From Panacagrimonas perspica (GTDB taxonomy: Bacteria; Pseudomonadota; Gammaproteobacteria; Nevskiales; Nevskiaceae): a stretch of 64,000 nucleotides of DNA. A program made the translations under genes and the position numbers. Each line of letters begins with the position of its first letter. The first letter of the stretch is position 1. The stretch is from positions 248,001 through 312,000 of the forward strand of contig NZ_SOBT01000012.1 of the NCBI RefSeq assembly GCF_004364935.1, in the 5' to 3' direction. Shown here in pieces: positions 1 through 64,000 of this stretch. The notes under the pieces were generated by a model. That model was not told the origin of the DNA. It was given only the letters and a program-made list of their open reading frames with translations, and made no database searches.

Positions 1-792
1 TACCAGACGCCGAAGGGCACGGCGATCTTCCGCCTCGACGAGCACACCAAGCGCCTGTTCAACTCCGCGAAGATCCTCGGCATGAAGATGCCGTTCTCGC
101 CCGAGCAGGTCAGCGAGGCGCAGCTCGAAGTGCTTCGCCGCAACAATCTCAAGGAAGCCTATCTGCGCCCGATGGTGTTCTACGGCGCCGAGGGCATGGG
201 CCTGCGCGCGGACAATCTCAAGACGCATGTGATCGTCGCCGCATGGACCTGGGGTTCGTACCTGGGCGCGGACAACATGGAACGCGGCATCCGCGTGAAG
301 ACCAGTTCGTTCACGCGCGGCCATCCGAATTCGAACATGCACCGGGCCAAGGCCAACGGCCAGTACATCAACTCGATGCTGGCGCTCAACGAAGTGCTGC
401 GCGAGGGCTACGACGAGGCGATCACGCTCGACACCAACGGCTTCGTCGCCGAGGGCAGCGCCGAGAACATCTTCATCGTCAGTCGCGGCGAGCTGCACAC
501 GCCGGACCTCAGCGCCTGCCTCGACGGCATCACGCGCCGTACGGTGATCCAGCTCGCGCAGGACATGGGCCTGAAGGTCAACGAGCGCCGCATCTCGCGT
601 GACGAGATGTACTGCTGCGACGAGGCCTTCTTCACCGGCACGGCGGCGGAAGTCACGCCGATTCGCGAGATGGACAACCGCGTCATCGGCATCGGCTCGC
701 GCGGCCCGATCACCACGCAGCTGCAGGCGAACTACCTGGCGCTGGTCAAGGGTCAGAGCGAGAAGTATCCGGAGTGGCTCAGCCACACCTGA
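1..792 (+). CDS. ilvE: Branched-chain amino acid aminotransferase, 5' end outside window
   Basis: Class IV PLP-dependent aminotransferase that makes Leu, Ile and Val from their 2-oxo acids with glutamate as amino donor. The reading frame is open from base 1, and residues read before the first ATG (position 82), such as [20 protein letters not shown], are typical of IlvE, so the true start lies upstream of the window. The central part carries the family pattern around [10 protein letters not shown] and the SLDGITR-like stretch ([14 protein letters not shown]) that shapes the substrate and cofactor site. Some 264 codons are visible of the usual roughly 305. A strong hairpin with a T run follows at 804-825. 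Cytoplasmic. Identification is secure; only the N-terminus is missing. Confidence 0.93.
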
Positions 793-800
793 TCGACGCA

Positions 801-868
801 TAGCCCGGGTGAAACCCGGGTTTTTGCGGCTCGATCAGCGGGAACCCCGGGCTGCTTCCGGGCTACGG
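801..868. repeat. Palindromic intergenic repeat, TAGCCCGG family (divergent copy)
   Basis: Two inverted halves, TAGCCCGGGTGAAACCCGGG and a mirror-image half ending CCGGGCTACGG, lie between ilvE and hldE. The same outer pattern (TAGCCCGG ... CCGGGCTA) recurs at about eight places in this window, always between genes. In this copy the left half doubles as the ilvE terminator. Confidence 0.75.
804..825 (+). terminator. Rho-independent terminator after ilvE
   Basis: Perfect 7-bp stem CCCGGGT / ACCCGGG around a GAA loop, followed by five T residues, 12 bases after the ilvE stop. Classic intrinsic terminator geometry. It lies inside the left half of the palindromic repeat at 801-868. Confidence 0.8.
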
Positions 869-895
869 GGTTACGGGGGCGGTAAGCTTTCGCCC

Positions 896-2329
896 ATGTA
901 CGGAATCCCTGATTTCTCGAAGACCCGCCTGCTGGTGGCGGGCGACGTGATGCTCGATCGCTACTGGTCGGGTCCGACCCAGCGCATCTCGCCCGAAGCA
1001 CCGGTGCCGGTGGTGCGCGTCGGTCGCGACGAGTCGCGACCCGGTGGCGCGGCCAACGTGGCCTTGAACCTCGCGGCGCTCGGCGCGCGTGCCTCGCTGC
1101 TCGGCGTCGTCGGACGCGATTCGCCCGCCGCCTCGCTCGCTGCGCTGCTTCGCCTTCACGCGATCGAGCCGGACTGGGTCGAGTCGCCCCGCCTGCCGAC
1201 GATCACCAAGCTGCGCGTGCTGTCGCGCAACCAGCAGGTGATCCGGCTCGACTTCGAGGAGTCGTATGCGAGCCAGGGTGCGTTCGATCGCGCGAAGCTG
1301 ATCGAGCGTTTCACGATCGGCATGGCCGACGCGCAGGTCGCGGTGCTGTCGGATTACGCGAAGGGCACGCTGATCGACGTGGCCGCGCTGATCGCGCAGT
1401 GTCAGGCCCTGAAGAAGCCGGTCGTCATCGATCCCAAAGGCAACGACTTCACGCGCTATCGCGGCGCCACCGTGCTGACGCCCAACCTGGGCGAACTCGA
1501 GGCCATCGTCGGTGCCTGTCCCGACGACGCCACGCTGATCGGCAAGGGCGCGCGCCTGATCAACGATCTGCATCTCGAGGCGCTGCTGGTCACGCGCAGC
1601 GAGAAGGGCATGACCTTGCTGCGCCCGGGAAAGCCGCCGCTGCATCTGCCCACCGAAGCACGCGAAGTATTCGACGTCACCGGTGCGGGCGACACCGTGG
1701 TGGCCGCGCTCGCTGCCGGCCTCGCTGCCGGCCAGGATCTGGGCGACGCCGTGCGGCTCGCGAATGTCGCGGCCGGCATCGTCGTCGCCAAGCTGGGCAC
1801 GGCCACCGCGAGCCGCGCGGAACTGGAACTCGCATTGCATCGACCGGCGGCGGGCGAGGAGAGCCTGCTCACCGAGGAGCAGTTGCTGGCCAAGCTCGCC
1901 ACTGCACGCTCGCGCGGCAACACGATCGTCATGACCAACGGCGTGTTCGATCTGCTGCACGTGGGCCACGTCCGCTATCTCGAGGCCGCGCGCCAGCGCG
2001 GCGATCTGCTGATCGTGGCCGTCAACGAGGACGACTCGGTGCGCCGTCTGAAGGGCCCGACGCGGCCGGTGAACAGCTGCGCGGATCGGATGCGCGTCCT
2101 GGGCGCGCTCAAGTGTGTCGACTACGTCGTGCCGTTCGCCGAAGACACGCCGGAGCGCCTGATCGGCCGCGTGCTGCCGGACCTGCTGGTCAAGGGCGGC
2201 GACTACAAGCCCGAACAGATCGCCGGCTACGCCGCGGTCAAGGCCAACGGCGGCGACGTCGTGGTGCTCGATTTCCACGAAGGCTATTCGACGACGTCGA
2301 TGCTGGGGCGCGGGGCGGCGAATCCGTAG
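896..2329 (+). CDS. hldE: Bifunctional heptose-7-phosphate kinase / heptose-1-phosphate adenylyltransferase
   Basis: Makes ADP-heptose for the lipopolysaccharide inner core. It phosphorylates D-glycero-beta-D-manno-heptose 7-phosphate at C1, then adenylylates the 1-phosphate. The protein is 477 residues, the same length as the E. coli enzyme. The N-terminal ribokinase/PfkB domain (about 1-320) ends with the GAGD catalytic loop (Asp266). The C-terminal cytidylyltransferase-like domain (about 340-477) has HVGH at 355-358 in [12 protein letters not shown]. The ATG at 896 ([17 protein letters not shown]) was chosen because residues upstream of it are low-complexity and cross the intergenic repeat. 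Cytoplasmic. Confidence 0.95.
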
Positions 2330-2350
2330 GTCGCGGACGCGGCAACGGCA

Positions 2351-2455
2351 ACGGCTAACGCAGAGGACGCAAAGGAAAAAGAATGGCGCAAAGGATCTTC
2401 CAAATAATCCTTTGCGCCTTTCTTTGCTTTTCTCTGCGTTCTTTGCGTTAGCCGT
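2351..2455. repeat. Large imperfect inverted repeat, GCGCAAAGG family
   Basis: About 105 bp with nested inverted symmetry: outer arms ACGGCTAACGCA and TGCGTTAGCCGT, and a perfect inner 12-bp stem GGCGCAAAGGAT (2385-2396) / ATCCTTTGCGCC (2407-2418). The same core (CGCAAAGGCGCAAAG) recurs at 9856-9924, so this is a second dispersed repeat family. The arms are too long and too symmetric for a simple terminator, and there is no T run. Confidence 0.8.
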
Positions 2456-2485
2456 TCTTGCTTCCCGCCTAAGGGGCCACCAGCG

Positions 2486-2510
2486 CAACCCCGGACTTCG
2501 TCCGGGCTTC
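2486..2510. repeat. Half copy of the TAGCCCGG-family palindrome
   Basis: The palindrome CCCGGACTTCGTCCGGG plus flank occurs here alone, without the mirror half seen in full copies. It lies between the large inverted repeat at 2351-2455 and the amidohydrolase gene. Confidence 0.7.
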
Positions 2511-2591
2511 CGAGCGACTGGGCCGTTCTTGCTACCTGACGAACCGGGTGCCCCGGAATACTCTGGTCCGATCGAGCGGCAGGAGATGGCG

Positions 2592-4499
2592 ATGGACGGT
2601 GGCGGCAGCACGACGCGCTGGGATGCGCTGATTCGCGATGCACTGGTTTTCGACGGCAACGGCGGCGCTCCGCAGCGGGCCGACGTCGCGGTTGCCGGCG
2701 GGCGCGTGGTGTCGATCGCGCCGGGTCTGTCGGGCGCCAATGCGGACACCGTGATCGAGGCCAACGGCCGCTGGCTCACGCCCGGGCTGCTCGACATCCA
2801 CACGCATTTCGATCTCGAAGTGGAGATCGAGCCGCAGCTGCCGGAGGCGGTACGCCACGGCACCACGACGGTGCTGGTGGCGAACTGCTCGCTGGGCCTG
2901 GCCTTCGGCAATCAGCGCCGCGACGGCGCCGATCCGATCGTCGACTGCTTCGCGCGCGTGGAGAATGTGCCCAAGCACGTGCTCTCGAAAGTCGCCGACC
3001 AGGCGACGTGGAACGATTCCAGGGCCTATCTCGATCACTTCGACGCCAAGGCGCTGGGTCCCAACATCGTGCCGATGATTCCGCACTCGATGCTGCGCAT
3101 CGAGGTGATGGGTTTGCAGGATTCGGTAACGCGCGAACCCACGAAGGCCGAACTGGAGACGATGGGCGGCCTGCTCGACAAAGGCATGCAGGAGGGCTAC
3201 GTCGGCTTCTCCACCGATGCGTTGCCGTTCCACTACCTCGCCAACCAGCCGAACACGCACAAGCAGATCCCCACGCAGTTCGCGCCGTTCTCGGAGCTCA
3301 AGTTCCTGACGAACATCGTGCGGCGCTGGGAGCGCGTCTGGCAGGCCACCCCGCCCAAGGACAGTCCGGCCGCGGTGTTCAAGACCTTCTCGCTGACGTC
3401 GGGTCGCCTGCACGGAAAGCCGCTGAAGCTCGCGGCCGTGGCGGCGCTGGACCTGCACATGAATCGTCTGCTGCTCAAGGCGGCGCTGGTCATGACGCGG
3501 CTGCTCAATTCGAAGCTCTACGACGGCCGGTTCCGCCTGCAGGCGCTCGGCGCGTCGTTCCGTACCTGGGCCGACGGCGCGATCACGCCGCTGGCCGAGG
3601 AAGTCCCGGTGCTGCGCCAGTTGAACGAGCTCGATCTCGAGGACCGCGCAGGCCGCGAGAAACTGATGAGCGATCCGGCGTGGCAGGCCGACTTCCGTCG
3701 CATGTGGTGGCATGGCAAGCGCGGCTTCAACCTCGCGCGCCTGAAGCGCTGGCTGCGCGTCGATGACAACGTGCTCTCGCGCGATCTGCGCGACATGACG
3801 CTCGACGATTGCGCGGTGGCGGAATGGAACGGCCAGTCGCTACAGGGGGTCTACGAGCGGCTGCTCGCGTGGCAGGCGTCGGGTGCCGGTGCGTCACCTG
3901 GGCTGGAGGCTGAAGCTTTCGCCGCGATGCCGAAGGGCTGCGACGAGGCCGACTTCATGCTCGAGCTGCTGCGCCGCTTCGACACGCAGCTGCGCTGGTC
4001 CACGGTCACCGCGAATCGCGATCCGCGCGTGGTCAAGCGCCTGCTGTTCCATCCGCTGCTGCTGCCCGGCTTCAACGACAGCGGTGCGCATCTGACGAAC
4101 ATGGCGTTCTTCGACGGCAATCTGCGCACGTTGAAGATCGCGCAGGAAGATGGCGTCGAGCGTGTGGCGCAGGCGGTGCGTCGTCTCACGCGCGAGCCGG
4201 CGGAATTTCTCGGCATCGATGCGGGCCGCCTCGAGCCGGGCGCGCCGGCGGATCTGGTGCTGATCGATCCGGAGCGCTTGCAGGCCTGGAATCCCGAGAA
4301 GAGTTATCAGTTCATCTGGCGCGATTGCTTCGAGGCGCGACAGTTGGTGAATCGCCCCGACGGCGTCGTCAGCGGCGTGATGATCGGCGGGCGCATGGCC
4401 TGGCAGGACGGCGCGTACACGCCCGAGTTTGGGCACAAGCGCTTCGGCCGGCTGATGCTCAATCGGTCGCACGAATCGGGCGTCGCCATCGCGGCCTGA
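2592..4499 (+). CDS. N-acyl-D-amino-acid deacylase-like amidohydrolase
   Basis: Metal-dependent hydrolase of the amidohydrolase (TIM-barrel) superfamily, closest in organisation to N-acyl-D-amino-acid deacylases (D-aminoacylases). About 635 residues. Visible features are the N-terminal beta-sandwich, the metal-binding HTH motif (His70, His72) in LLDIHTHFD, the conserved FNDSGAHLTNMAFFDG segment near residue 500, and the C-terminal PADLVLIDPERL return to the sandwich. Two ATGs (2586 and 2592) follow AGGAG; 2592 gives sensible spacing and is preferred. There is no signal peptide, so it is probably cytoplasmic. Family fit is good; the actual substrate (D-acyl amino acid, dipeptide or other) cannot be read from sequence. 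Confidence 0.82.
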   Translation: MDGGGSTTRWDALIRDALVFDGNGGAPQRADVAVAGGRVVSIAPGLSGANADTVIEANGRWLTPGLLDIHTHFDLEVEIEPQLPEAVRHGTTTVLVANCSLGLAFGNQRRDGADPIVDCFARVENVPKHVLSKVADQATWNDSRAYLDHFDAKALGPNIVPMIPHSMLRIEVMGLQDSVTREPTKAELETMGGLLDKGMQEGYVGFSTDALPFHYLANQPNTHKQIPTQFAPFSELKFLTNIVRRWERVWQATPPKDSPAAVFKTFSLTSGRLHGKPLKLAAVAALDLHMNRLLLKAALVMTRLLNSKLYDGRFRLQALGASFRTWADGAITPLAEEVPVLRQLNELDLEDRAGREKLMSDPAWQADFRRMWWHGKRGFNLARLKRWLRVDDNVLSRDLRDMTLDDCAVAEWNGQSLQGVYERLLAWQASGAGASPGLEAEAFAAMPKGCDEADFMLELLRRFDTQLRWSTVTANRDPRVVKRLLFHPLLLPGFNDSGAHLTNMAFFDGNLRTLKIAQEDGVERVAQAVRRLTREPAEFLGIDAGRLEPGAPADLVLIDPERLQAWNPEKSYQFIWRDCFEARQLVNRPDGVVSGVMIGGRMAWQDGAYTPEFGHKRFGRLMLNRSHESGVAIAA

Positions 4500-4599
4500 C
4501 ACCGTTCGAGGGCTGCCGCCGACCGGCTGTCCGCGATCCCTCAAGTTTTGGGGGGCAGCGATCGATGGGTCATTACGACCTCTCGCTCGCAGGCCCCAG

Positions 4600-5439
4600 A
4601 TGATTCAGGAAGATCGCTTGTTCCGCGCGGTGGTCGACGCGCTCACGCAGGATCGCCTCACGCTGCCGACATTGCCCGAGGTCGCGATGCGGATCGGCCA
4701 GGCCACGCAGGACGAGCGCGCCACCGCGTCGCGACTCGCCGCCGAGATCGGACGCGATCCGGCCATCGCGGTGCGCCTGCTGCGTGTGGCCAACAGCAGC
4801 GCGCTGAGCGCCGGGCGCAAGGTCGACAATATCCAGCAGGCGGTGACGCGTCTGGGCATGGGTCTGGTGCGCAGCCTGGTCACGGGCCTGGCGCTCGAAC
4901 AGCTCTTCTTCTCGCGGGCGCCGGCGCTCAAGGAACGTCTGCGCAAGACCTGGGCGAACAGCCTGGAAGTGGCCGCGCTGGCGCAGGTGCTGGCCGCGCA
5001 CTGCACGGTGCTGCGACCGGAGCTGGCGATGCTCGCGGGCCTGTCGCACGAGATCGGCGCGCTGCCGGTGATCCGCATGGCGGAGTCCTTCGGCGAGGAA
5101 GTCACGGACATGGCGGCGCTGGATCGCGTGATCCGCAACCTGCAGCCGCGCGTGGGCCGCATGGTGCTGCAGGCCTGGGATTTTCCGGAGGAACTGGTCG
5201 AGGTGCCGAGCCGCTGGATGGATTTCAGCCGCACGCACGAAGGGCCGGCGGACTACGTGGACGTGGTCACGGTCGCGGCCCTGCAGAGTCATCAGAACCG
5301 CGAGGGCCGGCTCGCCGGCATCGATCGCCTGCGCGTGCCGGCGTTCCTGAAGCTCGACATCAGTCCCGAGGTGGACGTCTTCGAGCTCGACGGCGTGCAG
5401 GAGCGGTTCGAGGAGAGTCGGGCGGCGATGAGTGCGTGA
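4600..5439 (+). CDS. HDOD domain protein
   Basis: A 279-residue protein dominated by an HDOD domain (about residues 15-215), the degenerate HD-like fold used as an output or scaffold module in bacterial signalling. Recognisable features are LPTLPEVAMRIGQ at the domain start, the AAEIGRDPAIAVRLLRVANS helix pair, and LGMGLVRSLVTGLAL. There is no receiver, EAL or GGDEF domain. HDOD proteins generally lack metal-dependent phosphohydrolase activity, so a scaffold or regulatory role is likely. The ATG at 4600 is preceded only by a weak ribosome site. Cytoplasmic; partner unknown. Confidence 0.85.
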   Translation: MIQEDRLFRAVVDALTQDRLTLPTLPEVAMRIGQATQDERATASRLAAEIGRDPAIAVRLLRVANSSALSAGRKVDNIQQAVTRLGMGLVRSLVTGLALEQLFFSRAPALKERLRKTWANSLEVAALAQVLAAHCTVLRPELAMLAGLSHEIGALPVIRMAESFGEEVTDMAALDRVIRNLQPRVGRMVLQAWDFPEELVEVPSRWMDFSRTHEGPADYVDVVTVAALQSHQNREGRLAGIDRLRVPAFLKLDISPEVDVFELDGVQERFEESRAAMSA

Positions 5440-5443
5440 GACA

Positions 5444-5510
5444 GTAGCCCGGACGAAGTCCGGGGTTTCCCTCGAATCCTGAGCGCAATCCCGGACTTCG
5501 TCCGGGCTAC
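5444..5510. repeat. Palindromic intergenic repeat, TAGCCCGG family (full copy)
   Basis: Two mirror halves, GTAGCCCGGACGAAGTCCGG and its inverse ending TCCGTCCGGGCTAC-like bases, flank a variable centre. It sits between convergent genes. Its right-hand TAG (read on the minus strand, 5507-5509) is the stop codon of the S9 peptidase gene. Confidence 0.85.
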
Positions 5511-7555
5511 TTACTGTCCTTCAGGTGCTTGTCGAGCCAGCCGAGCACGGTGTCGTGCCACTGCAGGCTGTTCTTCGGCGCAAGGACCCAGTGGTTCTCG
5601 TCGGGGAAATGCAGGAATTGCGACTCGATGCCGCGTCGCTGCAGCGCCGTGAACGCACCCAGCCCCTGCTCGAGCGGCACGCGGAAGTCGCGTCCGCCAT
5701 GGATCACCAGCATCGGCGTGGTCCACTTGGCGACGTGGTTCAGCGGGTTGTGCTTCTCGAAATTCTCGGGCTTGTCGTAGGGCGTGCCGCCCAGTTCCCA
5801 TTCGTCGAACCACAGCTCCTCGGTCGTGTAGGCCATCGAGCGGTTGTCGAACACGCCGTCGTGGTTGACCAGGCACTTGAAAGCGCCGGGCCAGTTCCCT
5901 TCGATCCAGTTGACCATGTAACCGCCGTAGCTCGCGCCCAGCGCGCAGGCCCGCGAGCCGTCGAGCCAGGTGTATTGGGACAGGGCGTACGCCAGGCCTT
6001 TCTGCAGATCGACCAGCGGCTTACCGCCCCAGTCGCCGGAGATGGAATCGGTGAACGCCTGTCCGTAACCGGTCGATCCGTGGAAATCGATCGCGACCAC
6101 CGCATAACCGCGGCCTGCGTAGACCTGCGGATTCCAGCGATAGTGGAAATCGTTGCCCATCGAGGTCTGCGGGCCACCGTGGATCAGGAACGCGATCGGA
6201 TAGCGTCCGTTCGGCGAAAAGCCCGCGGGCTTCATCACGTAGCCCTGCACCGGCTCGTCGTTCCAGCCGCGGAACGTGAAGGTCTCGTAGGCGCTCAGCG
6301 CAACGCCATTGAGCTTGTCGGCGTTGTGCTGCGTCAGGCGTTTCTGGCTTCCGTTCCAGCCCAGCAGATACAGATCGTCCGGCGCATCGAGCCGGTTGTG
6401 CGCGTAGACCACGCCCGCCTCGGCGACGCTGAAACTGCTGACGCTGCCGGGGCCGGTGAGCTTGCGCACGATGCCGCTCGAGAGCTGGATCGCGAACAGC
6501 GGCGTCTGGCCCAGGTCGTCCGCCACTGCGTAGAGCGTGCGCCCGTCGCTGGACAGCGCGATCGACGTCGGCGAACGGTCCCACTTGGGCGCGACGTCGC
6601 GCGTGACGCCGGTCTTCAGATCGCGCACGCGAATCCACGCGCGGTCGGACTCGAACCCAGGGCGCTTCTGCGCGAGCCACACGAGTTGCCGGCCGTCGGG
6701 CGTGAGCAGAGGCCGGAAGTCGGCGGCGAGGTTGTCGGGCGTCAGGTTCTCGGGCGCCGCGGAGCCGTCCACCGGCGCGCGCCACAGGTCGAGATTCGTG
6801 TTCCACGCCTCGGTGCGGCCGGCGACGCGCAGCACGAAGACCAGGCTGCGGCCGTCCGGCGCGAACGCGAAATCGGTGTCGTCGCCAAAGGGCTTGGTCG
6901 GGACGTCGCCATCCAGACCGCGGCTGACCCAGGACGGCAGGCTGGCCTTGCCGTCCTTGAGCGTGGCCGCGAAAAGCTGCGAGCGGGTTCCGTTCTGCCA
7001 GGTGTCCCAGTGGCGGACGAACAGGCGATCGTACCGATGCCCCGTCTCTTTGCTGGCCGCCAGCTCCTTGAGCTTGCGGGCGCTGCAGTCGAGATCGGCG
7101 GCGCAATCGGAGAAGGTCTCGAGCGCCAGGGCAATGCGATCGCCGCTGGGCGCCAGGCCAAAGGCGCCGACGTCGAGCGGCAGGCTGGTCACCGCCTGGG
7201 CCTCGCCGCCCGACGGATCCAGCCGCCACACCTGCGAACTGCCGGAGCGGGTCGACAGGAAGTAGAGCTGCCCGTCGGCGTTCCAGCGGGGCGTGTCGGA
7301 GTTGGCGGTGCCGCTGGTGACCTGGCGTGTCTTGCCGGTCTTGCGGTCGAGCAGCCAGATCTGGCGGACGCCCTTGTTGCCGTCGAGGTCGGTCGTGCGG
7401 AGCGTGTAGGCGATCTGTTCGCCATTCGGCGCGATCCGGGGGTCCGAGACCCGCTTCATCGTCACCAGGTCCATCGGCGTGAAGCTTGTGGCCTGCGCGA
7501 TGCCGGCGGCGGCGAGCAGGGCGGCCGCGAGCGGCAGGCGGAATCGAATCGTCAT
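5507..7555 (-). CDS. Secreted S9-family prolyl oligopeptidase-like serine peptidase
   Basis: About 682 residues. An N-terminal signal peptide (MTIRFRLPLAAALLAAAGIAQA) is followed by a beta-propeller of TolB/WD40-like blades (about 25-400), then an alpha/beta-hydrolase domain (about 410-682). The catalytic triad is visible as Ser542 in GASYGGY, Asp623 in GGRDFRVP and His655 in ENHW. This is the dipeptidyl-peptidase / acylaminoacyl-peptidase layout, acting on short peptides in the periplasm or outside the cell. The start at 7555 was chosen for the signal peptide; longer frames run antisense through the helicase gene. The stop codon lies inside a palindromic repeat. Two Cys in the propeller (DCAADLDC) could form a disulfide. 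Confidence 0.92.
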   Translation of the reverse strand: MTIRFRLPLAAALLAAAGIAQATSFTPMDLVTMKRVSDPRIAPNGEQIAYTLRTTDLDGNKGVRQIWLLDRKTGKTRQVTSGTANSDTPRWNADGQLYFLSTRSGSSQVWRLDPSGGEAQAVTSLPLDVGAFGLAPSGDRIALALETFSDCAADLDCSARKLKELAASKETGHRYDRLFVRHWDTWQNGTRSQLFAATLKDGKASLPSWVSRGLDGDVPTKPFGDDTDFAFAPDGRSLVFVLRVAGRTEAWNTNLDLWRAPVDGSAAPENLTPDNLAADFRPLLTPDGRQLVWLAQKRPGFESDRAWIRVRDLKTGVTRDVAPKWDRSPTSIALSSDGRTLYAVADDLGQTPLFAIQLSSGIVRKLTGPGSVSSFSVAEAGVVYAHNRLDAPDDLYLLGWNGSQKRLTQHNADKLNGVALSAYETFTFRGWNDEPVQGYVMKPAGFSPNGRYPIAFLIHGGPQTSMGNDFHYRWNPQVYAGRGYAVVAIDFHGSTGYGQAFTDSISGDWGGKPLVDLQKGLAYALSQYTWLDGSRACALGASYGGYMVNWIEGNWPGAFKCLVNHDGVFDNRSMAYTTEELWFDEWELGGTPYDKPENFEKHNPLNHVAKWTTPMLVIHGGRDFRVPLEQGLGAFTALQRRGIESQFLHFPDENHWVLAPKNSLQWHDTVLGWLDKHLKDSK

Positions 7556-8011
7556 GAAAGTTCGGTTGCGTTCAGCTCGAACGGGCATCGTATCGCGGGT
7601 GCATCGGACGGCAACCGCGTCTTGCTCGCCGATTCCGGCGGCAACCCCCGAGAGGGTTGCCAGGGTCCCGCCGGATACGCGATGGGAGGGTGGTTCGACG
7701 CATCGACAGAGGCCAGTGGCCGGACGAGCGGCCACATGGGAGGGCGTCGATCGCGCTCTTCGAGGCCGATCGCATCGCAGCAAGGCCGGACCTTCCGCTA
7801 TACTACGGGCCGTTTGAAGCGGCGCTCCGGTTGCGCCCCTGCCGTAAATCATCATTGACCCGACCCGGATCGACATCGCGTCGTTCCTCGCATGGGCCTG
7901 TGATCTTCCGCAGAACAAACCCGTTGGCGCCATCCGGCGTCTGCCAATTTTCATTCGCCTGAACCGGGCCCGCGCAATGTCGCGGCGTGGCGGTTGCAGG
8001 AGTTGTTTTTC
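7556..8011. other. 456-bp intergenic region, probable promoter and long leader of rhlE
   Basis: No convincing gene on either strand. A TATACT hexamer at 7799-7804 is a fair -10 element for rightward transcription, but no good -35 lies 16-18 bp upstream. If it is used, the helicase mRNA has a leader of about 200 nt. Just before the start codon, GCAGGAG at 7996-8002 is a good ribosome site for the ATG at 8012. Confidence 0.35.
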
Positions 8012-9385
8012 ATGAGTTTTTCCGAGCTGGGCCTTGTGCCCGAGCTGTTGCGCGCCCTCGAAGCCGAGGGTTACACGCAGCCCACCCCCATCCAGGGCAA
8101 GTCCATCCCGCTGGTCCTCGCCGGGCACGATCTGCTGGCTGCCGCCCAGACCGGCACCGGCAAGACGGCCGCATTCACGTTGCCGATCCTGCAGAAGCTG
8201 GCCGGTACCGCGCCTCGTCCGCTGCCGCGCGTGCTGGTGCTGGTGCCGACGCGTGAACTGGCCGCCCAGGTCTGCGAATCGATCCGCACCTACGGACGTC
8301 ACCTGCCGGGCTTCAAGACCGCCGTGATCTTCGGCGGCGTGGGCATGAACCCGCAGATCGACCAGTTCCGCCGCGGCCTCGACATCGTCGTGGCCACGCC
8401 GGGCCGCCTGCTGGACCTGATGAACCAGCGCGTCGCCAACCTGTCGGGCATCGAGACGCTGGTGCTGGACGAAGCCGACCGCATGCTCGACATGGGCTTC
8501 ATCCACGACATTCGCCGTGTCGTCGCCGCGCTGCCCAAGAAGCGCCAGAACCTGATGTTCTCGGCCACGTTCAACCCCGAGATCCGCGGCCTCGCGCAGA
8601 CCTTCCTGAAGGATCCGGTCAGCGTCGATGTCGCCCCGCGCAACACGCCGACCGAACTGGTCGCGCAGCGGGTGCACCCGGTGGACAAGGCGCGCAAGAC
8701 GGCGCTGATCGCGCATCTGGTCAAGGAAGGCGACTGGAAGCAGGTGCTGGTGTTCACGCGCACCAAGCACGGCGCCAACCGCCTGTCCGACCAGCTCGCG
8801 CGCGAAGGCATCACCACCGCGGCGATCCACGGCAACAAGTCGCAGAACGCGCGCACCAAGGCGCTGGCCGAGTTCAAGGCCGGCGACATCCGCGTGCTGG
8901 TGGCCACCGACATCGCGGCCCGCGGCATCGATATCGACCAGCTGCCGCACGTGATCAACCACGAGCTGCCCAACGTGCCGGAGGACTACGTGCACCGCAT
9001 CGGCCGCACCGGTCGCGCCGGCTGCGAGGGCGAGGCGGTGTCGCTGGTCAGCGGTGACGAGCGCGAGTACCTGCGCGACATCCAGAAGCTGCTCAAGCGC
9101 GAGATCCCGTCGTCGGTCGTTCCGGGCTTCGAGCCGGGTTCGCAGCCCAGCGCCGCCGAGATGGCGGCGCGAGCCAGCCAGCCGGCCGACCGGCCGCCCC
9201 CGCAGCGCCAGCACCAGGGTCGTCGTCCGGGCGGCAACAGTGCCGGCAACGGCGGCGGACGCAACCATTCGGCTCCGCGCGGCGCCAAGCCGGGCGGTGG
9301 TGGAGGGGGTCAGCGGCACGCGCAGGGCGCGCGCAAGCCGCAGAACCGCAACCCGCAACAGGGCGCTTCCAACCGGCCGCGCTGA
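8012..9385 (+). CDS. rhlE: DEAD-box ATP-dependent RNA helicase, RhlE type
   Basis: ATP-dependent RNA unwinding, with likely roles in ribosome assembly, RNA turnover and cold adaptation. All family motifs are in order: Q motif (PTPIQ), motif I AQTGTGKT (45-52), PTRELA, TPGR, DEAD at 153-156, SAT, then in the second RecA lobe [13 protein letters not shown] and [10 protein letters not shown]. The C-terminal ~85 residues are Gly-, Gln-, Arg- and Asn-rich and disordered, as in other RhlE proteins, where the tail binds RNA. The ATG at 8012 has an AGGAG site 9 bases upstream; an in-frame ATG at 7994 lacks one. An RRM protein follows 90 bp downstream. Cytoplasmic. Confidence 0.93.
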
Positions 9386-9474
9386 ACTTTTAACCCTTTT
9401 CGGGGTTTACCGCGTGACCGCTTGCGGAACGTCGGACCGACCCCAGTTTCGAGCAACCCAGTAAGGAGATCCCC

Positions 9475-9759
9475 ATGCTTCGCATCTATGCCGGCAATTT
9501 GCCGCCCGACACCACCGAGAAAGAACTGACCGAGCTGTTCTCCACGCACGGCAAGGTTCGTTCGATCAAGCTCATGCAGGACGTGTTCTCCGGCAAGTGC
9601 AAGGGCTTCGGCTTCCTCGAGATGGAAGGCCACGAAGCGCGTGCCGCCATCGCCGGTCTGAACGGCAAGGAAATCCGCGGCAACCTGATCCGCGTGAACG
9701 AAGAGCGCAAGGACGAGAAGAACGGCAAGGGCGGTCGCTACGCCGGCGGTCGCCGCTAG
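9475..9759 (+). CDS. Small RRM-type RNA-binding protein
   Basis: A 94-residue single RNA recognition motif protein. RNP2 is LRIYAG (2-7) and RNP1 is KGFGFLEM (43-50), including the two aromatic residues that stack on RNA bases. A short basic Lys/Gly/Arg tail (about 77-94) follows. Similar small RRM proteins in proteobacteria and cyanobacteria are often cold-induced. The start is well supported by AAGGAG seven bases upstream. It lies directly behind an RhlE helicase and may act with it on structured RNA, which is an inference from position. Cytoplasmic. Confidence 0.93.
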   Translation: MLRIYAGNLPPDTTEKELTELFSTHGKVRSIKLMQDVFSGKCKGFGFLEMEGHEARAAIAGLNGKEIRGNLIRVNEERKDEKNGKGGRYAGGRR

Positions 9760-9786
9760 GCTTTTCGGACTCACCCGCTGTCAACG

Positions 9787-9810
9787 CTCCCCCCGCTCCG
9801 GCGGGGGGAG
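9787..9810 (+). terminator. Strong GC hairpin after the RRM gene
   Basis: Perfect 10-bp stem CTCCCCCCGC / GCGGGGGGAG around a 4-base loop, 27 bases after the stop. The downstream T run is poor (CGTTT), so termination may need help from Rho, but no other role is evident. Confidence 0.6.
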
Positions 9811-9855
9811 TCGTTTGGGGAGGCCGGTATTTCGGGCTTGTCATTGGAAAAGCGC

Positions 9856-9924
9856 CAACGCAAAGGCGCAAAGACCGCAACGTTCAAGAAAGCGGGCTTC
9901 ACTGTTCTTTGCGCCTTTGCGTTG
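9856..9924. repeat. Inverted repeat, GCGCAAAGG family
   Basis: A perfect 19-bp inverted repeat: the left arm (9856-9874) starts CAACGCAAAGG and the right arm (9906-9924) ends CCTTTGCGTTG, with a 31-base loop. It shares its core with the larger palindrome at 2351-2455. It sits between the RRM gene and the POT transporter gene and contains no T run. Confidence 0.85.
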
Positions 9925-10026
9925 AGTGCTTTGGGGGGCGCTGGTCGAACTGAAGCTTGATCGGATTTGCGCGGCGTCTCGCCGCGCCGGATGCTCGGCT
10001 CGTCGCCCGCTCCGTAACGCTCCCAA

Positions 10027-11577
10027 GTGACGTCCGATTCCTCCGTCGCCGATTGCCCCGCCGCCGAAGAATTCCTCGGCCACCCGAAGGGGCTCTACGT
10101 ATGCTTCTTCACCGAGATGTGGGAGCGCTTCTCCTACTACGGAATGAAGGCGCTGCTGTTCCTCTACATCACCAAGTACCACCTGTTCAGCGACGACGCG
10201 GGCTACGACCTGCTGGGTGCCTACGGCGGCCTGGCCTACGCGATCCCCGTGCTCGGCGGCCTGCTCGCCGACCGCTATCTGGGGATGCGCAAGTCGGTGG
10301 TCTTCGGCGCCGTGCTGCTGGTGCTGGGCCACTTCGGCATGGCCTACGAGGGCGTGCAGGCGAGCCGCGTCGACGGCGCCGTGGTGCAGGACACGGTGGC
10401 CTTGCAGGTGTTCTATCTGTCGCTCGCGCTGATCGTGGTCGGCGTCGGATTCCTGAAACCGAACATCTCGACCATCGTGGGCAAGCTGTACGGCGCGAAC
10501 GATCCGCGCCGGGATTCCGGGTTCACCCTGTTCTATGCCGGCATCAACCTGGGCGCCTTGTTCTCCGCCCTGATCTGCGCGTGGCTGGGCGAGACCTACG
10601 GCTGGCGCTACGGGTTCGGCTCGGCGGGACTCGGGATGGTGATCGGCCTGGTGGTGTTCCTGCGCGGGCAGAAGCACCTGCACGGGTACGCCGAACCGCA
10701 TGATCCGACGCTGCTGGAGCAACGCAAGGCGGGCTTGAGCCTCGAGCGGCGCATCTACCTGGGTAGCCTGCTCGGCGTGCTGCTGATCTGGCAGCTCATC
10801 CAGCGGACCTGGACGGTCCACGGCGCGATGCACCTGGTCTTCGCCGGATTCGTCGCGTGGTTCGTCTGGTTTCTGGTGACGCAGTGCAGCGCGCGCGAGC
10901 GCGGGCAGATGCTCTCGCTGATCGGCCTGATCCTGTGTTGCCTCGTGTTCTTCACGATGTACGAGCAGACCTATGGCTCGTGGGTGGCCTTCAGCGATCG
11001 CCTGATGACCCATGAACTGCTCGGCTTCCAGATGACGGCCGGTTCGCTGACGTTCCTCGGCGCGTTCTTCATCGTCGTGCTGGCGCCGATCTTCGCGTGG
11101 CTGTGGCCGTTCCTGGAGCGGCGCGGACTCAATCCGTCCAAGCCGATCAAGAGCGCGATGGGACTGGCCGTGGGAGGCCTGGCGTTCCTGCCGATGGTGG
11201 CCGCCGCGCAATCCGTCGGCGATGCTGGCCTTGCGAGCGTCTGGTGGCTGGTGCTGGCCTATCTGGTGCTGGAAGTGGGCGAGGTGATGCTGTCGCCGAT
11301 CGGACTTTCCGCGGTGACCGAACTGTCGGTGGCGCGGGTCGTCAGCCTGATGATGGGCGCGTGGTTCCTGGCCACCGCGTATTCGGAAGTGCTCGCCGCC
11401 GGCTTCGGCAAGCTCGCGTCGATCGAGATTCCGCAGGACGGCGCGCTCGACACGATCGGAGCGGCGGCGAAGTACGCCGAACTGTTCCAGCTGATGGCCT
11501 GGATCGGCCTGGGCTTCGGTGCGCTGGTGCTGCTGCTATCGCCGTTGATGCGGCGCGGGATGCACGGCGTCAAATAG
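10027..11577 (+). CDS. POT (PTR2) family proton-dependent oligopeptide transporter
   Basis: A 516-residue major-facilitator protein with 12-14 predicted membrane helices that takes up di- and tripeptides with protons. The hallmark N-terminal motif is clear in FFTEMWERFSYYGM (ExxERFxYYG; proton coupling and substrate contact), followed by GGLLADRYLGMRK and the second PTR2 signature region around FTLFYAGINLGAL. The start used is GTG at 10027, with no good ribosome site; the next ATG would cut into the ExxERF motif, so initiation must be at or near the GTG. It converges with the protease gene and the two overlap by 8 bp. Inner membrane. Confidence 0.9.
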   Translation: MTSDSSVADCPAAEEFLGHPKGLYVCFFTEMWERFSYYGMKALLFLYITKYHLFSDDAGYDLLGAYGGLAYAIPVLGGLLADRYLGMRKSVVFGAVLLVLGHFGMAYEGVQASRVDGAVVQDTVALQVFYLSLALIVVGVGFLKPNISTIVGKLYGANDPRRDSGFTLFYAGINLGALFSALICAWLGETYGWRYGFGSAGLGMVIGLVVFLRGQKHLHGYAEPHDPTLLEQRKAGLSLERRIYLGSLLGVLLIWQLIQRTWTVHGAMHLVFAGFVAWFVWFLVTQCSARERGQMLSLIGLILCCLVFFTMYEQTYGSWVAFSDRLMTHELLGFQMTAGSLTFLGAFFIVVLAPIFAWLWPFLERRGLNPSKPIKSAMGLAVGGLAFLPMVAAAQSVGDAGLASVWWLVLAYLVLEVGEVMLSPIGLSAVTELSVARVVSLMMGAWFLATAYSEVLAAGFGKLASIEIPQDGALDTIGAAAKYAELFQLMAWIGLGFGALVLLLSPLMRRGMHGVK

Positions 11578-13564
11578 GGCGCGCCCGCAACGCGCGCCGC
11601 GCCCAACCCAAGGCGAGCAGCACGAGGCCGGCGCCGAATGAACCGCCGCCACCACCGCCTCCTCCTCCACCACCACCGCCGGAACTGGTCACGCTGATGT
11701 TGACGCGGCCCGTATCCGTTCCGCCGTTACCGTCGCTGACGGTGTAGTCGAAGCTGGCGGAACCGGTGTAGTTCGCGGTCGGCGTGAAGGTGATGGTGCC
11801 CGACACCAGCGTTACCGCTCCGTTGACGGCGTTGCTCACCGCCGTGACCGTCAGCGGGTTGTTGTCGACGTCCGTGTCGTTGCTCACGAGCGAGGCCGAA
11901 GTCACGGTCAGAGCCGTGTTCTGCGCCGTCGAGCGCGTGTCGTCCACCGCGACCGGCGCGTCGTTGACGCTCGTCACCGTGACATTGACCCGGCCCGTGT
12001 CCGTTCCGCCGGCACCGTCGCTGACGGTGTAGTCGAAGCGCGCGGCGCCGAAGAAATTCGCCTTCGGCGTGAAGGTGATGGTGCCCGACGCAAGACTCAC
12101 TGTTCCGTTGACGGCGTTGCTCACCGCCGTGACCGTCAGCGTGTTGTTGTCCGCGTCGGTGTCGTTGTTCACCAGCGTGGTGGATGCCAGCACTAGCGGC
12201 GTGTCCTCCGCCGTCGTGGCGGCATCGTCCACGGCCACTGGGGCGCGGTTGCCGACAGTGTTGCCCTCCCGGCCGGCCACGGTTCGCGTTCCCGAGCCCG
12301 CGGTATCGAGGATCGATCCGAGGTTGTCCCAGGCCAGATCCAGACGGCCGTAGTAATCGGGGTCGTTCTGCGCGGCGCACGAAGAGGCGCCACCGGACAA
12401 CACGCCGACGAGCAGACCATTCTGGTTCCACAGTCCGCTGCCGGAGGATCCGCCTTCGGTCACGCCGCTGTCCCAGTAGATCTCGAACGCGTCGACCGTG
12501 AACAGGCCGACCTGCTGGTTGGCGACGCGGCGCGCCTCGCTGTACAAGCTGATGCGCTTTTCGTGGCCGGAGGGATGGTGGATCGAGGCGCCACTGTCGG
12601 GCGTCGCGGTCGTGCTGGCGTTGAAGCCGGTATAGAACACGTTCAGCGAGGAGGCCGGGATGGCATTGAACTCGAGCAGCGTGTGGTCGGCGCGCAGGTG
12701 GTTGGCGCGATACGTCATGCCGGTCTGGCTCGGAAAGCCGACCGGGCTCTCGTTCCGGCTGCCGTTGCAGGTCGCCGTCTGGTAATTGAAATACGCCGTG
12801 ATGTTGCCCGCGTTGGATGCGTTCGCACCGCAGTGATTCGCCGTCAGCAGGAACGGCCGGTTGATGTTGCCCGCCGTGTTGTTGATCAGCTGCCCGGTGC
12901 ACTTCAGCGTCCCACCTGTACTTCCCGTGGGGACCTGCAGGTAGACCACCGAACGGATCTGGCTGCGCCAGGCGTTTCCTGCGGGGCAGGCGACGTCGAC
13001 GTTGCAGCTCCCCGATTTGGCGACGACACCGCCGTTGGCGGAATCGTCGATGCCGTAGCCCAGCCCGCCCAGGTGCAGCTTCACCGCATCCCTTTGCTCG
13101 GACGGCAGGCGCAGTTCGATCAGGCCCTGTTCGCCCGGCACCATGGCGGTCACCAGCGTGCCGTTGTCGGCGCGATGCGCACGCGTGTAAGGGCCCAGCA
13201 CGACGCTGCCAGCCACATCCGAGAACCGAAGTTGCGCTCCCTCGGGCAGTTCGAAGCGGTCGAAGGCCGCGATCAGCTGCGGCGCGCCCGCGGCGTACAC
13301 GCGAGCCCGCCATACGGCCTGTCCACCCTCCACCGCCCACAGGCCGTCGGCCAGCGACAGTGAAACCGGCAATCCGATCGTCAGGCGGACCGGATCTTTT
13401 TCATTGCGCGGAGGAAGCGTCGCGCGAGCGCGTTCGATATCGGCAGCCGGCACCGTCAGTCGCGGGATCGCCTCGAGCTGGGCCGGCGCCAGCGTGGCGG
13501 CCGAAGAAAGGGTGGCGTGGGATGCGGCCAGCAGAAACAACATCGGAACGACGATTCGCAACAT
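11570..13564 (-). CDS. Secreted trypsin-fold serine protease with two Ig-like repeats and GlyGly-CTERM-like tail
   Basis: About 664 residues. A signal peptide (MLRIVVPMLFLLAASHATLSSA) and propeptide (to about 190) precede a lysyl-endopeptidase-like catalytic domain. The triad is His244 in TANHCG, Asp293 in ADHTLLEF and Ser374 in GSSGSG, with many Cys for disulfides. Two tandem cadherin/Ig-like modules of about 95 residues (APVAVDD ... DGTDTGRVN pattern) follow from about 430 to 620. The end is a run of about 13 Gly, one hydrophobic helix and a basic cluster (ARRALRARPI), matching the GlyGly-CTERM sorting-signal layout processed by rhombosortase. It is probably displayed or released at the cell surface. 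Lysine specificity is suggested by family only. Confidence 0.88.
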   Translation of the reverse strand: MLRIVVPMLFLLAASHATLSSAATLAPAQLEAIPRLTVPAADIERARATLPPRNEKDPVRLTIGLPVSLSLADGLWAVEGGQAVWRARVYAAGAPQLIAAFDRFELPEGAQLRFSDVAGSVVLGPYTRAHRADNGTLVTAMVPGEQGLIELRLPSEQRDAVKLHLGGLGYGIDDSANGGVVAKSGSCNVDVACPAGNAWRSQIRSVVYLQVPTGSTGGTLKCTGQLINNTAGNINRPFLLTANHCGANASNAGNITAYFNYQTATCNGSRNESPVGFPSQTGMTYRANHLRADHTLLEFNAIPASSLNVFYTGFNASTTATPDSGASIHHPSGHEKRISLYSEARRVANQQVGLFTVDAFEIYWDSGVTEGGSSGSGLWNQNGLLVGVLSGGASSCAAQNDPDYYGRLDLAWDNLGSILDTAGSGTRTVAGREGNTVGNRAPVAVDDAATTAEDTPLVLASTTLVNNDTDADNNTLTVTAVSNAVNGTVSLASGTITFTPKANFFGAARFDYTVSDGAGGTDTGRVNVTVTSVNDAPVAVDDTRSTAQNTALTVTSASLVSNDTDVDNNPLTVTAVSNAVNGAVTLVSGTITFTPTANYTGSASFDYTVSDGNGGTDTGRVNISVTSSGGGGGGGGGGGGGSFGAGLVLLALGWARRALRARPI
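11698..12268. repeat. Tandem 285-bp repeat inside the protease gene
   Basis: Two adjacent units about 285 bp (95 codons) apart share long near-identical stretches; for example GTGAAGGTGATGGTGCCCGA occurs at 11784 and again at 12069. They encode the two Ig/cadherin-like modules. The high DNA identity suggests recent duplication or ongoing homogenisation. Confidence 0.8.
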
Positions 13565-13786
13565 GACCTGACTCGTGGCTTGCGGCGAAGCGACTATAGA
13601 CGAGCGGTTCAAGCGTCGGAGGCCGGCAATCGGCACCTCCACGCCGTTCAGAAACCGCACGGAGCCGGCGGACGATCGGGAGTGTCGCGGGCGACCGGAT
13701 GCAACGGCGCAACGACGCGGCGGCGCCACCGGAATATGCGCTGCCGCGGTCGACCAACGCGCGCCGAACGTCGCCGAATCGCGCGA

Positions 13787-15274
13787 CTAATTCGGACGCA
13801 GCGAGGAACTCAGCCGCAGCCCGGACAGCGGCGCCGTCGACGTCGCAGGCGCAGCGGCCGGCGGCGTGGAGACCGGCGCGGCAGCGGGAGACCCGGACGA
13901 CGACACCAGCAGCGCGTCGATCTCCGCGAGATCGTCGCCGCCCAGCGTTCCGGCAGCGGCCTTCAGGCGCAGAATAGCCAGCAGATAGTCGTAGCGCGCA
14001 CGGGCGTGATCGCGCTGGGCGCTGTACAGGGCGCTCTGCGCGTTGAGCACGTCGACCGACGTGCGGGTGCCCACTTCCAGCCCGGTCTGGCTCGCCTCGA
14101 GCGCGGTGGTGCTCGACACGACGGCCTGCTTGAGCGCCTTGACGCGCGCGGCGCCGGACTGCACGCCGAGCCAGGTGTCGCGCACGTTGCGCTCGACGGC
14201 GCGCAACGTGCCTTCCTGCTGCGCCTGCACCTGCTCGCGTGTGGCCCGCGCCTCGTTGACGCGCGAACGCGTTGCCAGACCCGCGAAGATCGGCAGCTTC
14301 ACCTGCACACCGAGCGTCTCGGTATCCAGGTCGCCGCTGAAGCGTGCGCCCTGCGCATCGGTGTTCTGGTACTGCGCTTGCGCACCGACGGTGGGCAGGT
14401 GCCCGGCGCGGGCCACGTCCACGCCCTTGGCCGCGATGTCGGCCTGAAGGCGCGCGGCCACCAGGTCCAGATTGCTGTTGCGCGCGGTGGCGAGCCAGGG
14501 ATCGACCGACGCCGGATTGGGCAGCCGCAGCGGAATCTCGTCCTGCAGCGTGGCGGTGCCGAACTCGCCGGGGCCGGTGATCTCGCGCAGCGCCTCGCGT
14601 GCCGACGAGAGCTGCTGCTCGAATGCGATCTCCTGCGCCACCGTCAGGTCGTAGCGCGCCTGCGCCTCCTGCACGTCGGTGATTGCCGACAGGCCGACAT
14701 CGAAGCGGCGCTGGGCCTGGTCGAGCTGGCGTTCGAGCGCGGATTTCTCGGTGCGCGCAAAACGCAGATTGTCGTCGGCGGACAGCACACCGAAGTAGAT
14801 CTCGGTCGTGCGCAGGATCAGTCCCTGCGCCGCCGCTTGATAGCGCGCCTGCGCCAGCGCGACCTGATCGCCGGCCTGGTCGTAGCGCTTGAAGGCGGAC
14901 CAGTCGAACAGCGTCTGGTCGAGGGTCACCGTCAGCGCCTTGAGCGTGCTGTCGCGATCGACGTCGGCCTCGGGGCCGCCGCCGAATCCCTCGGTACCCT
15001 CTTCGTGCTGGTCCTGGTAGCCGTAGGTGCCGTTGAGCTGGGGCAGCAGCGCCGCGCGCGCCTGGGGACGCGCCTCGATGGCCGCGTCGCGGCCGTGGCG
15101 CGCCGCCTGGAACTGCATGTCCTGGTCGAGCGCCCGCTCGTACACGCGGCCCAGGTCGTTGGCGTGGGCGAGTGCGCTGACGGCGGCCAGCGTGCCCGCG
15201 AACAGCAGCCGCTGGATGACGATGATCGAGGCCCTTCTCGGTCGCGAAAACGCGGGGTTGGGGTGCGTGCTCAT
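13787..15274 (-). CDS. tolC: TolC-family outer-membrane efflux/secretion channel
   Basis: A 495-residue outer-membrane channel subunit that works as a trimer with inner-membrane pumps or type I secretion systems. After an N-terminal signal (hydrophobic IIVIQRLLFAGTLAAVSALAHA), the protein has the two OEP repeats of long helices. YERALDQDMQFQAARHGRDAA and ARAALLPQLNGTYGYQ open the first, and ARAGHLPTVGAQAQYQNTD opens the equivalent position of the second. The C-terminal ~45 residues are Ala/Pro/Ser-rich and probably periplasmic and disordered. No pump gene is adjacent, which suits a shared housekeeping TolC. It is distinct from the lipoprotein-type channel at 63606. Confidence 0.9.
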   Translation of the reverse strand: MSTHPNPAFSRPRRASIIVIQRLLFAGTLAAVSALAHANDLGRVYERALDQDMQFQAARHGRDAAIEARPQARAALLPQLNGTYGYQDQHEEGTEGFGGGPEADVDRDSTLKALTVTLDQTLFDWSAFKRYDQAGDQVALAQARYQAAAQGLILRTTEIYFGVLSADDNLRFARTEKSALERQLDQAQRRFDVGLSAITDVQEAQARYDLTVAQEIAFEQQLSSAREALREITGPGEFGTATLQDEIPLRLPNPASVDPWLATARNSNLDLVAARLQADIAAKGVDVARAGHLPTVGAQAQYQNTDAQGARFSGDLDTETLGVQVKLPIFAGLATRSRVNEARATREQVQAQQEGTLRAVERNVRDTWLGVQSGAARVKALKQAVVSSTTALEASQTGLEVGTRTSVDVLNAQSALYSAQRDHARARYDYLLAILRLKAAAGTLGGDDLAEIDALLVSSSGSPAAAPVSTPPAAAPATSTAPLSGLRLSSSLRPN

Positions 15275-15418
15275 GGGCTCTGTCGAGGCGCGGGGAAATT
15301 AGTGTACCGAGTAGTTCTGTAAATGCGATAGGCAAGACCGGCTGCCCGCGTACCATAGTCCTCGAAGGCCCGGGGCGAGCAATCCGAACAAGACCGCGCG
15401 GCCATTCGACTTGCCCCC

Positions 15419-16009
15419 ATGGACTACGACTTCTACCTGGCTTCGCGCTCCCCGCGCCGCGTGCAGCTCCTGCGCGAGGCGGGCTACCGCTTCCATTGCC
15501 TGCCGGCCGATGTGCCCGAGGTCGTCCGCGCCGGCGAATCGCCCGAGGATTTTGCGCGCCGGCTGGCGACTGACAAGGCCGGGGCTGTCAGCCAACGGCT
15601 CGATGCCGCTGCCGTGCTGCCGGTGGTCGGGGCCGACACGGACGTGTCCATCGACGGGCAGATCCTGGGCAAGCCGCGGGATCGCGCCGATGCCGTGGAC
15701 ATGCTGCTGCGCCTGTCCGGCCGGGCCCACCAGGTGCACACCGCCGTCGTCGTGCGGCGCGGCGACGAGCAGGCCATCGCCGGGACCCGCACGGACGTCT
15801 TCTTCGGCCGCGTCACGCGCGCGGAAGCCGAGGCCTACTGGGACAGCGGCGAGCCTGCCGACAAGGCCGGCGCCTACGCGATCCAGGGACTGGCCGGCCG
15901 CTGGGTGAAGGAGATCCGCGGCAGCTACAGCGGCGTCGTCGGGCTGCCGGTGTTCGAGACGATGGAATTGCTGCGACGTTTCGGCGTCGAGCCGGGAATG
16001 CCCCGATGA
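15419..16009 (+). CDS. maf: Maf-family nucleoside triphosphate pyrophosphatase (dTTP/UTP type)
   Basis: A 196-residue house-cleaning enzyme that hydrolyses dTTP, UTP and modified pyrimidine NTPs to monophosphates. Conserved motifs are SRSPRR near the N-terminus (8-13), the GADTDVSIDGQILGKP loop with the general-base Asp and Lys, and DKAGAYAIQG with the following GSYSGVVGLP. The DKAGAYAIQG form fits the YhdE (dTTP/UTP) subgroup. Its ATGA overlap with rng (16006-16009) indicates translational coupling, and the maf-rng order is widespread in gammaproteobacteria. Cytoplasmic. Confidence 0.93.
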   Translation: MDYDFYLASRSPRRVQLLREAGYRFHCLPADVPEVVRAGESPEDFARRLATDKAGAVSQRLDAAAVLPVVGADTDVSIDGQILGKPRDRADAVDMLLRLSGRAHQVHTAVVVRRGDEQAIAGTRTDVFFGRVTRAEAEAYWDSGEPADKAGAYAIQGLAGRWVKEIRGSYSGVVGLPVFETMELLRRFGVEPGMPR

Positions 16010-17496
16010 GCACCGAAATCCTGGTGAACATCGGCCAGCAGGAGACCCGTGTGGCGCTGGTCGAGGGCGGCGCGGCGCAGGAGATCTATCTGCAGCGCGC
16101 TTCGCGCCACGGCCTGGTCGGCAACATCTACAAGGGCACCGTGCAGCGCGTGCTGCCGGGCATGCAGGCGGCCTTCATCGAGATCGGGCTGGAGCGCACG
16201 GCCTTCCTGCACGTGGCGGACATGCTCGCGTTGCCCACCGGACAGGGCGACGGCGAGACCACGCGGGTGGACACGCCGCGCCAGTTGCCGCCGATCCAGA
16301 CACTGCTGCACGAAGGCCAGGACGTGCTCGTGCAGGTGCTCAAGGACCCGCTCGGCAGCAAGGGCGCGCGGCTGACGACCTTGCTGTCGGTGCCGTCGCG
16401 CTATCTCGTGCTGCTTCCCTACGAGCCGCACTGCGGCGCCTCGGCGCGCATCGAGGACGAAGCCGAGCGCGCGCGCCTCAAGCAGGTGGTGGCCAAGATC
16501 TCGGGCGAGCTGGCGCCGAAGTTCGGCGTCATCGCGCGCACCGCCGCCGAGGGCGTCGAAGAGGGCCCGCTGGCCGCCGATCTGCGCTTCCTGCTGCGGC
16601 TGTGGACCGGCATCAGCGAGCAGGCCCGTCGCGCCGGGCCGCGCAGCATGGTGCACGGCGACCTGCCGCTGTCGATGCGCATCCTGCGCGACCTGCTGGG
16701 CACCGACGTCGAGCGCGTGCGCATCGACAACCTCGACGAGTTCAAGCGCGTGCAGCAGTTCGCGCGCGTGTTCGTGCCGGAGGCCGCTGCGCGCATCGAC
16801 CATTACGAGGGCGCCGCGCCGATCTTCGATCTGTACGGCGTCGAGGACGACATCGACCGCGCGCTGGGCCGCAAGGTGGACCTGAAGTCCGGCGGACACC
16901 TGGTCATCGACCAGACCGAGGCGATGACCACGGTGGACGTCAACACCGGTGCGTTCACCGGTCACCGCAACCTCGAGGAAACCATCCTCAAGACCAACCT
17001 GGAAGCGGCGCAGTCGATCGCGCGCCAGCTGCGGCTGCGCAACCTGGGCGGCATCATCGTGCTGGACTTCATCGACATGCGGAATCCCGACCATCGCGTG
17101 CAGGTCATGCGCGCGCTGGAGAAGGAGCTCAAGCGAGACCCGGCGCGCACGCACGTCTACGACTTCTCGCCGCTGGGCCTGGTCGAGATGACGCGCAAGC
17201 GCTCGCGCGAGTCGCTCGGCCACATCCTGTGCATGCCCTGTCCCACCTGCGAGGGCCGCGGCAGCATCAAGACCGTCGAGACGCTGTGCCACGACATCGT
17301 GCGCGAGGTCAGCCGCGCGTCGCGCCAGTTCGAGGCCCGGCATTTCCTGGTGCTGGCGGCGCCCGCGGTGGTCCAGCGCCTGACCGAGGACGCCGCGATG
17401 GGCCTCGCCGAGCTCGAAGCCACGCTCAACCGGCCGATCCGCCTGCAGGCCGAGGGCTCGTACCACCCCGAGAGCTTCGACGTCGTGCCGCTCTGA
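16006..17496 (+). CDS. rng: Ribonuclease G
   Basis: A 496-residue endoribonuclease of the RNase E/G family that matures the 5' end of 16S rRNA and degrades mRNAs. It has an S1-like RNA-binding region (about 38-120; GNIYKGTVQRVLPGMQAAF), the 5'-sensor and DNase-I-like catalytic region with QTEAMTTVDVNTG and LGGIIVLDFIDM (the conserved Asp pair that binds Mg), and the Zn-link CPTC at 412-415. It lacks the long disordered scaffold tail of RNase E, so G rather than E. The start overlaps the maf stop by 4 bp. Cytoplasmic. Confidence 0.95.
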   Translation: MSTEILVNIGQQETRVALVEGGAAQEIYLQRASRHGLVGNIYKGTVQRVLPGMQAAFIEIGLERTAFLHVADMLALPTGQGDGETTRVDTPRQLPPIQTLLHEGQDVLVQVLKDPLGSKGARLTTLLSVPSRYLVLLPYEPHCGASARIEDEAERARLKQVVAKISGELAPKFGVIARTAAEGVEEGPLAADLRFLLRLWTGISEQARRAGPRSMVHGDLPLSMRILRDLLGTDVERVRIDNLDEFKRVQQFARVFVPEAAARIDHYEGAAPIFDLYGVEDDIDRALGRKVDLKSGGHLVIDQTEAMTTVDVNTGAFTGHRNLEETILKTNLEAAQSIARQLRLRNLGGIIVLDFIDMRNPDHRVQVMRALEKELKRDPARTHVYDFSPLGLVEMTRKRSRESLGHILCMPCPTCEGRGSIKTVETLCHDIVREVSRASRQFEARHFLVLAAPAVVQRLTEDAAMGLAELEATLNRPIRLQAEGSYHPESFDVVPL

Positions 17497-17617
17497 ACGC
17501 CGGAGCGGGCACGAGCCCGCCGCGGGACGCCGCGCGTCGGATGCCGTCGCCTGTTCGGGTTCATCCGATGCCGCTTTGCTGATAGCGCCGACTCGCGCCC
17601 TTAAACTTGCCTTGCCC

Positions 17618-17683
17618 ATGACTTCCCCTTCCACCTCTTCCGCGCCGAAACCGGTCCGCGCTCCGTTCGCATGGAGCGCGTAA
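17618..17683 (+). other. Short upstream ORF overlapping the start of yhdP
   Basis: ATG at 17618 opens a 21-codon frame (MTSPSTSSAPKPVRAPFAWS then Ala and stop) that ends 13 bases inside the yhdP frame, in a different register. It could be a leader peptide coupled to yhdP, or the true yhdP N-terminus displaced by one frameshift. Its Ser/Pro/Ala composition would suit a cytoplasmic N-terminal tail. Support is positional only. Confidence 0.3.
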
Positions 17684-20600
17684 GGCGTCGTTGGTGGACC
17701 GCGGCCGTCACGCTGGTGGCGCTCGTGCTGGTGCTCGGCGCACTGATCACGGCGATCTTCCAGCTCGTGATGCTGGTGGCGCCCGGATATCGCGAGGACC
17801 TCGCCGACTACGTGTCCCACGTCGCGGGTCAGCCGGTCGAGATCGGCGGCGTGAGCCTGGGCTGGCGCGGCCTCGCCCCGAGGCTGGACCTGACCGACAT
17901 CACGCTCTACGGCGACGACGAGGAATCCCCGGCGCTGTCGGCCGAACGCCTGCGCATCGGCTTCGGCCTGTCGCGTCTGCTGCACGGCGACACCACGCCC
18001 AACCGCGTCGAGCTGTCGGGCGTGGAGCTGTTCGCGCAGATCGACGAGCACGGCAAGTTCAGCCTGCGCGGACTCGACACCACCGGCATGCCGGCGCGCG
18101 GAACGCAGGCCTGGCTGCGTCAGCTCGGCCGCTTCCAGAGCGTGCGGCTCAGCCGCTGCGAACTGCTGCTCGACGATGCGCGCCTGCGCGGTCCCAACCC
18201 GCGCTTCCGGCTGGTGGACGCCGAGATCCGCTTCATGGACGGGCGCGGCGAAGCCTCGGCGGAACTGTCACTGCCGCCGACCATGGGATCGAGCGTGGTC
18301 TTCGAAGCGGACATGGAAGGCGACCTGGAAAAGCCGGAGACCTGGTTCGGTCGCTGGACCGCCAAGCTCGAGGGCCTGACCGCGCTGCCCTGGCTGGATT
18401 CGGTCCTGGCCGAAGACGCGTCGGTGCATTTCCGCGACACCGAGATGGTCGTCGACGGCGTGCTCGAACGCGGACAGGTCGGCGCGATCAACGTGCGCCT
18501 GGATGCGGACGCGGTGAACGGCCGGCGCGGTACGCGCGAAGCGAATCTCGAAGACATCAGCCTGGCGGCGCGGCTCGCGCCGCAGGCGCAGGGCTGGATG
18601 CTCGACATCGGACGGCTCGAGGTTTCGGGCGCGCAGGGCGCCTGGCCGACGACGCAGGCGCGCGTGCGCTACAGCCGCGAGGTCGCGCCTGCAGGTAGCG
18701 AGGCGACCGCCACGCTCCCGCACGTCGAAGCCGAAGCTTCCTATCTCAATCTCGCCGACCTCGCGCCGTGGATGAGTCTGCTGCCGAGCGACGGCATCGG
18801 CGCCGAGTCCGGTCGTCTGAGCGGTCTGTCCGGCGCGGTGCGAAGGCTGGTGCTGCGCTGGGACGGCGCGACGGACGCTTCGATGCCGCGCTTCAACCTG
18901 CGGGCGGATCTGGACGAACTCGCGCTGGCGGCCGGCCCGCAGACGCCGGGTTTCGAGGGTCTGTCGGGCGAGTTCTCCGCCTCCGAGAACAATGGGCGCC
19001 TGCGCCTGCGCGACATGCCGTTCGGGCTGCACTTCTCGAAGGTGTTCAGCCGCACGGTCGCGTTCGAAAGCGTGTCGGGCGAGTTGGCGTGGACGCGCAC
19101 CGGCGAGGGCTGGGACATCCAGTTGCCCAAGTTCGGCTGGCAGCTCGACGGGAGTCGCGGCGAAGGCGCGATGCAGTTGTTCGTGCCGCGCGGCAGCGAA
19201 GGGTCGCCGCGCATCAAGCTCGACGCGCGTTTCTCGGCGATCGACGTGACGCGCATGAAGGCGTACATCCCGGCGTTCTGGCCCGACAGCCTGCGTGAAT
19301 GGTTGCAGCGTGCCATCGTGGCCGGTCGCGCGCCGGCCGCACGATTGCGCATCGAGGGCGCGCTGTCGGACTTTCCGTTCGTCGACAAAAGCGGCCTGTT
19401 CGCGCTCGACATCGACGCGGCCGACGCCACGCTCGCATTCGCTCCGGAGTGGCCGGCGATCGAGAAGCTGTCCGCGCACCTGGAGTTCCGCGGCAACAGC
19501 CTGGCGATCCGCGGCGACTCGGGCACCGTCACCGGCAATCGTGTCGAGCATGTCGAAGCGTTGATCCCGGATCTGCACGAGCCGCAACTGAGCATCAGCG
19601 GCGAGGTGCAGGGCGACGCCACGCGCTTCTACGACTTCCTGCGCGCCTCGCCGCTCGCGCCCACGCTCGCCGGCCTGCTCACACGCACGACCGCCACCGG
19701 CGATACGGTCGTGCGGCTCGATCTGGACATTCCGCTCAAGCACGCGCACGACACCGCGGTCGCCGGCGAGATCCAGCTGCGTGGCGTGCGGCTCGACGTC
19801 AACGGACTGCCGGAGCCCGTGCTCGACGTGCGCGGCGAGATGCTGTTCGACAATCACTCGGTCAGCTCCGAGGCGCTGACCGGCCAGATGTTCGGCACCG
19901 CGGTGAGCGCCAGGCTGCACAAGGAAGAGGACGATGTGCTGCGCCTGCGCGGCGGCTTCGACTTCGTGGCCAGCGCGACCGGAGAAGGCGCCAGCCGCCT
20001 GCTGCCGGTGTTCCTGCGCAAGGGCCTGGAAGGCCACAGCCAGTGGCAGGCGGTCGTGCCGCTGACCGGCCAGAACGCTGGAAGCGTGCGACTGAGCTCG
20101 AACCTCCAGGGCATCGCGGTCAAGCTGCCGCAACCGATGCTGAAGCCCGCGGAAGCGTCGTGGCCGATCGTCGTCGACCTGGCATCGGAGCGCGTGTTCC
20201 CGTTGCGCGTGAGCGTCGAGGTGCAGGACCGGCTCGGCGCCGACCTCGCTTTCACGCGCGACGGCAACGGCGGGATGTACCTGCAACGCGGCCGGCTGCG
20301 TGTCGGCGGTGGCACGAGTCCGCATGCGGGCGAAGACGGGCTGTTCATCACCGGCACCACGACCGACCTCGAGCCGATCGCCTGGGTTGCCGCGCTCAAC
20401 GACGGCGCGCGTACCGACCCGCGGGATGCGGTGACGCAGCCGCCGCCGGTGCCCGCGCTGAGCGCCGAGCTCAACGTCGGAACCCTGTGGCTCGGCGCGC
20501 AGCGCATCGAAGGCGTGCGCCTGGCGCACCAGCCGGCACCGGGTGGCTGGTCGACGCGCGTGACCGGCAACGGCGCGCAGGGCGAACTCGGATTTCGCAA

Positions 20601-21615
20601 CAGCGCGGACGGCGGCACGATCAGTGGCCGCTTCCAGCGCGCGCAGTTCGCGGCACGCCGCGTCAGCGAAGGCACGGCCAAACGCGAAGAGGAAGAGCAG
20701 GACAAACGCGAGCCGGCCGACCCCAGCCACCTGCCGCGCATGGACCTCGAGATCGAAGACCTGCGCGTCGGCGCCGCGGAACTGGGACGGCTGGAATTCC
20801 GCACGCAACGCATCGTCGACGGCCAGCGCATCGACACCTTGCGCACCAGCGGACGCGGCGGGCAGATCGATCTGCGCGGCGAGTGGCGCCGGGTCGCCGA
20901 GCGCTCCTCGGCGGATCTGCAGTTCTCGGTCGAGAGCGACTCGGTGGACGAACTGCTCAAGGGACTCGGGTATGCACCGAGCCTGAGCGCGAAGAAGAGC
21001 CGCTTCCGCGGCACCTTGAACTGGCCCGCCACGCTGGCGGGCGCGCCGCGCGGCATCCGGCCTTCGGCCGGCGAGGGCTATCTGGAAATCGACGTTTCGA
21101 AGGGAGCGCTGCGCCAGGTGGATCCCGGCGCCGGACGCGTGCTCGGCCTGATCAACTTCTGGGCATTGCCGCGCCGGCTGACCCTGGATTTCCGCGATAT
21201 CGTCTCGGACGGACTGGGCTTCGACGAGATCAAGGGCCGTTTCAACGTCGGGCAGGGCAATGCCGTAACCGACAACCTCGACATCGATGCGACGTCGCTG
21301 AAGATGGAAGTTCGCGGACGCGTGGGTCTGATGGCGCGCGACTACGACCAGCGCGTCAGCGTGTACCCGGACGTGTCGGCCGGCGTGACCCTGGGTGCGC
21401 TGCTGCTCGGCGGGCCGGCGGCCGGCGTGCTCGCACTGATCGCGCAGCAGGTGCTCGACGGGCCGCTCGACCAGGTCGGACAGCTGAGCTATCGACTCAC
21501 CGGCAGCTGGGAAGATCCTCAGGTCATCCGCGAGGAACACGGCCTGATTCCGGGCGGTTCACCCGCGCTGCCCTTGCCCAGCACCGCCTTGCCGTCTGCA
21601 GGAGCCACGCCATGA
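17671..21615 (+). CDS. yhdP: YhdP-family AsmA-like inter-membrane lipid transport protein
   Basis: A 1314-residue protein of the YhdP/TIGR02099 group. AsmA-like proteins of this type form long beta-rich bridges across the periplasm, and YhdP is linked to phospholipid traffic to the outer membrane. A single N-terminal membrane helix (about 9-32) is followed by the family opening GYREDLADYVSHVAGQPVEIG, a long beta-rich body, and a C-terminal AsmA-like region (GAGRVLGLINFWALPRRLTLDF). A charged segment near residues 1005-1025 (KREEEEQDKREPAD) is probably a loop. It follows maf-rng and overlaps the next gene by 4 bp (ATGA), the usual gammaproteobacterial order. The start at 17671 is uncertain because of an overlapping short ORF. 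Confidence 0.9.
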   Translation: MERVRRRWWTAAVTLVALVLVLGALITAIFQLVMLVAPGYREDLADYVSHVAGQPVEIGGVSLGWRGLAPRLDLTDITLYGDDEESPALSAERLRIGFGLSRLLHGDTTPNRVELSGVELFAQIDEHGKFSLRGLDTTGMPARGTQAWLRQLGRFQSVRLSRCELLLDDARLRGPNPRFRLVDAEIRFMDGRGEASAELSLPPTMGSSVVFEADMEGDLEKPETWFGRWTAKLEGLTALPWLDSVLAEDASVHFRDTEMVVDGVLERGQVGAINVRLDADAVNGRRGTREANLEDISLAARLAPQAQGWMLDIGRLEVSGAQGAWPTTQARVRYSREVAPAGSEATATLPHVEAEASYLNLADLAPWMSLLPSDGIGAESGRLSGLSGAVRRLVLRWDGATDASMPRFNLRADLDELALAAGPQTPGFEGLSGEFSASENNGRLRLRDMPFGLHFSKVFSRTVAFESVSGELAWTRTGEGWDIQLPKFGWQLDGSRGEGAMQLFVPRGSEGSPRIKLDARFSAIDVTRMKAYIPAFWPDSLREWLQRAIVAGRAPAARLRIEGALSDFPFVDKSGLFALDIDAADATLAFAPEWPAIEKLSAHLEFRGNSLAIRGDSGTVTGNRVEHVEALIPDLHEPQLSISGEVQGDATRFYDFLRASPLAPTLAGLLTRTTATGDTVVRLDLDIPLKHAHDTAVAGEIQLRGVRLDVNGLPEPVLDVRGEMLFDNHSVSSEALTGQMFGTAVSARLHKEEDDVLRLRGGFDFVASATGEGASRLLPVFLRKGLEGHSQWQAVVPLTGQNAGSVRLSSNLQGIAVKLPQPMLKPAEASWPIVVDLASERVFPLRVSVEVQDRLGADLAFTRDGNGGMYLQRGRLRVGGGTSPHAGEDGLFITGTTTDLEPIAWVAALNDGARTDPRDAVTQPPPVPALSAELNVGTLWLGAQRIEGVRLAHQPAPGGWSTRVTGNGAQGELGFRNSADGGTISGRFQRAQFAARRVSEGTAKREEEEQDKREPADPSHLPRMDLEIEDLRVGAAELGRLEFRTQRIVDGQRIDTLRTSGRGGQIDLRGEWRRVAERSSADLQFSVESDSVDELLKGLGYAPSLSAKKSRFRGTLNWPATLAGAPRGIRPSAGEGYLEIDVSKGALRQVDPGAGRVLGLINFWALPRRLTLDFRDIVSDGLGFDEIKGRFNVGQGNAVTDNLDIDATSLKMEVRGRVGLMARDYDQRVSVYPDVSAGVTLGALLLGGPAAGVLALIAQQVLDGPLDQVGQLSYRLTGSWEDPQVIREEHGLIPGGSPALPLPSTALPSAGATP

Positions 21616-22433
21616 GTGCAGTCGCCGCATTGCAGATGAATTCGGGCGACGACGTCGCTGCCAATCTCGCCGCTGCGGAGCGCCTCGTCGAGTCGGCCGC
21701 CGCCAGCGGCGCGCTGCTGGCCGCATTGCCCGAGAACTTCGCGTTCATGGGCGCGTACGAGACCGCCAAGCTCGCGCACGCCGAAGCGGACGGCAACGGA
21801 CCGATCCAGGATTTCCTCGCGGACTGTGCGCAGAAGCACAAGATCTGGGTCGTCGCCGGCACGGTGCCGGTCGCGGTGCCCGGCGATCCGCAGCGCGTGT
21901 ATGCGGCGAGCCTGGTGTACGACGCGCAGGGCCGTCGCGCGGCGCGCTACGACAAGATCCATCTGTTCGATGTGGATGTGCAGCGTGAAGGTCGCAGCGA
22001 GCGGTATCACGAGTCCAAGCACATCGCCGCCGGCGACTGGAAACCGGTGACGGTGGATACGCCGGTCGGGCGCCTCGGACTGTCGGTCTGCTACGACGTG
22101 CGTTTCCCCGAGCTGTATCGCGCGCTCGTCGACGACGGCGCCCAGTTGCTGTGCACGCCGGCGGCCTTCACGGCGCGCACCGGCGAGGTTCACTGGGAAA
22201 TGCTGCAGCGCGCGCGCGCGGTGGAGAACCTCTGCTACGTCATCGCGCCCGCGCAGCACGGCACGCATCCCGGTGGACGCAGCACCTGGGGACACGCGAT
22301 GGTGGTCGATCCCTGGGGCGAGGTGCTCGCGTGCGAGCCGTCAGGCGACGCCGCGGTAGTAGGCCGCGTGGATCTCGAAAAGCAAAAGGCGCTACGCGCG
22401 AGCTTCCCGGCGCTGAATCATCGCCGCGCGTAG
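21612..22433 (+). CDS. Nitrilase-superfamily amidase (Nit1/YbeM-like)
   Basis: A 273-residue carbon-nitrogen hydrolase with the complete Glu-Lys-Cys triad: Glu41 (LPENF), Lys115 (YDKIHLFDVDV) and Cys160 (VCYDVRFPELY). The motif wording fits the NIT1/NIT2 branch, whose characterised members repair deaminated glutathione (amidase), rather than true nitrilases. It is translationally coupled to yhdP by an ATGA overlap. Its TAG stop is the first three bases of a palindromic repeat. A haem aldoxime dehydratase is encoded convergently 66 bp away; since that enzyme makes nitriles, a role for this protein in nitrile or amide metabolism is possible but not favoured by its subfamily. Cytoplasmic. Confidence 0.9.
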   Translation: MSAVAALQMNSGDDVAANLAAAERLVESAAASGALLAALPENFAFMGAYETAKLAHAEADGNGPIQDFLADCAQKHKIWVVAGTVPVAVPGDPQRVYAASLVYDAQGRRAARYDKIHLFDVDVQREGRSERYHESKHIAAGDWKPVTVDTPVGRLGLSVCYDVRFPELYRALVDDGAQLLCTPAAFTARTGEVHWEMLQRARAVENLCYVIAPAQHGTHPGGRSTWGHAMVVDPWGEVLACEPSGDAAVVGRVDLEKQKALRASFPALNHRRA

Positions 22434-22496
22434 CCCGGACGAAGTCCGGGGTTGCACTCCGTATGCGAGGGGAACCCCGGACTTCGTCCGGGCTAC
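22430..22496. repeat. Palindromic intergenic repeat, TAGCCCGG family (full copy)
   Basis: Mirror halves GTAGCCCGGACGAAGTCCGG (left) and an inverse right half ending CCGGGCTAC flank a centre containing CTCCGTATGCGAG. The same centre occurs in the copy at 30853-30918, so these two are close relatives. The left TAG is the stop codon of the nitrilase-family gene. Confidence 0.88.
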
Positions 22497-22499
22497 GGG

Positions 22500-23549
22500 T
22501 TATGCGGCGTCGCGCATCAGGCCCGTGCCCGGATGGCAGTTGATGTACTCGTAGCGCTGCGCGGCGCCGTCGAACACCGACACCTCGTGGTACAGGCGCA
22601 ACTTCTGCAGCTTCGCCGCCACGCCCATGAACGTAACGAAGATGCGCAGGTGCGTGGGATGCGCTTCGGCCCAGCGCTCGAGCTGGTCGAGCGAGCGCCA
22701 GTGTCCGAGCCCGAAACTCTTCTCGACGGGCTTGCCGTCGAGGTCGATGAACTGCACGTAGCGATTGCTGTAGCAGCCGACCTCGCGCCCGTTGTCGCGC
22801 AGGAAATCCATGCCTGCACGCAGCGTGGGTTCGATCTGTTCGAGATAGAGCGTGCGCTCTTCGCCGTCGGTGTCTTCCCAGTCCTGGCCGGAGCGGATCA
22901 GGCAGACGTTGTCGTGGCCGGTGATGACGACGCGGCCGCCGAGCGCCGGCTGGCCCTGGCCCACGGCGAGCGCGCCCTTGGCGCTCATCCAGTCGGTCTG
23001 CGATGCCGGAAAGCGGTCGCGCATCGAACCCCAGTAGCCGTGCTCCTCGATCTCGCCGCTGAGACGGCTGGCGATCGCGCCGACACCGGGGAAGCGTTCC
23101 TTGAAGGCGTAGAGCGTTTCGAACTGCTCGACGCGCGGCATCATGATTTCGCGGAAGTAGCCGATGCCGTCGCGAAGCCGGTCGTCACTGTTCCACCAGC
23201 CGGCGAGGCCGGGCTGATTCACCCAGCGTTCGTACTTCTCCGGAGCATCCCAGTACGCGACCGCGATGAGATTGTCGTAGCCGCTCGCATCCTGGTACTC
23301 GACCAGGTCGTGGTGAACCGGATCGTCGGCGGCGGACCCGAACGCGCGCACCAGTCCGCGCAACGCGTTCAGTGCGCGCTCGCGCAGCTCCGGTCCTTTC
23401 GACTGCACGCCGAAGTAACCCATGACGACCTGCTTGACCGAGGGCGACGCGCGACCGACGAAGGCCGCATAGGGCGGCTGGTAGTCGTCGGCGACGCGGC
23501 GCGACAGGCTGCGCGGGCACTTCAGGTGCTGATCGATCGCGGATTCCAT
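22500..23549 (-). CDS. Haem-containing aldoxime dehydratase (phenylacetaldoxime dehydratase family)
   Basis: A 349-residue haem b enzyme of the family that dehydrates aldoximes to nitriles in the aldoxime-nitrile pathway. Four residues line up, each with an offset of one, with the active site described for the Rhodococcus OxdRE enzyme: Arg179 (SMRDRF), Ser220 (LIRSGQ), His300 (HPTHLRIF; proximal haem ligand) and His321 (LYHEVSVF). Length matches the family (about 350). The ATG at 23549 has GAGGAGAG just upstream. It is convergent with a nitrilase-superfamily gene and 98 bp downstream of pdxH. No signal peptide, so cytoplasmic. The natural substrate cannot be told from sequence. Confidence 0.9.
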   Translation of the reverse strand: MESAIDQHLKCPRSLSRRVADDYQPPYAAFVGRASPSVKQVVMGYFGVQSKGPELRERALNALRGLVRAFGSAADDPVHHDLVEYQDASGYDNLIAVAYWDAPEKYERWVNQPGLAGWWNSDDRLRDGIGYFREIMMPRVEQFETLYAFKERFPGVGAIASRLSGEIEEHGYWGSMRDRFPASQTDWMSAKGALAVGQGQPALGGRVVITGHDNVCLIRSGQDWEDTDGEERTLYLEQIEPTLRAGMDFLRDNGREVGCYSNRYVQFIDLDGKPVEKSFGLGHWRSLDQLERWAEAHPTHLRIFVTFMGVAAKLQKLRLYHEVSVFDGAAQRYEYINCHPGTGLMRDAA

Positions 23550-23647
23550 CTGCCCTCTCCTCGATGTGGTTCTGCGTTCCGGTGCATTGCCGGAGGATAT
23601 TCGCGCAGGCTTGCGGTCCGATCGGACCAGCCTGCTGTGTCTCTTGC

Positions 23648-24265
23648 TCAGGGTTCCAGCCGTTCCACCGTCCAGCCATCGCCTTCGCGACGATAGCGCA
23701 GGCGGTCGTGCAGGCGATTGCGGCGGCCCTGCCAGAATTCCACCGACTGCGGACGGATCAGATAGCCGCCCCAGTTGTCCGGCAACGGCACCGGCTGGCC
23801 TTCGAGACGCTGCACGTTCGCGGCCAGGCGCTCGTCGAGTTCGTCGCGGGTGGCCACCACGCGCGACTGCAGCGACGTCGCGGCGCCGATCTGGGAACCG
23901 CGCGGACGCGATTCGAAATAATCGCGGCTGAGGTCGCGCGACACCTTCTCGACGCTGCCCTCGAAGCGGACCTGCCGCTCCAGGCGATCCCACCAGAACG
24001 TGGCCGCCGCGAACGGATGTACGGCCAGTTCCTGGCCCTTGCGCCCTTCGTAGCAGGTGTAGAACGTGAGCCCCGCGTCATGGAAGCCCTTGAACAGGAC
24101 CACGCGCGCCGACGGCCGGCCATCGGCACCGACCGTGGCCAGCGTGAACGCCGTGGGTTCGATCATGCCGGCGGCGCGCGCATCGCCCAGCCAGGCGTCG
24201 AACTGGGCGAGGGGATCGGCGTTCAGCGACGTCTCGATCAGCGGAGGATTGAGGGTGTATTGCAT
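23648..24265 (-). CDS. pdxH: Pyridoxamine/pyridoxine 5'-phosphate oxidase
   Basis: A 205-residue FMN-dependent oxidase completing pyridoxal 5'-phosphate synthesis and salvage. Diagnostic segments are the FMN-binding RPSARVVLFKG, FYTCYEGRKGQEL and AATFWWDRLERQVRFEG stretches, SRPRGSQIGAATSLQS, and the C-terminal VEFWQGRRNRLHDRLRYRR that closes the active site. Normal length. Divergent from the hybrid kinase gene, with a 76-bp gap. The aldoxime dehydratase gene follows on the same strand, so the two may share a transcript. Cytoplasmic homodimer. Confidence 0.95.
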   Translation of the reverse strand: MQYTLNPPLIETSLNADPLAQFDAWLGDARAAGMIEPTAFTLATVGADGRPSARVVLFKGFHDAGLTFYTCYEGRKGQELAVHPFAAATFWWDRLERQVRFEGSVEKVSRDLSRDYFESRPRGSQIGAATSLQSRVVATRDELDERLAANVQRLEGQPVPLPDNWGGYLIRPQSVEFWQGRRNRLHDRLRYRREGDGWTVERLEP

Positions 24266-24341
24266 GCGCCACAGTGTGCATCAGCCGGCGCCGCCGGAGC
24301 ATCCGCTGGCCCGCGACCGTAGCGGTCGGCACAATCGGCGC

Positions 24342-28454
<4,113 letters not shown>

Positions 28455-28668
28455 CCGGCGCCGCGCGCAGCCAGGCTCCGTGACGCACCCGTCGGGCGCA
28501 CCCCCGAAGCACGGCGCCGACGTCGTCCACGGAGGCGGTGATGCCCTTCACCGGAAGCGGGCGGCACGCGCGCTCGTCTTGGTGTAAGAAGAGTGAGGAG
28601 AATTTTGTGGAGTCGGACGTCGTGCGCTGCCAAAAGGCGGCGCCGCGACATTCTCGGTTTCGTCTGGA

Positions 28669-29736
28669 GTGCGGGGGGAGGACGTGGACGACGACAGCGG
28701 AAGCGACCGGGACTCGATCCTCGTGGTGGACGATATTCCCGCGAATATCGAAGTCCTGTCCGGGATCCTGCGTGGCGAGTACCGGGTGCGGGCAGCCACC
28801 AACGGTGTTCGCGCGCTCGAGATCGCGGCGGGTGATTCCGCGCCGGACCTGATCCTGCTCGACGTGATGATGCCGGACATGGACGGCCTGACGGTGTGCC
28901 GTCGATTGAAGGCCGATCTGCGCACGCGCCACATCCCGGTGATCTTCGTCACCGCCATGAGCGAGATCGACGACGAGGCCCAGGGTTTCGAAGCGGGCTG
29001 CGTGGACTACGTGACCAAGCCAGTCAGCCCCTCGATCGTGCTGGCCCGCGTGCGCACGCAGCTCTCGCTGGCCAACCAGAACCGCGCGCTCGAACGCCAG
29101 GTGCGCATCCGCACCAGCGAGCTCGAGCGCACGCGCCGCGCCGTCATCCGCTGCCTGGGCAAGGCCTCGGAGTTCAAGGACGACAACACCGGACTGCACG
29201 TCGTGCGGATGAGCCAGTACTCGCGCGCACTGGGTCTTGCGGTGGGCATGAGCGAGGTCGACGCCGACCTGCTGATGCTGGCGTCGCCGATGCACGATGT
29301 CGGCAAGATCGGCGTGCCGGACAGCATCCTCAAGAAGCCGGGAAAGCTGACGCCCGAGGAATGGGCGCTGATGCAGCAGCACGTGCACTTCGGCGCGCTG
29401 ATCCTCGGCGACCAGGATTCCGAGCTGCTGCAGATGGCCAAGACCATCGCGCTGACGCACCACGAGAAATGGGACGGCTCCGGTTACCCGGCGGGATTGG
29501 CGGGAGAGGACATCCCGCTGGTGGGACGCATCACCGCGCTGGCCGACGTGTTCGACGCCCTGACCAGCGTGCGGCCGTACAAGCGCGCCTGGAGCCTGGA
29601 CGAGACGGTCGACTACATCCGCAAGGAGCGCGGCCGGCACTTCGATCCGCTGCTGGTCGACAAGCTCGCGCAGGTGCTTCCGGAGTTCGACCGCATCAAG
29701 ACCTATTACGCGGACCAGGCGGAAGGGCATTCGTAG
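28669..29736 (+). CDS. Response regulator with HD-GYP cyclic-di-GMP phosphodiesterase domain (RpfG-like)
   Basis: About 355 residues: a receiver domain (about 15-135) with phospho-acceptor Asp65 in LILLDVMMPDMDG, a coiled-coil linker (about 145-175), then an HD-GYP domain with HD at 209-210 (MHDVGKIG) and GYP at 272-274 in HHEKWDGSGYP. HD-GYP enzymes hydrolyse cyclic di-GMP. It follows the hybrid kinase by 214 bp on the same strand, so it may take phosphate from that relay. Start: GTG 28669 gives the longest product; GTG 28684, just behind GGGGGGAGG, is an equally possible start. The TAG stop falls in a palindromic repeat. Cytoplasmic. Confidence 0.92.
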   Translation: MRGEDVDDDSGSDRDSILVVDDIPANIEVLSGILRGEYRVRAATNGVRALEIAAGDSAPDLILLDVMMPDMDGLTVCRRLKADLRTRHIPVIFVTAMSEIDDEAQGFEAGCVDYVTKPVSPSIVLARVRTQLSLANQNRALERQVRIRTSELERTRRAVIRCLGKASEFKDDNTGLHVVRMSQYSRALGLAVGMSEVDADLLMLASPMHDVGKIGVPDSILKKPGKLTPEEWALMQQHVHFGALILGDQDSELLQMAKTIALTHHEKWDGSGYPAGLAGEDIPLVGRITALADVFDALTSVRPYKRAWSLDETVDYIRKERGRHFDPLLVDKLAQVLPEFDRIKTYYADQAEGHS

Positions 29737-29790
29737 CCCGGGAGCGTCGCCCGAATCCAGAGCAGGAGCCCCGGACTTCGTCCGGGCTAC
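29733..29790. repeat. Palindromic intergenic repeat, TAGCCCGG family (left half degraded)
   Basis: The left half (CGTAGCCCGGGAGCGTCGCC) is eroded, and the right half CCCCGGACTTCGTCCGGGC with TAC is intact. The left TAG (29734-29736) is the stop codon of the HD-GYP gene. Confidence 0.75.
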
Positions 29791-29850
29791 GGGTGCTGGC
29801 GATGCCTCAGTAGAATGCCGCTCTCATCACCTCACCGGAATTCATCAGCC

Positions 29851-30843
29851 ATGACCCGCTTCCGTGCCCTGCGCGTCCACCAGGTGGAAAAAACCCTGCT
29901 GTCGAAGTTCGAAGACCTTTCGATCGACGACCTGACGCCCGGCGAAGTCGTCGTCCGCGTCGCGTATTCCTGCCTGAATTTCAAGGACGCCCTGGCCGTC
30001 ACCGGCAAGAGCCGCATCATGCGCGCGATGCCGCGCGTGGCCGGCATCGACCTGTCGGGCACCGTGGAGTCCAGCAGCGACCCGGCCTACAAGAAGGGCG
30101 ACGAGGTGCTGGTCACCGGCTGCAACCTCGGCGAACTGCTGGACGGCGGCCTGGCGGAAATGGCGCGCGTGCCGGCCTCGGCGGTCGTGCCGCTGCCCAA
30201 GGGCCTGAGCCTGCACGACGCGATGGCGCTGGGCACCGCGGGCTTCACGGCGGGCCTGGGCGTCAAGCGCATGCTCGAGAATCATCAGGCGCCCGAACTG
30301 GGCCCGATCGTCGTCACCGGTCCGACCGGCGGCGTCGGTTCCATCGCCATCCAGATCTTCAAGCGCTGCGGTTTCGAAGTGATCGCACTCACCGGCAAGA
30401 AGGCCGCGGCGGAGGATTACCTGCGCAAGCTCGGCGCCGACCAGATCGAGGATCGCACCACGCTCGACCTCGGCAAGAAGCCACTGGAAGCCGCCCGCTT
30501 CGGCGGTGCGCTCGACAACCTCGGTGGCGAGACGCTGGCGGGCCTGACCCGCAACATCCGGCAGTGGGGCACCATTGCCAGCATTGGTCTGGCGCAGAGC
30601 CACGAGCTGACGACCACGGTGATGCCCTTCATCCTGCGCGGCGTGTCGCTGCTGGGCATCAACTCGGTGGAAGTGCCGCGCGAGTGGCGCCTCGACGTCT
30701 GGAACAAGCTCGCCGGCGACTGGAAGCCGAAGAACCTGTCCGACATCGTGCGTCGCACGATCACGCTCGACGAAGTGCCGGCCGCCTGCGCCGAACTGAT
30801 GGCGAGCAGCGTGCAGGGTCGCTACGTGGTGAAGATCGGCTGA
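29851..30843 (+). CDS. acuI: YhdH/AcuI-type zinc-free MDR oxidoreductase (acrylyl-CoA reductase family)
   Basis: A 330-residue medium-chain dehydrogenase/reductase without structural or catalytic zinc ligands. Family marks are VAYSCLNFKDALAVTGK near residue 50, VAGIDLSGTVESS, the nucleotide-binding GPTGGVGSIAIQ (about 154-165) and the C-terminal SSVQGRYVVKIG. Characterised YhdH/AcuI proteins reduce acryloyl-CoA to propionyl-CoA with NADPH, detoxifying acrylate. The ATG at 29851 was chosen over an upstream in-frame ATG at 29815 because homologues begin M-x-x-F-(R/K)-A. A stand-alone gene between two palindromic repeats. Cytoplasmic. Confidence 0.9.
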   Translation: MTRFRALRVHQVEKTLLSKFEDLSIDDLTPGEVVVRVAYSCLNFKDALAVTGKSRIMRAMPRVAGIDLSGTVESSSDPAYKKGDEVLVTGCNLGELLDGGLAEMARVPASAVVPLPKGLSLHDAMALGTAGFTAGLGVKRMLENHQAPELGPIVVTGPTGGVGSIAIQIFKRCGFEVIALTGKKAAAEDYLRKLGADQIEDRTTLDLGKKPLEAARFGGALDNLGGETLAGLTRNIRQWGTIASIGLAQSHELTTTVMPFILRGVSLLGINSVEVPREWRLDVWNKLAGDWKPKNLSDIVRRTITLDEVPAACAELMASSVQGRYVVKIG

Positions 30844-30852
30844 GGAGCTGAT

Positions 30853-30918
30853 GTAGCCCGGACGGAGTCCGGGGTTGCGCTCCGTATGCGAGCGAACCCC
30901 GGACTTCGTCCGGGCTAC
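30853..30918. repeat. Palindromic intergenic repeat, TAGCCCGG family (full copy)
   Basis: Full copy with mirror halves and the CTCCGTATGCGAG centre also present at 22430-22496. The left arm has one change (GGACGGAGTCC instead of GGACGAAGTCC). It lies between the convergent acuI and kinase genes. Confidence 0.88.
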
Positions 30919-30999
30919 GACGCCGGTCTGCCTCTCCCCCTGCATTTTTCACCGGGACAGGGAGCCGGAATTCAGGGATCACGCCGCGAGGCGCCGCCC

Positions 31000-33066
31000 T
31001 CAGCTTCGCGTATCGAACTCCGCCAGCAGCCGCGGAACGCTGTCCTCGGTGGTCTCAGCGGCGGGCTCTTCCGGCCAGCGCGGCGCCTCGCCGGCGTCGA
31101 TCGACTCGCCGATGACGGGGAACGCAAAACAGAACGAGGTGCCGCGGCCGTCGTCGTTGGGCTTGGCCCAGATGCGCCCGCGGTGGCGCTCCACGATGCG
31201 CTTGCAGACGGCCAGGCCGATGCCGGTGCCCGGGTACTGCTCCTGGGAATGGAGCCGGCGGAAGATCTGGAACACGTCGGCGGCTTTTTCCGGATCGATG
31301 CCGATGCCGTTGTCGCGCACCGTGATCAGCCACTCGTTTCCGGAGCGCCGCCCCGAGATCATGATGTTCGGCGGCGCCTCGCCGTGGAACTTGAGCGCGT
31401 TGCCGACCAGGTTCTGGAACAGCTGGGTGAGCTGCTGGCTGTCGCCCTGGATCGTCGGCAGGTCGCCGATCAGGAATTCGGCGCCCAGCTCCTGCACGGC
31501 GGTCTGCAGCAGCGACAGCGAGGCTTCCAGCGCGTCGCGCAGGTTCACCGGCTGGAACGGCTTGGGTTCGTGGCCCAGGCGCGAATAGTCGAGCAGGTCC
31601 ACGATCATGCGCTGCATGCGCGTGGCCGCGGCGGTCAGGAAGTCGAGATATTCCTGCGCCTCGGCGTCGAGCTTGTCGCGGTAGCGTCGCGCGAGCAGCC
31701 CGGAGAATCCGCCGATGGCGCGTAGCGGCTCCTGCAGATCGTGCGAGGCGATGTACGCGAACTGCTGGAGTTCCTGGTTGCTGCGCGCGAGTTCGGCGTT
31801 GGCGCGGCCCAGGTGCTCGTTGTTCTCCTGCACGCTGAGCTGCGAGCGCTTGCGTTCGAGCAGGTTGCTGACCATTTCGCCGAACAGCTTGAGCAGCGTC
31901 GTGAGCTGAGTCGGCCACGCCGTCTCGTGCTCGACCGCGTCGAAGCCGACGTAGCCGCGCACCTCCGAGCCGCTGTGCATCGGCACCAGCAGGATCGACT
32001 TGATCGACTCGGACTCCCACTCGACCTGCTCGGCCGCGGCGTCCGCCGGCAGCGCCGAGACGCGATCGATCGACACCACTTCACCGCGCTGGATGCGCGA
32101 CAGGCACCACGCGTAGGTGCTGGAAGACAGGTCCTGCAGGCGATCGCGCTGTTCGGCGATGCCGCGGCCGCACCATTCGTGCGTGCAGCTCACCTTCTCG
32201 CGCGACGGCGAGAATTCGAAGATGTAGGCGCGATCCACCTCGGCGAAGCGGCCGACTTCGCCCAGCGCGTCGGTGATCGACTCGTCGGCCTCTTCCACCG
32301 GCACGCTGATGAAGCCGGTCGACAGGCGCGTCACCAGCGACTCGAAGCGCATCCGCCGGTCCAGTTCGGACAGCGTGCGATGGCGTTCCGAGATGTCCAG
32401 CAGCAGGCCGCAGATCAGCGTGCGTCCGGGCGCCGGCAGGTGGATGGCGCGCAGTTCGCAGGGCACATCGGTGCCATCGGTGCGGCGCACCATGAACGGT
32501 ACTTCCAGCTTCTCGCCGCCGACGGCGCGCTGGATCAGGCTGCGGCAGTAGGCCTCGGTGCTCATGCCCTGCTGCTCGGGAGGCGCGATATCCATCGGGC
32601 TCATGCCGATCAGCCGGGTCCGGGGATGGCCGGTGAGCTTCGAGAAGTTCTCGTTGGCATCGGTGATCTGGAACGCCTCGACGTGGAACACCCACATCGC
32701 GTCGGGTCCGTGCTCGGCGATGGCACGCTGCTGGGCAATGACGTTCTGCAGCTCGGACAGGCGCTGGTTGACGGCCGAGGCCATCTCCGTGAACGGACGG
32801 GAGATCCCTTCGGGCGCGCCGCGCGTGGCGTGGCCGATGCGCAGGGAGTCTTCGCCGCCCGCCAGTTTCTGCACGGCTTCCTGCATCGCGTTCAGGCGGC
32901 GGTCGAGCAGGTCCACGAACCAGGCCCCCGCCGAGGCCACCAGCACCAGCGCGGCCAGCACGTAGGGCAGCGCGCTGGGCATGTCCGAGAGCAGGCCGAG
33001 CTGACCCAGGCCGAACACGGCGGTGGCCATCAGCACGGCGAACGCGAAGCTGTATTTGAGTGACAC
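31000..33066 (-). CDS. Membrane PAS-GAF sensor histidine kinase
   Basis: About 688 residues. Two N-terminal membrane helices separated by a very short loop (about 5-50) are followed by a HAMP-like linker, a PAS domain (about 115-235), a GAF domain (about 260-410), a HisKA domain with phospho-acceptor His442 in IASHDLQEPLRAIGGF, and an ATPase domain with NLVGNALKFHG, DNGIGIDP and GTGIGLAVCKRIVERHRGRIWA. The HDLQEPLR form is the bacteriophytochrome-like HisKA subtype, but no bilin-binding Cys context is seen. No receiver is fused or adjacent, so it is an orphan kinase here. The GTG at 33066 is preferred because it places the first helix at the N-terminus. Confidence 0.87.
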   Translation of the reverse strand: MSLKYSFAFAVLMATAVFGLGQLGLLSDMPSALPYVLAALVLVASAGAWFVDLLDRRLNAMQEAVQKLAGGEDSLRIGHATRGAPEGISRPFTEMASAVNQRLSELQNVIAQQRAIAEHGPDAMWVFHVEAFQITDANENFSKLTGHPRTRLIGMSPMDIAPPEQQGMSTEAYCRSLIQRAVGGEKLEVPFMVRRTDGTDVPCELRAIHLPAPGRTLICGLLLDISERHRTLSELDRRMRFESLVTRLSTGFISVPVEEADESITDALGEVGRFAEVDRAYIFEFSPSREKVSCTHEWCGRGIAEQRDRLQDLSSSTYAWCLSRIQRGEVVSIDRVSALPADAAAEQVEWESESIKSILLVPMHSGSEVRGYVGFDAVEHETAWPTQLTTLLKLFGEMVSNLLERKRSQLSVQENNEHLGRANAELARSNQELQQFAYIASHDLQEPLRAIGGFSGLLARRYRDKLDAEAQEYLDFLTAAATRMQRMIVDLLDYSRLGHEPKPFQPVNLRDALEASLSLLQTAVQELGAEFLIGDLPTIQGDSQQLTQLFQNLVGNALKFHGEAPPNIMISGRRSGNEWLITVRDNGIGIDPEKAADVFQIFRRLHSQEQYPGTGIGLAVCKRIVERHRGRIWAKPNDDGRGTSFCFAFPVIGESIDAGEAPRWPEEPAAETTEDSVPRLLAEFDTRS

Positions 33067-33239
33067 CGGTCCTGCCTTTTCCTGTTGCCCTTGCGGGCGC
33101 ACCCGGATTGTCCTGCGCGCGCCGATGAAATGCGATGCATCACCCGATCGGCGCGGGCCATTCTTACTACTTACGGTCGGCACGCGCGATTCGTACGGTG
33201 CGGACGGCCGCGCGGACGATGGCTACCTCAGGATTTGTC

Positions 33240-36158
33240 ATGACCCTCAATCGCACCCCGACCTGGCTTGCCTCGATGCTGATCCCGCTGGCGCTGCTGC
33301 TGCCGGGCTGCGACTCCAGGATCTCCTCGGGGCTCGGGGACGCCGTCGGCGGCCCGGACGGCGGGACCGCCGAGCCGCGGACCTACAGCGTATGCGCGGC
33401 CGGCACGATTTCGCGCGATGCGCTGATCGCGTTCTTCGACGCCCGCGAAGGCGACACCATCGAGTTCTGCGCCGGCCGGTTCGACCTGCCCACCGGCCTG
33501 ATCCTCAACGGCAAGCGCGGCATCACGATCAAGGGCGCGGGCATGGACCGCACCTTCCTGTCGTTCAAGAACAGTGATAGCGCCGAGGGAATCAACGCGA
33601 CGCACGCGGACGGGCTGATCGTCGACGGCCTGACCATCGAGGACACCCCGGGCAACGGCATCCGCGTGTTCCGCTCGGAGCAGGTGGTGCTGCGCAACGT
33701 GCGCACGCGCTGGCGCGATGCCGCCGGCCGCGACGAGACCCAGGCCGGGTATACGCCGCGCTTCCAGGCCGGTGCCTACGGTCTGTACCCGGTGGAATCG
33801 CGGCACGTGCTGATCGAGGGCTGCGAGGCGCACGGCGCGAGCGATGCCGGCATCTACGTCGGCCAGACCTCGGACGTGGTCGTGCGCAACTGCCTGGCGA
33901 CCTACAACGTCGCCGGCTACGAGTTCGAAAACACCTTTCGCGCCGTGTTCGAGGACAACGTCGCGACCAGGAACGTCGGCGGCTTCCTGGTGTTCGACCT
34001 GCCCGACCTGCGCCAGTACGGCGAGAAGAACGTGGTCCGGCGCAACAAGAGCTATGCCAACAACACCGACAACTTCGCGCCGGTAGGCAACATCGTGGGC
34101 CTGGTGCCACGCGGCACCGGCATGCTGATCCTGGCGTCCGATCAGCTCGAGATCTACGACAACGAGATCTACGACAACGACACGCTCGGCATCGCGATCA
34201 TCAATTACGGGCTGGCCGATCCGAATCAGCCGGACCCGCGCTACGACTTCTATCCCGAAGGCATCGAGATCCGGCACAACCAGTTCCGCGACAACGGCGG
34301 CAACGTGCAGCTGCCGAGTGCGGATCGCGGCGAAGCCTCGGTCCTGCCGCTGCTGCTCAAGCTCAAGAATCTGGGCCGTTCCGCGCATATCGTCTGGGAC
34401 GGCGCGGTCGACGCACCCAACGGCTGCACGTCGATTCCCAAGGATGCGGACGGCGTTGCGCTGACGCAGCCCAACGCCGCACGTCCGCACGAGGAACAGG
34501 GCGGGCGCACCGACGAGCGCGGCCGACCGAACGTGCTGCGCGAGGACGCGACGCCCACCTGCAAGTGGAACGCCTGGAAGTTCGGCACCGACGGCGCGCT
34601 CAAGCTGCCGGAGAACGGGGTGTGCATCGCGGCCGACAACACCTACTCCAACACCCAGCCCGGGACCTTGCTGAACACCGAGTTCCTGCGCGCCAACATC
34701 ACGTCGAGCGACCCGGTACAGCTCGTCCTCGACCTGCTCAAGCCGGCATCGACGGACCTGACGCCGCATCGCTGCGATCTGCCGACCCGACCCGACCCGG
34801 TGCTCGACCTGCCGTACGTGCCGGATCCGGACAGCGAGGACGCGCGGCCCGATCCTGCGGTCGTGACGGCGGCCTGCACCGGCGGCACTGCAGGGCAGGT
34901 CAATCGCGCGGCGCTGGCGTACGACTGCCCGCGGCTCGAGCAGTACGGGCTGTTCGCCGAGGCGCAGGACCCGACGAAGAACGCCAGCGGCGGTGGCGTT
35001 CCCTACGAGCTCAACACCGCACTGTTCAGCGACTACTCGACGAAGTACCGCTTCCTGTTCATCCCGCCGGGCCAGACCGCGGTCTACCGTGATCACACGA
35101 ACGGCGTGACCGCCACGCTCGACTTCCCGGTGGGAACGGTGATTGCCAAGACGTTCGCGTTCCGCAAGGAGGACGGGACGGGCACGCTGGTGTCGGAGAA
35201 CGTCGTCGAGACGCGCCTGCTGATCAAGCGGCAGAAGGCGGATGGCAGCGTGCAGTGGGTGGGCTTGCCTTACGTCTGGAGTGGCAGCGGCACGACGCGC
35301 GTCGCCGAACTCAAGCTGGAAGGCAGCACCGCGTCGGTCGAATACGACTATCTCGATCCGGATCCCGGCGTGAAGAACGCCGACGGCAGCCGCAAGCGCT
35401 ACACCGGCGCCACCGCGAGCTATCGCGTTCCGGCAGCGCTGAACTGCCTGACCTGCCACGCGGGCGACGATCGCGAACCCGGCAGCGCACCGATCGGGCC
35501 CAAGGCGCGCAACCTCAATCGCGACCATGACTACGCGGGCGTGGGCAGCATCAACCAGCTCCAGCACCTGAAGAATCTCGGACTGCTGACCGGGCTGCCG
35601 GCAGACACGTCGACCGTCGAGCGCCTGCCTCGGTGGAACGTCCCCGGCTCCACCGGTCAGTTGCCGGCCTCGCCCCAGGACGTGCACCTGCGTGTGCGCG
35701 CGTACCTCGAGACCAACTGCATGCACTGCCACAACCCGCGCGGCGCGGCGTCGAACAGTGGCCTGTCGCTGGACTACTACCGCACGGTCAACGTGCAGTA
35801 CGGCATCTGCAAGAAGCCCGTCGCGGCAGGTCGTGGGTCTGGCGGCAAGCGTTTCGACCTGATCCCGCGTGACGCGGACGGATCGATCCTGCCGTTCCGC
35901 CTTGCATCGGCGGAGGCCGGCGTGAAAATGCCGCCGATTGCACGCAGCCTTGCGCATGGCGAGGCCGTGAACCTGGTGACGGAATGGACGGACTCGGTGT
36001 TGCCGACGGCGGATACCGAAGACGAGGAGGTTTGCGCCGGCGGAGGGCTGGGCGGCCTGCCGCTGAGCGTTCCGGCGATCGCGCGGGCTTATGCGGAAAC
36101 GGCGAAGGCGCTGACGTCGGCGGATCAGCGACGCGCCAGGGAAGCGCCGCGTCCCTGA
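33240..36158 (+). CDS. Lipoprotein fusion: right-handed beta-helix domain plus dihaem cytochrome c (SO2930/HNE_0200-like)
   Basis: A 972-residue exported protein with a lipoprotein signal (lipobox LLLPGC, Cys24). Residues ~55-530 form a right-handed parallel beta-helix with repeated short strands (for example VIVDGLTIEDTPGNGIRV and DVVVRNCLATYNVAGYEF). Residues ~560-940 match the dihaem family SO2930/HNE_0200, with two haem sites, CLTCH at 736-740 and CMHCH at 827-831, and a possible Met ligand in VKMPPIA. These two families are normally separate neighbouring genes of unknown function; here they are one polypeptide. The N-terminal part also has paired Cys. The ATG at 33240 has AGGA six bases upstream. 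Probably periplasmic or outer-membrane anchored; a redox role is inferred. Confidence 0.9.
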   Translation: MTLNRTPTWLASMLIPLALLLPGCDSRISSGLGDAVGGPDGGTAEPRTYSVCAAGTISRDALIAFFDAREGDTIEFCAGRFDLPTGLILNGKRGITIKGAGMDRTFLSFKNSDSAEGINATHADGLIVDGLTIEDTPGNGIRVFRSEQVVLRNVRTRWRDAAGRDETQAGYTPRFQAGAYGLYPVESRHVLIEGCEAHGASDAGIYVGQTSDVVVRNCLATYNVAGYEFENTFRAVFEDNVATRNVGGFLVFDLPDLRQYGEKNVVRRNKSYANNTDNFAPVGNIVGLVPRGTGMLILASDQLEIYDNEIYDNDTLGIAIINYGLADPNQPDPRYDFYPEGIEIRHNQFRDNGGNVQLPSADRGEASVLPLLLKLKNLGRSAHIVWDGAVDAPNGCTSIPKDADGVALTQPNAARPHEEQGGRTDERGRPNVLREDATPTCKWNAWKFGTDGALKLPENGVCIAADNTYSNTQPGTLLNTEFLRANITSSDPVQLVLDLLKPASTDLTPHRCDLPTRPDPVLDLPYVPDPDSEDARPDPAVVTAACTGGTAGQVNRAALAYDCPRLEQYGLFAEAQDPTKNASGGGVPYELNTALFSDYSTKYRFLFIPPGQTAVYRDHTNGVTATLDFPVGTVIAKTFAFRKEDGTGTLVSENVVETRLLIKRQKADGSVQWVGLPYVWSGSGTTRVAELKLEGSTASVEYDYLDPDPGVKNADGSRKRYTGATASYRVPAALNCLTCHAGDDREPGSAPIGPKARNLNRDHDYAGVGSINQLQHLKNLGLLTGLPADTSTVERLPRWNVPGSTGQLPASPQDVHLRVRAYLETNCMHCHNPRGAASNSGLSLDYYRTVNVQYGICKKPVAAGRGSGGKRFDLIPRDADGSILPFRLASAEAGVKMPPIARSLAHGEAVNLVTEWTDSVLPTADTEDEEVCAGGGLGGLPLSVPAIARAYAETAKALTSADQRRAREAPRP

Positions 36159-36206
36159 AGGGCGCGGTGCCGATCAGCGCGGACGAAGGCGCGGGTTTCA
36201 CAAACA

Positions 36207-36229
36207 ACCCCGGACTTCGTCCGGGCTAC
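36207..36229. repeat. Half copy of the TAGCCCGG-family palindrome
   Basis: AACCCCGGACTTCGTCCGGG followed by CTAC, one arm only, between the beta-helix/cytochrome gene and the YjgR-like gene. Confidence 0.75.
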
Positions 36230-36305
36230 GGGGTCTTCGTCCTTGCGAATTGCCACCCGCGCCGTCAACCGCTAGAACAGCGTCATTCCACTACCCGGTA
36301 ATTCC

Positions 36306-37874
36306 ATGGAACCGCTGCTGATCGGCAAGGGCGAAACGCCCCAGGTCATTCTTCCGAAGTACGCCAACCGGCACGGTCTGATCGCCGGTGCGACGGGAAC
36401 CGGCAAGACGATCACGCTGCAAGTCCTGGCCGAGGGATTTTCCGAACTGGGCGTGCCGGTGTTCGCAGCCGACATCAAGGGCGATCTGTCCGGCGTGGCG
36501 ATGGCGGGCGAGGCCAAGCCCAAGCTGGCCGAGCGCGCCGCGCAGATCGGGGTCGCCGGCTACGCACCGCAAGCCTGTCCGACGGTGTTCTGGGACGTCT
36601 TCGGCGAACAGGGTCACCCGGTGCGCGGCACCGTCTCCGACATGGGTCCGGATCTGCTGGCGCGGCTGCTCGATCTTTCGGACGTGCAGCAAGCGGTGCT
36701 GATGCTGGTCTTCAAGTACTGCGACGACCAGGGTCTGGCGCTGCTCGATCTCAAGGATCTGAGAGCGGCCTTGTCGCACGTGGCCGAGAACGCCAAGGCG
36801 CTGGGGCCGGACTACGGCCTGATCAGCACCTCGTCGGTCGGCGCGATCCAGCGCGGCCTGATCGGGCTCGAGCAGGACAGTGGCAATGCGTTCTTCGGCG
36901 AACCGGCGCTGGAGCTGGCGGACCTGATGCGCGTCGACCTGTCCGGTCGCGGCATCGTCAACGTGCTCGCTGCGGACAAGCTCTACCAGAAGCCGCGCCT
37001 GTACTCGACGTTCCTGCTGTGGCTGCTGGCCGAACTGTTTGAGGAACTGCCCGAGGCGGGTGATCTGGAAAAGCCCAAGCTCGTGTTCTTCTTCGACGAG
37101 GCGCACCTGCTGTTCAATGACGCGCCGAAGGCGCTGCTCGAGAAGATCGAGCAGGTCGTGCGCCTGATCCGCTCCAAGGGCGTGGGCATCTACTTCGTCA
37201 CGCAGAATCCGCTGGACCTGCCGGACACGGTGCTGGGTCAGCTCGGCAATCGCGTGCAGCACGCGCTGCGCGCGTTCACGCCGCGCGACCAGAAAGCGGT
37301 CAAGGCGGCGGCCGAGACGTTACGCGTGAATCCGAAGCTCGACGTCGAAGCGGTGATCACGACCTTGGGCGTCGGCGAGGCGCTGGTGTCGACGCTGCAG
37401 GAAGGCGGCATCCCGGGCATCGTCGAGAAGACGATGATCCGTCCACCGAAGTCGCGCATGGGGTCCATCACGCCGGCGGAGCGTCAGCTCATCATCGGCC
37501 GCAGTCCGGTGTCGGGTCGTTACGAGAAGGCCGTGGATCGCGAGTCCGCGTACGAATTGCTGACGCAGCGCGCGAACCGCGCCGCGGAAGATGCCAGCGC
37601 CGCCAAGGCGCAGGCCGATCAGGTGAAAGCGGATGCCGCCGCGGCGAAGGCGGCAGCCAGGGCCGACGCCGACTGGAAGAAGGACGTTCGTGATGCCTAC
37701 GGGCCGGCCTCTCGTGGCCGGGCGCCCGCCGCACCGCGCGCGCCATCACGACGCAGCGATACCGTCGTCGAGACGGCGGTGAAGAGCGCCACGCGCAGCC
37801 TGGCGACGAGCATCGGAAGCCAAGTGGGACGCAGCTTGCTGCGCGGCATCCTCGGCTCGCTGACGAAGCGCTGA
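36306..37874 (+). CDS. HerA/FtsK-like ATPase, DUF853 (YjgR) family
   Basis: A 522-residue P-loop ATPase of the HerA-FtsK superfamily. Walker A is GATGTGKT (28-35) and Walker B is [12 protein letters not shown] near 255-266, followed by the sensor-like [12 protein letters not shown] helical Ala/Lys-rich segment (about 415-450) and a basic, low-complexity C-terminal region follow. YjgR homologues are widespread but their role is unclear; HerA relatives pump or process DNA. No nuclease (NurA) gene is adjacent, so this is not a HerA-NurA repair pair. A small membrane-protein gene follows 13 bp downstream. Cytoplasmic. Confidence 0.9.
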
Positions 37875-37887
37875 TCCGGCCCGGCGC

Positions 37888-38274
37888 GTGAACCGCTCGC
37901 GCTACTGGGTTCACATCGCGTTCTGGCTGCCGGCGTTGGTGACACTGGCGCTGATCGTGCTTGGCGCCCAGACCCGCGGCGGCGTGATGGACAGCGAAGG
38001 CGACGTGCGCCACTTCGTCGTCATGGCGGTCTGCCTGCTCGCGTTGTCGTGGATCGTCGCGGCGCGCGCCTACGACGCCGGCATGCCGGGATGGATGTCG
38101 GTGCTCGCCGTGCCGGCGGCCATCGCGTTCCTGCCGTTCTCGGCGCTGGGACTGGGATTGCTGCTGACGTCCGACCGGCGCCGCGCGAGCGAACCGGTGA
38201 AGCTGTGGTGGATGATTCCGTCCGCTGCCGCGGGAATCGGGCTGGCTTATGGCGTGTCGCTGATGCTGCGTTAG
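37888..38274 (+). CDS. Small inner-membrane protein, function unknown
   Basis: A 128-residue protein with about four hydrophobic helices (near 8-25, 42-58, 70-92 and 107-125) and short polar loops (RAYDAGMPGW and TSDRRRASEP). The layout resembles DUF805-type small membrane proteins, but I cannot place it firmly. The start is GTG at 37888, 13 bp after the YjgR-like gene, so the two are probably co-transcribed. No catalytic motif is visible. Confidence 0.65.
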   Translation: MNRSRYWVHIAFWLPALVTLALIVLGAQTRGGVMDSEGDVRHFVVMAVCLLALSWIVAARAYDAGMPGWMSVLAVPAAIAFLPFSALGLGLLLTSDRRRASEPVKLWWMIPSAAAGIGLAYGVSLMLR

Positions 38275-38296
38275 CGGCGCGGATCACGTCGCTCGC

Positions 38297-38362
38297 GTAG
38301 CCCGGACGAAGTCCGGGATTTCGCCTCGTCGACGAGGGCATCCCGGGATTGGTCCGGGCTAC
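38297..38362. repeat. Palindromic intergenic repeat, TAGCCCGG family (full copy)
   Basis: Left half GTAGCCCGGACGAAGTCCGG; the right half (ATCCCGGGATTGGTCCGGGC then TAC) has diverged in its inner part. It lies between convergent genes, immediately beside a different palindrome at 38397-38454. Confidence 0.8.
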
Positions 38363-38396
38363 GGTCGGGCCGGCTCGAAGACCCGGATCAGCGGGC

Positions 38397-38454
38397 GTAG
38401 GGTGCGCTCCGCGCACGCGGTGAGCGCCATTCGCGTGCGCACGGCGCACCCTAC
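38397..38454. repeat. Palindromic intergenic repeat, GTAGGGTGCGC family
   Basis: Inverted arms GTAGGGTGCGC (38397-38407) and GCGCACCCTAC (38444-38454) with GC-rich partly symmetric bases between. This is a third repeat type, distinct in sequence from the TAGCCCGG family but built the same way. Read on the minus strand, its first TAG (38451-38453) is the stop codon of the GNAT gene. Confidence 0.8.
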
Positions 38455-38933
38455 GGATTTCGCCCCTTGAAATTTCGGATGAGCTTCAATCCGTCCGCCC
38501 CGTCGTTGTAGAACCTGGGCAGGCGCTGCTCCTCGATATATCCGCGCTTTGCGTACAACGCGCGTGCGACCGCGTTGTCGGCTCGAACCTCCAGCGTCAC
38601 CGCGCTGCGCCGTTCACATTTTGCGGCTCGTTCCGCGGCCTCGACGAGCCGGTTGCCGATTCCCAGACCCCGCGCCTGCGGGTCGACCACGACGGAGTAG
38701 ATGCGCGCCTTCGTGCTGCGGGCGCGAAGCAGCAGCACCAGATTGCCGAGCAGGGCCTCGTCACCGGTTGCGACGAATACGCGTGCGCTCGCGGCGGTGA
38801 CGAAGCGGCGGATGCTGCGCACCGACATCCGGTCCGAAGGAAACAGCGCTTCGAGCGCGAGCATCGCGGGAACATCGGCCAGCTTCGCGGCGCGCACCCG
38901 GATCCGGCTCACGCTGGGCTGCCGGCCGCGCAT
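38451..38933 (-). CDS. GNAT-family N-acetyltransferase, partner of RimK-like ligase
   Basis: A 160-residue GCN5-related acetyltransferase. The acetyl-CoA binding motif A is clear in VVVDPQARGLGIGNRLVEAAE (R-x-x-G-x-G pattern), followed by the motif B region VRADNAVARALYAKRGYIEEQ. It lies 2 bp downstream of the RimK-like ATP-grasp gene, so the two are a translationally coupled pair. That suggests it acetylates an amino acid or a peptide made or extended by the ligase; the substrate is unknown. The stop codon lies within a palindromic repeat. Cytoplasmic. Confidence 0.87.
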   Translation of the reverse strand: MRGRQPSVSRIRVRAAKLADVPAMLALEALFPSDRMSVRSIRRFVTAASARVFVATGDEALLGNLVLLLRARSTKARIYSVVVDPQARGLGIGNRLVEAAERAAKCERRSAVTLEVRADNAVARALYAKRGYIEEQRLPRFYNDGADGLKLIRNFKGRNP

Positions 38934-38935
38934 GG

Positions 38936-40399
38936 TTAGCGCGTGTCCTTGGTTCGCGCCTCCAGGCGCCGCACGAAGAACTCCATGACCTTGCGATACA
39001 GCGCTTCCTTGAGGAACAGGTCCTCGACGCCGTAGTCGATGTTCGGGTTGTCGTTGACCTCGACCACCTTCACGACGGTGCCGAACTGCTTGAGGTCCAC
39101 GCCGTAGAGCCCGCGGCCGACGGCGCGGGCTGCCTGCACCGCGATGCTCAGCACGTTCTTCGGAACGTCCTTGACGTCGATCGTCTCGTGGTTGCCCTCG
39201 TGCTTCTTGGCGCCCTCGCGCTTCACCACCTGCCAGTGGCCTTCAGCCATGTAGTAGCGGCAGGCATACAGCGGTTCGCCATCGAGCACGCCGACACGCC
39301 AGTCGTACTCGGTGGGCTCGAAGGACTGGCCGATGATGATGTCGCTGCGCTCGAGCAGCTCGCGTGTCTCGCGCTTGAGCTCGGCCTCGTTGTCGACCTT
39401 GATGACGCCCTTCGAGAACTGCGAGTCGGGCTGCTTGAGCACGCAGGGGAAGCCCAGCTCGCGCGCGACCGACGACACGTTGCCGCGATGGATCAGAACC
39501 GTCTTGGGCTGCGGAATGCGGTGGCGATCCATCAGCTCCGCGAGAAACACCTTGTTGGTGGCGCGCAGGATCGACACCGGGTCGTCGACGACGATCAGAC
39601 CCTCGCGTGCCGCACGACGGGCGAAGCGGTAGGTGTGGTGGTTCACCGCCGTGGTTTCGCGGATGAACAGCGCGTCGTATTCGGCGACGTGGCCGTAGTC
39701 CGACTTGTCGATGAAGTCCACTTCGAAGCCGAGCTTCTCCGCGGCCTTCTCGAACAGCTTGAGGGCGCGCGCGTTCGAAGGCGGTTCCTTCTCGTCCTCG
39801 TTGACCAGGATCGCCAGGTCGTAACGCGCGGAGTCGCGACGTGCACGCGGCATGCGCCGGCGCGTGAAGTAATCGCGCGCAGCCTGGTGCATCAGCTCGC
39901 GGTGCGAGGTCGGCACCTCGCCGAGAGCGATCGGACCCAGCTGCGCGACGCGCCACTCGTCGCCGCGATAGACGAACGTGGCCTGCAGCAGCGGCGCGGG
40001 AAACAGGTTGAACAGCGCCCGTGCGAGACGTTCGTGCCGCTTCGACGGGGAATTGCCGAAATAGACGTTGAGTACGTACTCGGGCGAGCCGATGCGCGCG
40101 AGGCTGGTCTGGATCAGTTCCTCGATCTCGTCGTTGAGGACGCTCGGCGCTTCGGCGAGCTTCAGATCCTGGATCGTCGTGATGTCGGGCAGCGGGCGAT
40201 GCCCGCGCGCACCGGCGAGCAGCGACACGTAGTAGCCCGTGGTCTGGTAGCCGAAGCTGCGGCACAGGTTGTAGACGCGCACGTTGCGCGCGAGCGTTTC
40301 GGGTTCGAGCGAGAGGTATTCCCAGGCGGTGACGATCTGCATGCCGGGAATCTGCAGCGGCCAGTCGGAACGCGTGTCGACAACGACGAGGCCGCTCAT
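38936..40399 (-). CDS. RimK-like ATP-grasp ligase with RLAN N-terminal domain
   Basis: A 487-residue protein. The N-terminal RimK-like (RLAN-type) domain (about 1-165; VVVDTRSDWPLQIPGMQIVTAWEYL) precedes an ATP-grasp ligase domain (about 195-475) with FPCVLKQPDSQFSKGVIKV (nucleotide-binding loop), DYDWRVGVLDGEPLYACRYYMAEGHW and the metal-binding VVEVNDNPNIDYGVED. RimK itself adds glutamates to ribosomal protein S6; this longer family is separate, and its product is not established. The upstream position in a two-gene unit with a GNAT gene recalls enzymes that build N-acetylated short peptides. Cytoplasmic. Confidence 0.88.
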   Translation of the reverse strand: MSGLVVVDTRSDWPLQIPGMQIVTAWEYLSLEPETLARNVRVYNLCRSFGYQTTGYYVSLLAGARGHRPLPDITTIQDLKLAEAPSVLNDEIEELIQTSLARIGSPEYVLNVYFGNSPSKRHERLARALFNLFPAPLLQATFVYRGDEWRVAQLGPIALGEVPTSHRELMHQAARDYFTRRRMPRARRDSARYDLAILVNEDEKEPPSNARALKLFEKAAEKLGFEVDFIDKSDYGHVAEYDALFIRETTAVNHHTYRFARRAAREGLIVVDDPVSILRATNKVFLAELMDRHRIPQPKTVLIHRGNVSSVARELGFPCVLKQPDSQFSKGVIKVDNEAELKRETRELLERSDIIIGQSFEPTEYDWRVGVLDGEPLYACRYYMAEGHWQVVKREGAKKHEGNHETIDVKDVPKNVLSIAVQAARAVGRGLYGVDLKQFGTVVKVVEVNDNPNIDYGVEDLFLKEALYRKVMEFFVRRLEARTKDTR

Positions 40400-40705
40400 C
40401 GGGTGTACTTCAAAAGAGGTGGCAGGACGCGAGCGCGCGCATGCCGGAAAAGGGCCGCGGCACTACGGGACGGACGGTGGAGACAAAGCCGTCGTCTCAT
40501 CGGAGACAGGGCCCCGGAGGTTCTTCGGCGCGCGCGTTGGGCATGGAGGAAGCGATCGGTTGATGGAGGTTGTCGACCGCCCGCGCATGCTAGCAAAGAG
40601 TCCCTCCGCCAAGTGCCGCCGCATGCCCCGAAGCGTGTTGCCAAAGGCGAGGGCGCGGCTTACCGTCGCGAACTCCGGCGCGCCTCCGCCATCCGACGGT
40701 CCCCA
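40400..40705. other. 306-bp divergent intergenic region
   Basis: It lies between the leftward RimK-like gene and the rightward FecR-SPOR gene and should hold both promoters. I see no clear sigma-70 hexamer pair, repeat, hairpin with T run, or convincing small gene. Confidence 0.4.
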
Positions 40706-42214
40706 ATGCTCATGCCGCACCTGCGCACCTGCCTTGCCGCGATGGTCGCGGCGCTTGCTTCGGCGGCTGCGGTCGCAGCGCCGCTGCCGGTGAAGATCGA
40801 ACGATTCGAAGGCGAGGTGGTGCAGGTCATCGGTACGGTGCACAGCGGCGTACTTCCGGGCAAGAACCTGGAGCAGGGGACGCAGATCCAGACCGGTACC
40901 GACGGTCGCGCCGACCTTTCGCTGAGCGGTGCGCCGACGGTCTCGGTCGGTGGCAATACCGATCTGCTGGTGCACAGCGTCGAGAAGGGCGCGCTCCGCC
41001 TTCGCGTCGCGAGCGGCGCATTGCGAATTGATTCGCGGGCGGCGGGGCCGCATCAGGCCAGGGACGTGCGGCTCAATGTCGGCGATCTGAGGCTGCGGAT
41101 TTCCGGAGCCGAGGGATGGACCGAACTGAGTGATCGCGGCGGACAGGTCTGCCTCATCGCCGGCGCGATCGACGCACAGCAACCGAGCGGCGCCGTGCGA
41201 CTGGATGTGCCGGGACAGTGTTTGCGGCAGTCCGGGCTCACGGCGCAATGGTCGATGGTGCCCTTGAGCGTGCTCGAGGAGCGGGTTGCGCTGCTGGGCG
41301 TCCGCGCCCCGGCGGTTGCCCTGGAGCCGAAGCCCGAACCGAAGATCAAGGCACTGCCGCTCCCGGTCGAACCCGAGCCCGCGGTGGTTGCGCTCGTCGA
41401 GCCGGCTCCCGCGGCTGAGTCTCCCAAGCCGGTCGCCATCACGCCGGCCGTTGCTCCTGCGCACGTCGTCATCGAAAAGGCGCCCGCGGCCGCTGCTCTT
41501 CGTACGCCGGCCCTGCCGGTGGAAACCGTGGCGCCAGTCGTCAAGGCGGCAGAGCCGGTAGCGGGCGAAGCCAAGCCGACACCGCCGCCGGTCGAGGGCA
41601 AGCCGACGCCGCCGATCGCGGTCGCCACCGCTCCCGTCAAGGATCCCGAGATGCCTGCCGCCAGCGTCGTGACAATGGCCACACCGGCGCCCATCGAGAC
41701 GCCGGTGTGGCCGAATCTGCCAGTCACGCAACCCAAAGCGCCTGTTGTCGAGCCGGTCGCGCCTACGGCCAAGGCATCCGCGAAGCCGCAATCCACCCCT
41801 TTGCCGGCGGCTCCTTCACCTGTCCAGGCAGAGGCAGCATCGAGCAGCGCGGTGACTTCCGCGGCGGGATCGTCCGCCTCGCCGGTCGACGAAGCCGGTG
41901 CTGCGAAGCCTGCGGCGCAGCAGGTCACCGAAGTCGCCTTGGCAGCGCCTGCAGAGCCGGAGCCTGCCGTTGACGATGGGCGCCGGTGGCGTGTGGTCCT
42001 GGCGTCGATGCCCGAGCGCCTGAAGGCGGAGACGGAAGCCGAGCGCCTGAAAGCGCGCGGCTGGACGGTGGAAGCGAGGGAATACCGCGTCGGCGATCGA
42101 CATGGATACCGCATCGGTTTCGGCGAATTCGCTGCACGCGAGGAAGCGCAGAAGGCCCTCGAAGCATTCATGATCCAGGCCCCGGATGCGACGGCCTGGC
42201 TGGCGAAGTACTAG
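40706..42214 (+). CDS. Exported FecR-like protein with C-terminal SPOR domain
   Basis: About 502 residues: signal peptide (AMVAALASAAAVA), then a FecR-like beta domain (about 28-180; RFEGEVVQVIGTVH ... ADLSLSGAPTVSVGGNTDLLV), a long Pro/Ala/Val/Lys-rich linker (about 190-415), and a SPOR domain (about 425-500; WRVVLASMPERLKAETEAERLKARGW ... YRIGFGEFAAREEAQKAL). SPOR domains bind denuded peptidoglycan glycans, and FecR-like domains are found in periplasmic regulators and adhesins. Together they suggest a periplasmic protein that spans from a ligand-sensing head to septal or remodelled peptidoglycan. ATGs at 40706 and 40712 are equally possible. Function is not established. Confidence 0.85.
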   Translation: MLMPHLRTCLAAMVAALASAAAVAAPLPVKIERFEGEVVQVIGTVHSGVLPGKNLEQGTQIQTGTDGRADLSLSGAPTVSVGGNTDLLVHSVEKGALRLRVASGALRIDSRAAGPHQARDVRLNVGDLRLRISGAEGWTELSDRGGQVCLIAGAIDAQQPSGAVRLDVPGQCLRQSGLTAQWSMVPLSVLEERVALLGVRAPAVALEPKPEPKIKALPLPVEPEPAVVALVEPAPAAESPKPVAITPAVAPAHVVIEKAPAAAALRTPALPVETVAPVVKAAEPVAGEAKPTPPPVEGKPTPPIAVATAPVKDPEMPAASVVTMATPAPIETPVWPNLPVTQPKAPVVEPVAPTAKASAKPQSTPLPAAPSPVQAEAASSSAVTSAAGSSASPVDEAGAAKPAAQQVTEVALAAPAEPEPAVDDGRRWRVVLASMPERLKAETEAERLKARGWTVEAREYRVGDRHGYRIGFGEFAAREEAQKALEAFMIQAPDATAWLAKY

Positions 42215-42249
42215 GTCGCCGGACCGCTTCGACGGGAGAAGACCCGCTG

Positions 42250-42429
42250 GTGTTTCGGGTGGTCCACGAAGGCCGCGGCGGCCATCCGGACGTGGACGGC
42301 TCGCGCTATCCGATCGAGCATATCGAGGCTGTGAGATTCGCCATCGCGGTTGCGGCGGGCAACCGGCGCAGGCTGCAGCTGCAGCTGCGCCGGATCGAGC
42401 AACTCGTTCTCGATGAACCTGGGAAATAG
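42250..42429 (+). CDS. Possible small protein, unknown
   Basis: A 59-codon frame starting GTG 42250 (VFRVVHEGRGGHPDVDGSRY ...) in the gap between the FecR-SPOR gene and the convergent HAD gene. About four fifths of the codons end in G or C, as in neighbouring real genes, and the product is a plausible compact alternation of strand, charged loop and helix (EHIEAVRFAIAVAAG, then LQLQLRRIEQLVLDEPGK). GGGAGA lies 10-11 bases upstream. I recognise no family. It could be a small soluble protein or a chance frame. Confidence 0.4.
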   Translation: MFRVVHEGRGGHPDVDGSRYPIEHIEAVRFAIAVAAGNRRRLQLQLRRIEQLVLDEPGK

Positions 42430-42461
42430 CTCATCGGCAAGCTCTGCAGGACCGCTCCTCG

Positions 42462-43139
42462 CTAGCCCTGCACCTGCACGGCCTCGCCGCGCAGGCTGAT
42501 CACGGGCCAGCCGCACTGCTCGGCGGTCTGGCGTAAACGATCGTCCGGATCGACCGCGACGGGCGAGTCGGCCAGCAGCAGCAGCGGCAAATCGTTGTGC
42601 GAGTCCGAATAACAGCTGATGCGCTCCGGCGGCGCGGGCTGCTCGGCGAGCCAGGCCTTGAGGCGCGTGACCTTGCCCTCGCGGAAATTGGGTGTCCCGC
42701 TGAGTTCGCCCGTGTAGCGGCCATCGACGAACTCCGGATCGGTCGCGATCAGCACGTCCACCCCCAGCAACTCCGCGATGGGCTCGGTGATGAAGCGATT
42801 GGTCGCCGTGGTGATCAGCAGGCGATCGCCCTGGCTGCGATGACGCTCGAGCAGCGCGGGCGCGAGTGGCGCCACGACGGGTCCGATGCGCTCTCGTATG
42901 AAGCGGGCACGCCATTCGAGCAGCGTGGAGAGCGGGTTGCGGGCCAGCGGCGCGAAGGCGAAGCGCGAGAATTCGACGATGTCGAGGGTCCCGTCGCAAT
43001 AGCGCTCGTAGAAGATCTGGTTCTGACGCTCGTAGGCGGCGCCGTCCACGAGGCCGAGGTCGACCAGGAAGCGACCCCAGAGGTAGTCGCTGTCCCCGGC
43101 CAGCAGGGTGTTGTCGAGATCGAATATGGCGAGATTCAT
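42462..43139 (-). CDS. HAD-IB family phosphatase (SerB-like)
   Basis: A 225-residue haloacid-dehalogenase superfamily phosphatase of subclass IB. Motif I is FDLDNTL, with the nucleophile Asp7 and general acid Asp9; motif II is [10 protein letters not shown]; the conserved Lys is in [10 protein letters not shown]; and motif IV is [13 protein letters not shown] helical cap lies between motifs I and II, as in phosphoserine phosphatase-like enzymes. The substrate is not predictable; relatives act on phosphoserine, phosphoethanolamine or lipid phosphates. Divergent from rppH, whose GTG lies about 100 bp away. Cytoplasmic. Confidence 0.9.
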
Positions 43140-43241
43140 TTGCCGCGCAGTGTCCGGTTTCCGAGCACCGCATTCCAGTTCGCGCTTTCGCGGCCGCAGG
43201 GCCCCGTGCACAATCGGACGACGATTTCCGCGGCATCTCCC

Positions 43242-43751
43242 GTGATCGACGCAGACGGCTTTCGCCCCAATGTCGGCATCATCGTGGCCAACCAGGCCCG
43301 CGAGGTGCTGTGGGCCAAACGGGTGCGTCAGGACGCCTGGCAGTTCCCGCAGGGTGGCATCCAGCATGGGGAATCGCCGGAGCAGGCGATGGCCCGCGAG
43401 CTGCACGAGGAGCTGGGACTGTCACTGGATGATGTGGAGATCATCGGATGCACGGTGGGCTGGTACAGCTACCGGCTACCGAGCCAGTTCGTGCGGCGTG
43501 GCCGCGGCCGTACCTGCATCGGGCAGCGGCAGAAATGGTTCGTGCTGCGCCTCACGGCCGGCGCAGAGAGCAAGGTCCGATTCGATGCAGGCCCGCAGCC
43601 GGAGTTTGAAGGCTGGCGCTGGGTCAACTGGTGGCTTCCGTTGACGGAAGTCGTGGAGTTCAAGCGCGATGTCTACCGTGGTGCGCTGCGCGAACTGGCC
43701 CCGCTGCTGGGAATTGCTCCGCCGGAATCCTCCGCTGTCGATGCGGTATAG
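43242..43751 (+). CDS. rppH: RNA pyrophosphohydrolase
   Basis: A 169-residue Nudix enzyme that removes pyrophosphate from the 5' end of triphosphorylated mRNA and so starts RNase E-dependent decay. The start is GTG at 43242; the product opens [15 protein letters not shown], as in E. coli RppH. The Nudix box runs from Gly39 ([20 protein letters not shown] then LGL), with metal ligands Glu53, Glu56 and Glu57. The [11 protein letters not shown] and [11 protein letters not shown] segments are also typical. It overlaps the next gene by 11 bp. Cytoplasmic. Confidence 0.96.
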
Positions 43752-44277
43752 CCTGCTTATGCTCGTCGCGGCGCTCGCGCTGAGCAGCTGCGCGACGCTG
43801 AACGAATCCGAATGCCGTACGGCGGACTGGTATCAGCTCGGCATTCGCGACGGCACCGACGGCTACCCGCGCACGCGGCTCGACGACCATCGCAAGGCCT
43901 GTTCAGAGTTCGGCATGTCGGCGAACGACGCCGAGTGGCAGGAGGGCTACGAGACCGGTCTGCTGAATTACTGCACCGTTGACAACGGGTACAAGGTGGG
44001 GCGAGGCGGCGGCTACTACTCGCGCGTCTGTCCGGCGCAGTCCGAGGCCGATTTCGTTTCGGCGTACGAACTGGGCAAGGAAACCTACGACGTGGAACGC
44101 GAGATGGCCGATCTCGACCGACGCGTGGAGACCCTGCAGGACCGCTTGGTCAGCGACAAGGTTGACGACGCGACCCGAAAGGACGCCCGGCGCCAGCTTT
44201 CGGACTTGTACGACCGTTCGCACTGGCTGCGACGCGCACATGACCGGCTCGAGAACGAGTGGCGCCGCCGGTACTGA
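43741..44277 (+). CDS. DUF2799-type lipoprotein
   Basis: A 178-residue exported lipoprotein with lipobox LSSC (Cys17) after [13 protein letters not shown]. The mature part has the DUF2799 signature: [37 protein letters not shown] and [12 protein letters not shown], Cys- and Gly-rich units each containing WxxGYxxG-like motifs. A coiled-coil helix follows (about 120-178; [16 protein letters not shown]). Role unknown. The ATG at 43741 was chosen because it gives the lipoprotein signal; it lies inside the end of rppH, implying coupling. Periplasmic face of a membrane. Confidence 0.87.
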
Positions 44278-44321
44278 ATCCATCGCCTTTCGCCACCGGC
44301 CTGTGGCTCCCCGGCACACGG

Positions 44322-44350
44322 TTGACAATCATTCGCATTAACTTTAATTT
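44322..44350 (+). promoter_or_regulatory. Sigma-70-like promoter of bfd
   Basis: TTGACA (44322-44327), a 17-bp spacer, then TAATTT (44345-44350). The -35 is a perfect match. Transcription would begin about 44357, only a base or two before the bfd ATG, so the message may be almost leaderless; no Shine-Dalgarno sequence is evident. Confidence 0.55.
44324..44342. promoter_or_regulatory. Fur-type operator
   Basis: GACAATCATTCGCATTAAC matches the 19-bp Fur consensus (GATAATGATAATCATTATC) in its palindromic AAT(C/G)ATT and CATTA elements. It overlaps the -35 and spacer of the bfd promoter, so iron-bound Fur would block transcription. Fits the known iron-limited expression of bfd. Confidence 0.65.
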
Positions 44351-44358
44351 TGCGAGCC

Positions 44359-44580
44359 ATGATCGTCTGCATCTGCAAGGCCGTTTCCGACAAGCGCATT
44401 CGCCGTGCCGCGAGTGAGGGCGTCGTCAGTCTGCGGGAGCTGAGCCGCGAGCTCGGCGTCGGTACCTGCTGCGGCAAGTGTGTTCCTCAGGCGCGCGAGG
44501 TTCTCTCCCAGGCCGTCGAATCGCAGCCGATGAAGCTTGCCGACATGATGTCACCGGCCTTGATACAGGCGACGGCCTGA
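44359..44580 (+). CDS. bfd: Bacterioferritin-associated ferredoxin
   Basis: A 73-residue [2Fe-2S] protein that docks on bacterioferritin and passes electrons to the stored ferric core, releasing iron when the cell is starved. The four cluster ligands fall at the same numbers as in characterised Bfd: Cys4 and Cys6 (MIVCIC), and Cys38 and Cys41 (CCGKC). The C-terminal tail is short and variable. The bfr gene follows 129 bp downstream. A Fur-type site overlaps its promoter. Start: ATG 44359, since homologues begin M-(Y/I)-V-C-(I/L)-C. Confidence 0.95.
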   Translation: MIVCICKAVSDKRIRRAASEGVVSLRELSRELGVGTCCGKCVPQAREVLSQAVESQPMKLADMMSPALIQATA

Positions 44581-44709
44581 AGATCGCGATTCGACGCGTT
44601 TGAGAATCGCACGTAAAAGCAATTGAAATTCCTTCGTCTTCAGCTACTTAGGCTGGACGATCGAGGTGTGGCGGACTAGACTCGCGGCTTCTCTACCGGA
44701 AGCCCTGCC

Positions 44710-45186
44710 ATGCGCGGTGACGCCAAGGTCCTCGAGTACCTCAATCTCGCCCTCCGAAACGAACTGACTGCGATCAACCAGTACTTCCTGCACGCCCGGA
44801 TGCTGGACAACTGGGGCATGAAGAAACTCGGAAAGAAGGAATACGAAGAGTCGATCGACGAGATGAAGCATGCGGATTCGCTGATGAAGCGGATCCTCTT
44901 CCTCGAAGGTCTGCCCAACCTCCAGGACCTCGGGAAGCTGTTCATCGGCGAGGACGTCAAGGAAGTCCTGGAGTGCGATCTCAAGCGTGAGCTGGAAGCG
45001 CACCCGATGTACAAGGAAGCGATCGCCTACTGCGAGCAGGTGCGTGACTACGTGACGCGCGAACTGCTGGTGCGTATCCAGGAGAGCGAGGAAGAGCACA
45101 TCGATTTCATCGAAGAGCAACTCGGGCTGATCGAACGGATGGGCCTGCAGAACTACATCCAGAGCGTCAGCGGCGAAATCGAATAA
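44710..45186 (+). CDS. bfr: Bacterioferritin
   Basis: A 158-residue subunit of the 24-mer iron-storage cage with haem. All dinuclear ferroxidase ligands are present at the E. coli Bfr numbers: Glu18, Glu51, His54, Glu94, Glu127 and His130. The haem-ligating Met52 is also there, so this is a catalytically active, haem-binding subunit rather than an inactive alpha-type one. It follows bfd on the same strand, giving storage and release proteins side by side, and a strong terminator follows. The ribosome site (GGAAG) is modest. Cytoplasmic. Confidence 0.96.
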
Positions 45187-45203
45187 GCAGCTGTTCCGAT
45201 ATG

Positions 45204-45229
45204 AAAAGCCCCGCACAGCGGGGCTTTTT
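45204..45229. terminator. Bidirectional intrinsic terminator
   Basis: Stem AAAAGCCCCGC (45204-45214) / GCGGGGCTTTT (45218-45228) with a 3-base loop. The T run on the right serves bfr; the A run on the left becomes a T run for the convergent hemJ transcript. Confidence 0.9.
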
Positions 45230-45236
45230 GTTGGGC

Positions 45237-45653
45237 TCAGAACGGTTTGACGATCACCAGGATCACCACCGCGATCAGCACGATCGCCGGCACCTCGTTG
45301 ACCCAGCGCCAGAATTTTCCCGAATGCGTGTTGGTGCCGGCCGCGAACTTGCGCAGGTTGACCTTGAGCCAGCCCTGGTAGCCCGACAGCGCTACCACCA
45401 GCGCCAGCTTCGCATGTAGCCACCCCATCTTCATGTACTCGGGCACCAGCGTGATCATCCAGATGCCGAAAGCCCAGGTCAGCACCATGCCGATGGTCAT
45501 CATCGCGTAGAGCTTTCGCTCCATCGTGCAGAAGCGCGCGTGCTCGTCGGGAGTCTTGGCTTCGAGGTGATAGATGAACAGGCGCGGCAGGTAGAACAGC
45601 CCCGCGAACCAGGTGACCATGAAGATGACATGGAAAGCTTTGATCCAAAGCAT
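45237..45653 (-). CDS. hemJ: HemJ-type protoporphyrinogen IX oxidase
   Basis: A 138-residue inner-membrane protein with four helices. HemJ carries out the sixth-electron oxidation step of haem synthesis, protoporphyrinogen IX to protoporphyrin IX, in organisms lacking HemG or HemY. The family opening LWIKAFHVIFMVTWFAGLFYLPRLF contains the conserved His8, and GWLHAKLALVV contains the conserved His and Lys. It is convergent with the bacterioferritin gene across a shared terminator, a haem/iron neighbourhood. Length and hydropathy fit. Confidence 0.9.
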   Translation of the reverse strand: MLWIKAFHVIFMVTWFAGLFYLPRLFIYHLEAKTPDEHARFCTMERKLYAMMTIGMVLTWAFGIWMITLVPEYMKMGWLHAKLALVVALSGYQGWLKVNLRKFAAGTNTHSGKFWRWVNEVPAIVLIAVVILVIVKPF

Positions 45654-45717
45654 GAGTGGCGACGTGGATTCAGAAGTCAGCCGTTAGAATAGCGACCCTT
45701 TCGCGGTCGGAACGCAA

Positions 45718-46749
45718 ATGACCAAGGTCGGTATCGTCGGCGGCACCGGTTACACCGGGGTCGAACTCCTGCGGCTGCTTGCGCATCATCAGGGCGCGCA
45801 CGTCGAGGTCCTGACGTCGCGTCAGGAGTCGGGCAAGCGCGCCGATCAGCTGTTTCCGCAGCTGCGCGGATACTGCGACGCCGTCTTCGAATCTCCGGAT
45901 ATCGAGCGCCTGGCCAAGTGCGACGCGGTGTTCTTCGCGACCCCGCACGGCACCTGCATGCAGATGGCGCCTCAGCTCATCGAGCGCGGCGTGCGCATCA
46001 TCGATCTGTCCGCCGATTTCCGGCTCAAGGATCGGGACGTCTTCCAGCGCTGGTACAAGATGCCGCACACGGCGTTCGATCTGCTGCAGGAAGCGGTCTA
46101 CGGCCTCCCCGAATTCGATCGTTTCTCGATTGCCCACGCACGGCTGGTCGCCAGCCCGGGCTGCTATCCGACGGCCGTGCAGCTGGCGCTGATGCCGCTG
46201 CTGGAACTCGGGGCCCTCGAGACCACAGGCATCATCGCGGACTGCAAATCCGGAGTCACCGGCGCCGGTCGCGAGGCCAAGATCGGCTCGCTGTACTGCG
46301 AGGCAACCGACAGCCTCAAGGCTTATGGCGTCGCGGGACATCGGCACCTTCCGGAAATCGAGCAACAGCTCGCCGTTTTCGCGGGCGAATCGGTGCAATT
46401 GACGTTCGTGCCGCATCTGACGCCGATGAGTCGCGGTATCCACGCGACGATCTACGTGCGGCCGAAGGATCCGGATATGGACTTCCAGTCCAAGTACGAG
46501 CTGCGCTACCGCGGCGAGCCCTTCGTCGACGTCATGCCGGCCGGCGAGCACCCGGAAACCCGCAGCGTCCGTGGCAGCAATGTCTGCCGAATCGCGCTGC
46601 ACCGGGCGCCGGATCGCAAGACGCTGGTGATCCTGGCGGCGATCGACAACCTGGTCAAAGGCGCCTCGGGCCAAGCATTGCAGTGCTTCAACCTGATGTT
46701 CGGGTTCCCCGAAACGCAGGGCCTGGACGGTCCGGCGCTGGCGCCCTGA
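45718..46749 (+). CDS. argC: N-acetyl-gamma-glutamyl-phosphate reductase
   Basis: A 343-residue NADPH-dependent reductase of arginine biosynthesis. Rossmann motif [17 protein letters not shown] (6-22); active-site Cys149 in ASPGCYPTA; catalytic His in [11 protein letters not shown]; and the C-terminal [17 protein letters not shown] with the family's oligomer contact. Other arg genes are not next to it in this window. Instead, a DUF6776-like gene, a bactofilin and erpA follow in the same direction. Cytoplasmic. Confidence 0.96.
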
Positions 46750-46761
46750 TCGAGCGCGGCC

Positions 46762-47526
46762 GTGCAGCACCGGGTCGTCGTCCGGCACGGTCGCCGATCG
46801 TGGGGCAGGGTGGCCGCTGCGACCGCAGTCGCCGTCGTCGTGCTGGTCAGCGCGGCGTATGCGGCCTATCGCTATGGAAGGGACGGCGGCGGCATCGGCC
46901 AGTACCCTGACAAGGCTTCCGAGGTCGACCAGTTGCGCGAGGAGCGGCGCCGCCTGACCCGCGAACTGCGGGCCGCGCGAAGCGAGTTGTCGGAGATCAA
47001 GGGACGTTCCACGTTCGAGGCCCGGTCCTGCGAGATCGACGTGCAGGCCTGCGAGGCCTTGCGCGGCAGCGTGGCGAGCCTTGAATCGCAGCAGGCCGAA
47101 TTGCGCGAGCAACTCGCGTTCTACCGCAACGTGGCGGCCCCGGAACAGGAAGTCCGGGCGGGTGTGCGGATCCTGCGCATGGCGATGCGGCCCACCGGCG
47201 AAACCGGTGTCTGGCGCTACGAACTGGTGGTGGTGCAGCCCACGCGCAGGGATCACACGGTGACGGGCCGCTGGGATCTCAAGGTGGCCGGCGCGCTCGG
47301 CAAGCAGATGAAGACGCTCGGCTTGTCCGAGTTGCAGGCCGGCAAGCCGTCCGACAAGAGCTTCACTTTCCGGGCTTTCCAGGAGTTCGGCGGCGAGCTG
47401 ACGCTGCCGTCGGGATTCCTGCCTTCACGTGTAACGGTTACGCTGCGTGTGCAAGACGGCAAGAACGAGGCGGCAGAAGTCGAGGAATCCTTCGATTGGT
47501 CCCGGCTCGCAGCCGCCAAGGAGTGA
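46762..47526 (+). CDS. Inner-membrane coiled-coil protein (DUF6776-like)
   Basis: A 254-residue protein with one N-terminal membrane helix (about 17-38), a periplasmic coiled coil (about 55-125; ASEVDQLREERRRLTRELRA), then a beta-rich domain (about 130-250) with WRYELVVVQPTRR and PSGFLPSRVTVTLRV. Such proteins sit upstream of bactofilin genes in many Xanthomonadales-like genomes. The GTG start at 46762 follows argC by 12 bp, and the bactofilin ATG follows by 4 bp, so they form one operon. A role as membrane partner of the bactofilin filament is an inference from position and layout. Confidence 0.75.
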   Translation: MQHRVVVRHGRRSWGRVAAATAVAVVVLVSAAYAAYRYGRDGGGIGQYPDKASEVDQLREERRRLTRELRAARSELSEIKGRSTFEARSCEIDVQACEALRGSVASLESQQAELREQLAFYRNVAAPEQEVRAGVRILRMAMRPTGETGVWRYELVVVQPTRRDHTVTGRWDLKVAGALGKQMKTLGLSELQAGKPSDKSFTFRAFQEFGGELTLPSGFLPSRVTVTLRVQDGKNEAAEVEESFDWSRLAAAKE

Positions 47527-47530
47527 TCTG

Positions 47531-48010
47531 ATGTCTCTCTTCGGAAACGACGGCAGCAAGCCGCGCAAGCGCAAGCCGGGTGTGGTCGACACGCTGGTCG
47601 GCAGCAACACTGAAATTCGCGGCGATGTGCTGTTCACGGGCGGTCTTCACGTGGATGGCCGTATCAAGGGCAAGGTGCTGTCGACGCCTGGCGACGCGGC
47701 CATCCTGTCCGTCAGCGAAGCCGGCTCCATTGAAGGTGACGTGAGCGTCCCCATCCTGACCATCAATGGACAGGTTTCCGGGAACATCTACGCAAGCGAC
47801 AAGATGACGCTGGCGCCGAACGCCCGGGTCACCGGCAATGTCTATTACAACCGCTTGGAAGTTCAGGCGGGTGCAGAGGTCAACGGGCAACTGGTGCACG
47901 ACCCGGGCGGCGAGCGAGCCCCGGCGTCCATGCATGAGATGCGCGGTGATTTTGCGGTTGGAGATCTGCGTGACGTGCGCGACCTGCGCCGTCCCAAGGT
48001 CGCCTCCTGA
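47531..48010 (+). CDS. Bactofilin (polymer-forming cytoskeletal protein)
   Basis: A 159-residue protein with the DUF583 bactofilin core (about 22-120), a right-handed beta-helix of repeated short strands: [41 protein letters not shown] and [14 protein letters not shown]. Basic N-terminal (KPRKRK, membrane-binding type) and acidic/basic C-terminal tails flank it. Bactofilins polymerise without nucleotide and localise cell-wall enzymes, affecting shape. Four bp behind the DUF6776-like gene; erpA and a peptidoglycan synthase follow. Cytoplasmic, membrane-associated. Confidence 0.93.
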
Positions 48011-48039
48011 GCGAGGCGGGTAGCGAGAGGGTTATCGAG

Positions 48040-48390
48040 ATGGAAGCTGAAGTGCTGGCAGATGTTCCCCTGGTGTTCACCGACTCCGCCGCGCGCAAGG
48101 TGCGGGAACTGCTGGACGAGGAAGAGAATCCCAGCCAGGTGCTGCGCGTGTTCATCACCGGCGGCGGCTGTTCCGGATTCCAGTACGGATTCAAGTTCGA
48201 CGATACGGCCGAGGAAGACGACCTTCAGGTCGAGAACCACGGTGTCCGCCTCGTGGTCGACCCGATGAGCCTGCAGTACCTCACCGGCGCGGAAATCGAC
48301 TACAAGGAAAGCGTCGAAGGCGCGCAGTTCGTCATCCGCAATCCCAACGCCAGCACCACCTGCGGCTGCGGCTCCTCGTTCTCGGTCTGA
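48040..48390 (+). CDS. erpA: A-type iron-sulfur insertion protein ErpA
   Basis: A 116-residue carrier that delivers [4Fe-4S] clusters to apoproteins, including IspG/IspH in isoprenoid synthesis. The three cluster-binding cysteines are in place: Cys44 ([11 protein letters not shown]), Cys108 and Cys110 (CGCGSSF). The [17 protein letters not shown] opening favours ErpA over IscA. A GAGAGGGTTATCGAG-like leader gives a moderate ribosome site. It lies between the bactofilin gene and pbpC, and its stop codon (48388-48390) abuts the pbpC coding region. Cytoplasmic. Confidence 0.95.
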
Positions 48391-48394
48391 GCCG

Positions 48395-50713
48395 ATCCTC
48401 CGTCGGCGGCTTCGCGCGGTAGCGGTCGTCGCCCTCGTCGCGATCTGCGTACTCGCTGTCATTCGCTACCGGCCACGAGAACCGCTCGCGGCATCCATCG
48501 CACAGTCGCAGGCGGTTTTCGACGCCAAGGGCCGGCTGCTTCGGCTGACGCTCGCGCGCGATCAGCAGTACCGATTGTGGACACCGATCGAATCGGTCTC
48601 TCCGGTGTTCGTCGATGCGCTGCTGCTGCATGAAGACCGCAGCTTCTGGTGGCATCCCGGAGTCGATGTCGCAGCGCTCGTTCGCGCGACCTGGGCGCTG
48701 GCGACCGGCGGCGCCCGCCAGGGCGGATCGACGCTGACGATGCAGCTCGCGCGCCTGTATTACGACATCGACACCACGTCGATCGCGGGCAAGTTGGGCC
48801 AGATCCTGCGGGCGCTGTGGCTGGAAGCGCGGTATTCCAAGCACGACCTGCTCGAGGCCCATCTCAACCTGCTGCCCTACGGCGGCAACCTGCAGGGCGT
48901 CGGCGCCGCGAGCCGGGTGTACTTCAACAAGTCCGCCGACCAGCTTTCGCTGCCCGAGGCGTTGAGCCTGGTGCTGATTCCGCAGGCTCCAGGCGCACGA
49001 GGGCCGGCCCGGACCGAGCCGCCGAACCTGCTGGCGGCACGCCTGAGGCTGTTCGAGCGCTGGGTGTCGCGCCATCCACAGGATGAGCGGGAGCGGGGCC
49101 TGGTGGCGTTGCCGCTTCGCTACGGCAGCCTCGCCCAACTGCCGTTCTCGGCTCCGCACTTCGTCGATCGCCTGGTGCGCGAGCACGCGGGCGCAGCGCG
49201 TCTGCAGACCACGCTGGATCTCGACCTGCAGCGGGCGCTGGAGCGCGAGATGCGCGAGTACCTCGCGCGCGGATCGCGCATCGGTCTGCGCAATGCTGCG
49301 GCGATGCTGGTCGACTGGCGCGACATGAGCGTCAAGGCCGCGATCGGTTCGGCCCGCTTCTTCGATGCCGGTCTGCTCGGTCAGGTCGACGGGACGCACG
49401 CGAAGCGCTCGCCCGGATCCGCACTCAAGCCGTTCATCTACGCGCTGGCGATCGACCAGGGCCTGATCCATCCGCGCTCCGTGCTCAAGGACGCGCCGAC
49501 GTCGTTCGGGCCGTTCACGCCCGAGAATTTCGACGGCGCGTTCGTCGGTCCCATTGATGCCACGCAGGCCCTGATTCGCTCGCGCAACGTTCCCGCGGTG
49601 GCGCTGGATTCGCGGCTCAAGTCGCCCGGTTTCTACGAGTTCCTGAAGCGCGGCGGCGTGACCCGCATGGCCTCCGAATCGCATTACGGCCTTGCGCTCG
49701 CGCTCGGCGGCGGCGAGACCACGATGGAGGAAATGCTGCGTCTTTACGCCCTGCTGCCCAATCGCGGCCGTCTGCGTCCGCTGCGTTACTTGCAGGACGA
49801 CCCCGAAACCGCCGACGGCACGCGCCTGCTCTCCGACGAGGCGAGCTTCATGGTCCTGGACATGCTGCGGCAGAACCCGCGCCCCGACGACCTCGTGATC
49901 CAGGGCGTCGGCAAGGGCGTGCGGGTGGCCTGGAAGACCGGGACGTCCTGGGGATTCCGTGATGCCTGGACGGCGGGCGTGTTCGGACCCTACGTGCTCG
50001 CCGTCTGGATAGGTGAATTCGACGGACGCCCCAATCCGGCCTTCGTCGGCGTTCGTGCCGCTGCACCGCTGTTCTTCCGGATGGTCGATGCGACGCGTGC
50101 GCAGCCCGGGTACGTGGAGCCCGCTGTGACCCAGCCGCTGCACCTGGCCAGGGTGGAAGTGTGCAGTGCGTCGGGCGATCTGCCGAACACGGATTGCCCG
50201 TTGCGCACGAGCACCTGGTTCATTCCGGGCGTGTCACCGATCCGCCTGTCGCAGGTGCATCGACGCATCGCGGTGGACACGCGCACGGGCAGGCAGGCCT
50301 GCCCGCCGTTCGACCCGGCCAACGTGCGATGGGAGTTGCACGAGTTCTGGCCGTCCGACCTGATGCGCCTGTTCTCGCAAGCCGGCATTCCGCGCCGTGC
50401 GCCACCGCCGACGGGCGATTGCAGCCTGGGTGTGGCGCAGGGGTCGCCGCCACAGATCGTGTCGCCGATGACGGGGGTGAGCTACGGCGTGCGCGACGCG
50501 CAGATGGAGACGGAGCGACTGAGCCTGAACGCCAACGCGGACGGCGACGTTCGCACACTGTACTGGTTCGTCGACGAAGCCTTCGTGGGTCAGTCGGCAC
50601 CGGGAGTCGCGCTCGGATGGGTGCCCACGCGGCCCGGTCGCTTCAGCGTCAGCGCGCTCGACGAGCGCGGCCGGTCGGACCAACGCGAACTGCGGGTGGA
50701 GCTGGTCCGTTAG
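48395..50713 (+). CDS. pbpC: Penicillin-binding protein 1C (non-canonical or mis-sequenced start)
   Basis: Bifunctional peptidoglycan synthase. A membrane helix (about 8-25; AVAVVALVAICVLAVI) precedes a GT51 glycosyltransferase domain (EDRSFWWHPGVD, then QGGSTLTMQLARLYY), a transpeptidase domain with SxxK (Ser342, SALK), SRN (Ser396) and KTG (Lys514, WKTGTSWGF), and the PBP1C-type C-terminal domain (about 680-772). Coding similarity runs up to the erpA stop, but from 48269 to 48575 this frame has no ATG, GTG or TTG. TTG 48575 would delete the membrane anchor. The ATC at 48395 gives 772 residues, close to E. coli PBP1C (770). The start is therefore provisional; the product is not. Confidence 0.88.
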   Translation: MLRRRLRAVAVVALVAICVLAVIRYRPREPLAASIAQSQAVFDAKGRLLRLTLARDQQYRLWTPIESVSPVFVDALLLHEDRSFWWHPGVDVAALVRATWALATGGARQGGSTLTMQLARLYYDIDTTSIAGKLGQILRALWLEARYSKHDLLEAHLNLLPYGGNLQGVGAASRVYFNKSADQLSLPEALSLVLIPQAPGARGPARTEPPNLLAARLRLFERWVSRHPQDERERGLVALPLRYGSLAQLPFSAPHFVDRLVREHAGAARLQTTLDLDLQRALEREMREYLARGSRIGLRNAAAMLVDWRDMSVKAAIGSARFFDAGLLGQVDGTHAKRSPGSALKPFIYALAIDQGLIHPRSVLKDAPTSFGPFTPENFDGAFVGPIDATQALIRSRNVPAVALDSRLKSPGFYEFLKRGGVTRMASESHYGLALALGGGETTMEEMLRLYALLPNRGRLRPLRYLQDDPETADGTRLLSDEASFMVLDMLRQNPRPDDLVIQGVGKGVRVAWKTGTSWGFRDAWTAGVFGPYVLAVWIGEFDGRPNPAFVGVRAAAPLFFRMVDATRAQPGYVEPAVTQPLHLARVEVCSASGDLPNTDCPLRTSTWFIPGVSPIRLSQVHRRIAVDTRTGRQACPPFDPANVRWELHEFWPSDLMRLFSQAGIPRRAPPPTGDCSLGVAQGSPPQIVSPMTGVSYGVRDAQMETERLSLNANADGDVRTLYWFVDEAFVGQSAPGVALGWVPTRPGRFSVSALDERGRSDQRELRVELVR

Positions 50714-51172
50714 CTACTCGTCGATGCGTCGCACGGCGACCCGCGTGCCGACGCCGTCGATCTTCATCTTGAGCTGACCCAGGAAATCGCGCTCGAGGAC
50801 CACTTGCGGCCCTTCGATCTTGCGCACGTTGAATGTGCTCGTGCCGATCGATTCCCAGGTCTGTCCGTTCTCGAGCTTGAACCGGGTGCCCTGGCGCCAG
50901 CCGTCGAAGCTACCGACGATGCGGGACTCGATGCGCTTGGGTTCTACGGGTTCAGGAGCGGCTGCGGCGGGCGCCGCGGCAGTCGGAGCCGCGACGGCGG
51001 GTGGAGCCGGCGAATCCGCGGTCGCCGGCGGCGCGCGCCCCGCGACACGGTCGTAGCAGAACAGCCGCACCGCATCGTCCTTGATGCCGACGCACTCGCC
51101 CAGATCGGCCGCGGAGGCGCAGAAGGCGGCAAGCGTCAGCAGCGCGGCGAGCGGCGGCCCATGCCGCCTCAT
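50714..51172 (-). CDS. Small exported protein with VasI-like CxxIxDDxxRLxCYD motif
   Basis: A 152-residue protein: signal peptide ([16 protein letters not shown]), then [17 protein letters not shown], a motif shared by several small periplasmic proteins including type VI-associated VasI. An Ala/Pro-rich linker (about 47-75) and a beta-rich C-terminal domain (about 78-152; [14 protein letters not shown] and [19 protein letters not shown]) follow. Its start overlaps the end of lipA by 4 bp, so it is co-translated. There is no other type VI gene here, so that role is unlikely. Function unknown. Confidence 0.75.
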
Positions 51173-52143
51173 GCCGCTCCTTGGACGATGCCGTGGGCCT
51201 GCTGGTCGGCGTGATAGCTCGAACGCACCATCGGTCCGCTCGCCACGTGTGCGAAGCCCATGGCCTCGCCGACGACGCGCAGGCGATCGAATTCGTCGGG
51301 GTGCACGAAGCGCGCAACCGGCAGATGGTTTCTGGACGGCTGCAGGTACTGCCCCAGCGTGAGCATGTCGACCTTGTGCGCGCGCAGGTCGTGCATCACC
51401 TGCTCGATCTCCTCGATCTCTTCTCCGAGCCCCAGCATCAGGCCCGACTTGGTCGGCACCTCCGGATGCAGGCCCTTGAAGCGTTCGAGCAAGTCCAGGC
51501 TCCAGTCGTAGTCGGAGCCCGGGCGCGCCTGCTTGTACAGGCGCGGCACGGTTTCGAGGTTGTGGTTGAAGACGTCGGGTGGCGTGTCCTTGAAGATCGC
51601 CAGGGCCGGATCCATGCGGCCGCGGAAATCCGGCACGAGCACTTCGATCTTCAGGCTGGGACTGGCGATCCGCGATTCCCGGATGCAGGACGCGAAGTGA
51701 GCCGCGCCACCGTCTTTCAGGTCATCGCGGTCCACGCTGGTGATCACGACGTACTTGAGCTTCATTGCCGCGATCGTCTGCGCCAGCTTGGCCGGCTCAT
51801 CGGTGTCCAGCGGTTTCGGGCGCCCATGCGCGACGTCGCAGAACGGGCAACGCCGCGTGCAGATGTCGCCCATGATCATGAAGGTGGCGGTGCCCTTGCC
51901 GAAGCATTCGGACAGGTTCGGGCAGCTGGCTTCCTCGCAGACCGTGTGCAGGCCCTGCGCACGCAGGATCGACTTGATGCGATCCACTTCCGGCGAATTG
52001 CCGAGCCGTGCACGGATCCAGGCGGGCTTGCGCGGCAGCTCGGCCGTCGCTTCGAACTTCACGGGGATGCGCGCCATCTTGTCGGCGCCGCGCAGCTTGA
52101 CGCCCGGCACGACCGGCGCGGGCGCTAGGGGGGGAGTGCTCAT
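51169..52143 (-). CDS. lipA: Lipoyl synthase
   Basis: A 324-residue radical SAM enzyme that inserts two sulfurs into protein-bound octanoyl groups to make lipoamide. The two [4Fe-4S] sites are complete: the auxiliary cluster in [12 protein letters not shown] and the radical SAM CxxxCxxC in CTRRCPFC. The sequences [17 protein letters not shown] and [12 protein letters not shown] are also diagnostic, and the C-terminal [10 protein letters not shown] supplies the conserved RSSY serine that ligates the auxiliary cluster. The usual lipB neighbour is absent within this window. Cytoplasmic. Confidence 0.96.
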
Positions 52144-52173
52144 GGGGCGTAGTTTACGCCCCGTTGCGCCGGC

Positions 52174-52998
52174 TCAGGCCGTCAAAAGTTCCGGAGCGAC
52201 GGTATCGGTTGCCGTTTCCAGCATCGAATGCGCCAGCGCCTCGCGAATCGACGAGCGCGCGGCCTCGGCCAGCTCTTCGCGGGTGGCGCCCTCCGGCTGC
52301 AGCGGCCGGCCGAAGCTGACCTCGACGTCCAGTCCGCGGCAGCGCAGCAGGCGCAGCAGGTGCGAGACGAGGTCGTCGTCGCCGATGAAGGGCGCGATGT
52401 TGTGGCCCGCCCGATCCAGCCCGTAGCGCAACGCCACCGGCTGGACCGGTCGGCGGGAATCGATGGCCGCGCAGAACAGGCGCGGATGAAAGGGCAGCAC
52501 GTCGCGGCCATCGCTCGTCGTGCCCTCGGGGAAGATCGTCACCGCGCCACCGGCTTGCAGAAAGGGCAACAGCTCGTTGAGCAGCGGCCGTGCGCCGCCC
52601 TTGCCGCGACGGATGTAGAACGTGCCGGCCGCATCGGCCAGCCATCCGGCCACCGGCCAGTGCTGCACCTCGGACTTCGACACGAAGCGCGTCGAGGCGA
52701 CCGCGCACATCACCTGGATGTCGATCCAGGAAACGTGGTTGGCCACGATCATGCGGCCCCCTTCCATCGGCACCGCGCCGCGAACACGCAGCCTCATGTT
52801 CAGCAGGCCCAGCAGCAGACGCGACCAGTGGCTCGCCATCGGCTCGGGCTTCAGCCTTCGCCAGAAATCCAGGCGCAGCAGCGCGATCATCAACATGCCG
52901 TAGACGATCAGGACCAGCAGCGCCGTGCTGCGCAACAGGAACCGGAGCAAGCCGACCTCGGGTCCTTGTCCGAAGCTCATGTAACCCGCGGGGAGCAT
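52174..52998 (-). CDS. olsA: 1-acyl-glycerol-3-phosphate/lyso-ornithine lipid O-acyltransferase
   Basis: A 274-residue PlsC-family acyltransferase with an N-terminal membrane helix (about 12-40), the catalytic HX4D motif in ANHVSWID, and the glycerophosphate-binding type motif IFPEGTTSDG. It lies directly behind the OlsB-like gene (7-bp gap, or 25 bp if the ATG at 52980 is used), the standard olsBA arrangement. It therefore most likely adds the second acyl chain to lyso-ornithine lipid. A general PlsC role cannot be excluded from sequence. Inner membrane. Confidence 0.82.
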   Translation of the reverse strand: MLPAGYMSFGQGPEVGLLRFLLRSTALLVLIVYGMLMIALLRLDFWRRLKPEPMASHWSRLLLGLLNMRLRVRGAVPMEGGRMIVANHVSWIDIQVMCAVASTRFVSKSEVQHWPVAGWLADAAGTFYIRRGKGGARPLLNELLPFLQAGGAVTIFPEGTTSDGRDVLPFHPRLFCAAIDSRRPVQPVALRYGLDRAGHNIAPFIGDDDLVSHLLRLLRCRGLDVEVSFGRPLQPEGATREELAEAARSSIREALAHSMLETATDTVAPELLTA

Positions 52999-53005
52999 GC
53001 CGATC

Positions 53006-53827
53006 TCAGGCGTGGCCGGCCGCGAGCGTCTGCACACTGCCGGCCGCGCGTTCGAGGAAGTGCCGTGCGTAGCGCGGATTGAGGTCGGTGACGTTGAGCA
53101 GCATGAAGACGTCGGCGCAATTGAATTCGCGATCCCAGTACGCCTCGCCGCAGGCTTTCGCGCCGAGGCTCACGTAGGCCTTCAGCAGCGGCGGCATGCG
53201 TACCTTCTCTGCGAGCGTTCCGTCGACGGCCGGCAGCGGGTAGTAGGGCCGCACGCGCTGATAGTCCGGCGACAGGTACTTGCCGCGGATCTGCTGCAGG
53301 ATCGCGTGCGCCTGCGCGCCGCCGTCCTCCAGCCCGATGCTGGCGCAGCCGAACAGGTAATCGAAGCCGTGCGTCATGACGTGCGCCGCGATGCCCTGCC
53401 AGAGCGTCGCGATGACGGCGCCGCTGCGGTACTCCGCATCCACGCAGGTGCGGCCGATCTCGGCCACGCGCCCGGGCAGGGCATCGAGCATCGCCAGGTC
53501 GAACTCGCCTGAAGAGTAGAAGCCGCCGGCATTGGGCGCCTTGTCGTCGGTGAGCAGGCGCGTACAGGCCACCAGCCGGCCGTTCTGTGTGTCGAGCACC
53601 AGCAGATGGCTGCACCAGGGATCGTACTGGTCGCGGTCGACGCCTTCGGCGCCGCCGTCGATCTGGGCGCCCATCTCGCCCGCGAAGATGCGGTAGCGCA
53701 GGCGCTGGGATTCGAGAATCTCTTCTTCGTTGCGCGCAAAACGCACTTCGAAGCGGGGCAGGTCCGAGGACTGCGACTCACGGACGGCGCCGGTGGCGCC
53801 AGGGCTCATCTCGATGATGGCGGACAT
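53006..53827 (-). CDS. olsB: L-ornithine N-alpha-acyltransferase (OlsB-like GNAT)
   Basis: A 273-residue acyl-ACP-dependent N-acyltransferase of the GNAT-like family shared by OlsB and autoinducer synthases. Family marks are RFARNEEEILESQRLRYRIFAGEMG, YDPWCSHLLVLD, VAEIGRTCVDAEYRSGAVIATLWQG and YLFGCASIG. OlsB transfers 3-hydroxyacyl chains to ornithine, the first step of phosphorus-free ornithine lipid synthesis; a PlsC-type olsA follows. ATG 53827 has AAAAAGGA six to seven bases upstream and is preferred over ATG 53845, which would sit at the predicted transcription start. A Pho-box array lies just upstream, predicting induction by phosphate starvation. Confidence 0.85.
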   Translation of the reverse strand: MSAIIEMSPGATGAVRESQSSDLPRFEVRFARNEEEILESQRLRYRIFAGEMGAQIDGGAEGVDRDQYDPWCSHLLVLDTQNGRLVACTRLLTDDKAPNAGGFYSSGEFDLAMLDALPGRVAEIGRTCVDAEYRSGAVIATLWQGIAAHVMTHGFDYLFGCASIGLEDGGAQAHAILQQIRGKYLSPDYQRVRPYYPLPAVDGTLAEKVRMPPLLKAYVSLGAKACGEAYWDREFNCADVFMLLNVTDLNPRYARHFLERAAGSVQTLAAGHA

Positions 53828-53854
53828 TCGATTTTCCTTTTTCATGACGAGGAA

Positions 53855-53910
53855 AATCTATGAAAGCCGCGTGTGATCACCGTGAAAGCGCAGTGAAACT
53901 TCGGTGACAC
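53855..53910 (-). promoter_or_regulatory. PhoB-dependent promoter: four-unit Pho-box array plus -10
   Basis: Read on the minus strand, four 7-mers follow at an exact 11-bp period: GTGTCAC (53910-53904), GTTTCAC (53899-53893), CTTTCAC (53888-53882) and a weaker ATCACAC (53877-53871). Then come exactly 10 bp and a -10 hexamer TAGATT (53860-53855). The PhoB consensus is CTGTCAT repeats with 4-bp spacers, replacing the -35 about 10 bp above the -10. Transcription would begin near 53848, reading into olsB. Confidence 0.7.
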
Positions 53911-53987
53911 CGACGCCGCCCGTTCCCGCGATGCGTGCATACTCGGTGTGCCGCCACGCGCGGTGAATATCCACTCGGGAGGTAACG

Positions 53988-54539
53988 ATGATCAGCGTTC
54001 GGTCGTGGGGATTGGCTTCAGTCGCGCTATGCGCCGCGCTCGTGCATCAGACGGCGTCGGCAGAGATCGTGGTCGGTGGCGGCGTCGGCATGTCGCAGCT
54101 GTCGAAATATGACGATGTCGACGAGGGCACCGCATACCGCGCGTTCGCCGGCTATCGCTCGTCGGACCTCCCGCTCTACTTCGAAGTGCAGTACTTCGAT
54201 TCCGGCGACATGGATATCGACGATGTCGATGACGTCTCGCTGTCGTTCGATGGCTTTACCGCGGCGGTGGGCTTCCGTCTTCCGCTCAGCGATACCGGCT
54301 CCGACATCCTGATAAAGGGCGGCGGCTACATGCAGGACTCGAAGCTCGAAGGCCCGGGTGGCAGCGCCGACGATGACGGCAGCGGCGGCATGCTGGGCAT
54401 CGGTGGCAACTGGATGTTTACCGAGCACTTCGGGCTGAATCTCGACGTGCAGGTGCTGTTCGGTGTCGAGGACTTCGCAAACAAGGAAGACCTCACGCTC
54501 GCAACGGTCGGCCTCGTCTACTCGTTCTACACGGACTGA
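53988..54539 (+). CDS. Outer-membrane beta-barrel protein, unknown
   Basis: A 183-residue exported protein. A signal peptide (VALCAALVHQTASA) is followed by alternating amphipathic strands typical of an eight-stranded barrel (AFAGYRSSDLPLYFEVQYF, DGFTAAVGFRLP and DLTLATVGLVYSFY), ending in an aromatic-rich strand. Loops are rich in Asp (SGDMDIDDVDD, GGSADDDGSG) and may bind cations. A good ribosome site, GGGAGG, precedes the ATG. Divergent from olsBA, so the Pho-box array is also upstream of this gene. Its stop overlaps the convergent opgH by 13 bp. No peptidoglycan-binding domain. Function unknown. Confidence 0.8.
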   Translation: MISVRSWGLASVALCAALVHQTASAEIVVGGGVGMSQLSKYDDVDEGTAYRAFAGYRSSDLPLYFEVQYFDSGDMDIDDVDDVSLSFDGFTAAVGFRLPLSDTGSDILIKGGGYMQDSKLEGPGGSADDDGSGGMLGIGGNWMFTEHFGLNLDVQVLFGVEDFANKEDLTLATVGLVYSFYTD

Positions 54540-57064
54540 GAGACTGGCGGCGCGGCTGGGGCGGTAACGCCCCAGCCAGCGTGAGGCTTGCTCGACGTCC
54601 AGATGCGTTCGTGCAGCCGGCCCAGCAGCAGCGGGTCGTACAGCAGGACATTGCGCTGCACGTCGTTCAGCGATTCCGGCCCGTCGTTGAGCGCGCGTTC
54701 GATCAGCTGCTCGCGTTGTTCGATCAAGGCCGCAGGTCGCCGCGTGCGCGGGATGCCGGCCGTCGACACCAGCGCGTTGGTCACCGGATCGGTGACGGCC
54801 TTGCGGAAATCGGCGAGCGGTTCGCGCTCACGTCGCACGGCCATCCACAGCCAGCGCAGTTCACGCGGAGGCATCGACTCCTCCGGGATCAGGAACAGGC
54901 GCGCCGAGCGGAATCCGCGTCCCAGACTGACGCGCGATGACCATACCGACAGCGGGATCGCCATGATCAGGCTGCCGACGACGGGCAGCAGCCACCACAG
55001 GAACTGCGGCTGCAGCCAGAACACGCCGCCGGCCCACACCAGGCCCAGCAGGCTGCCCATGCCGTGCTTCTCGAAGGCTTCGCGCCATGTGGTCTCGTTG
55101 TCACCGCGCGGCGGCGACTTCCATACCAGCTTCCAGCCCAGCAGCGCCCCGAGCACGAACTTGGTGTGGAACAGCATCCGGATCGGAGCCAGCAACGCCG
55201 AGAAGAGGGTTTCGATCGCGACGCTCGCCACCAGTCGCAGCGGACCGCCGAAACCACGCAGCTCCGAGCGCTTCACCAGTAGCAGCACGGTGGCGAGGAT
55301 CTTGGGCAGGAACAGCAGGGTCGCGGTGGCGCCGAACAGGCGGATCGCCCATTCCGGATGCCACTCGGGCCACAGCGGGAAGAGCTGGTAGGGCTCGGGG
55401 AAGTACACCGGCTCGGCCATCACGCTGATGCCGAGCAGGGCCGTCGAACAGACCAGGAACAGGAACCACAGCGGCGCCGACAGATAGGCCATGACGCCGG
55501 TCATGAACACCGCGCGATGCGCCGGATGCAAGCCCTTGGCGGTGAACAACTGGAAATTCTGCAGATTGCCCTGGCACCAGCGGCGATCGCGCTTGAGTTC
55601 GTCGAGCAGCGACGGCGGCATTTCCTCGTAGCTGCCCGGCAGGTCGTAGGCGATCCACACCGACCAGCCAGCGCGACGCATCAGCGCGGCCTCGACGAAA
55701 TCGTGCGACAGGATCTCGCCGGCAAGCGGACCCTTGCCCTCGATCTTGCCGAGCGCGCAGTGCCGCATGAACGGCGCGACGCGCAGGATCGCGTTGTGAC
55801 CCCAGTAGTGGCTCTCGCCGAGCTGCCAATAGTGCAGGCCGGCCGTGAACAGCGGACCGTAGATCCGCGTGGCCATCTGCTGGATACGCGCGTAGAGCGT
55901 GTCGCGTCCGGCCGCGCGCGGCGCCGTCTGGATGATGCCGGCCTTCGGGTTGGCCTCCATGAGCTGCACGAGGCGCTTGAGGCAGCCGCCGCTCATGACG
56001 CTGTCGGCGTCCAGCACGATCATGTAGCGGTACTGGCTGCCCCAGCGTCGGCACCAGTCGGCGACGTTGCCCGACTTGCGCCGGATGCGGTTCGTGCGGC
56101 GGCGATAGAAGATATGGCCGAAGCCGTTCACTTCGCGACACAGCTTGAGCCAGGCTTCGAGCTCCGCCACGCGCGTGTCCGCCTCGCTGGTGTCGCTGAG
56201 GATGAAGAAGTCGAAGTGCTCGCGTTCGCCGGTGCGGGCGAGCGAGTCATAGGTGCTGCGGATGCCGGCGAACACGCGCGCCACGTCTTCGTTGCAGATC
56301 GGCACCAGGATGCCGGTGCGGGCATCCGGAACGATCGGCGCATCCGGCGCCGCGGTCGCGTTGATCGAGTAGCGATCCTTCCCGCGTATCAGTACCCAGA
56401 ATCCCATCAGCGCAGTCCAGAAGCCCATGCCGACCCAGGCGAACAGGATCGAGTACAGGGTCAGCAGGATCATCTCGAGCCAGTGACTGCCGTGGTACGG
56501 CAGGATTGCCGTCATGAAATAGGCGGCGAGCCAAGTCTGGCCGATGACCAGCGCGACCAGGATCAGCCGGCGCAGGCGGGCAGCGCCCTGCCAGTGCAAT
56601 TCACGTTCGGGATCGGGCACCGGCACGTCGAGCGTGGCGCCTGGCAGGCGGCTGGCCATCAGGCCACGCCGCGGGACTTTGGCGGCCGCGACGCGCTTGG
56701 CGATGCGTGCAACGAGATTGGTGTCCCAGGGCAGCGGCGTCATCGATGCACGCGCCAGCGGTGGCATCGTGACCAGACGCGCGTGACCGTGGCGATCGGA
56801 CTGCAGGACGCTGTCGAGTTCGGCGTCGCCCCGGCGGTGACGTCGGGTCCAGTCCTGCCTCAGGCGGGCTCCGACCGAATTCTGCGGGCCGGCGCCGTCG
56901 CGGCCGGACAGCTCGGCGTGGATCTGTGCGAACGCTGCGCCGGTGGTTTCGCCGGCAATGCGCTCGAGGATCGCCGCGCGACGTTCGGTGTCCAGCGGCA
57001 GGCGATCGAGATAGTCCGCGATGCGGCCCGCGGCGGGTTCTGCAGAGGTCGCGTCGTCCGCCAT
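54527..57064 (-). CDS. opgH: Osmoregulated periplasmic glucan glucosyltransferase
   Basis: An 845-residue inner-membrane family 2 glycosyltransferase that polymerises UDP-glucose into the beta-glucan backbone and exports it to the periplasm. After a soluble N-terminus and two membrane helices (about 165-235), the catalytic loop shows MIVLDADSVMSGG (DxD), LSHDFVEAALMRRAGW and the processive RDRRWCQGN (QxxRW-type) motif. Further helices follow (about 520-690) and a cytoplasmic tail. Its ATG overlaps the opgG stop by one base (TGATG), indicating tight coupling. Length fits the family. Confidence 0.95.
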   Translation of the reverse strand: MADDATSAEPAAGRIADYLDRLPLDTERRAAILERIAGETTGAAFAQIHAELSGRDGAGPQNSVGARLRQDWTRRHRRGDAELDSVLQSDRHGHARLVTMPPLARASMTPLPWDTNLVARIAKRVAAAKVPRRGLMASRLPGATLDVPVPDPERELHWQGAARLRRLILVALVIGQTWLAAYFMTAILPYHGSHWLEMILLTLYSILFAWVGMGFWTALMGFWVLIRGKDRYSINATAAPDAPIVPDARTGILVPICNEDVARVFAGIRSTYDSLARTGEREHFDFFILSDTSEADTRVAELEAWLKLCREVNGFGHIFYRRRTNRIRRKSGNVADWCRRWGSQYRYMIVLDADSVMSGGCLKRLVQLMEANPKAGIIQTAPRAAGRDTLYARIQQMATRIYGPLFTAGLHYWQLGESHYWGHNAILRVAPFMRHCALGKIEGKGPLAGEILSHDFVEAALMRRAGWSVWIAYDLPGSYEEMPPSLLDELKRDRRWCQGNLQNFQLFTAKGLHPAHRAVFMTGVMAYLSAPLWFLFLVCSTALLGISVMAEPVYFPEPYQLFPLWPEWHPEWAIRLFGATATLLFLPKILATVLLLVKRSELRGFGGPLRLVASVAIETLFSALLAPIRMLFHTKFVLGALLGWKLVWKSPPRGDNETTWREAFEKHGMGSLLGLVWAGGVFWLQPQFLWWLLPVVGSLIMAIPLSVWSSRVSLGRGFRSARLFLIPEESMPPRELRWLWMAVRREREPLADFRKAVTDPVTNALVSTAGIPRTRRPAALIEQREQLIERALNDGPESLNDVQRNVLLYDPLLLGRLHERIWTSSKPHAGWGVTAPAAPPVSQSV

Positions 57065-58596
57065 CAGGGCGCCAGCAGGTAACTCCAGGTTTCGGTCAAC
57101 GTGTCCTGGTCGTTCTTGAGGAAGGCGCGGATCTCCACCGGCTTGTCGTCATCAAGCCGGCGGAAGCGGAAGGACAGGCGCCAAGCGCCGGTGACCTCGT
57201 TACGGAAGACCTGGCGCTCCATCAGTTCGCCGTTGTCGTTGAACCACATGCCGCCCAGCACCTTGGCGTCGGGCTTGAGCCCGCGCAGCCGGGGTCCGTC
57301 GAAATCCACCACCATGCGGATGGAATTGTCCGGCTCGCGCGACCAGCCATGGCCCTTGCGCGACTGCACGGTCCAGCCGGAGTCGGGGCGCGTCTCGTCG
57401 TTCTTCTGCCAGGACAGGCGATAGCTGATGTCGAACGGACGTCCCACGGCCGGCGGGTTGTCCGGCACCCAGTAGGCCACGATGTTGTCGTTGGTCTCGT
57501 CGGGCGTGGGAATCATCACCAGCTCGACGCGACCGGCGCCCCAGTCGCCCTTGGGCTCCACCCAGGCGCTCGGGCGCAGCTCGTAGCGCGCTTCGAGGTC
57601 TTCGTAATGCTCGTACGAGCGATCCCGCTGCATCAGGCCGAAGCCCTTGGGATTCTGCGAACCGAAGGACGTCACGATCAGCCGCTTGGGATTGGTCAGC
57701 GGTCGCCAGATCCATTCGCCGCTGCCGCTGTGCACCAGCAGGCCGTCCGAGTCGTGCACTTCCGGGCGATAGTCTTCGGCGTTGGCGCGCTGGTTCTCGC
57801 CGTACAGATACATGCTGGTCAGCGGCGCGATGCCGAGCTTGGCCACGTTCTCACGCAGGAACAGCCGCGACTGGACGTCCATCGTCGTGGTCTCGCCCGG
57901 ACGCAGCTCGTAGCGATAGGCGCCGGTGACACGTCGCGAATCCATCAGCGCATAGATGACGAGGTGCTCGTCCTTGTTGCGCGGCCAGACCACCCAGTAT
58001 TCGGTGAACGTGGGGAATTCCTCGCCCGAGAGCATGCCGGTGTCCACCGCCAGTCCGCGTGCGGACAGGCCGTAGCGCTGTCCTCGGCCGAGTGCGCGGA
58101 AGTAGCTGGCGCCCTGGAAGACCAGGACCTCGTCCTTGTAGTCGGCCTTGTTGAGCTTGTAGTGGACGCGCAGGCCCGCGTATCCGATATCACCGCTGTA
58201 CTTGCTCGGATCGAGCTGCCCGTTGAGCTTGCCGTAGTCGAACAGGCTCGGCTTGAACAGCAGCGGGCTGACCCCCTCGGAGTGCACGAGGTTGATCTTC
58301 ACCGGGTATTTGAAATACAGCCCGCTATGGAAGAGCTGCAGCTCGAAGGGCAGGTCGCGGTTGCGCCAGATCGCCTGGTCGGGCTTGAAGCGGATGTCGC
58401 GGTACTGGTCGTAGCTCAGGTCGAGCAGCTCCTTGGGGAGCGGTGACTCGGGCGCCTTGTAAGGCTGGGCGGCGAGCGCCTGGGCGCGCTTGGCCACATC
58501 TTCGATGTCGAAAGCCTGCGCGGCGCCCGCTGCCGGGACCAGGCAGAGCGCGATGAACAGGTTCTTGAGCCAGATGCGGGTCCGTCTCTGCGGCAT
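57064..58596 (-). CDS. opgG: Periplasmic glucan biosynthesis protein OpgG
   Basis: A 510-residue periplasmic protein required to complete and branch osmoregulated glucans made by OpgH. Signal peptide (NLFIALCLVPAAGAAQA), then the OpgG domain: YDQYRDIRFKPDQAIWR, YFRALGRGQRYGLSARGLAVDTG, FPTFTEYWVVWP and QNPKGFGLMQRDR. Normal length. The ATG overlaps the marR stop by one base (TAATG) and the stop overlaps opgH by one base, so all three are read as one coupled operon. Confidence 0.95.
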   Translation of the reverse strand: MPQRRTRIWLKNLFIALCLVPAAGAAQAFDIEDVAKRAQALAAQPYKAPESPLPKELLDLSYDQYRDIRFKPDQAIWRNRDLPFELQLFHSGLYFKYPVKINLVHSEGVSPLLFKPSLFDYGKLNGQLDPSKYSGDIGYAGLRVHYKLNKADYKDEVLVFQGASYFRALGRGQRYGLSARGLAVDTGMLSGEEFPTFTEYWVVWPRNKDEHLVIYALMDSRRVTGAYRYELRPGETTTMDVQSRLFLRENVAKLGIAPLTSMYLYGENQRANAEDYRPEVHDSDGLLVHSGSGEWIWRPLTNPKRLIVTSFGSQNPKGFGLMQRDRSYEHYEDLEARYELRPSAWVEPKGDWGAGRVELVMIPTPDETNDNIVAYWVPDNPPAVGRPFDISYRLSWQKNDETRPDSGWTVQSRKGHGWSREPDNSIRMVVDFDGPRLRGLKPDAKVLGGMWFNDNGELMERQVFRNEVTGAWRLSFRFRRLDDDKPVEIRAFLKNDQDTLTETWSYLLAP

Positions 58597-59159
58597 TAGC
58601 TTGTTTTTTCGATGCGGCGGCGTTGCCGAGCGGTCCGCATTCTATTCGATGGAGCCGTAACGGCGGACGACAAGCTGACCGCGTCCGCCTTGCCTTGAAC
58701 TGAATGGCCGGCATCGTCGAGCGTGGCCATACGCTCCTGGATGCGTTCCATCAGCCCGACGGCCTCCATCAATTCCGCTCGGGAAAACGCTGCCAGCACC
58801 GAAGCGCGCAGTTCCGTCAGGACCTTCTCGATGTCCGCACACAGCGCCCGCGCCGCCGCCGTGAGTTCCACGTGGTACGCACGCCGGTCGCCGGGGCAGT
58901 TGCGACGGTGCACCCATCCCTTCTCCACGAGCCGGTCGAGCAGCCGGACCACGGTCGGCGATTCGAGTCCCAGCGCACGCGCGATCTGGACCTGCGTCAT
59001 CGGCCCGGAGGCCCCGTCGAGCAACAGCAACGGACGCCATTGCGCACTGGACAGCCCCATCGGCTCCATGCGCGCGTCGATCACGTTACGCAGCAGCCAG
59101 TAGTTGCGCGGCAGCAGGCTCAGGAACTTTCGTTGCAATTCGGGGACAGTGGGATTCAC
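58596..59159 (-). CDS. MarR-family transcriptional regulator, first gene of the opg operon
   Basis: A 187-residue winged-helix regulator. The DNA-binding region runs from SAQWRPLLLLDGASGPMTQVQIARALGLESPTVVRLLDRLVEKGWV (recognition helix around SPTVVRLLDRL) into the wing NCPGDRRAYHVELT. Dimerisation helices are at both ends. GTG 59159 is taken as start (VNPTVPELQRKFL); the ATG at 59210 would put the start inside the divergent promoter. It is transcribed away from an RND efflux operon and ends with a 1-nt overlap onto opgG. It probably binds the inverted repeat between the two units. The C-terminal ~30 residues are basic and unlike typical MarR. Confidence 0.88.
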   Translation of the reverse strand: MNPTVPELQRKFLSLLPRNYWLLRNVIDARMEPMGLSSAQWRPLLLLDGASGPMTQVQIARALGLESPTVVRLLDRLVEKGWVHRRNCPGDRRAYHVELTAAARALCADIEKVLTELRASVLAAFSRAELMEAVGLMERIQERMATLDDAGHSVQGKADAVSLSSAVTAPSNRMRTARQRRRIEKTS

Positions 59160-59183
59160 GTGCCAACCAGTTGGGTAGGTACC

Positions 59184-59213
59184 TTGACAGTAAGTTAGCA
59201 GGCTAATCATTAT
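59184..59213 (+). promoter_or_regulatory. RND operon promoter with embedded MarR-type operator
   Basis: TTGACA at 59184-59189 and CATTAT at 59208-59213 (18-bp spacer) form a sigma-70-like promoter for the pump operon. Between them is a perfect inverted repeat, TTAGC-AG-GCTAA (59195-59206). A repressor bound there would block RNA polymerase, and the neighbouring divergent marR gene is the obvious candidate. Confidence 0.6.
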
Positions 59214-59243
59214 GACGCTAGCTTTGATCCGGTCTCGTCCGCC

Positions 59244-60431
59244 ATGCCCTCGCCCTCCCTGGTTTCCCGCGGTTCCGCGCGGTTCGTTCTCCTCCTGCTG
59301 GTCGGCGCTGTCATGGCGGCCTGTTCGGGCAAGAAGGAAGCTCCACCGCCGCCGCCCTCCGACGTTTCGGTGATCGAACTCAAGCCGCAGGCGGCCCGCG
59401 TCACGGTGGAGTACGTGGCGGAGACCGAAGCCTTCAATACCGTCGAGATCCGGCCGCGTGTCGGCGGCCTGCTGGACAAGGTGGAGATCGTCGAAGGCGC
59501 CCGCGTGAAGAAGGGCCAGGTGCTGTTCGTCATCGACTCCCAGCCCTACCTGGCCGCACGGGCCGAGGCACGCGCCGCGGTGGCGCAGGCACGCTCCGCC
59601 ACCGAGCAGGCCGAGCGCGATTTCGAACGCGTCTCGCCACTGGCCGCGATGAACGCGGTCAGCCAGCAGGAGGTGGATGCGGTCAAGGCGCGTCTGTCCG
59701 CAGGCAGGGCATCGGTGGACGCGGCCCTTGCCGCGTTGAAGACGGCCGAGCTGAACCTCGACTACACCACGGTTACGGCGCCGATCGACGGCATCGTCGG
59801 CCGCGCACAGATCCGCATCGGTGGACTGGTGACCGCCTATTCCACGTTGCTGACCACGGTGTACGACACCGACCCGATGTACGTGAACTTCAGCATCAGC
59901 GAACGCCGCATGCTGGAGTTGCAGCACCGCTACGGCATCAATCGCGAGAAGCCCAGCCCCACGGCCGTGTTCCATGTGGTGCTCGCCGACGGCACCGAGC
60001 ACGCAGGGCCGGTGAAGCTCAATTTCATCGACGCTGCGGTGGATCGCGCCACCGGCACCCTGCCGATTCGTCTGGTTGTCGACAACGAGAAGGGCGAGCT
60101 GCTTACCGGCCAGTTCGCCCGCGTTCTGGTCGACACCGATCGCCTCGACAACGCGCTGCTGGTGCCGCAGCGCGCCGTGCAGGAACTGCAGGGGAAGACC
60201 TCGGTGTGGGTCGTCGACGCCGACAACAAGGTGCAACCGCGTGACGTCACGATGGGTGCGCGCATCGGCTCCGACTGGCTGGTGCAGCAGGGGCTGAAGG
60301 CCGGCGAGCACGTCGTCATCGAGGGCATGCAGAAGCTCAAGCCCGGCGCCCCCGTGAACGCCAAGGTAGCCGACGCTCCGCCACCTGCCGTGGTGCCCAA
60401 GGCCGACGAGCCCGCGCCTGCGAAATCCTGA
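59244..60431 (+). CDS. RND efflux periplasmic adaptor (membrane fusion protein)
   Basis: A 395-residue lipoprotein (lipobox VMAAC, Cys27) of the AcrA/MexA type that links the inner-membrane pump to the outer-membrane channel. Barrel-sandwich halves are seen at EIRPRVGGLLDKVEIVEGARVKKGQVLFVID (about 68-98) and TTVTAPIDGIVGRAQIRIGGLV, separated by an alpha-hairpin (ARAAVAQARSATEQAERDF). A beta-barrel and membrane-proximal domain follow, then a Pro/Ala-rich tail. First gene of a three-gene operon and divergent from marR. Confidence 0.93.
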   Translation: MPSPSLVSRGSARFVLLLLVGAVMAACSGKKEAPPPPPSDVSVIELKPQAARVTVEYVAETEAFNTVEIRPRVGGLLDKVEIVEGARVKKGQVLFVIDSQPYLAARAEARAAVAQARSATEQAERDFERVSPLAAMNAVSQQEVDAVKARLSAGRASVDAALAALKTAELNLDYTTVTAPIDGIVGRAQIRIGGLVTAYSTLLTTVYDTDPMYVNFSISERRMLELQHRYGINREKPSPTAVFHVVLADGTEHAGPVKLNFIDAAVDRATGTLPIRLVVDNEKGELLTGQFARVLVDTDRLDNALLVPQRAVQELQGKTSVWVVDADNKVQPRDVTMGARIGSDWLVQQGLKAGEHVVIEGMQKLKPGAPVNAKVADAPPPAVVPKADEPAPAKS

Positions 60432-60441
60432 GGCGCACGCC

Positions 60442-63400
60442 ATGGTCAATTTCTTCATCGACCGTCCGATCTTCGCGGCGGTCATCTCGATCATCATCAC
60501 GATCGCCGGCGCGATTTCGCTGACGCAGTTGCCGGTTGCGCGCTTCCCGCAGATCGTGCCGCCGTCGATCGTCGTGTCGACCAACTTCCCCGGCGCCGAT
60601 GCCGCCACTGTCGAGCAGTCCATCGCGGCGCCCATCGAGCAGCAGGTCAACGGCGTCGAGAAGATGCTGTACATGAGTTCGAAGAGCGGCAACGACGGCA
60701 GCTACGCGCTCACCGTCACCTTCGACATCGGCACCGACCAGGACATCGCCGCGGTGCAGGTGCAGAACCGCGTCGCCATCGCGCAGCGCCAGCTGCCGCA
60801 GGAAGTCGTGCGCCAGGGCGTCACGGTGACCAAGCGTCAGCCGCAGATCCTGATGCTGGTGACGCTGCGCGCCACCGATCCGAAATTCGATTACCTGTTC
60901 CTGAGCAACTACGCGACGCTGAATGTCTACGACGCCCTCGCGCGCGTACCGGGTGTCGGTCAGGTCATCGTGTTCGGCGCGCGCGACTACGGCATGCGCA
61001 TCTGGCTCGATCCCGAGAAGATGGCGCGCCTGGGCGTGACCACGCAGGACATCGCCTCGGTGCTCAACGAGCAGAACGTCGTGGCGCCCGCCGGCACTGT
61101 CGGCGCGGAACCCGCGCCCAAGGGGCAGGAGAAACAGTACGCGGTCTACGTGAAGGGTCGTCTGACCAGTACGACCGAGTACGAGAACGTGGTCGTGCGC
61201 GCCCAGCGTGACGGCAGTCTCGTGCAGTTGAAAGACATCGCGCGCATCGAGCTTGCCGCCACCGACTACAACCGCGCCAACAAGCTCAATGGCGAACCCT
61301 CGGCGGGTATCGGCATCTATCAGCTACCCGACGCCAACGCGCTCGACGTGCGCCGCGGCGTGCAGAAGGCGATGGAAGACCTGTCGAAGAGCTTCCCGAA
61401 GGGCATCGAATACGCGATTCCGTTCGACATCACGCAGTTCGTGTCCGAGTCGGTCAACGAGGTCGTGCACACGCTGGTCATCGCGACGATCCTGGTGCTC
61501 GTCGTCGTGTTCCTGTTCCTCGAGAGCTGGCGCGCAACCCTGATCCCGATGCTGGCAGTACCGATCTCCATCATCGGTGCGTTCAGCGCGTTCGTGGCAC
61601 TCGGGTTCTCGATCAACACACTGACCTTGTTCGCGCTGGTACTCGCCATCGGCTTGGTGGTCGATGACGCGATCGTCGTCGTCGAAGCAGTCACGGCGAA
61701 GATGGATGCCAACAAACGGTTGACCGCGCGCGAAGCCACACGCGAGGCGATGGCCGAAGTCGCGGGTCCGGTGGTGGCCATCGCGCTGGTGCTGTCCGCG
61801 GTGTTCATCCCGGCCGCGTTCCTGCCAGGTCTCACGGGCCAGTTCTACCGGCAGTTCGCGATCACCTTGTCGATCTCGGTGCTGATCTCGCTGCTGGTGG
61901 CGCTCAGTTTCACACCGGCGCTGTGCGCGATGCTGCTGCGGCCGAGCGAGGAGTCGCACCTGCCGGGCGTGCTCGGCAAGATGTTCGGTGCGTTCAATCG
62001 CGGATTCGCGCGTGCGACCGAAAGCTATTCGCGCACGGTGCAGCGTGGTATCCGGCGATCCGCCATCGGCATCGCGGTGTTCGGCGTGCTGACGGTCGCT
62101 GCCGGCTGGCTGGTGCTCGCGCGACCAGGTGGCTTTCTTCCCGACGAGGATCAGGGTTACCTGCTGGTGTCCATCCAGTTGCCGCCCGGCGCTTCGATGC
62201 AGCGCACCGAGCAGGTGATGCTCAAGTACGACGAGGCCGTGCGAAAGATCCAGGGCGTGGACAACGTCATCGAGATCATCGGCTTCAGCTTCCTGTCCGG
62301 CATCACCAACTCGTCATCCGGTACGTCGTTCATCTCGCTCAAGCCCTGGGGCGATCGCGGATCGAAGCATTCGGCGCAGGAGATTCTCAAGGAACTGCAG
62401 GCGGCGACGAGCAAGATCACGGACGCCAATTTCCTCGTGATCAATCCACCGTCGATCCCCGGCATCGGCTCGGGCGGCGGCTTCGAGTTCATTCTCGAGG
62501 ATCGCACCGGCGGCCAGCTTGGCGGCCTCGTCGGCAGCATGGGCGACCTGCTGTCGAAGGCGAATCAGAATCCCGAGCTGACGCGCGTGTTCACCGTCTT
62601 CAATCCGAACACGCCGCAGGTCGAGTACGCGATCGACCGTGAACGCGCCAAGACGCTGGGCATCCCGATCTCCGACATCTTCAGCTCGCTGCAGACGTTC
62701 TTCGGCGGCAGCTACATCAACGACTTCAACCTGTTCGGTCGCACCTATCGCGTCACCGCGCAGGCCGACGGCCACGCGCGGGCATCGCCCGAGGCGGTCA
62801 ACCAGCTCTACGTGCGCTCGAAGGACGGCGACATGGTGCCGTTGTCGACGCTGGTTTCCACCAAGATGCGGCAGACGCCGGACTACATCGAGCGCTTCAA
62901 CATTTTCCGCTCGGTGACGATCAATGGCTCGGGTGCGCCCGGGGTGAGTTCAGGCGAGGCGATGGCCGCAATGGAACGCCTGGCGGCGGACCTGCCGGCG
63001 GGATACATGCATGAATGGAGCGGCGTCAGTTTCCAGGAACGGCGCGCATCCGGGCAGGCGCAATACATCTTCGCGGCCAGCGTGCTGTTCGTGTTCCTCG
63101 TGCTCGCAGCGCTGTACGAAAGCTGGGTCGTGCCATTCGCGGTGCTGCTCGGCATTCCATTCGCGGTGTTCGGCGCGTTCCTTGCGCTGACATTCCGCGG
63201 GTTCGCCAACGATGTGTACGCGCAGATCGGTCTGGTCATGCTGATCGGTCTGGCGGCGAAGAACTCGATCCTGATCGTTGAGTTCGCCAAGCTCGGCTAC
63301 GAGCGCGGCATGCCGCTGGCCGAGGCCGCGGTGGAGGGCGCCAAGGCGCGCCTGCGGCCGATCCTGATGACCTCGTTCGCGTTCATCCTGGGCACCTTGC

Positions 63401-63609
63401 CGTTGGTGATCGCCAGCGGCGCAGGCGCCGCGGCGCGGCAGGTGCTCGGCACGACGGTGGTGTTCGGCATGCTGGCCGCGACGCTGATCGGCATCTTCCT
63501 GGTGCCGGTGTTCTATGTCGTGATCCAGGGCACGATCGATCGCTTCCGCGGTGGGCCATCTCATCCGCACGCCCCTTCGGCTGAGCGTCCGCAGGAGGCC
63601 GTGTCATGA
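60442..63609 (+). CDS. RND multidrug efflux transporter (HAE-1 family)
   Basis: A 1055-residue inner-membrane proton/drug antiporter of the AcrB/MexB type with 12 membrane helices and two large periplasmic loops. Opening VNFFIDRPIFAAVISIIITIAGAI. The proton-relay residues are present: Asp408 and Asp409 in GLVVDDAIVVVEAV (helix 4) and Lys940 in AAKNSILIVEFA (helix 10). The pore and docking regions follow the family pattern (LPVARFPQIVPPSI and FLPDEDQGYLLVSIQLP). The gene is 10 bp behind the adaptor, and its stop overlaps the channel gene by 4 bp. Likely exports hydrophobic antimicrobials; specificity not readable. Confidence 0.95.
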   Translation: MVNFFIDRPIFAAVISIIITIAGAISLTQLPVARFPQIVPPSIVVSTNFPGADAATVEQSIAAPIEQQVNGVEKMLYMSSKSGNDGSYALTVTFDIGTDQDIAAVQVQNRVAIAQRQLPQEVVRQGVTVTKRQPQILMLVTLRATDPKFDYLFLSNYATLNVYDALARVPGVGQVIVFGARDYGMRIWLDPEKMARLGVTTQDIASVLNEQNVVAPAGTVGAEPAPKGQEKQYAVYVKGRLTSTTEYENVVVRAQRDGSLVQLKDIARIELAATDYNRANKLNGEPSAGIGIYQLPDANALDVRRGVQKAMEDLSKSFPKGIEYAIPFDITQFVSESVNEVVHTLVIATILVLVVVFLFLESWRATLIPMLAVPISIIGAFSAFVALGFSINTLTLFALVLAIGLVVDDAIVVVEAVTAKMDANKRLTAREATREAMAEVAGPVVAIALVLSAVFIPAAFLPGLTGQFYRQFAITLSISVLISLLVALSFTPALCAMLLRPSEESHLPGVLGKMFGAFNRGFARATESYSRTVQRGIRRSAIGIAVFGVLTVAAGWLVLARPGGFLPDEDQGYLLVSIQLPPGASMQRTEQVMLKYDEAVRKIQGVDNVIEIIGFSFLSGITNSSSGTSFISLKPWGDRGSKHSAQEILKELQAATSKITDANFLVINPPSIPGIGSGGGFEFILEDRTGGQLGGLVGSMGDLLSKANQNPELTRVFTVFNPNTPQVEYAIDRERAKTLGIPISDIFSSLQTFFGGSYINDFNLFGRTYRVTAQADGHARASPEAVNQLYVRSKDGDMVPLSTLVSTKMRQTPDYIERFNIFRSVTINGSGAPGVSSGEAMAAMERLAADLPAGYMHEWSGVSFQERRASGQAQYIFAASVLFVFLVLAALYESWVVPFAVLLGIPFAVFGAFLALTFRGFANDVYAQIGLVMLIGLAAKNSILIVEFAKLGYERGMPLAEAAVEGAKARLRPILMTSFAFILGTLPLVIASGAGAAARQVLGTTVVFGMLAATLIGIFLVPVFYVVIQGTIDRFRGGPSHPHAPSAERPQEAVS

Positions 63610-64000
63610 GAGGTCTGCTCGTCAGCGTTGCAGCCATGGCGCTTTCGGCCTGCGCGCTCGGACCCGACTATGCGCGGCCGGACATCGACGTCCCCGCCAG
63701 CTTCGGCGAGGCGCCTTCGACGGCGCCCGGATCGATCGCGGACCAGGGCTGGTGGGATCTCTACCGCGATCCGGAACTCAAGCGTCTGATCGCCACCGCC
63801 GTCGAGAACAACCTGGACCTGCGTGCTGCGGTTGCGCGCGTCGACCAGGCGCGAGCGGTGTTGGGCTCGACCGGCCTGACCTTGCTGCCGCAGATCGGCA
63901 TCACCGGCGGCGTCGAGCGAGGCAAGAGCGCGGTAGATGCCAGCGCAGGTGGCGATCGCATCGGGACCACCCGAACCGCGCGGGTGGGTTTGTCGTGGGA
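63606..64000 (+). CDS. RND outer-membrane channel lipoprotein (OprM/NodT type), 3' end outside window
   Basis: The first 131 codons of an outer-membrane factor. Lipobox ALSAC (Cys16) is followed by the family opening ALGPDYARPDIDVPASF, then WWDLYRDPELKRLIATAVENNLDLRAAVARVDQAR and the first barrel strand. This is the lipoprotein NodT/OprM type, unlike the signal-peptidase-I TolC at 13787. Its ATG overlaps the pump stop (ATGA). The gene runs off the window; about 460-480 codons are expected in total. Confidence 0.92.
   Translation, partial: MRGLLVSVAAMALSACALGPDYARPDIDVPASFGEAPSTAPGSIADQGWWDLYRDPELKRLIATAVENNLDLRAAVARVDQARAVLGSTGLTLLPQIGITGGVERGKSAVDASAGGDRIGTTRTARVGLSW

Follow-up and report, generated by a model that had tools for sequence, protein, structure and literature searches.

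What might be done by a protein that carries a beta-helix and a dihaem cytochrome c in a single chain? The question arises from the window, a 64,000-nucleotide stretch of the Panacagrimonas perspica genome (contig NZ_SOBT01000012.1, positions 248,001 to 312,000), in which one gene appears to join two named protein families, TIGR03805 and TIGR03806. To our knowledge, the descriptions of the two families give neither a function nor a link to cytochrome P460.

A single frame encodes both halves

The features that define the gene, with positions counted from the first letter of the window, are as follows:

33230..33233, + strand: AGGA, a Shine-Dalgarno-like site, with a 6-base spacer before the ATG at 33240
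33240..36158, + strand: fusion gene (972 codons) for a lipoprotein signal, a beta-helix, a P460-like haem domain and a C-terminal cytochrome c
33240..33311, + strand: lipoprotein signal peptide through lipobox Cys24, from the translated frame
33432..34403, + strand: TIGR03805 beta-helix, residues 65-388 (293.9 bits, E 1.2e-87; fold match 47-514)
34926..35996, + strand: TIGR03806 match, residues 563-919 (297.1 bits, E 1.4e-88)
35445..35459, + strand: haem motif 1, CLTCH, residues 736-740
35718..35732, + strand: haem motif 2, CMHCH, residues 827-831

Translation bore out the first-pass annotation in its basic outline: one uninterrupted frame of 972 codons, a lipobox with Cys24, and two CxxCH haem sites at residues 736-740 and 827-831. 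An in-frame ATG at 33135 would give a longer fusion frame, but the start at 33240 was favored because of its Shine-Dalgarno-like site and the lipobox. In 20 of 22 fused ORFs from loci among the best 80 of 572, a loose lipobox pattern is likewise found ahead of the beta-helix. Since the codon GC pattern of 33240-36158 favors the + strand, a 909-amino-acid ORF on the minus strand was taken to be a shadow, a product of high GC content.

Both halves matched the families to which they had been assigned. The beta-helix passed the NCBIfam curated score of TIGR03805 (141.5 bits) with its 293.9 bits, whereas the cytochrome half, at 297.1 bits, fell short of the 313.3 bits set for TIGR03806, even though its match is near full length (profile positions 2-313 of 314) and includes both CxxCH motifs. 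That cut-off was passed by a match in one of the 61 relatives' genomes. Because it was missed here, as was the Pfam cut-off for cytochrome P460 (see below), we refer to the cytochrome half as a near member of TIGR03806 and as P460-like, not as a P460. Each family has a single match in the window's genome. The beta-helix repeats had been put at about 475 residues; the family match covers 65-388 and the fold match reaches residue 514 or so, with no clean repeat run of 475 residues.

The fusion recurs among relatives

We evaluated how common the fusion is in a near-relative set of 61 genomes (that of the window and 60 relatives). TIGR03806 was found in 43 of these genomes and TIGR03805 in 46. By hand tally, 53 of 64 TIGR03806 matches, distributed over 40 of the 61 genomes, share a frame with TIGR03805, and the fusion frame is therefore no artefact. 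An assembly error joining two genes was rejected also because the fused rows form a well-supported clade (below). Among 274 genomes of the class, the counts were 28 for TIGR03806 and 38 for TIGR03805, many of the matches being weak.

The beta-helix loci examined were the best 80 of 572 found with the patterns DAG[IV]YVGQ and NV[AF]G[FYI]E[FI]EN. Twenty-one of the 80 were fused, 45 had a separate cytochrome gene on the same strand, and in 14 the flank retrieved contained no cytochrome gene. The split pairs were tight: all 45 lay on the same strand, and in 43 the gap was at most 40 bases or the ORF calls overlapped. Fused forms among the matches listed came from Nevskiaceae, Salinisphaerales, Marinobacter, Alcanivorax, Spongiibacteraceae (Zhongshania) and Moraxellaceae, with further ones in a record labeled Endozoicomonas, one MAG labeled Myxococcota and two Planctomycetota. 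The families themselves occur in Pseudomonadota, Bacteroidota and Planctomycetota. A search for viral copies returned 22 pattern matches and no relative.

A tree was built from 106 cytochrome domains, counted once domains shorter than about 230 residues, duplicate rows and ORF calls that overlapped had been taken out. Forty fused rows formed one clade (SH-aLRT 100), and the two planctomycete fused rows fell apart from it. The tree, which comes from a quick search and in which the fused state needs two changes while the starred branches alone force one, suggests two fusion events, the planctomycete fusion being separate.

The first haem domain remotely resembles cytochrome P460

The region around haem motif 1 contains the following features:

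34917..35585, + strand: P460/c'-beta-like haem domain, residues 560-782, from fold, Pfam and profile-profile alignment; includes haem motif 1
35049..35051, + strand: Arg604 (104 of 106 rows), which by eye may correspond to distal Arg44 of N. europaea P460
35148..35150, + strand: Lys637 (104 of 106 rows), which falls on the lysine that cross-links to haem in cytochrome P460
35208..35216, + strand: Glu657-x-Arg659, in 106 and 105 of 106 rows, respectively; P460 distal-carboxylate strand, placed by eye

Structural comparison gave a consistent, though faint, indication. Foldseek found no significant match for the model of the cytochrome half (pLDDT 88.3), with a best E of 0.21 and P460 at 0.31. 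In VIA-align, all of the top 17 rows were cytochrome P460 or c'-beta entries, comprising about six different proteins and falling within model residues 1-231; their Z scores of 3.9-5.7 prove nothing alone, being lower than models that lack a clear match often reach. The row after them had a Z of 2.6. A Pfam scan of 46 haem-1 domains returned Cytochrome_P460 in 16 (best E 0.0018) and the next family in three; single members matched PapC_C (E 0.002, one domain) and NapB (E 0.02, two domains). In the window's own domain, Cytochrome_P460 was the sole match (E 0.032), its 15.1 bits missing the PF16694 gathering score of 27.

A comparison of profiles agreed. Aligned with the P460 family rows, the haem-1 profile scored 39.5 over 43 columns (P 1.4e-5 for one comparison), with alignment probabilities of 80 per cent in one direction and 68 per cent in the other. 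Of the controls, the best of 200 column shuffles reached 21.3, the reversed profile 12.3 and an unrelated beta-helix profile 19.9. The P460 profile was built from 11 of the 30 P460 loci found, those on the + strand, the others being dropped. The 43 aligned columns precede the haem motif, and the alignment is thus independent of CxxCH. Other searches spoke against the likeness: the P460 profile gave 2.9 bits on the window's haem-1 domain, PF16694 had no match in the window's genome at E 0.001, and a PDB search using the haem-1 profile, with an E limit of 10, returned no P460 chain. Its best row, a cytochrome c555 trimer (E 1.7e-7), owes its score to a single weak match at the haem motif, repeated three times. 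Together, the fold comparison, the Pfam scan and the profile alignment support a distant relationship of the haem-1 domain (560-782) to cytochrome P460/c'-beta.

The haems of P460 and c'-beta are open on their distal side and are capable of catalysis. No distal His or Met for haem 1 was seen to be conserved in the 106 cytochrome rows. The remote likeness to P460/c'-beta, the lysine at the cross-link position and the polar residues R604, K637, E657 and R659 lead us to think that the distal face of haem 1 is probably open, and that haem 1 may be a chemical centre. Lys637, within FPVGTVIAK, aligned with Lys70 of N. europaea and Lys106 of Nitrosomonas sp. AL212 P460, the lysines bonded to the P460 haem according to Table 2 of the review PMC11928373. 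In both the hhalign and HMMER alignments, K637 and G632 occupy the positions of the cross-link lysine and of the glycine five residues earlier; Gly73 and Lys78 belong to the conserved set of McP460 in PMC6427953. The same paper lists two Trp and Lys115 of McP460 as also fully conserved in 144 P460s; those positions lie outside our profile alignment. The distal-carboxylate position of P460 may be taken by Arg659 here.

The second haem and a swap of partners

Two features mark the C-terminal cytochrome:

35808..35879, + strand: loop with Lys858, in 91 of 91 rows with a beta-helix partner and 0 of 15 without
35928..35930, + strand: Met897, invariant (106 of 106 rows) and a candidate for the sixth ligand of haem 2

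Met897 is the sole conserved Met in the 106 cytochrome rows, and from its sequence haem 2 has the look of a standard His/Met cytochrome. VIA-align, which barely tests the C-terminal cytochrome, gave no solved match for that part alone. It had been proposed that the cytochrome delivers or removes electrons where the beta-helix binds its target; the P460-likeness of haem 1 suggests that this haem may be the chemical centre instead.

The 15 tree rows without a beta-helix formed one clade. Seven of the 15 were scanned with Pfam, and all seven ORFs contained a GSDH domain (PF07995, PQQ-type glucose/sorbosone dehydrogenase). Since the TIGR03806 dihaem module is carried by beta-helix proteins as well as by GSDH dehydrogenases, it is portable, and both of its partners have carbohydrate-related folds.

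This swap bears on an alternative that we regard as unlikely, a pure electron relay. Both haems would then do no more than shuttle electrons, drawing them from (or handing them to) the module they are paired with or some other secreted enzyme, much as the cytochrome domain would in the fused sugar dehydrogenases, and the P460-like fold would be a scaffold. The same module behind GSDH dehydrogenases and the ordinary His/Met appearance of haem 2 speak for such a relay, but it does not account for the lack of a conserved distal ligand at haem 1 or the near-invariant polar residues of the haem-1 domain, and it would require a beta-helix without a known redox cofactor to act as an electron source. 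P460 and c'-beta haems have low potentials according to PMC11928373, and relay from PQQ would therefore fit poorly.

A conserved patch on the beta-helix

The full-length model (pLDDT 87.3, pTM 0.88) placed the beta-helix among enzymes acting on polysaccharides. Its closest fold was 8ja4, an alginate epimerase/lyase (Z 32.4, rmsd 2.0 over 289 residues), followed by AlgE4 (Z 30.5), RbmB (Z 30.2) and NosD (7osf, Z 27.2). Sequence searches with the whole chain, the beta-helix profile and the cytochrome profiles found no convincing solved relative. Bcam1339, which is labeled TIGR03805, sits in a Burkholderia exopolysaccharide cluster according to PMC3584217. One region stood out by conservation:

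33777..33998, + strand: conserved beta-helix patch, residues 180-253 (YGxYPV, SDAGIYVGQ, NVxGxExEN, D253)

Y180, Y183, P184, V185, D202, Y206, Q209, E228, E230 and N231 were invariant in all 82 beta-helix rows and fall on successive turns; in the model, the patch would lie on the outward face of one stacked sheet. Conservation within the two motifs used as search patterns is partly by construction, since the loci were chosen by them, while Y180, Y183, P184, V185 and W158 lie outside those patterns.

The window's own genome encodes an AlgG, whose motif YGIDPHD conforms to the YGxDPH[DE] turn that we take to be catalytic in alginate C5-epimerase/lyase. By eye, YGxYPV of the beta-helix family is similar with D and H replaced, an alignment register that is unproven: the two motifs were paired in 5 of 23 alignments, the hhalign probability of the AlgG-to-beta-helix alignment was 0.1, and the window segment was matched or beaten by 187 of 1,000 shuffles. 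As the register was not confirmed by alignment, we make no claim of a dead or altered epimerase.

The invariant patch also weighs on a second alternative, a protein that detoxifies or senses NO, hydroxylamine or peroxide at the cell surface, acting at haem 1, with a beta-helix that merely docks to an extracellular polymer or partner. We consider this rather improbable. P460 and c'-beta do bind or act on hydroxylamine and NO, as stated in PMC11928373, but such a role leaves unexplained the invariant patch, the swap to a sugar dehydrogenase and the beta-helix genes that lack a cytochrome.

Neighboring genes vary

Three genes flank the fusion gene in the window:

29815-30843: zinc-type dehydrogenase gene, two genes upstream of the fusion gene
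31000-33183: PAS/GAF histidine kinase gene, divergent from the fusion gene
36306-37874: HerA-like ATPase gene, next after the fusion gene

The fusion gene looks monocistronic. It had been described as lacking any adjacent oxidoreductase, copper protein or transporter gene. The 19 neighboring ORFs scanned contained no copper protein and no transporter, in agreement with that description, but the dehydrogenase gene two genes upstream departs from it. We saw no tie between this gene and the fusion gene.

For neighbors of fused genes elsewhere, 42 loci were compared, two of which were at the same place, leaving 41 distinct ones. A gene for an M19-like lipoprotein adjoined 6 of the 41 and one for a PvdQ-like acylase 5, and a Marinobacter operon with the fused gene contained an additional S15-type hydrolase lipoprotein. 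At E 1e-20, an M19-like gene was present in 36 of the 61 genomes of the relatives set and in none of three genomes of the window's genus. Given these low counts and the missing M19-like gene, neither partner is obligatory, and the proposal of a conserved operon partner was rejected. No neighbor (M19-like, PvdQ-like or S15-type) is kept widely enough to mark a pathway. The recurrent neighbors are peptidase- or acylase-like lipoproteins, with no sugar enzymes among them.

Highly improbable is a NosD-like maturation or metal-handling scaffold, in which the beta-helix would bind a partner protein or metal and the cytochrome would give electrons for assembly: it is favored by the Pfam NosD match (36.9 bits over 23.6) and the fold match to 7osf, but the NCBIfam NosD profile (TIGR04247) gave 24.6 bits against a curated score of 300, and no NosFYL or copper protein gene was among the 19 neighboring ORFs scanned.

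A possible redox enzyme in one chain

The reading that we favor, tentatively and with less than even confidence, is that this single chain is a redox enzyme anchored to lipid outside the cytoplasm. The beta-helix, with its alginate epimerase/lyase fold, would hold a carbohydrate-like substrate at the tyrosine/acid patch beside haem 1; haem 1 would perform an electron-taking step; and haem 2, with His/Met ligands, would pass the electrons on to a soluble cytochrome c. Fusion, in place of a two-gene operon, would fix the pairing. We counted in favor of this enzyme the family matches, the fold of the beta-helix, the P460-likeness of the haem-1 domain, the exopolysaccharide context of Bcam1339, the GSDH swap, the tight split pairs and the conserved residues. 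Against it we counted the remoteness of the P460-likeness, the possible Arg at the distal-carboxylate position, the low potentials of P460 and c'-beta haems, which would be ill suited to accepting electrons from PQQ, the lack of a known cofactor in the beta-helix, the 14 cytochrome-less loci among the best 80 of 572, the absence of sugar enzymes among recurrent neighbors and the unsuccessful sequence alignment to AlgG. What is most in doubt is whether haem 1 catalyses a reaction or relays electrons.

A broader proposal is more doubtful. TIGR03806 might be an unrecognized, widespread branch of P460/c'-beta whose catalytic haem is modified by a lysine and connected to a cytochrome c within the same protein; it would serve as a portable surface oxidase module, joined in some cases to a beta-helix of polysaccharide type and in others to a PQQ sugar dehydrogenase. 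P460 chemistry has mostly been studied in nitrifiers and methanotrophs. If the proposal is true, modified or open-faced haem chemistry is much commoner on bacterial surfaces than believed. The P460 link would give a pair of families without a reported role a concrete, testable chemistry.

The gene had been put forward as the best candidate for an undescribed system. This needs narrowing: both families are named in NCBIfam and the fusion is common in the order, although we found no function for the pair. The pairing and the fusion are already known by name; what is new is the P460-likeness, the GSDH swap, the fold likeness of the beta-helix and the two-fusion tree. Open PubMed Central papers contained no mention of TIGR03806 and no report of a function for the pair, of a P460 link or of the dehydrogenase swap. 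In that literature, SO_2930 is an entry in the localization table of one paper, and TIGR03805 is a domain label in two papers, PMC3584217 among them. SO_2931, by number the Shewanella neighbor of SO_2930, is listed with outer-membrane cytochromes. The words "fused," "PQQ," "diheme" and "beta-helix" are absent from the main text of the P460 review (PMC11928373).

Comparison with known systems

The protein resembles several known systems in part. With NosD of NosDFY it shares a Pfam match and a similar beta-helix fold, but it lies far under the NCBIfam NosD cut-off and has no transporter partner among the neighbors scanned. The alginate epimerases/lyases (8ja4 and AlgE4) and the polysaccharide lyase RbmB have the same right-handed beta-helix (Z 30-32, with 16-21% identity). 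Fusions of PF07995 with TIGR03806 carry the same dihaem module on the C-terminal side; they form a separate clade, lack Lys858 in 15 of 15 rows and have His829 replaced in at least 13 of 15 rows, for which the four commonest letters were listed.

To the cytochrome P460/c'-beta superfamily (PF16694) there is a remote likeness: a beta-sheet domain that binds haem c and has its CxxCH close to the end, and a lysine where P460 is cross-linked to haem, preceded at five residues' distance by a glycine, with a Trp in between by eye. TIGR03806 proteins differ in that a cytochrome c follows on the C-terminal side and a beta-helix or a dehydrogenase serves as partner; they also score below the gathering threshold, and their distal carboxylate position is possibly Arg. 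Relative to the TIGR03805/TIGR03806 pair, the cytochrome half here falls slightly under the curated cut-off, but both halves are matched almost end to end, and the fused and adjacent forms of the pair are widespread.

Residues marking the partnered cytochromes

In the alignment of 106 cytochrome rows, two positions of the fusion cytochrome followed the presence of a beta-helix partner:

35718-35813, residues 829 (His) and 858 (Lys) of the fusion cytochrome

Lysine 858 was found in all 91 rows with a beta-helix partner, as opposed to none of the 15 other rows, and His829 was present in 89 of the 91 partnered rows. In this alignment, beta-helix-partnered cytochromes are marked by His829 together with Lys858.

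Genomic surroundings of the fusion

Upstream of the fusion, the window encodes:

22500-23993, minus strand, haem-containing dehydratase (PF13816, E 6.3e-96)
24066-29736, plus strand, large hybrid histidine kinase (solute-binding, PAS, receiver and Hpt domains), then HD-domain response regulator

The dehydratase, which we take to be of the aldoxime-dehydratase type, lies approximately 9 kb from the fusion. Elsewhere in the window, GC content was 0.60 in the bin 44001-46000, compared with 0.65-0.68 in surrounding bins.

An AlgG mannuronan epimerase (732 bits, above the family cut-off) is encoded on contig 6 of the same genome, the only one of 143 sampled genomes of the class with an above-cut-off match.

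Arrangements in other genomes

At one Marinobacter locus, the fusion belongs to a lipoprotein gene run:

L163 4374-16890, Marinobacter lipoprotein gene run (M19-like protein, fusion, S15-type hydrolase and a 569-aa protein without a Pfam hit)

On the opposite strand of this locus are genes for a dehydrogenase of the molybdopterin type and for a 2Fe-2S subunit. In a planctomycete (locus L191, 10921-14245), a single beta-helix gene is followed by a tandem pair of TIGR03806-type ORFs. Among the best 80 of 572 beta-helix loci, cytochrome-less beta-helix genes at L182 and similar loci share a conserved block with genes for DUF6454, alpha/beta hydrolase and EamA transporter proteins.
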